A stretch of DNA of 34,249 nucleotides from Candidatus Desulfaltia bathyphila (lineage in GTDB: Bacteria; Desulfobacterota; Desulfobacteria; Desulfobacterales; ETH-SRB1), in assembly GCA_014381545.1 (NCBI GenBank), contig JACNLL010000028.1, positions 1 through 34,249 on the forward strand, read 5' to 3'. Under the pieces are notes generated by a model. The model searched no databases, was not told where the DNA came from, and saw only the letters and a list, made by a program, of their open reading frames with translations. This document shows positions 1 to 34,249 of the stretch, piece after piece. A program made the translations under genes and the position numbers. Every line of letters begins with the position of its first letter. Position 1 is the stretch's first letter.

Positions 1-11
1 GAGAATTATAA

Positions 12-113
12 ATGGATTTTGAACTGTCAAGGTCGCAAAAAGAAATTAAGAAAGCTGCAAAGGATTTTGTAAAGGGTGAATTCAGCAAGGAGCTTGTCCT
101 TGAATTTGAGTGA
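12..113 (+). pseudogene. Remnant of acyl-CoA dehydrogenase N-terminus
   Basis: The 33-codon reading frame starts at an ATG and begins MDFELSRSQKEIKKAAKDF, then stops at TGA after LVLEFE. This matches the opening helix of acyl-CoA dehydrogenases, which normally run to about 380 residues. Nothing downstream restores the rest in any frame I could follow. The homology stops almost exactly where a short repeat (cttgcgggac) begins, so I infer a truncation by insertion or rearrangement. The call rests on recognising the N-terminal pattern by eye. Confidence 0.6.
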
Positions 114-115
114 GA

Positions 116-177
116 CTTGCGGGACGTCCATAAATAAGTAAACAACTATCTTTTAAGCATGGAAAGGCTTGCGGGAC
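116..177. repeat. Two copies of a short dispersed repeat (cttgcgggac)
   Basis: The 10-mer cttgcgggac occurs at 116-125 and 168-177, and again at 1639-1648 after the first ATPase gene. Each copy is followed by AT-rich sequence containing taagt or taaac. The pattern is reminiscent of REP-like remnants, but no transposase is present in the window. The rest of the gene-free stretch from 178 to 372 shows no convincing gene. Confidence 0.45.
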
Positions 178-372
178 ATTAGTTTATAAGTTGACGGGGT
201 GATTGAACTGAAGAACGTTGTTGACCCCAGTTTGAAAAATGTTCAATTTTGTTCAAGTTCAAGGAAGGGAAGAAAGACAGGACGTAGTTGACAAGGTTGA
301 ATGGCATCTTCGCTATAGCCAAAAAAAGAAATCATGTGATTCCAATCTGTTACAATAATCCTGAAAAATAAC

Positions 373-424
373 TTGACAAATACTCAATACGTTGAGTAAA
401 TTTACTCATAATATTGAGTAAATT
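373..424 (+). promoter_or_regulatory. Promoter with two tandem palindromic operators for the first DUF4143 ATPase
   Basis: A -35 element TTGACA (373-378) is followed after 18 bases by TAAATT (397-402). Two copies of a 22-bp direct repeat cover 381-402 and 403-424, and each copy is an inverted repeat. The first has TACTCAA/TTGAGTA arms at 381-387 and 391-397. The second has TTTACTCA/TGAGTAAA arms at 401-408 and 415-422. The palindromes overlap the spacer and -10 region, where a dimeric repressor would block transcription. The repressor is unknown; autoregulation is possible but not shown. Confidence 0.6.
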
Positions 425-445
425 GTTAACTATTGGATAATACAC

Positions 446-1627
446 ATGTTTAAGAGACAAGTTTATAAAGTTATTTTTGACAGACTTTCTGAACCAAGGC
501 GCTTTATTCAGATATTGTCAGGCCCCAGGCAAACTGGCAAGACCACCCTCGCCCGCCAGCTTATTGATGAAATTAGTATGCCAAGCCATTATGCTTCAGC
601 AGATGAACCAACTTTGAAAAGCGCCTCATGGATTGAACAACAATGGGAAACAGCGCGCATAAAAACAAAAAACAATAAGGCACTTTTTGTTCTCGATGAG
701 GTTCAGAAGATTACCGGATGGTCTGAAACGGTTAAGCGCCTGTGGGATGAAGATTCTGCAAAAGGTCTTTCGCTGTATGTGATTGCACTCGGTTCTTCAC
801 CTCTTCTAATACAGAGTGGACTATCAGAAAGTCTTGCCGGACGGTTTGAGACTATTCCTGTTACTCACTGGTCTTTTTCGGAAATGCGCAAGGCCTTTGG
901 ATGGAACATTGAGCAATATATTTTCTATGGAGGATATCCTGGTTCTGCTGATTTGATCAATGATCCCAAACGGTGGTCTAATTATATTATGGATTCTCTT
1001 ATAGAGACCACTGTCTCACGAGATATCCTGCTTATGAAACGGGTGGATAAACCTGCCCTTCTTCGTCGTCTTTTTGAACTTGGTTGCACATACTCAGGAC
1101 AAATTCTTTCATATCAAAAAATGCTGGGACAGCTTCAGGATGCCGGCAATACCACAACCCTTGCTAATTATTTAAATCTGCTTCAAGGAGCAGGATTGTT
1201 GATGGGTTTGCCTAAATATGCGGGACAGAAAATTCGCCAGCGGGCATCTAGTCCAAAACTCCAGGTGCTCAATACTGCTCTTATGACAGCACCGTCACAA
1301 CTTACTCTTGCCGAAGCCAAAAGTAATCCTGAATACTGGGGCAGATTGGTTGAATCGGCGGTCGGCGCCACGCTGGTCAATGGACTTAAGGATACTCGGG
1401 CAGAAGTTTTCTACTGGTCAAGCCGCAATCGAGAAGTAGATTTTGTTTTACGGCAAGGGAATAATCTGGTCGCCATCGAGGTAAAAAGCAACCTCCAGAA
1501 AACGAGTATCCCGGGTATTGAGGCTTTTTCAAAAGAATTTAATGTTAAAAGAAAATTGCTTGTAGGAGCCCAGGGGATCCCTCTGAAGGACTTTCTACTC
1601 ACACCACAGGAAAAGTGGCTGGAATAA
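446..1627 (+). CDS. AAA+ ATPase, DUF4143 family (first copy)
   Basis: A 393-aa protein. It has a Walker A motif GPRQTGKTT at residues 26-34 and Walker B VLDEVQ at 82-87. A sensor-like LGSS precedes SLAGRFE. The C-terminal part carries EVDFVL...AIEVKS, the PD-(D/E)xK-like core of the DUF4143 C-terminal domain. This architecture is the common bacterial 'ATP-binding protein' family of about 380-420 residues, whose cellular role is largely unknown. The ribosome site is weak, so translation may be low. The gene stands alone, preceded by tandem palindromes and bracketed by cttgcgggac repeats. It differs clearly in sequence from the second copy at 1988, so it is not a recent duplicate. Confidence 0.88.
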   Translation: MFKRQVYKVIFDRLSEPRRFIQILSGPRQTGKTTLARQLIDEISMPSHYASADEPTLKSASWIEQQWETARIKTKNNKALFVLDEVQKITGWSETVKRLWDEDSAKGLSLYVIALGSSPLLIQSGLSESLAGRFETIPVTHWSFSEMRKAFGWNIEQYIFYGGYPGSADLINDPKRWSNYIMDSLIETTVSRDILLMKRVDKPALLRRLFELGCTYSGQILSYQKMLGQLQDAGNTTTLANYLNLLQGAGLLMGLPKYAGQKIRQRASSPKLQVLNTALMTAPSQLTLAEAKSNPEYWGRLVESAVGATLVNGLKDTRAEVFYWSSRNREVDFVLRQGNNLVAIEVKSNLQKTSIPGIEAFSKEFNVKRKLLVGAQGIPLKDFLLTPQEKWLE

Positions 1628-1638
1628 ATATCCGGGGA

Positions 1639-1725
1639 CTTGCGGGACGTAGTAAACTAATTAACTTTGGGGGGGGGGGGGTTGGTTGCGGGCTATGACG
1701 CGGTCCGGGAAAGTAGGGGATGTCC
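1639..1725. repeat. Repeat boundary between the two ATPase cassettes
   Basis: This stretch holds the third cttgcgggac copy (1639-1648), a run of 13 G (1669-1681) and a GGGGATGTCC motif (1716-1725). The last motif recurs at 3263-3272 after the second ATPase. A 62-codon open frame across this region starts at TTG inside the G run and has no coding character. I see no gene between 1628 and 1879. Confidence 0.4.
1669..1681. repeat. Homopolymer of 13 G
   Basis: Thirteen consecutive G residues lie in otherwise AT-rich intergenic DNA, 41 bases after the first ATPase stop codon. Such tracts slip in replication and in sequencing, so the true length may differ. There is no promoter or gene at the tract for it to switch. 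Confidence 0.9.
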
Positions 1726-1879
1726 ATTGGATTATTGGTTTACAGTAGTTTTTTGTGTAGAAGATATGGAACGTAGCACGAGCATATCACGGGGAAACTC
1801 GGGAACGTCTAAGAATTATGTTTTAGGCGATATGAGTATGTCGAGGCAGGTTTGAATAAATTTGCTGAGCGCTATGAAC

Positions 1880-1954
1880 AAATAGTCTCGACCAATTTAC
1901 GATGCTTCGTAAAATAGTCTTGACCAATTTACGATGCTTCGTAAAATAGTCTTG
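1880..1954 (+). repeat. Tandem 32-bp repeats containing perfect palindromes
   Basis: Two full copies of a 32-bp unit and the start of a third run from 1880 to 1954. Each full unit carries the perfect inverted repeat TTTACGA-tgct-TCGTAAA, at 1896-1913 and 1928-1945. Each ends in a TTGACC or TTGACT that resembles a -35 box. The last TTGACT (1952-1957) appears to be the working -35 of the following gene. The spacing and symmetry suggest operators for a dimeric regulator. Confidence 0.65.
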
Positions 1955-1978
1955 ACTTTCAGTTTGTTCCTATATAAT
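1952..1978 (+). promoter_or_regulatory. Promoter of the second DUF4143 ATPase
   Basis: TTGACT (1952-1957) and TATAAT (1973-1978) are separated by 15 bases; TAATAA (1975-1980) would give 17. The -10 lies only about 9 bases before the ATG at 1988, so the mRNA would be leaderless or nearly so. This also argues against the upstream in-frame ATG at 1934, which would place the promoter inside the gene. Confidence 0.55.
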
Positions 1979-1987
1979 AATATCGTC

Positions 1988-3187
1988 ATGAAAAGATCAT
2001 ATTCTTCAATCCTTACCGAACATTTAAGGCAATATCGACAGATGATATTTGTCGTCGGGCCGAGACAGGTAGGAAAAACGACCCTATGCACGGATCTGGC
2101 CAAGAAGTATCATTATTTCAATTGGGACAACCAGGATCATCGTGCGTTGATTATCGAAGGACCAAACAGGGTTGGCGAAGAAATCGGCGTTAGACAATTA
2201 CGCGAAAAACCACGGATTATTATTTTTGATGAAATTCACAAGTATTCAAAATGGAAGGATTTTCTCAAAGGCTTTTTTGATGTTTATAGCCCGGGAGTAA
2301 GAATCATCGTAACCGGAAGCTCCAGACTGGATGTCTTTAAAAGGGGTGGGGATAGTCTTATGGGACGATATTTCCTATATCATCTTCATCCCATCTCAGT
2401 GCGAGAAATTATAGGAACCCGGCTTGCTGGAAATGAGATACAAATTCCCAGGCCAATAGATCCAAAGGCGTTTTATTCATTGTATGCTTTTGGTGGTTTT
2501 CCCGAACCGTTTTTGAAGGCGAACGTAAGATTTTCAAACCGCTGGAAACGTCTCAGGCAGCAGCAACTATTTACTGAAGATATCAGAGATCTTACGCGAG
2601 TACAGGAAGTACAGCAGATTGAATTGTTGGCCGAAACGCTGAAATATCAGACCGGTCAAATGATCAATTATTCGAAGCTTGCTAAAAAAATAAGGGTTTC
2701 AGTGGATACTATACGCCGCTGGATAAGGGTTTTGGAGTCGTTATATTATTGTTTTACCATACAACCCTGGTTTAGAAATGTGTCGAGGTCTTTGCTTAAA
2801 CAGCCCAAAATTTACCTTTGGAATTGGTCCCTCGTTGCGGATTCCGGCGCAAAGTCAGAAAACTTTGTCGCATCTCATTTATTGAAAGCCGTGCATTGGT
2901 GGACCGATAACGGATTTGGCGAATATGGACTGTATTTCCTTCGCGATAAGGACAAGCGTGAGGTGGATTTTCTTGTCACTCGAAATCAAGAGCCCTGGTT
3001 TATGGTAGAGGTAAAAACAGATGGCGGGAAATCCGTGAGCAAGAATCTGTTCCATTTTCAAAAACAAATTCGTGCACTTCATGCTTTTCAGGCGTCTTTT
3101 TCATTGGACTATGTTAATGTGGATTGTTTTTCAACAAAACAACCCACCATTGTTCCTGTAAAGACATTGTTATCTCAATTGGTGTAA
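1988..3187 (+). CDS. AAA+ ATPase, DUF4143 family (second copy)
   Basis: A 399-aa protein from the ATG at 1988. Walker A GPRQVGKTT lies at residues 24-32 and Walker B IIIFDEIHK at about 76-84, followed by VTGSSRLD. A winged-helix-like segment (YSKLAKKIRVSVDTIRRW) lies near residue 225. The C-terminus has REVDFLV...FMVEVKTD, again a PD-(D/E)xK-like core. I chose the internal ATG because a promoter with -35 and -10 boxes lies between 1952 and 1978. No ribosome site is visible, consistent with a leaderless message. The gene is preceded by two 32-bp palindromic repeats and bracketed by GGGGATGTCC motifs. The biological role of the family is not established. Confidence 0.87.
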   Translation: MKRSYSSILTEHLRQYRQMIFVVGPRQVGKTTLCTDLAKKYHYFNWDNQDHRALIIEGPNRVGEEIGVRQLREKPRIIIFDEIHKYSKWKDFLKGFFDVYSPGVRIIVTGSSRLDVFKRGGDSLMGRYFLYHLHPISVREIIGTRLAGNEIQIPRPIDPKAFYSLYAFGGFPEPFLKANVRFSNRWKRLRQQQLFTEDIRDLTRVQEVQQIELLAETLKYQTGQMINYSKLAKKIRVSVDTIRRWIRVLESLYYCFTIQPWFRNVSRSLLKQPKIYLWNWSLVADSGAKSENFVASHLLKAVHWWTDNGFGEYGLYFLRDKDKREVDFLVTRNQEPWFMVEVKTDGGKSVSKNLFHFQKQIRALHAFQASFSLDYVNVDCFSTKQPTIVPVKTLLSQLV

Positions 3188-3262
3188 AAGAAGGGAGCTT
3201 CCCAGTAGCAACCGTCCCATCGCTAAAGAGCTGCTATACACAAGCAAAAACTATGGACAGTT

Positions 3263-3272
3263 GGGGATGTCC
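3263..3272 (+). repeat. GGGGATGTCC repeat copy downstream of second ATPase
   Basis: This 10-mer is identical to 1716-1725 and lies in the same orientation, so the two copies bracket the second ATPase and its operators. A related sequence, gcaggacatccctaat, lies at about 3654-3669 in opposite sense. These may be termini of small repeats. Confidence 0.35.
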
Positions 3273-3352
3273 GTAAAATTTCAACATTTGTGGAAGAGGG
3301 CGGGGTTTGTGGGTTATGCTTTAAATCAATTAATTGGAAAGGAGAAATAGTT

Positions 3353-3637
3353 ATGGCAACATTTATTATGTTAGGCAAGTACACATCCGAATCATTAAAG
3401 GGCATAAGCCCGGAGCGTACTGATCAGGCAGCAGATCTGATAAAAAAGTGCGGTGGCGAAGTTAAATCTATTTATGCTTTACTTGGCAAGTATGACTTAA
3501 TAGTTATTGTTGATTACCCCAGCGTAGAACAGGCGATGAAGGCTTCTATTGCTCTGAACAAACTAACTGGTGTTGCATTCACTACATCGCAGGCAGTTTC
3601 AGTGGAAGAATTTGATAAGATGATAACCGAGATTTAA
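3353..3637 (+). CDS. GYD domain-containing small protein
   Basis: A 94-aa protein starting MATFIMLGKYTSESLKGISPERT, preceded by GGAAAGGAG (3336-3344) eight bases before the ATG. The Y-T-x-x-x-L-K-G-I opening and the ALLGKYDLIVIVDYPS segment are characteristic of the GYD family (PF08734), a ferredoxin-like fold related to Lrp/ACT-type dimeric alpha-beta barrels. The family has no settled function; a ligand-binding or stress role is only a guess. The upstream in-frame frame back to 3290 lacks a ribosome site. It stands alone between the ATPase and Mut7-C genes. Confidence 0.8.
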   Translation: MATFIMLGKYTSESLKGISPERTDQAADLIKKCGGEVKSIYALLGKYDLIVIVDYPSVEQAMKASIALNKLTGVAFTTSQAVSVEEFDKMITEI

Positions 3638-3694
3638 AAATTTCGCGCGGAATGCAGGACATCCCTAATATTGTCCCTGCCTATGATCTCATAC

Positions 3695-3735
3695 CATCCG
3701 GTTATCCTACGCATTGAAAAGCCGATGACCGGATG
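3695..3735. repeat. Inverted repeat upstream of Mut7-C gene
   Basis: CATCCGGT (3695-3702) and ACCGGATG (3728-3735) are perfect inverted arms around a 25-base loop, ending 43 bases before the next start codon. It could be a regulatory hairpin or a small repeat; there is no T-run for a terminator. Confidence 0.35.
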
Positions 3736-3778
3736 ACAAGGCAGTATATTGAAAGCGGTTTTGTAAAGTGGAGAATCG

Positions 3779-4384
3779 ATGTCAAAAGCAATTTTCAGGT
3801 TTTATGAAGAACTCAACAAGTTTTTGCCGAAGCGCAGGAGAAAAACCGACTTTCAGGTAAATTTCAAACGGAGAAGGTCGATAAAGGAAATGATCGAGGC
3901 GTTCGGAGTTCCCCACACTGAAATAGATCTTATTTTGGTGAACGGAAAATCCGTGGAATTCACTTACAGGCTGCAAGATGGAGACCGGGTCAGCATATAT
4001 CCTGTTTTTGAATTCCTCAATATTGAAAATGTTACCAGGCTCAGAAAAATCCCTCTTCGCAAAACAAAATTCATAGCTGAGGCTAATTTGGGATATATAG
4101 TTAACTACATGAGAATATTAGGGTTTGACGTATGTTTCGATCCCTCACTCTCGGCGTGGCAAATAATTGAAATATCAAAAAAGGAAAACAGGATAATTTT
4201 AACCAAAAACAGAAAGCTTCTTAAATTCAAAGAGGTAACCCACGCTATCTTTGTACGTCCGGGAACAACAGGTGAAGAGATAAAAAGAATCATAGATTAC
4301 CTTGATATTAAATACAGCATAAAGCCTTTTTCAGGGAAACCAAAAAAAAGAGCGTACAAACCAAATGGTGTCAAAGCAATGTAG
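3779..4384 (+). CDS. Mut7-C RNase domain protein with ubiquitin-like N-terminus (variant)
   Basis: A 201-aa protein. The first 85 residues (RFYEELNKFLP...FTYRLQDGDRVSIYPVFE) match the ThiS/ubiquitin-like Ub-Mut7C domain. The rest (FIAEANLGYIVNYMRILGFDVCFDPSL...RIILTKNRKLL) matches the Mut7-C PIN-like RNase domain. Two things are odd. The usual aspartate in the FLAD-x-x-LG motif is replaced (FIAEANLG). The C-terminal cysteine knuckle usual in this family is absent, the protein ending FSGKPKKRAYKPNGVKAM. It may therefore be an inactive or altered member. The gene ends two bases from the converging HIT/GalT-like gene. Confidence 0.78.
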   Translation: MSKAIFRFYEELNKFLPKRRRKTDFQVNFKRRRSIKEMIEAFGVPHTEIDLILVNGKSVEFTYRLQDGDRVSIYPVFEFLNIENVTRLRKIPLRKTKFIAEANLGYIVNYMRILGFDVCFDPSLSAWQIIEISKKENRIILTKNRKLLKFKEVTHAIFVRPGTTGEEIKRIIDYLDIKYSIKPFSGKPKKRAYKPNGVKAM

Positions 4385-4386
4385 AA

Positions 4387-5961
4387 TCAAAGCAGGGCGG
4401 GAACTTTGCTTTTGCTTCGACAAGCTACGGGGGATGCACTACTACAGGCATGGGCGAAGTCTTCGGGATAATGCCCGATAATCCAGCGATATACCCACTG
4501 ACTGTAAGTCCCCGGCGATTTAGGATGACGGGGAATAAAAGTGTACATAAGCCGCTGGTCATTGTCCGGATTATCAAATCTCTTGGATGTTTCGTAACAA
4601 ATCATCATTTCCACACCCAATTTCTCCAGCATCCTTACAGTTGTCAAAATAGCCATGTCCAGAGACTTTCTTACTGTAGAATTCGCCTCAAGAATATTGC
4701 CGCACTTTGCTGTGGCCATAATCTGTACTTCTCCTTGAGAGCGTTGGGCTTTGGGCACAAAAGCTATGATGTTTTCGTCCTCATAGAAAATAAGGCTTTT
4801 TGCCTTGTCTTCTCTACCATCCATTCTCCTGTTATTTTTTATGGCATTAATGTATGTTTTAAAGAAGTTTTTGCCGGTACTATTTCTGAATTGGCGGCAG
4901 AAGCGAGCTACTTCATCTCCTTGAGTATAGGTTGGAAATAAAGTGTGGCTTTCATCATTTTTCCCATTGATAAAACCAGGGGTAGATTTAGGCATTAGGG
5001 CAAATTGCTGGTGTATTTGCTGGTGAGAGGCATTGAGGCGATATCCTGAAGGAGATAGATCAAATCCGAAATTCCATCCCCACATTGATGCGTTAAAGGG
5101 CAAATTGTTTTTATCTTTTTCATGATGTTTTATGGTTTTAAGAAGATGTATCCGCAAAGACTCCAGCTCTCCTTCTGTGAGAGTACGTTTTTTTGCGGGA
5201 ATGGAAATTTCCAGACTCTGGGCGAGCTGTGTGTAAACCCTCTGGTAGTATAAATGCCTGAGACCGATCAAATCCTCTTTCTTAAGCGCTTCGATTTTAT
5301 ACCTGATGGAATCATGCGCCATGTTTGCTGCATAATGTCCCCATGGGATATAACTGTTTTCTCTTAGATATTCCCAGATATGAGTGCCGGCAGACTTTTT
5401 ATACTCTCCCACAATTTTATTAGGGCCCTGAATGCCTGGGATAAGTACCATTGCCTGCTTATAAGTATCAGGTAAAAAAGGATTGTTGGATACGATTTCA
5501 AACAAATGGTGGTTTTTAATTGCCTGTCGAATTCCCCCATTTTTTGTTTTTTTATATTGAATACCAGCAGGCTCTCCTGTGTGTGGATCAAATTCAAACA
5601 AGCACGACTTTTTGGCTAACTTGCCAAGCAAATCTGCGTCTGTGGACGTTCTGTATTTGTTAATAATATCAAAAGGATTTGCATTTTCTATTCTTTTGTC
5701 GGCGCTTGACTTTAATATAAAAGTTGCGCCCATAAAAGGAAACGGGTTGGAGATCTCGAATACCCAGTCTGCGTTATCAATCGTTACATCATTTGCGGGA
5801 AAGTTAATTTTGTTCTCAACAGCGGTTTTGCCGTTAATATGTCCAAGCGTTGCTATGTGATCTTTTTCCCTGAGATTGACAACTGTGTAATCGGGCTTGT
5901 GAATGCCGTAAACAAATTCACCGGAAGTTGATACGCAGGTCCTTACAGATAATTCATTCAT
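4387..5961 (-). CDS. HIT/GalT-superfamily-like protein of unknown function
   Basis: A 524-aa protein with a GAGG ribosome site before its ATG. Residues 311-322 read ASHQQIHQQFAL, resembling the H-x-H-x-Q active-site strand of galactose-1-phosphate uridylyltransferases and other HIT proteins. Residues 392-425 (YEDENIIAFVPKAQ...EVQIMAT) resemble the second HIT half of GalT. It is much longer than GalT (about 350 aa), and the N-terminal 200 residues are unfamiliar. A nucleotidyltransferase or phosphorylase activity is plausible but unproven. It lies 48 bases downstream of hsp20 on the same strand, so the two are probably cotranscribed. Confidence 0.55.
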   Translation of the reverse strand: MNELSVRTCVSTSGEFVYGIHKPDYTVVNLREKDHIATLGHINGKTAVENKINFPANDVTIDNADWVFEISNPFPFMGATFILKSSADKRIENANPFDIINKYRTSTDADLLGKLAKKSCLFEFDPHTGEPAGIQYKKTKNGGIRQAIKNHHLFEIVSNNPFLPDTYKQAMVLIPGIQGPNKIVGEYKKSAGTHIWEYLRENSYIPWGHYAANMAHDSIRYKIEALKKEDLIGLRHLYYQRVYTQLAQSLEISIPAKKRTLTEGELESLRIHLLKTIKHHEKDKNNLPFNASMWGWNFGFDLSPSGYRLNASHQQIHQQFALMPKSTPGFINGKNDESHTLFPTYTQGDEVARFCRQFRNSTGKNFFKTYINAIKNNRRMDGREDKAKSLIFYEDENIIAFVPKAQRSQGEVQIMATAKCGNILEANSTVRKSLDMAILTTVRMLEKLGVEMMICYETSKRFDNPDNDQRLMYTFIPRHPKSPGTYSQWVYRWIIGHYPEDFAHACSSASPVACRSKSKVPALL

Positions 5962-6009
5962 GCATTTTCCTCATTGGTTACACCTTTCAGTGAAACTCCG
6001 TGCCGGTAA

Positions 6010-6459
6010 TTATTTTACATCTATAGTTATCTGTTTTGGTTTCTTTTCTTCCGGTTTTGGAACTTCGACCGTAAGAATTCCGTCTTTATAGGTCGCATTA
6101 ATATCCTCGGGATTTACAGTTGTCGGCAGCGTAAAAGATCTGTGGAATGACCCAAAACTTCTTTCCCTGCGGCAGTAGTTTTCTTCCTTAATCTCTTTAT
6201 CAATGGATCGTTCACCCTTGAGAGTCAATATATTATCCTTAACATCAACTGTAACTTTTTCTTTATCTACTCCTGGAAGTTCGACTTTGAGAATAATAGC
6301 GTCATCAGTGTCATAAATGTCTACCGTGGGCCTCCATGAAGCCAGGCTAACCTCCTCATCAAAGTCCTTTGAATGGAGAAAAGCTTCATCAAACATACGG
6401 TTAATACGTTCCTGTAAGGTTGATACGTTTCTAAAAGGGTCCCATCTAACGAGAGTCAT
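6010..6459 (-). CDS. Hsp20/alpha-crystallin family small heat shock protein
   Basis: A 149-aa protein starting MTLVRWDPFRNVSTLQERINRMFDE, with a strong AAGGAGG ribosome site. The open frame extends upstream for 77 codons, but that part is AT-rich intergenic sequence without a ribosome site. The alpha-crystallin domain includes WRPTVDIYDTDDAIILKVELPGVDKEKVTV and the closing ATYKDGILTVEVPKPEEKKPKQITI, with an I-x-V-like tail. This is an ATP-independent holdase of cytosolic misfolded proteins. It is likely the first gene of a unit with the HIT/GalT-like gene. Confidence 0.93.
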   Translation of the reverse strand: MTLVRWDPFRNVSTLQERINRMFDEAFLHSKDFDEEVSLASWRPTVDIYDTDDAIILKVELPGVDKEKVTVDVKDNILTLKGERSIDKEIKEENYCRRERSFGSFHRSFTLPTTVNPEDINATYKDGILTVEVPKPEEKKPKQITIDVK

Positions 6460-6495
6460 AATAATACCTCCTTCTGTTTTTTTCAACCGTGAACC

Positions 6496-6528
6496 GATAA
6501 CTGTAAACCGTGAACGGTTACGGTTATC
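6496..6528. repeat. Palindromic leader sequence upstream of hsp20
   Basis: Nested inverted arms GATAAC (6496-6501)/GTTATC (6523-6528) and AACCGT (6506-6511)/ACGGTT (6514-6519) form a hairpin in the hsp20 leader. The sequence is repetitive (accgtgaac occurs twice) and looks like a dispersed palindrome. It does not visibly pair with the ribosome site, so I do not call it an RNA thermometer. Confidence 0.35.
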
Positions 6529-6547
6529 TATTGTTCTTTCTATCAAA

Positions 6548-6575
6548 AAAATAATCACATTGGATGTTCTGTCAA
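6548..6575 (-). promoter_or_regulatory. Candidate sigma-70 promoter for hsp20
   Basis: Read on the minus strand, TTGACA (6570-6575) is followed after 16 bases by TATTTT (6548-6553), about 90 bases before the hsp20 start. No CIRCE-type inverted repeat was seen. Confidence 0.4.
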
Positions 6576-6702
6576 CAAAAACATTGATTTTATGGAAATA
6601 TTTTGCTTGATTAGATAAAAGATGTGACATATAGGCATACTTATGAAATGAATGGCATTCAGAATGTTGATAAACTTGTAAAAAGTCCAAGATGTTACTT
6701 TA

Positions 6703-6829
6703 GATGGCTAAGTAAAAAGTTTCATATACAAGGCGTAGGAGTTTTTCAGGGCCGAGGGCATACACATAGTATGTCGAGGGTCTGAAAAAATACTACAACG
6801 CAGTAGATGGGACTTTTTACGACGCCATC
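6703..6829. repeat. MITE-like palindromic element upstream of livG
   Basis: The ends GATGGC...GTAAAAAGT (from 6703) and ACTTTTTACGACGCCATC (to 6829) are inverted copies with about three mismatches. The interior is itself a long imperfect hairpin (TTTTTCAG / CTGAAAAA and CATAC/AGTATG arms). Its termini match those at 14822-14965, and the TAAAAAGTC part matches 26388-26524. It ends 25 bases before the livG start, so any livG promoter must lie in or before it. Confidence 0.7.
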
Positions 6830-6854
6830 GATGTTTAAGGGAGGGCTAATAATA

Positions 6855-7676
6855 TTGGTCGCAAAACATAGGATCAAAGAAGGAGACATTCTGCTGGAAC
6901 TCGAAGATATTTATATGTATTTCGGGAAAGTCTGTGCCCTGGCAGATATAAGTCTGAAAGTCAGGAAAGGAGAGATCCACTCCGTTATCGGCCCTAATGG
7001 AGCCGGTAAAACGGTAATGATGAATATTATTAACGGCCTTTACCACCCTCAGAAGGGAAATATATATTACAAGGGGCAAAAGGTTAATAAACTCAAGCCT
7101 TACCAGAGAGCTAAGCTGGGTCTGGCCAGGACCTTTCAGAAGGTGGAGGTGTTCGGCGGTATGACAGTGCTGGATAATATCCGTCTTGGCAGACACATAC
7201 ATTTAAAGTCGGGTATATTTAGCGGTTCAGCATATATTGGAAAGGCGGCACGCGAGGAAATTGAGCATAGAACTTTTATTGAAGAAGAAATAATCGATTT
7301 TTTAGAAATTGAACATATCAGGCATAAAGCGGTCGGCATGCTGCCGTACGGATTGCAGAAAAGGGTTGAATTGGGCCGGGCGCTTGCCCTGGAACCGGAG
7401 CTTCTCATTCTGGATGAACCGCTGGCAGGCCTTAATCTGGAAGAAGTTGAGGACCTGGCCAGATTTATCATGGACATCAATAAAGAGGAGCGCTGGAGAG
7501 TAACCTGCCTTTTAGTGGAGCATGACATGGGTGTGGTCATGGACCTTTCCGATCATGTTTTAGCAATTAATTTCGGCAACATTATAGTTGATGGCACACC
7601 TGAAGAGGTTCAGAATAATTCAGAGGTGATAAGGGCTTATCTGGGCGATGAGGATCTATATGCAACAAGAGGATAA
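6855..7676 (+). CDS. livG: LIV-type ABC transporter ATP-binding protein (LivG-like)
   Basis: A 273-aa protein from TTG 6855, with AAGGGAGGG (6838-6845) at good spacing. The alternative ATG at 6831 lacks a ribosome site and abuts a repeat. Walker A GPNGAGKT is at residues 46-53, the signature LPYGLQKR at 163-170, Walker B LLILDEP at 183-189, then the H-loop LLVEHD. The extended helical insertion before the signature and the VEHDM segment are LivG features. It energises uptake through LivH and LivM encoded downstream. It overlaps the start of the acyl-CoA synthetase by 17 bases, implying coupling. The natural substrate is not shown; neighbours suggest a carboxylate rather than an ordinary amino acid. 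Confidence 0.9.
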   Translation: MVAKHRIKEGDILLELEDIYMYFGKVCALADISLKVRKGEIHSVIGPNGAGKTVMMNIINGLYHPQKGNIYYKGQKVNKLKPYQRAKLGLARTFQKVEVFGGMTVLDNIRLGRHIHLKSGIFSGSAYIGKAAREEIEHRTFIEEEIIDFLEIEHIRHKAVGMLPYGLQKRVELGRALALEPELLILDEPLAGLNLEEVEDLARFIMDINKEERWRVTCLLVEHDMGVVMDLSDHVLAINFGNIIVDGTPEEVQNNSEVIRAYLGDEDLYATRG

Positions 7677-9606
7677 AACAGGCAAAAATAATAGGATTCA
7701 AGGCATAGAGATTTCCAAAGCTCTGACTATTCCCAAGCTTTTTCTTGAGCAGGCCGGAAAGTTTGGCAAGGATAGTATTGCCATGCGTGAGAAGGAGTTT
7801 GGCATCTGGCGGCCTATTACATGGCATGATTATTTTGAAAATGTTAAATACCTGGCTCTTGGCCTGATCAGTATCGGCCTTAAAGACCAGGACAAGGTTT
7901 GCATGATCGGCACCAACCGTCCTGAAGGCTTATGGGCTGAGATGGCCACCATGTGCGCAAGGGGAATAGGTGTCTGGTTGTTTCAGGAGTGTCTTATAGA
8001 TGAGGTCAAATACATAGTTGATCATTCAGACACCAGGTTTATGTTTTGCGAAAGCCAGGAAGAGGCTGATAAGGCTCTTTCCATATTTGGTGAATGCCCA
8101 AAACTGGAAAAGATCATCTGGGATGATCCAAAGGGGATGCGAGATTACGAAGAGGATTGTCTGATAAGCTTTAAAGAGCTACAGCGTTTAGGCAGAGAGT
8201 TAGATCAAAAACAGCCCCATCTTTTTGAAGAGATAATCTTTAAGGGGCATGGCGACGAGACAGCTCTTCTTTTTTATACTTCCGGCACCACGGCGCTTCC
8301 CAAGGGGGCTTTATTATCTCACTATAACATGTTGACAATGGGAAAGAATCTCATGGCGGTTGATCCATGTCTTGAGACTGATGATTATGTTTCTTATCTC
8401 CCCTTTGCATGGATCGGCGAACAGATGATGTCTATTTCCTGCGGCCTTCAGATCGGATTCACTCTTAATTTTCCTGAATCGTCTGAAACCTCTCAGGCAA
8501 ATATCAGGGAAATCGGGCCTCATGTTATGTTTGCTCCACCGCGGATGTATGAACAGATGACCCGAACAGTACAGGTCAAGTATCTGGATTCAACATGGAT
8601 TAAGAGAAAGTGTTACGAGCTGGCGGCAAAGATCGGTTATCATGTAGCGGATCTAAAATTTGAGAAAAAACCGATACCGTTTTACTGGAGACTTCTCCAG
8701 GGGCTGGCCTATATCGGGGTGCAAAAAAAGCTGAAAGACAATCTCGGGCTTTCCCGGGTTCGGAATGCTTATACAGGCGGCGCTGCCATGGGCCCCGACC
8801 ATTTCCGTTTTTTTCATGCCCTGGGCGTGAACCTTAAACAGATATACGGGCAGACCGAGGTTGCCGGTATTTCCGTGATCCATCGAAGCGGAGATATCAA
8901 ATTTGACACAGTAGGAAGCCCGATTCCGAAAACAGAGGTAAAAATTACAAAAGACGGTGAAATCATTACCAGAAGCCCGTCAGTTTTCCAGGGATATTAT
9001 AAAAATCCGGAAGCCACTGAAAAAACCCTGGTTGATGGCTGGCTATATTCAGGAGACAGGGGTTTTATAGATGATGACGGCCACCTGGTCGTTTTTGACC
9101 GGTCAAAGGATGTCATGATTTTAAAAGACGGCAGGCCGTTTGCTCCTCAGTATCTGGAAACCCGCTTAAAATTCAGCCCGTATGTAAAGGATTCCTGGGT
9201 GATCGGAGACAAGCAGGATTATTTAACAGCCGTAATATGCATCGATTATTCTGTTGTTGGGAAGTGGGCGGATGAAAAGAAGCTGACCTATACAAGCTAC
9301 CCCGAGCTTTCACAGAAGACACAAGTCTATGATCTTGTTGAAAAACAAATCCGGCAGGCAAACAAAGATCTTCCCGAGCCGGCCAGGATCGGAAAATTTA
9401 TCAATTTGTATAAGGAACTTGACGCGGATGATGATGAGCTTACCAGGACCCGGAAATTACGTCGTGCATTTGTAGTAAAAAGATATCAACAGATTGTGGA
9501 TGCTCTATATTCTGAAGAAGATATGGTTCATATCGATACTACAATCAGCTATGAAGATGGGAGGAAATCCCGTATTAAGACTGATTTGCATATTCGCAAA
9601 ATATAA
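7660..9606 (+). CDS. AMP-forming long-chain-type acyl-CoA synthetase
   Basis: A 648-aa protein from ATG 7660 (GAGGAT just upstream); an in-frame ATG at 7648 has no good ribosome site. The P-loop YTSGTTALPKG lies at residues 206-216. GQTEVAG and YSGDRGFIDDDGHLVVFDRSKDVM-type motifs follow, and a C-terminal LTRTRKLRR supplies the expected catalytic lysine. The enzyme activates a carboxylic acid to its CoA thioester via an acyl-adenylate. The length and motifs resemble long-chain fatty acyl-CoA synthetases, but its position between livG and livH suggests that it activates the compound imported by the transporter. The exact substrate cannot be read from sequence. Confidence 0.9.
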   Translation: MQQEDKTGKNNRIQGIEISKALTIPKLFLEQAGKFGKDSIAMREKEFGIWRPITWHDYFENVKYLALGLISIGLKDQDKVCMIGTNRPEGLWAEMATMCARGIGVWLFQECLIDEVKYIVDHSDTRFMFCESQEEADKALSIFGECPKLEKIIWDDPKGMRDYEEDCLISFKELQRLGRELDQKQPHLFEEIIFKGHGDETALLFYTSGTTALPKGALLSHYNMLTMGKNLMAVDPCLETDDYVSYLPFAWIGEQMMSISCGLQIGFTLNFPESSETSQANIREIGPHVMFAPPRMYEQMTRTVQVKYLDSTWIKRKCYELAAKIGYHVADLKFEKKPIPFYWRLLQGLAYIGVQKKLKDNLGLSRVRNAYTGGAAMGPDHFRFFHALGVNLKQIYGQTEVAGISVIHRSGDIKFDTVGSPIPKTEVKITKDGEIITRSPSVFQGYYKNPEATEKTLVDGWLYSGDRGFIDDDGHLVVFDRSKDVMILKDGRPFAPQYLETRLKFSPYVKDSWVIGDKQDYLTAVICIDYSVVGKWADEKKLTYTSYPELSQKTQVYDLVEKQIRQANKDLPEPARIGKFINLYKELDADDDELTRTRKLRRAFVVKRYQQIVDALYSEEDMVHIDTTISYEDGRKSRIKTDLHIRKI

Positions 9607-9678
9607 GTGTGCTTCAGGCAGGAAAAATCAGTCATTTTCACCACGGAGCACACAGAGATAACTGTTTGTAATTACTGG

Positions 9679-9736
9679 ATTCCCGCCTTCGCGGGAATGA
9701 CGGTTAAGGGGTATGTTGGACTTTTTACGAGTTCAT
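9679..9736. repeat. Hairpin repeat and MITE half-terminus
   Basis: ATTCCCGC (9679-9686) and GCGGGAAT (9691-9698) form a perfect 8-bp hairpin with loop cttc, a widely dispersed bacterial intergenic palindrome type. GACTTTTTACGAGTTCAT (9719-9736) matches the right terminus of the element at 26388-26524, but no matching left terminus is present, so this is a half-element. Upstream, caccacggagcacacagag (9641-9659) looks like another dispersed repeat. Confidence 0.6.
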
Positions 9737-9760
9737 TAAACATACAAGGAGTAAATTTAG

Positions 9761-10645
9761 ATGGAACTGTTTTTGATGGCCCTGACCAATGGCATTATGG
9801 TGGGTGGAATTTATGCGCTCGTAGCTATTGGATGGGTATTGATTTATAAGTGTTCAGGAGTGCTGAATCTGGCAATGGGTGAAATGACCCTTATCGGCGC
9901 CTATCTTTCTCTTACCTTTTATTCCATGGGGGTTCCTTTTCTTTTAGCGCTTTTAATTTCCATAAGTATCGGGTTTGTATTAGGCATTCTGACTGAAAGG
10001 ATTTTTTTAGACAAACTCATTGGAGAACCTGTCCTTGCCGTTATTATGCTTACTGTTGGGCTTTCCTTTTTATTCAGGGGTTCTGTTGAGCTCATCTGGG
10101 GGACGGACACCAGGGTGTTTGATCCGCCTATTTTTTCATTAGAACCGATAATGATTGGCCCTGTTTCGATAAGCGAGGTCTATTTATGGAGCTTTATAGC
10201 GGCTATAATTCTTTTGATAATTTTTGTATGTTTCTTTAAATACACGCGCTGGGGCCTTGCCATGCAGGCAACTGCCGATGATGAGATGGCGGCTTTGTCC
10301 ATTGGCGTAAGCGCCCGTTTTGTTTATGCCGTAGCCTGGGCCATAGCCTTTGTGGCTGCCGGCGTCGGAGGCACCCTTTTAGGGAATATTAACGGTCTTA
10401 ATATTTCTGTTGGTTACCTTGGTTTGCTGGTTCTGCCCGCCGTGGTGCTTGGCGGTCTTAATTCAATACCCGGCGCCATTGTCGGTGGCATAGCCATAGG
10501 TTTATTGCAGAACTTCACCGGTGTCTATCTGGACAGATTTTTTCCAGGCGCAGTAAAAGAGGTAGCGCCTTTTGTCTTTATGGCAGTCTTTTTACTCTTT
10601 AAGCCTCACGGGTTCTGGGGCTGGGAGCGTATTGAAAGAGTTTAA
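9761..10645 (+). CDS. livH: LIV-type ABC transporter permease (LivH-like)
   Basis: A 294-aa, highly hydrophobic protein with about eight membrane segments, preceded by AAGGAG (9746-9751). It begins MELFLMALTNGIMVGGIYALVAIGW and has the conserved GVLNLAMGEMTLIGAY and LGGLNSIPGAIVGGIAIG motifs of the LivH family. It forms the inner-membrane channel with LivM. The gap after the synthetase gene (154 bases) contains repeat DNA, so the repeat probably inserted into an existing operon. Confidence 0.92.
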   Translation: MELFLMALTNGIMVGGIYALVAIGWVLIYKCSGVLNLAMGEMTLIGAYLSLTFYSMGVPFLLALLISISIGFVLGILTERIFLDKLIGEPVLAVIMLTVGLSFLFRGSVELIWGTDTRVFDPPIFSLEPIMIGPVSISEVYLWSFIAAIILLIIFVCFFKYTRWGLAMQATADDEMAALSIGVSARFVYAVAWAIAFVAAGVGGTLLGNINGLNISVGYLGLLVLPAVVLGGLNSIPGAIVGGIAIGLLQNFTGVYLDRFFPGAVKEVAPFVFMAVFLLFKPHGFWGWERIERV

Positions 10646-10659
10646 AACGGAGAAATTAT

Positions 10660-11760
10660 ATGTCAACAACCTTCCTTCCTTGCGGTGATTACCACCAGAA
10701 CTATGCGCAGGAGCATGCATGGTGGCAGACGAAACTCATAAAGGGTAAGATGATCCTGCTTTTTCTTTTTCTGTTTGTTTTCATTCCCGGAGTTGCGGAT
10801 AGTTATTGGATAAGCGTCTGTAATATGGTCGGCTATACAATTCTGGGGGCTTTAGGGGTGCAGCTTTTAATCGGTTATTGCGGCCAGTTGACCCTTGGCC
10901 ACGGCGCATTTATTGCGGTCGGAGCATATGTCAGCACAATGCTGATTCTGGAGTTTCCCTGGCCTCAGTTCATGCTGGACTGGGGAATTGCATATCCTGT
11001 AAGTGTAATTATTGCAGGATTTGCGGCAGGTATCTGGAGCGTGCTGTTCGGCCTTCCTTCTGCCAGGGTAAAGGGGTTTTATCTGATCTTAACAACCATG
11101 GCAGCTCAATTTATCACAGTGGATTTTCTGCTTACACAGTATGTGAGCCAGATCGGAGGCAGGGGCCAGGCCTTTTCACTTCCTGTCGGAACTATCAAAA
11201 TTGGGCCCTGGGTTATTGATAGCGATATCAAGGTATATTATATAATGATTATCCTGGTGATATTTTTCTGTATTGTCATGTCAAATCTAATCAGGTCAAG
11301 GGTTGGCAGGGCATGGGTTGCTATCAGGGACAATGATATTTCTGCGGAAGTCATGGGAATTAATGTCGTCAAGTATAAGCTGCTGGCCTTTTTTGTCGCC
11401 GGTTTTATCGCGGGAATTACAGGGGCATTCTGGATAAGCAATCTTGCGGCTATCAGTCCGGAGCATTTTCCATGGTTTCTATCCCTGTTCCTTGTGGGAG
11501 TGATTCTTATCGGCGGCGTGAGTTCTATACACGGGACTATCTTTGGCGCAATATTTATGGTAGTAGTAATGGAGTTGCTTCAGTTGGCGGTTATGCCTCT
11601 GGCTGACACATATCCAAAGCTGTTGATGGATTTCTTGTTTATCAAAGAGGCTGCCTTTGGTCTGGCGATCTGTCTGTTTATTATGTTTGAGCCAAATGGC
11701 CTTGCCTATCGCTGGTGGCAGATTAAAAATTATTTTAATCTGTGGCCGTTTTCATATTAA
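10660..11760 (+). CDS. livM: LIV-type ABC transporter permease (LivM-like)
   Basis: A 366-aa membrane protein with CGGAG (10648-10652) before its ATG. The LivM hallmarks LLIGYCGQLTLGHGAFIAVGAYVS, LPSARVKGFYLILTTMA and RDNDISAEVMGINVVKYKLLAFF are present. A hydrophilic N-terminal stretch of about 30 residues precedes the first membrane segment. It pairs with LivH as the second permease subunit. The spacing to livH is 14 bases, so it is cotranscribed. Confidence 0.92.
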   Translation: MSTTFLPCGDYHQNYAQEHAWWQTKLIKGKMILLFLFLFVFIPGVADSYWISVCNMVGYTILGALGVQLLIGYCGQLTLGHGAFIAVGAYVSTMLILEFPWPQFMLDWGIAYPVSVIIAGFAAGIWSVLFGLPSARVKGFYLILTTMAAQFITVDFLLTQYVSQIGGRGQAFSLPVGTIKIGPWVIDSDIKVYYIMIILVIFFCIVMSNLIRSRVGRAWVAIRDNDISAEVMGINVVKYKLLAFFVAGFIAGITGAFWISNLAAISPEHFPWFLSLFLVGVILIGGVSSIHGTIFGAIFMVVVMELLQLAVMPLADTYPKLLMDFLFIKEAAFGLAICLFIMFEPNGLAYRWWQIKNYFNLWPFSY

Positions 11761-11783
11761 AAATATTAATGAAAGGGGGAACT

Positions 11784-13058
11784 ATGAAGTCGAAGATTTT
11801 ATTGTTTTTGATGTCGCTGGCTCTTATAGCGGGAATCTTCTCCATTTATGCCTGTGGTGAAAAACCCGAGGAAAAAGAGAAAGCAAAGGTTGTTGCCGAG
11901 GTGATCAAGGTTGGATCATTAAATGATATGACCGGAGCAACCTCAGACGTTGGCAAGGATTATGCCTTAGGGATTGCCGAAGCCATTCATTATATTAATG
12001 AAACTGGCGGAATCAACGGAAAACAGATTAAATTGTTCCAGTTTGATTATGGTTATCGTATCCCTGAAGCGCTCACAAAGTATAATCTGTTTAAGCAATT
12101 GAAATGCGTTGCTATTCTTGGATGGGGCACAGGGGATACAGAGGCGTTGGCGCCGACCGTTGCCAGAGACAAGATGCCTTATGTGTCGGCTTCTTACTCC
12201 GGGCATCTGTGCGATACCGCTAAGACCCCGTATAATCTTTTCTTTGCAACAGATTATTCAACCCAGGTTCGGGGATTAATAACAGCCTGGTTTGACAAAA
12301 AATGGGCAAAACACCCGGAGAACGGTCAGCGGAAGCCCAGAATTGCCGCCTGCTATATGTTTGCTTCGGCTTTCAGCAGCGCATCGATCAAGGCATATAA
12401 GGATCAGGCAGAAATACTTGGATTTGAAGTTGGTTTGGATCAGGATGTGTCGCTTTTTGCCATTGACACAAAGAGCCAGATCCTTGCTTTAAAAGAGTTT
12501 AAGCCGGATGTTGTTTTGCACACAAATACGGTTATGTCTGTTGCCGCAACTTTGCGTGATGCTTATGCCCTTAAATTAGGGGCAGATCATATAATCAAAA
12601 ACTGGGGCTACGATGAAAATCTTCCCAAGTTGGCAGGGCCGGCGGCCGAGGGTGCAATTGGATGCGCTCCATGGGCTTTTTTCGGGCTGGATGTTCCTCT
12701 CATGGACAAGGTTGTAGAATATGCTAAAAAATATAACCCGGGAATTCCGCTTGAAAACAGAACTATCCATACGGTTCAGGCATGGGCAAGCGCATTGGGG
12801 CTTGCCGAGGCTTTGAAGCGCGCGGATAAAGCCGGAGACCTGAGTGGAGAAAGCATACTCAAAAATGGTTTTGAAACCATGAAAAATTTTGAAATAGGCC
12901 TTGGGATAGCTCCGGTTACATTTCTTTCAACTGATCACCGGTCCCAGAGCGAAGCGAAAATCTATGAGTGGAAAGATGGCAAATTCAATCTTTTTGCTGA
13001 AGTCGACCTGAAAGAGAGATGGCCGGATAAATGGGCTAATGAATGGTTAGGCTGGTAA
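11784..13058 (+). CDS. LIV-type substrate-binding lipoprotein (LivK-like)
   Basis: A 424-aa protein from ATG 11784, preceded by AAAGGGGG; the open frame runs upstream into the livM 3' end. A signal peptide MKSKILLFLMSLALIAGIFS ends in IYAC, a degenerate lipobox, followed by a charged linker (EKPEEKEKAK). The mature part (VIKVGSLNDMTGATSDVGKDYALGI, INETGGINGKQIKL) is the periplasmic-binding-protein type I fold. It captures the substrate outside the membrane and delivers it to LivHM. Its sequence resembles the binding proteins that accompany acyl-CoA synthetases in Desulfobacterota more than classical leucine-binding LivJ. Confidence 0.9.
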   Translation: MKSKILLFLMSLALIAGIFSIYACGEKPEEKEKAKVVAEVIKVGSLNDMTGATSDVGKDYALGIAEAIHYINETGGINGKQIKLFQFDYGYRIPEALTKYNLFKQLKCVAILGWGTGDTEALAPTVARDKMPYVSASYSGHLCDTAKTPYNLFFATDYSTQVRGLITAWFDKKWAKHPENGQRKPRIAACYMFASAFSSASIKAYKDQAEILGFEVGLDQDVSLFAIDTKSQILALKEFKPDVVLHTNTVMSVAATLRDAYALKLGADHIIKNWGYDENLPKLAGPAAEGAIGCAPWAFFGLDVPLMDKVVEYAKKYNPGIPLENRTIHTVQAWASALGLAEALKRADKAGDLSGESILKNGFETMKNFEIGLGIAPVTFLSTDHRSQSEAKIYEWKDGKFNLFAEVDLKERWPDKWANEWLGW

Positions 13059-13100
13059 GATATCGCTAAACCGTGAATTGATTGAAAGAGGTTTTAAGGC

Positions 13101-13916
13101 GTGTCAAAAGAAGATATGATCTTGAAGATCAACAATATTGAAGTTAAATACCATGAGGTCATACTGGTTATCAAAGGCGTCTCCATCGAGGTGCCTGACG
13201 GAGGCATTGTAGCCCTTCTGGGGGCAAATGGAGCCGGTAAGAGCACTACCCTAAAGGCTATTTCGGGTCTGTTAAATCACGAAGACGGTGAGGTTACAGA
13301 CGGTTCTATTGAATTTATGGGAGAGCGCATCGACAAGATGCGCGCCGAGAAGATAGCCAAAATGGGTATTGTTCAGGTAATTGAAGGGCGCAGAGTGTTT
13401 GAACATCTTACGGTTGAACAGAATCTTAAGGTGGGCGCTCACATGAAGAAGAAGGGCGGCAGATCCATCAAGGAAGGGCTGGAGATGGTATATAACTATT
13501 TCCCCAGGCTTAAGGAGAAGCGAAACGAAATCGCCGGATTTATCAGCGGTGGAGAACAGCAGATGACGGTTGTGGGGCGAGCCTTGATGACCAGCCCCAA
13601 GCTGATTCTTTTAGATGAACCTTCAATGGGTCTTGCCCCTCTTCTTATACATGAAATTTTCAATATTATTACCAGGCTCCATAAGGATGAAAATATCTCG
13701 ATCCTTTTGGTGGAACAGAATGCAAAACTTGCTCTCAATGTTGCGCCTTATGCCTATGTGATGGAGAACGGCCGCATAGTAATGAACGATACAGCGGAAA
13801 AGCTTCGACAGAATCCGGATATCAAGGATTTCTATCTGGGCTTGAAGGATCATGGCGGCCGGAAGAGTTTTCGTGATGTTAAGCATTACAAACGGAGAAA
13901 AAGATGGCTTACATAA
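13101..13916 (+). CDS. livF: LIV-type ABC transporter ATP-binding protein (LivF-like)
   Basis: A 271-aa protein from GTG 13101, with GAGG nine bases upstream. Walker A is GANGAGKST, the signature FISGGEQQM, and Walker B LILLDEPSMGLAP followed by LLVEQN, as in LivF. The C-terminus continues past the usual end with a basic tail (KSFRDVKHYKRRKRWLT). It is the second ATPase subunit of the transporter. Its separation from livG by four genes is a rearranged operon order. Confidence 0.92.
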   Translation: MSKEDMILKINNIEVKYHEVILVIKGVSIEVPDGGIVALLGANGAGKSTTLKAISGLLNHEDGEVTDGSIEFMGERIDKMRAEKIAKMGIVQVIEGRRVFEHLTVEQNLKVGAHMKKKGGRSIKEGLEMVYNYFPRLKEKRNEIAGFISGGEQQMTVVGRALMTSPKLILLDEPSMGLAPLLIHEIFNIITRLHKDENISILLVEQNAKLALNVAPYAYVMENGRIVMNDTAEKLRQNPDIKDFYLGLKDHGGRKSFRDVKHYKRRKRWLT

Positions 13917-13989
13917 ATTATATAATAAAGTATCAAGTTTCCGGTTTTGCTGATTACTTGTTACTTTTGAAACGTTAAGGAGGCTAAAA

Positions 13990-14595
13990 ATGCGTAATAA
14001 ATTAATCATATTAATATGTTGTAGTTTTGTTTTTATGGCCGCCTTTTTGCCGGCCTGTACTACTGGAACAAAGGCTCCCGGGCCGACAGAGCAGAATTTT
14101 AAGGCCCCGATAATTACGCTAAAGTCGGTAGAGGTGGTTCATTACTGGGGATGGTGGTATTTTTCAAGCAAGGTTGCGCCTACCAAGGGGAAGGCCGGCA
14201 ACTACGGAGCCCCTCTTGATCTTGCATTTATATTCGACATCCAAAACCCCAATTCCTATCCGATTTTAATGGATAGTTTAAAGTTTACGGTTGCTTTTGA
14301 GGAGTTTGATCTTAATTCACTCAGCTCCATGGAAACTCAATGGATACCTGCAGGAAAGACAAACCAGTTGCGGGTTCATGGAATGTTTGACGGAAGGCAG
14401 TCGTTGCTGAGTCTGCTTGTTACAGGCGGCTTCAAGCTAAAGGAGAAGGGAGTGGGAGCCTTTGACCAACTTGAAAAGTGGTGGGTTGGAGTTCCTGAAT
14501 TTGCTTTTCCGATCAGTGTGAAGGAAGGATCTGCTGTTTTCAAGGCAGACGGTTTGACCAAGGTTGCTGCCTTTAGCGGCACATTTCCAAAATAA
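13990..14595 (+). CDS. LEA14-like (WHy domain) lipoprotein
   Basis: A 201-aa protein with a strong AAGGAGG site. The signal peptide MRNKLIILICCSFVFMAAFL ends in FLPAC, a good lipobox. The mature part contains FIFDIQNPNSYPILMDSLKFTVAFEEFDL, the pattern of late-embryogenesis-abundant type 2 (WHy) domains. Such domains are found in bacterial outer or periplasmic lipoproteins of unclear role. Its position inside the transport operon suggests a cell-envelope accessory role in uptake; this is inference. Confidence 0.7.
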   Translation: MRNKLIILICCSFVFMAAFLPACTTGTKAPGPTEQNFKAPIITLKSVEVVHYWGWWYFSSKVAPTKGKAGNYGAPLDLAFIFDIQNPNSYPILMDSLKFTVAFEEFDLNSLSSMETQWIPAGKTNQLRVHGMFDGRQSLLSLLVTGGFKLKEKGVGAFDQLEKWWVGVPEFAFPISVKEGSAVFKADGLTKVAAFSGTFPK

Positions 14596-14608
14596 AAACG
14601 TGTTAGGT

Positions 14609-14655
14609 GTTAGGTGTTAAGGCCTTGATAAAATAGATAATTACCTTAACCTAAC
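14609..14655. terminator. Imperfect hairpin after the LEA14-like gene
   Basis: GTTAGG-tg-TTAAGG (14609-14622) pairs with CCTTAACCTAAC (14644-14655), a 12-bp stem with a two-base bulge. There is no T-tract, so it may be a dispersed repeat (gtgttag occurs in tandem) rather than a terminator. Confidence 0.35.
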
Positions 14656-14665
14656 ATCTATCACC

Positions 14666-14686
14666 TGATAAATTCGTAAAAAGTCG
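14666..14686. repeat. MITE half-terminus and degenerate core
   Basis: TGATAAATTCGTAAAAAGTC (14666-14685) matches the left end of the element at 26388-26524. It is followed at 14694-14714 by cgtcattgcgagcgaagcaa, a dispersed palindrome type, but no matching right end is found before the next element at 14822. Confidence 0.5.
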
Positions 14687-14821
14687 AAAAGCACGTCATT
14701 GCGAGCGAAGCAATCTTATTCAAGATAAGTGTTTGTACTTATTAGATTAACTTGTCGTCGCAATCCTCGTAATGATTTGGGCAATGTTAGGCTTTTCATC
14801 CCATTGTTCCACTATCCCAAC

Positions 14822-14965
14822 TTGATGGCGTCGTAAAAAGTCTCTCTGGCCTGTCATTTCGAGTGAAACGAGAAATCTTTATTCTACAACCTATTGAAAA
14901 GATAAGATTTCTCCCTGCGGTCGAAATGACACATTCGACGAATTTGACTTTTTACGAAGCCATCA
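14822..14965. repeat. MITE-like element upstream of second AMP-binding gene
   Basis: TGATGGCGTCGTAAAAAGTC (from 14823) and GACTTTTTACGAAGCCATCA (to 14965) are inverted repeats with one mismatch. The 144-bp core holds two facing copies of a GTCATTTCGA...AGAAATCTT module. The same module, in opposite orientation, occupies the element at 16491-16586. The gap 14596-14984 consists almost wholly of such repeats. Confidence 0.75.
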
Positions 14966-14984
14966 TCTTTGGAGTTAGTTTCTT

Positions 14985-16502
14985 ATGGGAATTTATGATT
15001 TTACGATTTATGATCTAATCAATCGCAATGCCGTTTGTTTCGGCAGCAGGCAGGCCTGGTTCGAGGTTGATGATAATAGAACTTTAACATTTGCCCAATA
15101 CAAGGAAAGGGCAGATAGACTTGCATGCGGTTTAAAGGAAGCCGGCATTAAAAAAACGGATCGCATAGCTGTTTTGGGGAAAAACAGTCTTGAGTATTTT
15201 CTGGTGTATGGAGCGTCTGCCGCAATAGGCGCAATCGTTCTGCCGATTAACTGGAGACTGTCCGCAGATGAAGTCTGTTTTAATTTGAATGATTGTGCGC
15301 CCGAAATCCTCTTCGTTGATAAAGAGTATCAGGAACTGATAAAAAGTGTTCAGAAAAAATTCCTGTCAATTAAGAAGTATTATAACCTCAACCCTGACCA
15401 GGGCGATTTTCTTGATTTTAATTCCCTGATGGACAGCCAGGATGATTTAAGCCCTGTTGAAATTTCAAACGATGATGGTTTTGTAATAATTCATACAGCG
15501 GCTGTGGCCGGAAGGCCCAGAGGGGCTTTGCTTAGCCACGGAAATCTGTTATGCGCCAATATGCATTTGAATTATCATTTAAATATGACGCCTGACGATG
15601 TTCATTTGAATCTTTTGCCTCTTTTCCACGGAGGCGGGCTTTTTATGGCAACCAACTGTTTTCATGCAGGCGCTCTGAATATCAATATGAGAAAATTTGA
15701 CGCTGCAAGGGCTGTCGAACTTATTGAGGAGAAAAAGGTCTCGGTAATGTTCGACTTTACTCCCATTCTTTCTTCTATTCTTAAGCAACATGAAAAAACA
15801 GGAAAGAACATAAAGACACTCAGAGCTGTGCCGGGTATTGATACACCTGAAACCATTGAGAAGTATCAAAAACTAACCGGCGGCACTTTTTACAGCTTAT
15901 ACGGACAGACAGAGACATCATGTTTTGCCACCTTTGGGCGATACAACGACAGGCCGGGTTCGGCAGGAAAGATGCTTCATCTGACTAAAATAAGCATAGT
16001 TGATGACTATGGAAATCCTGTGCCCGCCGGCCAGACAGGTGAAATTGTTGTTAAAGGGCCCATGGTTTTTAAGGGATACTGGAATCTTCCAGAGGTAAAT
16101 AAGCATACCTTTCGTGATGGATGGCACCATACAGGCGATCTTGGCCGTTTTGACGAGGACGGTTTTCTCTGGTATGCCGGCCGGACACCGGAAAAGGAGC
16201 TTATCAAGCCGGGCGGTGAAAATGTTTATCCCTTTGAAGTAGAGAAGGTAATACTTATGCATCCGGCTGTTGATAAAACCGTTGTTTTTGGTGTGACTGA
16301 CCCAAAGTGGAAAGAAGGGATCAAAGCTGTATGCCGGTTAAAAGAAGGTCAAAGTCTGGAATCCAAGGAACTTATCAGTTTTGTCGGAGAACGCATAGCC
16401 GGATATAAGAAACCTCAATACGTGGAATTTATCGCGGATTTGCCTTTACTTGAGGACGGCTCATTAGACAGGGCAAAAGTAAAAGAGCTGTATAGTGTCT
16501 GA
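14985..16502 (+). CDS. AMP-binding acyl-CoA synthetase-like protein with altered motifs
   Basis: A 505-aa member of the acyl-adenylate-forming family, with GGAG about ten bases before the ATG. The adenylation fold is clear: LPLFHGGGLF, SLYGQTETS, HHTGDLGRFDEDGFLWYAGRTPEKELIKPGGENVYPFEVE. Two key motifs differ. The P-loop, usually TSGTTG-x-PKG, reads TAAVAGRPRG (171-180). The C-terminal motif, usually sGK, reads DGSLDR (491-496), placing Ser493 where the adenylating lysine is expected. This may be a natural subfamily. Its last codons and stop lie within an inverted repeat. It probably belongs to the same operon as livG-livF. Confidence 0.82.
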   Translation: MGIYDFTIYDLINRNAVCFGSRQAWFEVDDNRTLTFAQYKERADRLACGLKEAGIKKTDRIAVLGKNSLEYFLVYGASAAIGAIVLPINWRLSADEVCFNLNDCAPEILFVDKEYQELIKSVQKKFLSIKKYYNLNPDQGDFLDFNSLMDSQDDLSPVEISNDDGFVIIHTAAVAGRPRGALLSHGNLLCANMHLNYHLNMTPDDVHLNLLPLFHGGGLFMATNCFHAGALNINMRKFDAARAVELIEEKKVSVMFDFTPILSSILKQHEKTGKNIKTLRAVPGIDTPETIEKYQKLTGGTFYSLYGQTETSCFATFGRYNDRPGSAGKMLHLTKISIVDDYGNPVPAGQTGEIVVKGPMVFKGYWNLPEVNKHTFRDGWHHTGDLGRFDEDGFLWYAGRTPEKELIKPGGENVYPFEVEKVILMHPAVDKTVVFGVTDPKWKEGIKAVCRLKEGQSLESKELISFVGERIAGYKKPQYVEFIADLPLLEDGSLDRAKVKELYSV

Positions 16503-16586
16503 ACGAAAACCCCTGTTTTTTGTCATTTCGACCGCAGGGAGAAATCTTAAATGACAGCTTTGCTTAGTTTTCGTTCAGACACTATA
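16491..16586. repeat. MITE-like element with perfect 20-bp terminal inverted repeats
   Basis: TATAGTGTCTGAACGAAAAC (16491-16510) and its exact complement (16567-16586) bound a 96-bp element. The core carries the GTCATTTCGACC...GAGAAATCTT module also seen at about 14904-14932. The left end supplies the last residues and the stop codon of the preceding gene. No transposase is encoded, so it is non-autonomous. Confidence 0.82.
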
Positions 16587-16610
16587 TATAAGGTATGCGG
16601 GAGTAGAAAA

Positions 16611-17093
16611 ATGGTTAGAACAGAGATATCACTTTTTCTAAAGAATGTTCCCGGAGAATTAGGGAAACTGGCATCAATGCTTGAAAATGACGGAATCAAT
16701 ATTGATGCCCTCACCATACAGGATGCATCAAGTTATGTGAAGGAACTTTTTCAGGCAAGAGGAAAATCGTTAAAGAGAATCGCTTCAGTTGCGAGCTATA
16801 ACTCGATGAGAAAGGACTCTGCCCAGTTTGCGCTGATACGTTTTTTAGTTGATCAGACAGACAAAGCCATAGACCTGTTATCAAGGAACGAGTATATTTT
16901 TGATATTATGCCTGTAATTGTCGTTGAACTCGAAAACGTCCCTGGCGCTCTTGCCAGGATGGCGGTGAAATTAGGAGAAGAGGGGATTAATATCAACTAT
17001 GTTTATGGTTCTGTCTCATCTACGGAAGCAAAATGCCTTTTTGTGTTCTGCCCGGAAGATATTGATCTGGCAGCTAAAGTATTTAAGGAATAA
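16611..17093 (+). CDS. Tandem ACT-domain protein
   Basis: A 160-aa protein starting MVRTEISLFLKNVPGELGKLASMLENDGINIDAL, a classic ACT motif. A second ACT copy begins PVIVVELENVPGALARMAVKLGEEGININYVYG. I start it at ATG 16611 (GGGAG upstream); the longer frame from 16551 lies inside the repeat. ACT domains bind amino acids or similar ligands and control enzymes. Stand-alone tandem ACT proteins often lie beside CoA ligases and 2-oxoacid oxidoreductases in anaerobes, so it may sense an amino-acid-derived acid here. Confidence 0.85.
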   Translation: MVRTEISLFLKNVPGELGKLASMLENDGINIDALTIQDASSYVKELFQARGKSLKRIASVASYNSMRKDSAQFALIRFLVDQTDKAIDLLSRNEYIFDIMPVIVVELENVPGALARMAVKLGEEGININYVYGSVSSTEAKCLFVFCPEDIDLAAKVFKE

Positions 17094-17106
17094 GCGGCTA
17101 TCGGGC

Positions 17107-18267
17107 TTAATTGTTTGGTCGTCGCTTATCCTTTAAAATATGGTTTGAGATAACTATTCTTTGAATTTCTGATGTACCTTCGTAAATTGTAAAAACCCGT
17201 GCGTCTCTGAAAAAGCGCTCCACCGGATATTCTTTTATGTAGCCGTAACCACCGTGAATTTGAAGCGCCTTTGCGGTAACGCGGTTTACCATTTCAGAGG
17301 CAAAAAGCTTTGCCATTGAAGCCTGGGCTGTATATTTTTCTCCCCTGTCCTTCATTGAGGCAGCGGAAAACATGAGTTGCCTTGCGGCCTCTATCTCTGT
17401 GGCCATATCCGCAATTATCCATCGCAGCCCCTGGAATTTGGAAATCGGCCGGCCGAACTGCTCCCTTTCTTTTGAATATTGCACCGCTGCATCTAAAGCA
17501 GCCTGGGCTACGCCGACAGACTGGGCGGCAATTCCTATGCGTCCGCTGTCAAGGCCTGTCATGGCTATCATAAAACCTTCTCCTTCTTTGCCAAGCATGT
17601 CTTTAGCGGGTATGCGGCAATCTTCGAATATAAGATCGGTTGTATCAGAGGAGCGCAACCCCATTTTATTTTCCGTGTTGCCGACGATTAACCCCCGGGT
17701 TTCCTTTTTTATCAGAAATGCGCTTATACCCTTGTGACGTTTACTTTCATCGGTAACTGCCGTGACGATAACAACTCCGGAATTCTTGCCGGAAGTAATA
17801 AAACGTTTTGTTCCGTTTAAAATATAAAAATCACCGTCACGCACAGCATTGGTTTTCTGACTGACAAGATCGGAACCTGCATTTGGTTCGGTAAGGGCAA
17901 AGGCGCCTATGATTTCACCGGCTGCAAGCGGTTTTAAAAATCTTTCTTTCTGGTCTTCAGTTCCGAATTTATATATGCTTTCACAGACAATGGAGTTTTG
18001 CACAGACATCACAACTGCTGTTGATGCGCATGAATAGGCTATCTCGGAAAGGGCCAGCACATAAGACACGGTGTCTGTGCCTGCACCGTTATACTCGGGA
18101 GGTATCATCATTCCCATGAGTCCCAGCTCCCCCATCTGCTTCAGGTTTTCAGCAGGGAACTCTTTGGTCTGGTCACGCTTCATAGCTGTGGGGCTTACAA
18201 CATTTCTTGAAAAGTCCCTGACCATAGTCTGGATCATTAGTTGATCTTCTGTAAGTTGAAATGACAT
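17107..18267 (-). CDS. Short-chain-type acyl-CoA dehydrogenase
   Basis: A 386-aa flavoprotein of the usual family length, with AGGAAGG before its ATG. Motifs include AFALTEPNAGSD (FAD/substrate contact) and IYEGTSEIQR, in which Glu363 is the expected catalytic base. The sequence resembles butyryl-CoA dehydrogenases. It would form crotonyl-CoA or a branched equivalent, passing electrons to ETF. It is the last gene of the minus-strand operon, 118 bases after the XRE-cupin gene, and converges on the ACT gene with a 13-base gap. Confidence 0.93.
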   Translation of the reverse strand: MSFQLTEDQLMIQTMVRDFSRNVVSPTAMKRDQTKEFPAENLKQMGELGLMGMMIPPEYNGAGTDTVSYVLALSEIAYSCASTAVVMSVQNSIVCESIYKFGTEDQKERFLKPLAAGEIIGAFALTEPNAGSDLVSQKTNAVRDGDFYILNGTKRFITSGKNSGVVIVTAVTDESKRHKGISAFLIKKETRGLIVGNTENKMGLRSSDTTDLIFEDCRIPAKDMLGKEGEGFMIAMTGLDSGRIGIAAQSVGVAQAALDAAVQYSKEREQFGRPISKFQGLRWIIADMATEIEAARQLMFSAASMKDRGEKYTAQASMAKLFASEMVNRVTAKALQIHGGYGYIKEYPVERFFRDARVFTIYEGTSEIQRIVISNHILKDKRRPNN

Positions 18268-18385
18268 AGAATTTTCGCCTTCCTGATACTAAACCCTTGC
18301 ACAAGTCGTCTTTTGCTTGATTGAGCGCCGATTGTTAGCGCTTATTTTAATTGAAAATTCAACATTTAAAATTAACAATTCATTT

Positions 18386-18937
18386 TTACTGCCCGTAAAT
18401 AACAACTATAAGCTCCGCCTCTTTCTTCCCGACATTTCGTAACATATGTTTTATCCCGGAGTTAAAGTGGAGGGAATCATTTTTACTTAGTGTGTTGACA
18501 TTATCTCCAACTATAACTTCAATTTTGCCTGACAGCACATAAATAAACTCTTCCCCCTCATGCTGATATCCAACCCCAGTGTGTTTCTGCATTGCATCAA
18601 TGGTAACACGAAAAGCCTTCAGATGCTTATTTTCAGCGCCTGGTGTCAGGGTCCTATAGGCATAATTATCGGTGCGCTTTGTATATGCCTTGATGCGTTG
18701 TTTAAGATGAGATTCCTGTTGCTTTAAAAAAAGTCCTGAATCGATTTGCAAAGTCCTTGCGATCTGCAAAAGAGTGCCAACAGGAGGGATAACCTTTCCG
18801 GCTTCCAGTTTTTTCAGGTAATCGATAGAACAGCCGGTTTCGTTGGCTACCTGTTTAAGAGAAATTTTTTTCTCCACTCTGGTTTTCTTTATTTTTTCCC
18901 CTACCGGAATAACCGTATCACCCTTTTTTCTTGGCAT
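18386..18937 (-). CDS. XRE-family regulator with C-terminal cupin domain
   Basis: A 183-aa protein with an AAGGAGAT ribosome site. Residues about 17-65 form a helix-turn-helix (SLKQVANETGCSIDYLKKLEAGKVIPP). Residues about 120-180 form a cupin (HEGEEFIYVLSGKIEVIVGD...NSGIKHMLRNVG). XRE-cupin proteins are transcription regulators whose cupin binds a small effector. It begins only nine bases after the dehydrogenase gene, so it is cotranscribed with the pathway. It may sense an intermediate and adjust expression, giving a second control layer beside the TetR protein. Confidence 0.88.
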   Translation of the reverse strand: MPRKKGDTVIPVGEKIKKTRVEKKISLKQVANETGCSIDYLKKLEAGKVIPPVGTLLQIARTLQIDSGLFLKQQESHLKQRIKAYTKRTDNYAYRTLTPGAENKHLKAFRVTIDAMQKHTGVGYQHEGEEFIYVLSGKIEVIVGDNVNTLSKNDSLHFNSGIKHMLRNVGKKEAELIVVIYGQ

Positions 18938-18946
18938 AATATCTCC

Positions 18947-19798
18947 TTATTTATACTCGTAGAACCCATGCCCGGTCTTTCTGCCAAGCCGGCCGGCCTC
19001 AACATATTTTCTGAGAAGAGGGCAGGGACGGTACTTTGTATCTTTAAATCCATTATAAAGTGTTTCCATTATGGCAAGGCATGTATCCAGGCCTATAAGA
19101 TCGGCCAGAGCCAAGGGCCCCATGGGATGATTCATCCCAAGTTTCACCACAGTGTCAATATCTTCCCTGGTTCCAATCCCATGATACAGACAGAAGACGG
19201 CTTCGTTGATCATCGGCATAAGGATTCTGTTGGCGATAAAACCAGGATAATCGTTTGACTCAGCCGGAGTCTTGCCGAATTTTTTAGCCAGATCCCAGGC
19301 TGTTTTAAATGTTTCTTCAGAAGTTGCCAGCCCCCGTATGATTTCAACCAGTTTCATAATCGGCACAGGATTCATGAAATGCATGCCTATTATTTTATCC
19401 TGCCGTTTTGTCTGCGCCGCAATTCGGCCTATGGGAATGGAGGAGGTGTTGGTTGCGAGTATAACATCAGGCGCACAAATTTCATCCAGATCTTGAAAAA
19501 GCTTAAACTTAATCGGTTCATTTTCAGTGGCAGCCTCAATAACAAAGTCGGCAGGCTCCATGTCCTTTAAATCCACGCAGGTCTTGATACGTTCCAGGGT
19601 GGCATCTTTTTCTTCGGCGGTCATCCTTTCTTTGTCAACATTACGGCTTAAATTTTTTGTAATAGTTGCAAGTCCACGATTAGCGAATTCTATTTTTACG
19701 TCATTCATAATGACATTAAAGCCATTCATCGCGGCAACCTGAGTAATGCCGCCACCCATTTGACCGGCGCCTATAACGCCGATAGTTTTAATATTCAT
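18947..19798 (-). CDS. hbd: 3-hydroxybutyryl-CoA dehydrogenase
   Basis: A 283-aa protein of standard length. The N-terminal Rossmann motif GAGQMG is at residues 10-15 and GMHFMNPVPIMKLVEII at 138-154, with His140 and Glu152 as the likely catalytic pair. The C-terminal domain has GRLGRKTGHGFYEY. It oxidises (S)-3-hydroxybutyryl-CoA to acetoacetyl-CoA with NAD. The ribosome site is TTAGGAG. It sits between thiolase and XRE-cupin genes in the operon. Confidence 0.93.
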   Translation of the reverse strand: MNIKTIGVIGAGQMGGGITQVAAMNGFNVIMNDVKIEFANRGLATITKNLSRNVDKERMTAEEKDATLERIKTCVDLKDMEPADFVIEAATENEPIKFKLFQDLDEICAPDVILATNTSSIPIGRIAAQTKRQDKIIGMHFMNPVPIMKLVEIIRGLATSEETFKTAWDLAKKFGKTPAESNDYPGFIANRILMPMINEAVFCLYHGIGTREDIDTVVKLGMNHPMGPLALADLIGLDTCLAIMETLYNGFKDTKYRPCPLLRKYVEAGRLGRKTGHGFYEYK

Positions 19799-19857
19799 GA
19801 TCAGCTCCTAAATTTCTACTTTCCAGTTTCAAGTTTCCAATTTCCAGCCGTAAACGG

Positions 19858-21033
19858 CTACCTTTTAACAATCATTGCTACGGCCTCTCCTCCGCCGAGA
19901 CAGAGAGCGGCAAGTCCGGTATTTTTATCCTGCTTTATCATTTCATATAACAGTGTCACAAGCACACGGCAGCCGCTTGCGCCGATGGGGTGTCCCAATG
20001 CGACGCTGCCGCCATTTACGTTTACAATCTCCGGGTCAAGGTCAAGTTCTCGCAAGATAGCCACTGTGGAACCGCTGAATGCTTCGTTAATTTCGTAAAG
20101 GTCAACATAGTTTTTATCAATCCCTTCTTTTTTCAGGCATTTTGGAATACCCCAGATCGGAGCCACCAGAACATATTTCATATCCAGACCAAAAGATGCC
20201 TGGGCGCCTATTGTCGCAATTATTTCGCATCCAAGCTCCTTTGCCCTGTCTTTTGACATCACGACAACTGCCGCCGCTCCATCGCTTATGATCGATGCGT
20301 TTCCGGCTGTGCCGACGCCGTCTTTTTTAAAAGCGCCTCTCATCTTTGACAGCAATTCATAACTGGTTTCTCTGGGGCATTCATCCTGGCTGAATATAAC
20401 GGGATCACCCTTTCGCTGTGGGATCTCCACAGGAACGATTTCGTCTTTGAACCTACCGGAATTTATGGCGGCAATCGCTCTTTGGTATGATTCGACAGCG
20501 TATCTATCCTGGTCTTCACGGCTGACATTATATTTTTCTGAACAAAGTTCATTTGAAATTCCCATATGAAAGTCATTCACAATATCCCATAGACCATCGT
20601 GGACCATATGATCCTGAAGTATGCCGGGACCCATGCGATACCCGGATCGGGCTTTTTCAAGATAATACGGAGCCATGGTCATGTTCTCCATGCCACCCGC
20701 AACCACAACATCCGCATCGCCTGTCTGAATCGCCTGAGATGCAAGCATTACAGATTTTAAAGCCGATCCACAGACCTTGTTGACTGTAAAACATTCCACT
20801 TCCCACGGCATGCCCGCTTGAACCGCGGCCTGTCTGGCAGGATTCTGGCCGTAGCCGCATGGAAGCACCAGCCCCATAATAACCTCATTAACTTCATCTT
20901 TTTTAATTCCGGCTCTATTAACAGCTTCTTCGATAACAATAGCGCCTAATTTTGTCGCTCCAATGCCGCTCAAGGAGCCATTAAAATTGCCCAACGGCGT
21001 GCGCACAGCGCTTACAATCACTGCTTCTTTCAT
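19858..21033 (-). CDS. Acetyl-CoA acetyltransferase (thiolase)
   Basis: A 391-aa thiolase with AAGGGAG before the ATG. The nucleophile Cys88 lies in [10 protein letters not shown], His348 in [10 protein letters not shown], and the second Cys378 in LCLGGGEA. This is the full catalytic set of the family. In this context it cleaves acetoacetyl-CoA to two acetyl-CoA, or related 3-ketoacyl-CoA. It starts 17 bases after icmF ends. The 59 bases before hbd are short-repeat-like (tttccag repeats) with no gene. Confidence 0.93.
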
Positions 21034-21050
21034 AAGCTTATTCTCCCTTG

Positions 21051-24000
21051 TTACATATTTCTCCTGTATTGCCCCCCGACATCATACAATGCCTGCGTTA
21101 TCTGTCCAAGTGAACATACCCTGGCAGCGTTCATCAGTTCATCAAATATATTATCTCCGGACAGGGCTGTTTTTTGAAGCCGTTTAAGGGCTGCCGGAGC
21201 CTTTTTGCTGTTGCATTTTTTAAATTCCGCAAGACGCGCAAGCTGTGATTCCTTTTCCTGTCTGGTTGCTCTGGACAGCTCAACACAAGAGGTCAATTCT
21301 TCCAGGCCGGAATCCTTTTCCCGGAATGTGTTAACGCCGATTATAGGAAGTTCTCCGGTATGCTTCAACATTTCATAGTAAATTGATTCGTCTTGAATTT
21401 TGCTTCGCTGGTAGCCTGTCTCCATTGCGCCAAGCACCCCTCCACGCTTGGTAATACTGTCAAACTCGGCAAGAACAGCATCTTCAACCAGTCTTGTCAG
21501 CTCTTCCACTATGAAGCTGCCCTGGTTTGTGTTTTCATTCCTGGACAGGCCCCATTCTCTGTTAATTATAAGCTGGATGGCAAGGGCGCGTCTGACAGAC
21601 TCGCTGCTCGGCGTGGTAATTGCTTCATCAAATGCGTTTGTATGAAGGCTGTTGCAGTTATCATAAACAGCGCAGAGAGCCTGGAGGGTTGTTCTGATAT
21701 CGTTAAACTGTATATCCTGGCTGTGCAGGGAGCGGCCTGATGTCTGTATATGGTATTTCAGCATCTGTGATCGTTCTGATGCGCCGTACTTTTCTCTCAT
21801 GGCAATAGACCAGATCCTCCTTGCCACTCTGCCGATTACCGTATATTCAGGGTCCATTCCGTTTGAAAAAAAGAATGACAGGTTTGGCGCAAAGCTGTCA
21901 ACCGGCATCCCTCTGGACATGTAATACTCGACATATGTAAACCCATTGGCAAGCGTTAACGCAAGCTGTGTAATCGGGTTTGAACCCGCTTCCGCAATAT
22001 GATAGCCGGATATGGAAACAGAGTAGAAATTTTTAACATTGTTTTTTATGAAGAATTCCTGGATATCTCCCATCATCTTCAGAGCGAACTCTATGGATAA
22101 TATGCAGGTATTCTGGCCCTGGTCTTCCTTTAAAATATCGGCCTGCACTGTTCCGCGGATGCAAGACAACACATGGGCGCGAATTTTATCCATTTGCTTC
22201 TTTGTCGGTTTTTTACCCTTTTCTGCTTTGAGCTTGTCAACCTGCTGGTCTATGGCTGCATTTAAAAACATGGCAAGAATAATCGGAGCAGGCCCGTTAA
22301 TGGTCATTGAGACAGATGTGTTCGGCGCGCACAAATCAAAACCTTTATAGAGGGTTTTTACATCGTCCAGGGTGCAGATGCTTACGCCGGAAGTGCCTAC
22401 TTTGCCGTAGATATCAGGGCGCCTGTCAGGATCGTATCCGTATAATGTGACGGAATCAAAGGCGGTTGACAAACGTTTTGCCTCATAGTCGGCGGACAAA
22501 AGCTTGAATCTGGCGTTAGTCCTCGCTGGATCACCTTCTCCGGCAAACATGCGTGTCGGCTCTTCGTCGGTCCGTTTAAAAGGGAATACACCGGCGGCAT
22601 ATGGAAAATGGCCCGGCACATTTTCTTCCCTGAGCCATGAGTATATTTCTCCGGGATCTTTGAACTTTGGCAGAGCAATTTTAGGTATCTTTGTATGGGA
22701 TAGAGAATCAAAAAACAGGGGAACCCTGAACTCATGGTTGCGTACATGATATACAAATTCATTTTTGCTGTAAACTTTTTTTATCTTTTCCCATTCATTA
22801 ATCTGTTTTAGCGTGTCTTTGTCCAGCATCTTTTTAGCTTTTGCAATTTCTTTCTTAAGGCGGGAAACCAGCTTTGAAGTATCCTGATCAGGTTTATCAG
22901 CGGATATCTTCTTTGATGTTTCTTCGAGATGCCAGATCTTTCTCAAATTATCTGCCTGCTCAATTGTTTTACTTCGATACATTCTGACAGTATCGGCGAT
23001 TTCCGATAGATAGCGCGTCCGCTCGGCCGGGATAATAATAGTTTTGGAGCATGATGTTTTTGTCTTGGGTTTCTTGATATTGGAGTTAAATTTTATGCCG
23101 GTTTTGTCGGCTATTGTTGTAAGAATTGAATGATAAAGGGCTGTGACTCCATCATCATTGAACTTGGAAGCTATTGTTCCAAAGACAGGCATATCTTCGG
23201 GCAATTTGTCCCATGCATTCCGATTGCGCTGTATCTGTTTTCGAACGTCACGCACTGCATCTTCACCGCCCATTTTTTCATATTTATTAACGACAACAAG
23301 ATCTGCATAATCGAGCATATCAATCTTCTCAAGCTGGGAAGCTGCGCCAAACTCACTCGTCATTACATATATGGACACATCTACAAGATCGGTAATTTTT
23401 GAATTGCCCTGTCCGATACCCGCTGTTTCCACTATTATAAGGTCAAAACCGGCTGATTTAACAACATCGATGGATTCAGGCAGGGCATCCGTGATCTCTG
23501 CATTTGATCGGCGGGTAGCAAAGGAGCGCATATAAACCCTTGGGCTGCCAATGGCGTTCATGCGTATTCTATCTCCGAGAAGGGCCCCTCCGGTTTTCCT
23601 GCGTGAAGGATCACAGCTTAAAATTGCCACCCGTACTTTTGTCAGGTCATGCAGAATGCGGAGAATCAGTTCATCTGTCAGGGAAGATTTTCCGGCCCCG
23701 CCTGTTCCTGTAATGCCGATTACGGCTGTTTTGTGCCTGCCCGCATTTTTAGCTAACCAGGATTTTAACCTGACAAGCCTCCTGTTGCCCCGTGGTTTTG
23801 CCTGTTCAATGGATGTAATCAGGTTTGCGATCATCACTACGTTGTCAGGAGACAGCTCGCTAAAGTCAAAACCATCTTTGACTGTCGAAAAATCAACATT
23901 TTTGACCATATGGTTAATCATACCCTGAAGACCCATGGATGCTCCGTCCTCAGGAGAATATATCTTGGCGACACCATATGCTTCCAGCTCTCTGATCTCT

Positions 24001-24326
24001 TCCGGCACTATTACGCCGCCGCCGCCGCCAAAGACCCTGATGTGCGAAGACCTGTTTTCCTTTAAAAGATCCACCATATATTTGAAGTATTCCATATGGC
24101 CGCCCTGGTAGCTTGAAATAGCTATGCCCTGCGCATCTTCGGCGATTGCTGCATCAACAACATCACGCACCGACCGGTTATGTCCGAGATGTATAACTTC
24201 AACCCCTGTGTTCTGGAGTATTCTGCGTATTATGTTTATTGATGCGTCATGACCATCAAAAAGCGATGTGGCGGTTATCATTCTTATATTGTGTTTGGGC
24301 CTGTATATTTCAACTTCAGCGGTCAT
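21051..24326 (-). CDS. icmF: Fused isobutyryl-CoA mutase (IcmF)
   Basis: A 1091-aa protein with the IcmF order. The B12-binding domain (about 15-150) has FDGHDAS, His26 being the expected cobalt ligand. A G-protein chaperone domain (about 200-400) has GTGGAGKS at 207-214 and ETAGIGQ at 300-306. A large mutase domain starts near 510. Two residues separate IcmF from methylmalonyl-CoA mutase: Phe594 in MFAGEGD (Tyr in MCM) and Gln738 in LKEDQGQNT (Arg in MCM). It interconverts isobutyryl-CoA and butyryl-CoA; related activity on pivalyl-CoA is known in the family. The NKxD guanine motif reads NKYE (347-350). It overlaps tetR by four bases. Confidence 0.93.
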
Positions 24327-24982
24327 GCTTTCTCCTGTGCTTGTGTTTTTTGCGTAAATATTCCAAGGATAAATTTTGTTTGAAGCTCAATATAATCTTC
24401 AATGCTGTAATGGTTTGCAAGAAACCAGCGCCGGAAAGTCCACATATGCCCTAAAACAGAGATGTTGTGAGCGACAAGTTCAATTGACAGGCCATCTATG
24501 CGGGGCAAATCGCCGGAAGAGATAAGGCTTCCTAATACTTTTATAAAAAGACCGGTGATGCGGAGTTCGTTTTCAAGCACCTTTTTTTGCCACTGGGAGG
24601 GCAGCGATTGTGTTTCCTGGTATATAAGGAGGATAAAATCACTCATCCTGTGACAAACCATAAAATATTCACGGATTACCTCTGCCAGGGCATTTTTTCC
24701 TCCTGTAGTTCTATCCAAAGCATCAGACATGCCGCGTTCAACCTCGGCATGTATTGAATCGCATACAAGGTAGAGCACATCCTCTTTGGAAGCTACATAT
24801 TCATATAATGAGCCAATGGACAGCCCCGCGGCTCTGGCTATCTGTCTGGTCGTAGTTTTGTGAAAACCATTTTCAATAAAAAGTTGCACAGCGGCATCTA
24901 TAATCTGGCGTCGTCTCCGCCTAACAAGATCGGGATTCTTGATCTGGGTTGGAATATCGTGTGATTTGTGCACGTTATACAT
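24323..24982 (-). CDS. TetR-family transcription regulator
   Basis: A 219-aa protein. Residues about 23-70 form the TetR helix-turn-helix ([49 protein letters not shown]). The C-terminal ligand domain is typical in length. No ribosome site precedes ATG 24982; AAAGGA lies about 25 bases away, so the start is uncertain. It heads the operon and its stop codon overlaps the icmF start (ATGA). It probably represses its own operon and is released by an acyl-CoA or acid, as FadR/PaaR-type TetR proteins are. A matching palindrome lies at 25017-25030. Confidence 0.9.
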
Positions 24983-25016
24983 GATGACAACTATTCTGAT
25001 TAACAGAAATCCTTTC

Positions 25017-25066
25017 TGAACGATCGCTCATTAATTTTAATACCATACGGATGATTTCTTTGTCAA
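25017..25066 (-). promoter_or_regulatory. Promoter and TetR-type operator of the icmF operon
   Basis: On the minus strand, TTGACA (25061-25066) is followed after 18 bases by TATTAA (25037-25042). Seven bases downstream lies TGAGCGATCGTTCA (25017-25030), a 14-bp palindrome with one mismatched pair. It covers the expected transcription start. Its size, CGATCG centre and position fit autoregulation by the adjacent TetR protein. Confidence 0.65.
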
Positions 25067-25143
25067 GACGTAAGCGTTCACAGGTTCGAAGCACGAAGCA
25101 CGCCCATTTTATAGTATTGGGCGAAACAAATCCGAATGACCAA

Positions 25144-25160
25144 TCCCGCTTCCAGCGGGA
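25144..25160. repeat. Perfect short hairpin in the intergenic region
   Basis: TCCCGCT (25144-25150) and AGCGGGA (25154-25160) flank a three-base loop. It lies midway between divergent promoters; no T-run follows. Probably a dispersed palindrome or weak terminator. Confidence 0.35.
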
Positions 25161-25207
25161 CAAAACCAAAACAAAGAGTGCTTTCCAGGGGCTACCCACA
25201 CTTTTGT

Positions 25208-25237
25208 TTGACATAATGCAAAAGCAAGCTCTATTAT
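25208..25237 (+). promoter_or_regulatory. Promoter for the DUF3024 unit
   Basis: TTGACA (25208-25213) and TATTAT (25232-25237) with an 18-base spacer lie 30 bases before the small ORF start, a near-consensus sigma-70 promoter. Confidence 0.6.
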
Positions 25238-25267
25238 GGAAACAAAAATTCCAAAAAGGAAGTATAT

Positions 25268-25390
25268 ATGGAAACAATAACTCGCTTTTTCCGGGATACA
25301 AAACCCCGTATCTTTAAAGACAAAGGCGTGGTTTTTTATTTTTCAGATGTTATAAACGAAAAGAGTAAATTATGGCATTCACAGAAATAG
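25268..25390 (+). CDS. Small ORF of 40 codons upstream of DUF3024
   Basis: The frame starts METITRFFRDTKPRIFKDKG and ends at TAG 25388-25390. It has AAAAGGAAG about six bases before the ATG and a strong promoter just upstream. It overlaps the DUF3024 start by 19 bases, so the two would be translationally coupled. I do not recognise the peptide. It may be a real small protein or a leader that controls DUF3024 translation. Confidence 0.5.
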   Translation: METITRFFRDTKPRIFKDKGVVFYFSDVINEKSKLWHSQK

Positions 25391-25716
25391 AGATACACAA
25401 GATAAGCAGATTTGTTGGTGCGTTATGTAAAAGAAGATCGCCTGAGCATATCAGAGAGAAATTGCGATATGAATATAAAATCGAAAGTCAGGACGTAATT
25501 CTTTTTGAAATCCGTCCTCGATGGAATGCTCCGAATGAACAAACCCGGTTGCCTTTTGCAAAACTCAAGTTCGTTAGGAGCCAAAATGTCTGGAAGTTAT
25601 TCTGGCAAAGGGCTGATATGAAGTGGCACAAATACGGCCCATTTGAGTCGTCTCAAGATCTTGCTGAGTTGGTTGCAGAGATAGATGCAGATCCACACGG
25701 GTGTTTTTTCGGATGA
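25372..25716 (+). CDS. DUF3024 family protein
   Basis: A 114-aa protein. It starts MAFTEIEIHKISRFVGALCKRRSPEHIREKLRYEY and continues with IFEIRPRW-like (LFEIRPRWNAPNEQ), QNVWKLFWQRADMKWHKY and a closing CFFG. These are the conserved landmarks of DUF3024 (PF11225). The function of the family is unknown. Many highly conserved Trp and Arg residues suggest a binding role. It is the second frame under the promoter at 25208. Confidence 0.82.
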   Translation: MAFTEIEIHKISRFVGALCKRRSPEHIREKLRYEYKIESQDVILFEIRPRWNAPNEQTRLPFAKLKFVRSQNVWKLFWQRADMKWHKYGPFESSQDLAELVAEIDADPHGCFFG

Positions 25717-25799
25717 AGGTGCTCGGTTTATGGATTAAATGGCTATCATGCAACCGCGTTAAGTAGATGGCGAGGTGAGGATACCCAAATTATGCGCTT

Positions 25800-26303
25800 T
25801 CATTCATTTCTTAATTCAAAATATTGCTCATTTACCGTGGCACCCCATTGAACTCCACTTTGCTGCTTAATGAGCTGAAAGCCGACTTCTTCATATAAAT
25901 GTCGTGCAGCATTAAGCCCCTCGAAGGTCCAGAGATATGTCTTTTTGTAGCCCTTGCTTTTGCAAAAATCGATAGCTCTATTGATGAGCTTCCTACCCAC
26001 TCCCTTTCCCCTCAAAGCATCAGAAATGATGAACCACCTTAGATGAGCGCCTTCATCTCCAGCACGAATACCATCTATGACAACTGAACCTTCAATACGG
26101 CCATTCTCAATGGCAATCCAAAATCCATCGCTTTTTTTATTATATCGCCGGAGAAACTCAGAAAGCTCAGTGGCAACCTTTGCCTCAAAATAGAGCCCAA
26201 ACTTCCAATGATCGTAGTAGTAAGTACCATGAAGTTCGGCAATCCTACCGATTGAGCCAGGTATATATTCACTTTCTATCCTAAATTCTTGTACATTAGT
26301 CAT
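25800..26303 (-). CDS. GNAT-family N-acetyltransferase
   Basis: A 167-aa protein. The acetyl-CoA motif A is LRWFIISDALRGKGVGRKLINRAIDFCKSKGYKKTYLWT (R-G-K-G-V-G pyrophosphate loop), followed by LNAARHLYEEVGFQLI (motif B). The N-terminal half resembles acetyltransferase domains fused to MarR regulators (HGTYYYDHWKFG), here without a MarR part. The substrate is unknown. It stands alone on the minus strand between DUF3024 and a MITE. Confidence 0.88.
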   Translation of the reverse strand: MTNVQEFRIESEYIPGSIGRIAELHGTYYYDHWKFGLYFEAKVATELSEFLRRYNKKSDGFWIAIENGRIEGSVVIDGIRAGDEGAHLRWFIISDALRGKGVGRKLINRAIDFCKSKGYKKTYLWTFEGLNAARHLYEEVGFQLIKQQSGVQWGATVNEQYFELRNE

Positions 26304-26387
26304 GAAAAATTTCTTCGCATAATTATTATTAAGGAATTATTATAAATAACGCCATTATATTGAAACTTGTCTTTGGCTTTTTAATAG

Positions 26388-26524
26388 TTGATGAATTCGT
26401 AAAAAGTCGAAATATGCATAATTTTGTCATTCCGGCGAAAGCCGGAATCCAGTCCTTTCGAGTAGTTGCAGACCATCTGGACTCCGGTTTTCACCGGAGT
26501 GACGACTTTTTACGAGTTCATCAA
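26388..26524. repeat. Complete MITE-like element
   Basis: The 22-bp ends (26388-26409 and 26503-26524) are inverted copies with one mismatch, reading TTGATGAA...GTAAAAAGTCG inward. The core has two hairpins: ATTCCGGC-gaaa-GCCGGAAT (from 26430) and ACTCCGGT-ttt-ACCGGAGT type (about 26481-26500). A trinucleotide tag flanks both ends, a possible target-site duplication. The terminus is shared with 6703, 9719, 14666 and 14822, but the core differs. Confidence 0.85.
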
Positions 26525-26566
26525 TAGTTTGTCTATTTGAAAATAAAGAGCTATATTATTTTCAAA

Positions 26567-28462
26567 TTATTTTTTGCTGACATTAAGGCTAATAGTTTTA
26601 AATTTTTTTAACGGCAAAATTGCGTTTTCCGGGCAGATCTGGGCGCAGATTGAGCAGCCGACACACATGCCCGGATCGATTTTAACCCTTTCATCCTGGA
26701 TATAAAATGCCGGGCATGCAAGCTCATTGACGCAGGTTCTGTGGTTTTTGCATTTGTCGCTGATGTAAAATGGCAGGGCCTTGAGCATTTTCAGGCTCTT
26801 AGCATAAAGGGTGCACATCTGTTTTGATATAACGACCGACACTCCTTTATAATTAAGGGCTTTTTTTACAGCCTCAATACTCTTTTTAATATTGTACGGT
26901 CTGATGACTGCGATGTGGGACACACCGATTCCCCTGACAACATTTTCAATGGAGACATGGCCGAACCCTTCAAGATTTAATTTTTTCATATCAACGCCGG
27001 GATGCGGCTGATGCCCTGTCATGGCAGTAGTGCCGTTATCTAAAATGATCAGCGTAAAATTGTGGTTGTTGAAAACAGCGTTTATCAGCCCTGGTATTCC
27101 TGAGTGAAAAAAGGTTGAATCCCCAATAAAGGAAATGACCTTTTTAGCTGTTGCTTTTGAAAACCCGCAGGAAGTTCCTACAGATGATCCCATGCAGATG
27201 AGAAAATCGGCCATGGAAAGAGGAGGAAGCAAGCCAAGGGTATAGCATCCGATATCTGTCGGGTATATGGTCTCTGTGCCCTCTGCCGCTTTTTTAACCG
27301 CATAATAGGTGGCCCTGTGAGAGCAGCCCGCGCAAAGATTAGGAGGCCGCTGCGGAATTTCTGGGATATCGGCCGGAATATCAGATAAATCGACAGTCTT
27401 TGGCGCTGTATAGGGGACATCAAAATATTTTGCCAGGCATTGCCGCACAAGGCCGGGATTAAACTCGTAAAGACGTGAAAAAAGATCATTTCCCTTGCCT
27501 CTGATAGAAAGGGTTAATCCTTCCTCCTGGGCAAACGCCTTTATGCTTTCTTCCATATAAGGCTCTCCCTCCTCTACAATTAGAGCCTTTTTACATTCTT
27601 TTAAGAAACCCTTTATCAAAGCCCCGGGCATTGGATGTGAAAAACCGATGCGAAGTATTTTGACCATATCTTCCATATTCAGGTCTTTTACTGCATCATA
27701 TACATAGTTGTAGCTTACGCCGTTGCATATAATGCCAAAACTTCCTTTTCCTGTTATAAAATTATAAGCGCTGGTTTCAGATATCTTTTCGGCATGTTTA
27801 AAATTTTCAAGCAGCTTGACGTGCAGCTTTCTCGCTACAGCAGGAACCGTAACATAATTAAAGGGATCTTTTTTAAAATCTCCCTTTGTTTTTCTTTTTT
27901 TGATTTTACCCAGAGCCACGACTTCGGTGGCATGGTTGAGCCTTGTTGTTGTTCTGAAGATAACCGGTTCGCAAAGCTTTTCAGAAAGATCAAATGCAAA
28001 AGCAACCATTTCTCCGATTTCTTCAACCGAGGAGGCTTCGAGAAGCGGAAGGCCTGAAAGAGCGGCATAATAACGGTTGTCCTGTTCGTTCTGGCTGGAA
28101 AACATGAATGGGTCATCTGCTGTAATAATAACCAGCCCCGCTTTTACTCCGATGTAAGCAAGGGTCATAAGAGCATCTGAAGCCACATTCATTCCAACAT
28201 GTTTCATCACGCACATGGTGCGAACACCGGAATTTGCGGCAGCAGCCGCTACTTCAAGTGCAACCTTTTCATTGGTAGAGTATTCAAAATAAAGATCGCT
28301 TTGCCTGGACATCTGAAAAAGGTTCAGTGAAATTTCGGAAGATGGCGTACCCGGATATGTGGTTGCAACAGCAACCCCGGCCTCGATTGCGCCGCGCGCA
28401 ATTGCTTCATTTCCAAGGAGCAACATTTTTTTGCCGGGCTGGTCGGTTAATAATTTGTGCAT
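26567..28462 (-). CDS. iorA: Indolepyruvate ferredoxin oxidoreductase, alpha subunit
   Basis: A 631-aa protein with an AGAGGAAA site. The N-terminal pyruvate-ferredoxin-oxidoreductase-type domain has GNEAIARGAIEAGVAVATTYPGTPSSEIS. A TPP-binding domain includes GCSHRATYY, GDSTFFHSGIPGLINAV and LDNGTTAMTGHQPHPG. The C-terminus is an 8-iron ferredoxin (C-x2-C-x2-C-x3-CPE). It decarboxylates aryl pyruvates oxidatively to arylacetyl-CoA, passing electrons to ferredoxin, as part of amino-acid fermentation or degradation. The partner iorB is not adjacent in this window on either side, which is unusual. Confidence 0.93.
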   Translation of the reverse strand: MHKLLTDQPGKKMLLLGNEAIARGAIEAGVAVATTYPGTPSSEISLNLFQMSRQSDLYFEYSTNEKVALEVAAAAANSGVRTMCVMKHVGMNVASDALMTLAYIGVKAGLVIITADDPFMFSSQNEQDNRYYAALSGLPLLEASSVEEIGEMVAFAFDLSEKLCEPVIFRTTTRLNHATEVVALGKIKKRKTKGDFKKDPFNYVTVPAVARKLHVKLLENFKHAEKISETSAYNFITGKGSFGIICNGVSYNYVYDAVKDLNMEDMVKILRIGFSHPMPGALIKGFLKECKKALIVEEGEPYMEESIKAFAQEEGLTLSIRGKGNDLFSRLYEFNPGLVRQCLAKYFDVPYTAPKTVDLSDIPADIPEIPQRPPNLCAGCSHRATYYAVKKAAEGTETIYPTDIGCYTLGLLPPLSMADFLICMGSSVGTSCGFSKATAKKVISFIGDSTFFHSGIPGLINAVFNNHNFTLIILDNGTTAMTGHQPHPGVDMKKLNLEGFGHVSIENVVRGIGVSHIAVIRPYNIKKSIEAVKKALNYKGVSVVISKQMCTLYAKSLKMLKALPFYISDKCKNHRTCVNELACPAFYIQDERVKIDPGMCVGCSICAQICPENAILPLKKFKTISLNVSKK

Positions 28463-28635
28463 TGTATTTCCTCTGAATTATTAGATAATTAAAAGCAGTT
28501 TGGTTGTCGGGGATCAGGGATCGGGGATCAGCAAGCTGAATTGAGCAATTTTTTATAACATTTCAAATAAACAAGATATGCTTTGCTTAGACGTACATTC
28601 TTTACTGAGCCCTGAATGCTGACACCTGACCCCTC

Positions 28636-28661
28636 CATAATTGAGCTTTGGCTCAATTATG
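28636..28661. repeat. Perfect 11-bp hairpin between iorA and brnT
   Basis: CATAATTGAGC (28636-28646) and GCTCAATTATG (28651-28661) are exact inverted arms with loop tttg. It lies 175 bases upstream of iorA in a 518-base gap that also holds ggggatcagggatcggggatc-like repeats (about 28509). The rest of the gap has one candidate short frame with AGGAG at 28864 (12 codons) and a CGGGC/GCCCG hairpin, but no full gene. Confidence 0.6.
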
Positions 28662-28947
28662 ATATTATCTATATACCAGCGCTGTTTTTTGTGTAAAGGA
28701 TTTTCTGTAAAGTACAAGAAAGCCATGTGGTTAAATAATGCAAGAAACTTTACAAATACCGAATATTGTGCAATAAAATGTTAATAACAAACCTATATTC
28801 CTTGAATATCTATTGTAATAGTCAGAAACATATAATAACTATTTCGGCGCAGGAGAATTAAAAGATGCAGGCAATAATGCACGAAAACAAATCGGGCTTT
28901 TAGGCCCGCTAAATCAAAGTTCGGCTGAATAATAAATGACAATTTAA

Positions 28948-29270
<323 letters not shown>

Positions 29271-29284
<14 letters not shown>

Positions 29285-29510
29285 TGTAAAAAAGGAAGAT
29301 GAGCTTAGGCCAGAATATGACTTAATGAGCTTAAAAGTGAGGAAGGTTGGCCCTGAACGGAAGAGTTTTTTTGGAACTACAGTACGTTTAGAAACAGATG
29401 TAGCAAAGGTGTTTCCAGACTCTGGATCAGTAAATGAAGCTTTGCGATTTTTAATTCGAACTACCCAAAAAAACAAGTTATCATTCCCCGGCAGTACCAA
29501 GAATACTTGA
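29271..29510 (+). CDS. brnA: BrnA/CopG-type antitoxin
   Basis: A 79-aa protein from ATG 29271, overlapping the toxin 3' end by 14 bases, with GGAGGG at 29253-29258. The body (ELRPEYDLMSL, TTVRLETDVAKVFPDSGSVNEALRFLI) is the ribbon-helix-helix type antitoxin usual behind BrnT. It binds the toxin and autorepresses the operon in characterised systems. The gene appears intact although the toxin is broken. Confidence 0.82.
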
Positions 29511-29541
29511 TTGGCCGAATTGGGTAGCTGGGGTTTTTCTC

Positions 29542-29606
29542 CCTGCCCCCACAACACCTTGCGTGGCTCCGCATGATTGGAAATAGCGGGTTTTTAGGGG
29601 GGCAGG
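29542..29606. terminator. Stable hairpin downstream of brnTA
   Basis: CCTGCCCCC (29542-29550) pairs with GGGGGCAGG (29598-29606). Inside is a smaller TGCG/CGCA stem near 29560-29573. It lies 32 bases after the brnA stop. The long structured interior is more than a simple terminator needs, and it may be a structured RNA or an IS200-type end. No T-run follows it. Confidence 0.4.
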
Positions 29607-29671
29607 ATTAAGATGAGATATCATGTACTACAGCTATCACTCAAATTAAATAGTCTGAGAGAGGATATCCT

Positions 29672-30142
29672 ATGTTTAGAAAAGCCATCTTTTTATTACT
29701 TGTATTTATCCTGATTCCCGGCATTTCCCATGCTGAGATAAAAACATATATTCATACTGTTAAACAATCATTTGGAGGAAGCCAGTCACCAGATGACGCA
29801 CGGGTTGGGGCTATCGCCAAAGCTAAGCGTGAAGTTCTTGAAAAGGCCGGAACATATCTGGAAAGTTTGACCATCGTAAGGGAAAGCGTAGTTGAAAAGG
29901 ATGAAATCATTGCTCTTGCCGCCAGTGTGCTTAAAGCAGAGATTATATCCCAAAAGAACTTTTCAATAGAAGATACTTTCGGAATTGTTGTTAAGGCAAA
30001 AGTAGATGTTGATACAAGCGTTCTTGAAGAGCGAATAAGAAAGTTGCTTCAAGACCGCAGCCTTTTGGAAAAATACAAGGAAAACCAAAAACATGAAAAA
30101 AAGCTTCCGGCAAGGATCAAAGATCTTGAAAAAGAAAATTAA
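29672..30142 (+). CDS. N-terminal part of a split periplasmic TPR protein
   Basis: A 156-aa frame with an AGAGAGGA site. A signal peptide MFRKAIFLLLVFILIPGISH ends at the SHA-EI cleavage site. The next ~90 residues (GSQSPDDARVGAIAKAKREVLEKAGTYLES...) form an alpha-beta domain seen in front of TPR proteins of Desulfobacterota. A charged coiled coil (LEKYKENQKHEKKLPARIKDLEKEN) follows and ends at TAA 30140. The same frame continues uninterrupted past the stop for 27 codons with similar coiled-coil character and enters the TPR frame. I therefore read it and the next entry as one gene with a nonsense mutation or a base error. Confidence 0.8.
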   Translation: MFRKAIFLLLVFILIPGISHAEIKTYIHTVKQSFGGSQSPDDARVGAIAKAKREVLEKAGTYLESLTIVRESVVEKDEIIALAASVLKAEIISQKNFSIEDTFGIVVKAKVDVDTSVLEERIRKLLQDRSLLEKYKENQKHEKKLPARIKDLEKEN

Positions 30143-30223
30143 AGACTAAAAACCCTGCCGGCAAAAGAACAGAAACAGAAAAAGGAACTACTAAAAAACC
30201 AATTCAGAGAAGCAACGCAAGGC

Positions 30224-31423
30224 TTGGCCGCTTTTGAATTAATGGACAAAGCCCTGGCTTTTTGGGAAAACGGAAAATATACAGACCCAGACAAAGCGTT
30301 AGAATATTTAAACAAGGCAATTAGTCTGGATTCAAATTACGCTGATGCCTATATCGTCCGAGGGGGCACCTGGCTTGACAAAGGCAATTATGATCAGGCT
30401 ATATTGGATTTTAACAAAGCAATTGAATTAAACCCAGAATACAATGCTGCCTATCTCGGCCGAGGGCTCGCCTGGTATGGCAAAGGCAATTATGATCAGG
30501 GTATATTGGATTTTAACAAAGCAATTGAATTAAACCCGGAATTCGCTGATGCCTATTGCTACCGAGGGATTACCTGGAAAAACAAAGGCAATTATGATCA
30601 GGCTATATTAGATTATAACAAAGCCATTAAATTAAACCCAGGAAATGCTACTACCTATAACCATCGAGGGATCGCTTGGTCTGACAAAGGCAATTATGAT
30701 CAGGCTATATTAGATTATAACAAAGCCATTAAATTAAACCCAGGAAATGCTACTACCTATAACCATCGAGGGATCGCTTGGTCTGACAAAGGCAATTATG
30801 ATCAGGCTATATTAGATTATAACAAAGCCATTAAATTAAACCCAGGAAATGCTACTACCTATAACCATCGAGGGATCGCTTGGTCTGACAAAGGCAATTA
30901 TGATCAGGCTATATCGGATTATAATAAAGCCGTTGAATTAAACCCAGGATACGCTAAAGCCTATTACTACCGAGGGCTTGCCTGGCATGGCAAAGGCAAT
31001 TATGATCAGGCTATATCGGATTATAATAAAGCTATTGAATTAAACCCGGGATACGCTGATGCCTATTGCTACCGAGGGATCACTTGGTCTGACAAAGGCA
31101 ATTATGATCAAGCTATATCGAATTATAACCAAGCCATTAAATTAAACCCAGAATACAATGCTGCCTATCTCGGCCGAGGGCTCGCCTGGTATGGCAAAGT
31201 CAATTATGATAAGGCTATATTGGATTTTAACAAAGCCATAGAATTAAATCCAGGACATGCTAATGCCTATATTGGCAGAGGGCTTGCCTGGCACGACAAA
31301 GGCAATTATGCTCAAGCTGTATCGGATTATAATAATTATCTAAGGATAAATGGCAATAAAGATGGAATTGCCAACCAGGTAAGACAAAAAATAAGAAATT
31401 TAGGATATAATCCAAAATATTGA
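30224..31423 (+). CDS. C-terminal TPR part of the split protein
   Basis: A 399-codon frame, in the same frame as the preceding entry. About ten 34-residue TPR units run from residue 25 to 375, with consensus KGNYDQAILDYNKAI-LNP-ATTYNHRG. The first ATG is at 30242, and neither it nor TTG 30224 has a ribosome site, which supports a split gene rather than a separate start. TPR arrays bind partner proteins; with the signal peptide upstream this would act in the periplasm. Three central units are identical at DNA level (30583-30888). Without the upstream part, the fragment is probably not exported. Confidence 0.8.
   Translation: MAAFELMDKALAFWENGKYTDPDKALEYLNKAISLDSNYADAYIVRGGTWLDKGNYDQAILDFNKAIELNPEYNAAYLGRGLAWYGKGNYDQGILDFNKAIELNPEFADAYCYRGITWKNKGNYDQAILDYNKAIKLNPGNATTYNHRGIAWSDKGNYDQAILDYNKAIKLNPGNATTYNHRGIAWSDKGNYDQAILDYNKAIKLNPGNATTYNHRGIAWSDKGNYDQAISDYNKAVELNPGYAKAYYYRGLAWHGKGNYDQAISDYNKAIELNPGYADAYCYRGITWSDKGNYDQAISNYNQAIKLNPEYNAAYLGRGLAWYGKVNYDKAILDFNKAIELNPGHANAYIGRGLAWHDKGNYAQAVSDYNNYLRINGNKDGIANQVRQKIRNLGYNPKY
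30583..30888 (+). repeat. Three identical 102-bp tandem TPR repeats
   Basis: The unit starting caaaggcaattatgatca (30583) repeats exactly at 30685 and 30787, and partly at 30889-30914. Each copy encodes one 34-residue TPR. The identity at the DNA level implies recent expansion by slippage or recombination. Confidence 0.95.
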
Positions 31424-31564
31424 AGTTCACATAACACACGAGATAGGGGCTAAGCCTTGCACTGTAAAAAAGATATTTACTGGATGTCCCATATCGCTGA
31501 GAAAACATTTTTATAAAACCGCGGTATAAGCTCAGTCCCTCACCACCGATTTGTTCGCATTTTT

Positions 31565-32266
31565 TTAAGGTGGAAAACACATATAATCATTCAAAAAATC
31601 AGTCTGTTCTGTAAAATTTTGAATATGAATTGGTGTAATCGGTATTGTTACATTGGTTTTATTTTTATGATGAAGATTTAACTCTGGTTTCAAATCATAG
31701 ATCAATTGGGCTTCAACGCTGTTTAATGTTTCGATTGCTTTTTTGAATGGGTGAACCCATTCCAATGGTTGGTATTCCTTATCATCAGCGAGCAGAACTA
31801 CGGTTCCTAAGTAAAGCCTTTTTGACATTCCTTTATATTGTGGGTGGTGAAGTTTTGTGCAGACAATATGGCCGTTAGAAAAACGAGATGTAGATGATGA
31901 TGTTCTACCAATATAAACGGGTCGTTCATTATTGTTGTCACCAGCACTAAAGATGTATATCGGATAACAAAAAGTTGGCGGTTCTCCTAATGTTTCTTTT
32001 ATCATTTGGACTTCTTCCTTATCCAACCAGAGAGGTTCATCTGAATCAATTAGTTCTAAAGCAGAAATTACATATTTGTTTACTGTTTGCCATGTATTTT
32101 CTAAAGTCTCTGGCGCTAAACCTATGCTTTCATGAACAGGAACTACTAAATCTATCCCTAAAAAGCCTCCAAATTCGTGATTCGCTGGTCTGTTTTCAAG
32201 TTTAATAAATGAGCATAAGGGATCTGTTCTATTAAGCCAACCTTGAAGTGGTGAATGCTTTTTCAT
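31565..32266 (-). CDS. Putative GIY-YIG-like domain protein
   Basis: A 233-aa protein. Residues about 100-190 carry PIYIFSAG...RPVYIGRTSSSTSRFSNGH, resembling the GIY and YIG strands. Farther on, SVEAQLIYDLKPELN resembles the conserved catalytic Glu and terminal Asn (E-x-x-L-I...P-x-x-N). The usual G of GIY is replaced by P. If catalytic, it would be a DNA endonuclease. It lies 65 bases downstream of a DUF2971 gene on the same strand, possibly one operon. The N-terminal 90 residues are unfamiliar. Confidence 0.6.
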   Translation of the reverse strand: MKKHSPLQGWLNRTDPLCSFIKLENRPANHEFGGFLGIDLVVPVHESIGLAPETLENTWQTVNKYVISALELIDSDEPLWLDKEEVQMIKETLGEPPTFCYPIYIFSAGDNNNERPVYIGRTSSSTSRFSNGHIVCTKLHHPQYKGMSKRLYLGTVVLLADDKEYQPLEWVHPFKKAIETLNSVEAQLIYDLKPELNLHHKNKTNVTIPITPIHIQNFTEQTDFLNDYMCFPP

Positions 32267-32292
32267 ATCTTTTTCTGAATGCGAATGGGTTC

Positions 32293-32322
32293 TTCAGCCG
32301 CATCAATGAGCTACCGGCTGAA
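32293..32322. repeat. Hairpin downstream of DUF2971 gene
   Basis: TTCAGCCG (32293-32300) and CGGCTGAA (32315-32322) are perfect arms around a 14-base loop (catcaatgagctac). A related hairpin with a similar 14-base loop lies at 33130-33165, on the other side of the gene. Confidence 0.5.
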
Positions 32323-32331
32323 AGAGCAAGG

Positions 32332-33096
32332 TTATATTTTCACTATTTTGAGACCAAAGTCTTGTTCACTCCGGGCAATTTGGCAATATTCTAAGGAATA
32401 TCCAGCGTTGTCTATTATTTGTTTTACAAGACTAATATCAGACTTGGGTGTATCCAGGCCAAAGCATACTTGCTTAAGAAAATCTTTTGGAATGGAAAAG
32501 TTCCCTTCCTTCTCTTGAATTATCCGTATTTCTTCCTCATATCCCCAGTCTTTTCCTTTTATTGCTAACACCTTGTTTACAACTCCAATAGTAAATTCTT
32601 TTAAATCAGTGACGGCTTTCTCCGGGGCGTTTTCAACAAACCATTCTGTTAATGGATTATAGTCATAATCAACGCGAAATACTCCGACAAATCTATTTTC
32701 TGGAGCAAAAAAGAACTCCCCTGGGATATTATAAGTTAGACAAAGCCCTCGGTGTCCGTTTGCATAGTGAGACCAAAGTAGTGGGGACTCTAACACCAAA
32801 GAAAACGAACATATCCCAACATTTCCAATGCGTTGTTGAATTCTATCCAAAAAATCTTTGACATTTGAAAGTTTTGAGAGATTATGTTTTTTCTTCCCTG
32901 ACAAACAAGAAATGGCGTGCTCTACTGCTTTTTTAATATCTACTCTACAGTCAAACGGATCATTTAAGAGAGTTGGACGCGCAAAATATATCGTTCCTTT
33001 CACGAGGGCATCGATTAAATATTTATTGATTGTCCTGAATTTAAATAATGTGATTTCTTGCATATGAAATATAATCGGGATAGAGGGAAGCCTCAC
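32332..33096 (-). CDS. DUF2971 family protein
   Basis: A 254-aa protein from GTG 33096 with AGGAGGGG four bases upstream; ATG 33063 has no ribosome site. The opening LFKFRTINKYLIDALVKGTIYFARPTLLNDPFDCR and the later SPLLWSHYANGHRGLCLTYNIP are hallmarks of DUF2971 (PF11185). The function is unknown; the family occurs often in accessory islands. It probably forms a unit with the GIY-YIG-like gene downstream. Two related hairpins flank the gene. Confidence 0.85.
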   Translation of the reverse strand: MRLPSIPIIFHMQEITLFKFRTINKYLIDALVKGTIYFARPTLLNDPFDCRVDIKKAVEHAISCLSGKKKHNLSKLSNVKDFLDRIQQRIGNVGICSFSLVLESPLLWSHYANGHRGLCLTYNIPGEFFFAPENRFVGVFRVDYDYNPLTEWFVENAPEKAVTDLKEFTIGVVNKVLAIKGKDWGYEEEIRIIQEKEGNFSIPKDFLKQVCFGLDTPKSDISLVKQIIDNAGYSLEYCQIARSEQDFGLKIVKI

Positions 33097-33129
33097 GACT
33101 CCCCTCCTCTTTTGAACCTAATCTTGAGT

Positions 33130-33165
33130 TAGCTGGTGGCGGGCATGAAGCTATGCCACCGGCTA
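33130..33165. repeat. Hairpin upstream of DUF2971 gene
   Basis: TAGCTGGTGGC (33130-33140) and GCCACCGGCTA (33155-33165) pair with one mismatch around a 14-base loop gggcatgaagctat. It is similar in loop length and sequence to 32293-32322, suggesting one repeat family. The gap 33097-33304 otherwise holds only a second small gccgg/ccggc palindrome. Confidence 0.5.
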
Positions 33166-33304
33166 CCCCCAAAAATATGTTTAATGTTGCTGCCGGCTAA
33201 AACGGCACCGAAAATAGCCGACCACGTTCAACGAATGATTAATTTATAATAGTTGATCAAAAGATAATGTTTTGCAACTAGCTGGAAAAACACCAAAAGA
33301 TGTC

Positions 33305-33346
33305 TTGACTTTTTATTCAATCTGATCATAATTTTATAATTATGAT
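33305..33346 (+). promoter_or_regulatory. Promoter overlapped by a 22-bp perfect palindrome
   Basis: TTGACT (33305-33310) and CATAAT (33327-33332) have a 16-base spacer. The exact inverted repeat ATCATAATT-ttat-AATTATGAT (33325-33346) covers the -10 and transcription start. This is a strong operator candidate for the small gene that follows. Confidence 0.65.
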
Positions 33347-33371
33347 TAATTTTTTAACAAGGAGACTCTCT

Positions 33372-33596
33372 ATGAAAACGCCTCATTTTAAGCTAACTCC
33401 TCCATCCACTCACCCCGACCCTAAATTTCTTTTTCCTCTAACTGCCATTTTATCATCAATGAACTTTGAGAATAAGCAAATAATGTATGAAAATGATCTT
33501 GACATATATATCCATGAGCTTCAGGAACTAAAAATACAGTTCACAAAAAAAAGAAAACAGTGGGGAAAAGATATCTCCTCTAAAACGATTAAGTAG
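33372..33596 (+). CDS. Small hypothetical protein under a palindromic promoter
   Basis: A 74-aa protein from ATG 33372, preceded by AAGGAG (33359-33364). It begins MKTPHFKLTPPSTHPDPKFLFPL and ends in a charged helical region (YIHELQELKIQFTKKRKQWGKDIS). The in-frame ATG at 33342 lies within the operator. I recognise no family. The well-formed promoter, palindrome and ribosome site argue that it is expressed. No partner gene follows closely on this strand; 33597-33752 has only a 27-codon frame (from about 33616) that may be a fragment. Confidence 0.6.
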   Translation: MKTPHFKLTPPSTHPDPKFLFPLTAILSSMNFENKQIMYENDLDIYIHELQELKIQFTKKRKQWGKDISSKTIK

Positions 33597-33752
33597 TGTT
33601 TATCTGTTTTGCACATGAAACAGCGCAAATCACCTGGCCCCAAAGCCAACAAGACCTCTGAAAAAGGCAAGTATATCCCGAAAGCGAACAGGGCGTAAAC
33701 GCCACGGCTTTGTGGATCAGGTGCGTTTGCATGGATAGGTTTTGATTAATGA

Positions 33753-34160
33753 TTATAATTTCTTCCTGGCAAGTGTAGGAACAAAAACAGGAAGTAATTC
33801 ATCCAAATTATTATTCCAAATCGTCCCTACCAATAATTTGCAGAATTTATTAAGATCATTGAGTTCATTTGCCTCATTTACAGGTATAAATCTATTCATG
33901 GACTTTTTTGCGAATTCTAAATCACTTTGTGTAACCTGGAAAAATGGTTCATGAGCAGCTCTATTTCGTAATTTCCTGAACCAATCAAGAATTTTGAACA
34001 AACGATTATCTAACACATTTAATTCATTCAGAAGTACAAGCTTTACCGATTGAGAATAATCCCTTTTATTCGAAGCGATTCTCTTTTTTCCGTGTTTACA
34101 ATGTGCAGTTATTATTGTGTTTATCAGAAGTTCGATAAAACCGTGAGTAATAATAACCAA
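33753..34160 (-). CDS. HEPN-like domain protein, start uncertain
   Basis: A 135-codon frame from TTG 34160. The segment LDWFRKLRNRAAHEPFF contains R-N-x-x-A-H, the motif of HEPN RNases and related helical proteins, within an all-helical context (GFIELLINTIITAHC). The frame stays open upstream to a TAA near 34236 without ATG or GTG, and reads as plausible protein (ELSKVEDNQRS). It may therefore use TTG, or be a 5'-truncated gene. No nucleotidyltransferase (MNT) partner is visible in the window. An RNase activity is possible, but many HEPN-like proteins lack it. Confidence 0.5.
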   Translation of the reverse strand: MVIITHGFIELLINTIITAHCKHGKKRIASNKRDYSQSVKLVLLNELNVLDNRLFKILDWFRKLRNRAAHEPFFQVTQSDLEFAKKSMNRFIPVNEANELNDLNKFCKLLVGTIWNNNLDELLPVFVPTLARKKL

Positions 34161-34249
34161 AGACCTCTGATTATCCTCAACCTTTGAAAGCTCTTTGGAG
34201 TGAACCCCATTGACTGCACAGAATGTGATAGAGTATTAGACAGGATCAA

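Follow-up and report, generated by a model that had tools for sequence, protein, structure and literature searches.

Members of a DUF4143 ATPase family probably control themselves by a private switch, often spreading as a compact switch-and-gene unit

Type II toxin-antitoxin systems and WYL regulators use operator palindromes with repression by default, and RAYT transposases are solitary genes lying beside REP palindromes. PDC-S01, a phage defence candidate represented in PADLOC by models combining AAA_14 and DUF4143, is described as very abundant in two papers (PMC12988326, PMC13356809). One of these, on archaeal defence, ranks it as the fourth most common defence system across prokaryotes and states that most such candidates still await validation (PMC12988326). 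In Thermus thermophilus an AAA_14/DUF4143 gene, TT_P0211, was up 6.6-fold in the joint presence of plasmid DNA and Argonaute (PMC4406477), a rise that fits an inducible gene and says nothing on an operator. Among open PMC texts, as represented by their titles and the start of their abstracts, no description of operators in the DUF4143/AAA_14/PDC-S01 family was found.

We analysed a window of 34,249 nt from Candidatus Desulfaltia bathyphila (contig JACNLL010000028.1) that carries two neighbouring DUF4143 genes, matching the PDC-S01 models at 9e-178 (gene 1) and 1.2e-55 (gene 2). Our main reading, to which we assign a probability of roughly 0.75, is that these genes are self-contained cassettes under their own control, the winged helix of each protein reading a gene-specific palindrome at its own promoter. 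The features of the locus are listed in Table 1.

Table 1 Features of the gene 2 locus and of gene 1 (positions in the window; strand "." for features assigned to neither strand).
Feature	Position	Strand	Description
Gene 2	1988-3187	+	AAA_14 ATPase, winged helix and PD-(D/E)XK-like domain; DUF4143, PDC-S01 match
Nuclease-like domain, residues 286-399	2843-3184	+	nearly invariant E291, D327, E341, K343
Winged-helix part, residues 208-277	2609-2818	+	AlphaFold2 model
Modelled recognition helix, residues 239-251	2702-2740	+	AlphaFold2 model, co-variation peak
32-bp tandem repeat array	1880-1956	.	two full copies and one partial; repeat search
Putative operator palindrome 1	1890-1919	.	30 bp, GACCAATTTACGATGCTTCGTAAAATAGTC; 12/15 pairs complementary; core 1896-1913
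Putative operator palindrome 2	1922-1951	.	same 30 nt as palindrome 1; 12/15 pairs; core 1928-1945
Putative -35 box	1952-1957	+	TTGACT; overlaps third, partial repeat
Putative -10 box	1973-1978	+	TATAAT, spacer 15; alternative TAATAA 1975-1980, spacer 17
Shared block	1896-3199	+	common to a 96% relative in another family; flanks unrelated
Gene 1	446-1627	+	another DUF4143 protein with its own operator
Gene 1 putative operator	381-420	.	palindromes 381-398 and 403-420, 18 bp, period 22

Domain architecture of the gene 2 protein

The gene 2 protein scored above the Pfam cut-offs for AAA_14 and DUF4143. NCBIfam held no family for the gene 1 or the gene 2 protein, and a sequence search of solved structures returned nothing better than E 0.69. 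An AlphaFold2 model built from 58 sequences (pLDDT 91.9, pTM 0.92) predicted helices at residues 208-220, 228-235 and 239-251 followed by strands at 255-260 and 274-277, which together make up a winged helix. The family alignment used below comprised 275 genes with >32% identity, >300 aa, a match start before residue 30 and 100 nt of upstream sequence; the Walker A and B residues were kept in 273-275 of these sequences. A structure search with residues 1-285 gave the archaeal ATPases SSO1545 (2fna; Z 14.9, rmsd 3.3 over 247) and PABY2304 (2qen; Z 14.3, rmsd 3.4 over 246) as best rows. The Walker residues and the modelled winged helix thus place the protein in the same class of AAA-type ATPases with a winged helix.

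The residues E, D and E-x-K constitute the active-site motif of the PD-(D/E)XK nuclease superfamily. In the C-terminal domain the corresponding residues were conserved in nearly all 275 sequences: E291 in 274, D327 in 274, E341 in 270 (D in four) and K343 in 265 (R in five). Modelled alone, this domain had an element order fitting the alpha-beta-beta-beta-alpha-beta core. Its nearest rows in a VIA search were EcoT38I and Can2, and many leading rows were restriction enzymes, Can2, McrC or Hjc (Z ≤7.4), together with some not named as nucleases, e.g. Tk-TIP26. The best Foldseek hit was McrC (E 3.5e-3), and TnsA also occurred among the structural neighbours. Since the structural matches reach only these values, the nuclease-fold assignment draws mainly on the conserved residues.

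Tandem palindromes and promoters across the family

Two 32-bp repeats had been noted ahead of the second DUF4143 gene, running into its -35 box, and this arrangement was confirmed. The direct repeats (1880-1911 and 1912-1943, 32 nt each) were 97% identical, and a partial third copy of 13 nt (1944-1956) followed. Alignment with relatives shows the natural unit to be a 30-bp imperfect palindrome (GAC...GTC) plus a 2-bp TT linker; in the relatives L059 and L060 (80-82% identity) all 15/15 pairs are complementary in the better copy, making its 30 bp a perfect palindrome. The core TTTACGATGCTTCGTAAA was found twice, once in each palindrome. With up to two mismatches allowed in its 14 fixed bases, shuffled windows contained a mean of 0.12 cores, and none of 100 shuffles reached two. 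In the whole 2.07-Mb genome the only exact matches were the two sites before gene 2; at ≤2 mismatches there were 12 sites, the same as for a reversed-pattern control, and the 10 non-exact ones all had two mismatches.

Three other accounts of the array were rejected. Chance repeats were ruled out by the shuffles and by the family statistics given below, and a regulon of exact sites in this genome by the finding of both window operators at their own promoters alone. An RNA hairpin or attenuator for gene 2 is disfavoured because the good palindromes sit upstream of the predicted transcript start.

Gene 1 was said to have the same architecture. What held was the use of gene-specific tandem palindromes; the geometry did not, with 18-bp palindromes at a 22-bp period at gene 1 vs 30-bp palindromes at 32 bp at gene 2, so that the two are analogous, not identical. 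The gene 1 operator consists of TACTCA-N6-TGAGTA twice and, with ≤1 mismatch, was found in the genome at its own promoter only. Judged by eye, it was kept in eight of 10 relatives (~40-87% identity) with readable upstream sequence, imperfectly in L206 and L215; it was not kept in L205 and L209, and in L209 the recognition helix differs too. The genome contained 18 DUF4143 matches, and only three of the 15 other DUF4143 genes inspected (L003, L005, L013) had a clear inverted repeat. Distant DUF4143 genes often carried inverted repeats around the -35 box (e.g. L212, L218, L220, L222, L224, L227, L229); L220, L224 and L229 had a common TACCA-GAAA...TTTCATGGTA flanking the -35 box, which represents another operator layout. 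A dispersed repeat, GACTTGCGGGACGT..., was located around both window genes (114-141, 166-193, 1637-1664), with related pieces upstream of the gene in L028 and also in L342 and L343. A long G run at ~1669-1681, between genes 1 and 2, may be an assembly or slippage spot.

The protein search led first to a relative at 96% identity from a different family of the order, and next to relatives at 54-60% and ~40% identity. Upstream of their genes the layout recurred with palindromes of other sequence; in many cases the left end of the last palindrome contained the -35 box, and the ATG came 2-6 nt past its right end. The sample comprised 200 fetched regions plus loci returned by searches, a subset of the matches listed, with pseudogene rows mostly skipped. 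In a first set, which includes distant paralogs from this genome (189 loci after dropping L016, without a hit, and L187, without a start; 185 of them unique and 184 having 100 nt of upstream sequence), 131/184 carried a significant tandem repeat or palindrome in the 100 nt before the start, compared with 5/179 downstream and 8/183 inside the gene; the 78 strong tandem repeats had period 32 in 74 cases and 33 in four. A later set contributed 108 unique loci out of 109 after L273 was dropped. The enlarged set, reduced to 80% identity, gave 113/184 within 100 nt upstream, 9/182 after the stop and 2/184 inside the gene; the period was exactly 32 bp in 68 of 73 significant tandem repeats, and palindromy exceeded that of dinucleotide shuffles. 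At the chosen score 66 of the 275 family genes were without an operator. The operator cores differed from clade to clade, and this combination of a spacing fixed at 32 bp with a variable core sequence is new.

Two plasmids also showed the layout by eye, one from Chlamydiota (L339) and, partially, one from Rickettsiales (L338). The latter, from Candidatus Bandiella, carries a 55% relative of gene 2 that has been annotated as two separate genes and is located between PIN/VapC toxin-antitoxin pairs. In the plasmid collection, 347 records had a gene 2 relative, most frequently from rhizobia and agrobacteria, and two plasmid loci (L350, L351) showed TTTCAATTGGTCA-like repeats ahead of the gene. Seven phage records had a relative, all at <60% identity; a pattern search of viral contigs gave no match with gene 2.

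The original prediction also moved the gene start to 1988 and expected a leaderless mRNA. The start is at 1988 and not at 1934, because relatives align from the ATG at 1988 and the frame opens ≤21 nt upstream of the equivalent start in L030, L031, L033 and L034. Promoter statistics covered 277 genes, with no length filter. The last TTGAC within 75 nt of the start lay at -39 to -33 in 179 of these (base shuffles expect 2.0), a count that is free of the restriction placed on the -10 statistics, which consider only hexamers that follow a TTGAC located no more than 45 nt from the start. In the 185 genes with such a -10-like hexamer, the median distance from its end to the start codon was 7 nt, which predicts a transcript start on the start codon; the predicted leader was ≤5 nt in 183 of the 185, the search range limiting this distance by design. 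Shine-Dalgarno-like motifs preceded 27/277 relatives vs 14/19 other genes, hand-picked from the window's ORF list. Promoter spacing thus predicts, in line with the expectation for gene 2, transcripts that begin at or beside the ATG family-wide.

Co-variation between winged helix and operator

Grouped by residues 238-241, the 209 of 275 genes with an operator score ≥30 had coherent half-sites. The clearest groups were SDKT (28 genes; core TTTCGGAAT, half-site GACTaTTTCGGAAT), SHRA (18 genes; core TTTTTGC, half-site TTTTTGCtTa), SPNT (11 genes; GACTATTt.GCA), SYNS (nine genes; GACTATTTTTCAtTa), SFDS (nine genes; GACAATATTagGtTA), SIHT (seven genes; core TTATGAAGT, half-site GACTATTATGAAGTt), SVDT, to which the window's own gene belongs (seven genes; core TTTACGA, half-site GACtAaTTTACGAta), and SQDS (four genes; GACcATTcCACGAta). 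Groups AHET and AHTT had diffuse half-sites of low information. Because such groups also follow phylogeny and the grouping is uncorrected for kinship, co-variation was assessed on path-disjoint pairs, whose connecting paths do not overlap on a tree from which the winged-helix columns had been left out; 104 pairs were obtained, 93 of them at 38-95% identity.

Across these 93 independent pairs, no window tracked core similarity as well as residues 236-244, which cover the turn and the first part of the modelled recognition helix. The best 9-column window was 236-244 (partial r 0.36), the best 5-column window 238-242 (0.40) and the best 13-column window 232-244 (0.375). The set 236-241, 243, 244 gave r 0.30 with a permutation p of 0.0016, and pairs formed solely from genes fetched after the idea had been formed (n 24) gave r 0.57, p 0.0019. 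The helix-operator correlations were moderate, with partial r 0.30-0.42. Half-site positions 9-12 and 12-15 peaked at residues 234-245 and positions 1-3 at 215-225, close to where the first helix of the winged-helix domain ends; positions 4-5 (49-58) and 6-8 (168-178) peaked outside the winged helix. The control, 30 nt after the stop codon, peaked at 389-399 and 339-349 and had no peak in the winged helix. By single-column mutual information, the best columns for positions 9-12 were 240 and 239, with other columns for other position sets.

An all-pairs scan restricted to ≥40% identity also ranked the winged helix first (0.254 vs 0.167 best elsewhere, 9 columns). It was not first when the scan covered all pairs or the new set alone, and in an early scan an ATPase-domain window (86-94) came near the helix (0.272 vs 0.281). 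For a five-column contact set, 98, 24, 16 and, in the last identity range (25-40%), 323 of 2000 matched random sets were equal or better. The co-variation of winged helix and palindrome proposed as a check was seen in independent pairs and for positions 9-15, which supports the original interpretation; it was not seen for positions 4-5 and 6-8, nor in the all-pairs scan when this covered all distances or the new set alone. Many copies seem to own a private operator matched to their own helix, which is new.

Shared unit, rival readings and known systems

The shared block of the window is 95% identical in DNA to the relative in another family (L028/L057), similarity ending at the first palindrome and 12 nt past the stop. 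It contains one ORF only and no adjacent antitoxin gene. Six other genomes of the genus contained no close ortholog of gene 2 (best ~40% identity). Among 34 gene-disjoint pairs with ≥85% DNA identity and available flanks, 25 shared the operator and ORF only. The block started 45-115 nt before the ATG in 28 of the 34 and ended between -30 and +35 nt of the stop in 29 (medians, 76 nt before the ATG and 3.5 nt after the stop). Exceptions sharing more were L132-L133 (the whole available stretch), L193-L198, L067-L154 and L263-L268; L058-L061, with a truncated copy, shared less. Operator and gene were also found together in other families and phyla. Because neutral flanks should still align at such identities, operator and ORF appear to be a transferred or relocated unit; that the two often move as one, as these alignments suggest, is new. 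A two-gene toxin-antitoxin system was rejected on the single ORF of the shared block, and likewise of 25 of the 34 pairs.

Several repeats and copies surround gene 2. A short repeat ending GGGGATGTCC occurs on either side of it (1708-1725 and 3255-3272), and the stretch 3261-3304 recurs in L341 and L343. Copies of the downstream GYD-domain gene (3353-3637) exist at 96% on a different contig of this genome and at 97-98% in three congeneric genomes. The gene at 3779-4384 joins a ubiquitin-like (Ub-Mut7C/ThiS) part to a Mut7-C RNase domain.

Such boundaries, operator on one side and stop codon on the other in 25 of 34 close pairs, could mean that the palindromes are primarily the ends or targets of a one-gene mobile element in which the ATPase-nuclease moves itself, and the combination of an AAA ATPase with a domain that has TnsA, Hjc and McrC among its structural neighbours would suit that role. 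We regard this as unlikely: few genes have palindromes or tandem repeats past the stop (9/182), and neither target-site duplications nor a strong junction motif appeared at the unit ends of 67 loci (mean common substring 4.21 vs 4.11, sd 0.10, none ≥7 nt). The missing duplications also speak against a DDE-type insertion sequence. A search through the GYD gene in the three congeneric genomes found no clean empty site; L342 and L343 have no cassette in the ~1.5 kb upstream of that gene, where their sequence differs from the window's, and L341 has too little upstream sequence to tell. A broader version, in which DUF4143 genes would be self-addressing one-gene elements, the palindrome serving at once as operator, as address of the ATPase-nuclease and as 5' end of the moving unit, with many orthogonal pairs per genome, seems doubtful to us.

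Operators alone do not name their ligand, and a separate host regulator, different in each clade, might bind the palindromes instead. This is quite improbable, in that the cores follow the gene's own recognition helix, the pairing of operator and gene recurs in other families and phyla, the shared block containing a single ORF, and both window operators were found at their own promoters only. The suggestion that each ATPase, or a cognate factor, recognises its own site is thereby narrowed: the gene's own protein is favoured, and a cognate factor is the less likely reader, given that in many cases the gene moves with its operator and no companion gene. Although short duplications in tandem are easily generated, functionless slippage of an AT-rich promoter is a very remote explanation for a period of 32 in 68 of 73 non-redundant genes of different sequence, for palindromy beyond dinucleotide shuffles, and for two operator copies altered alike between G000 and G021.

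Under autoregulation by the gene's own protein, the winged helix would read a 30-bp palindrome that is specific to the gene and recurs every 32 bp, or about three helical turns. The operator overlaps or abuts the promoter, and in most relatives binding would block RNA polymerase; repression of its own promoter is the most likely action of the protein, as judged from co-variation and promoter anatomy. The ATP state or an invader-derived signal may lift repression, the output would be nuclease action, and the transcript would start at or next to the ATG. In the clade of gene 2 the best palindromes, two at gene 2 itself, are placed upstream of the -35 box, the degenerate third copy alone covering the promoter, so that activation instead of repression is possible there.

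If this reading is true, the likely DNA target of the protein can be read from its own promoter, and exchanging a few helix residues should exchange the site. The family would offer a natural series of orthogonal winged-helix/operator pairs, which could explain many copies per genome without cross-talk, and a leaderless start would be the property of a gene family. The private operator is also a direct handle on PDC-S01, and binding is directly testable.

Operator, promoter and cassette boundary are not described in the available text on PDC-S01 (PMC12988326, PMC13356809) and are present here. SSO1545 and PABY2304 resemble residues 1-285, the aligned range ending before the nuclease-like domain. 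In contrast to RAYT genes and their REP palindromes, the palindromes here occupy the promoter, 5' of the gene, and copies of the window core are not scattered through the genome. Type II toxin-antitoxin systems and the WYL regulators BrxR and CapW likewise have transcription factors controlling defence genes; there a separate antitoxin or regulator binds, whereas here the reader would be part of the ATPase-nuclease. Autoregulation through palindromes is of a known kind, and a DNA reader that would be part of an ATPase-nuclease is new.
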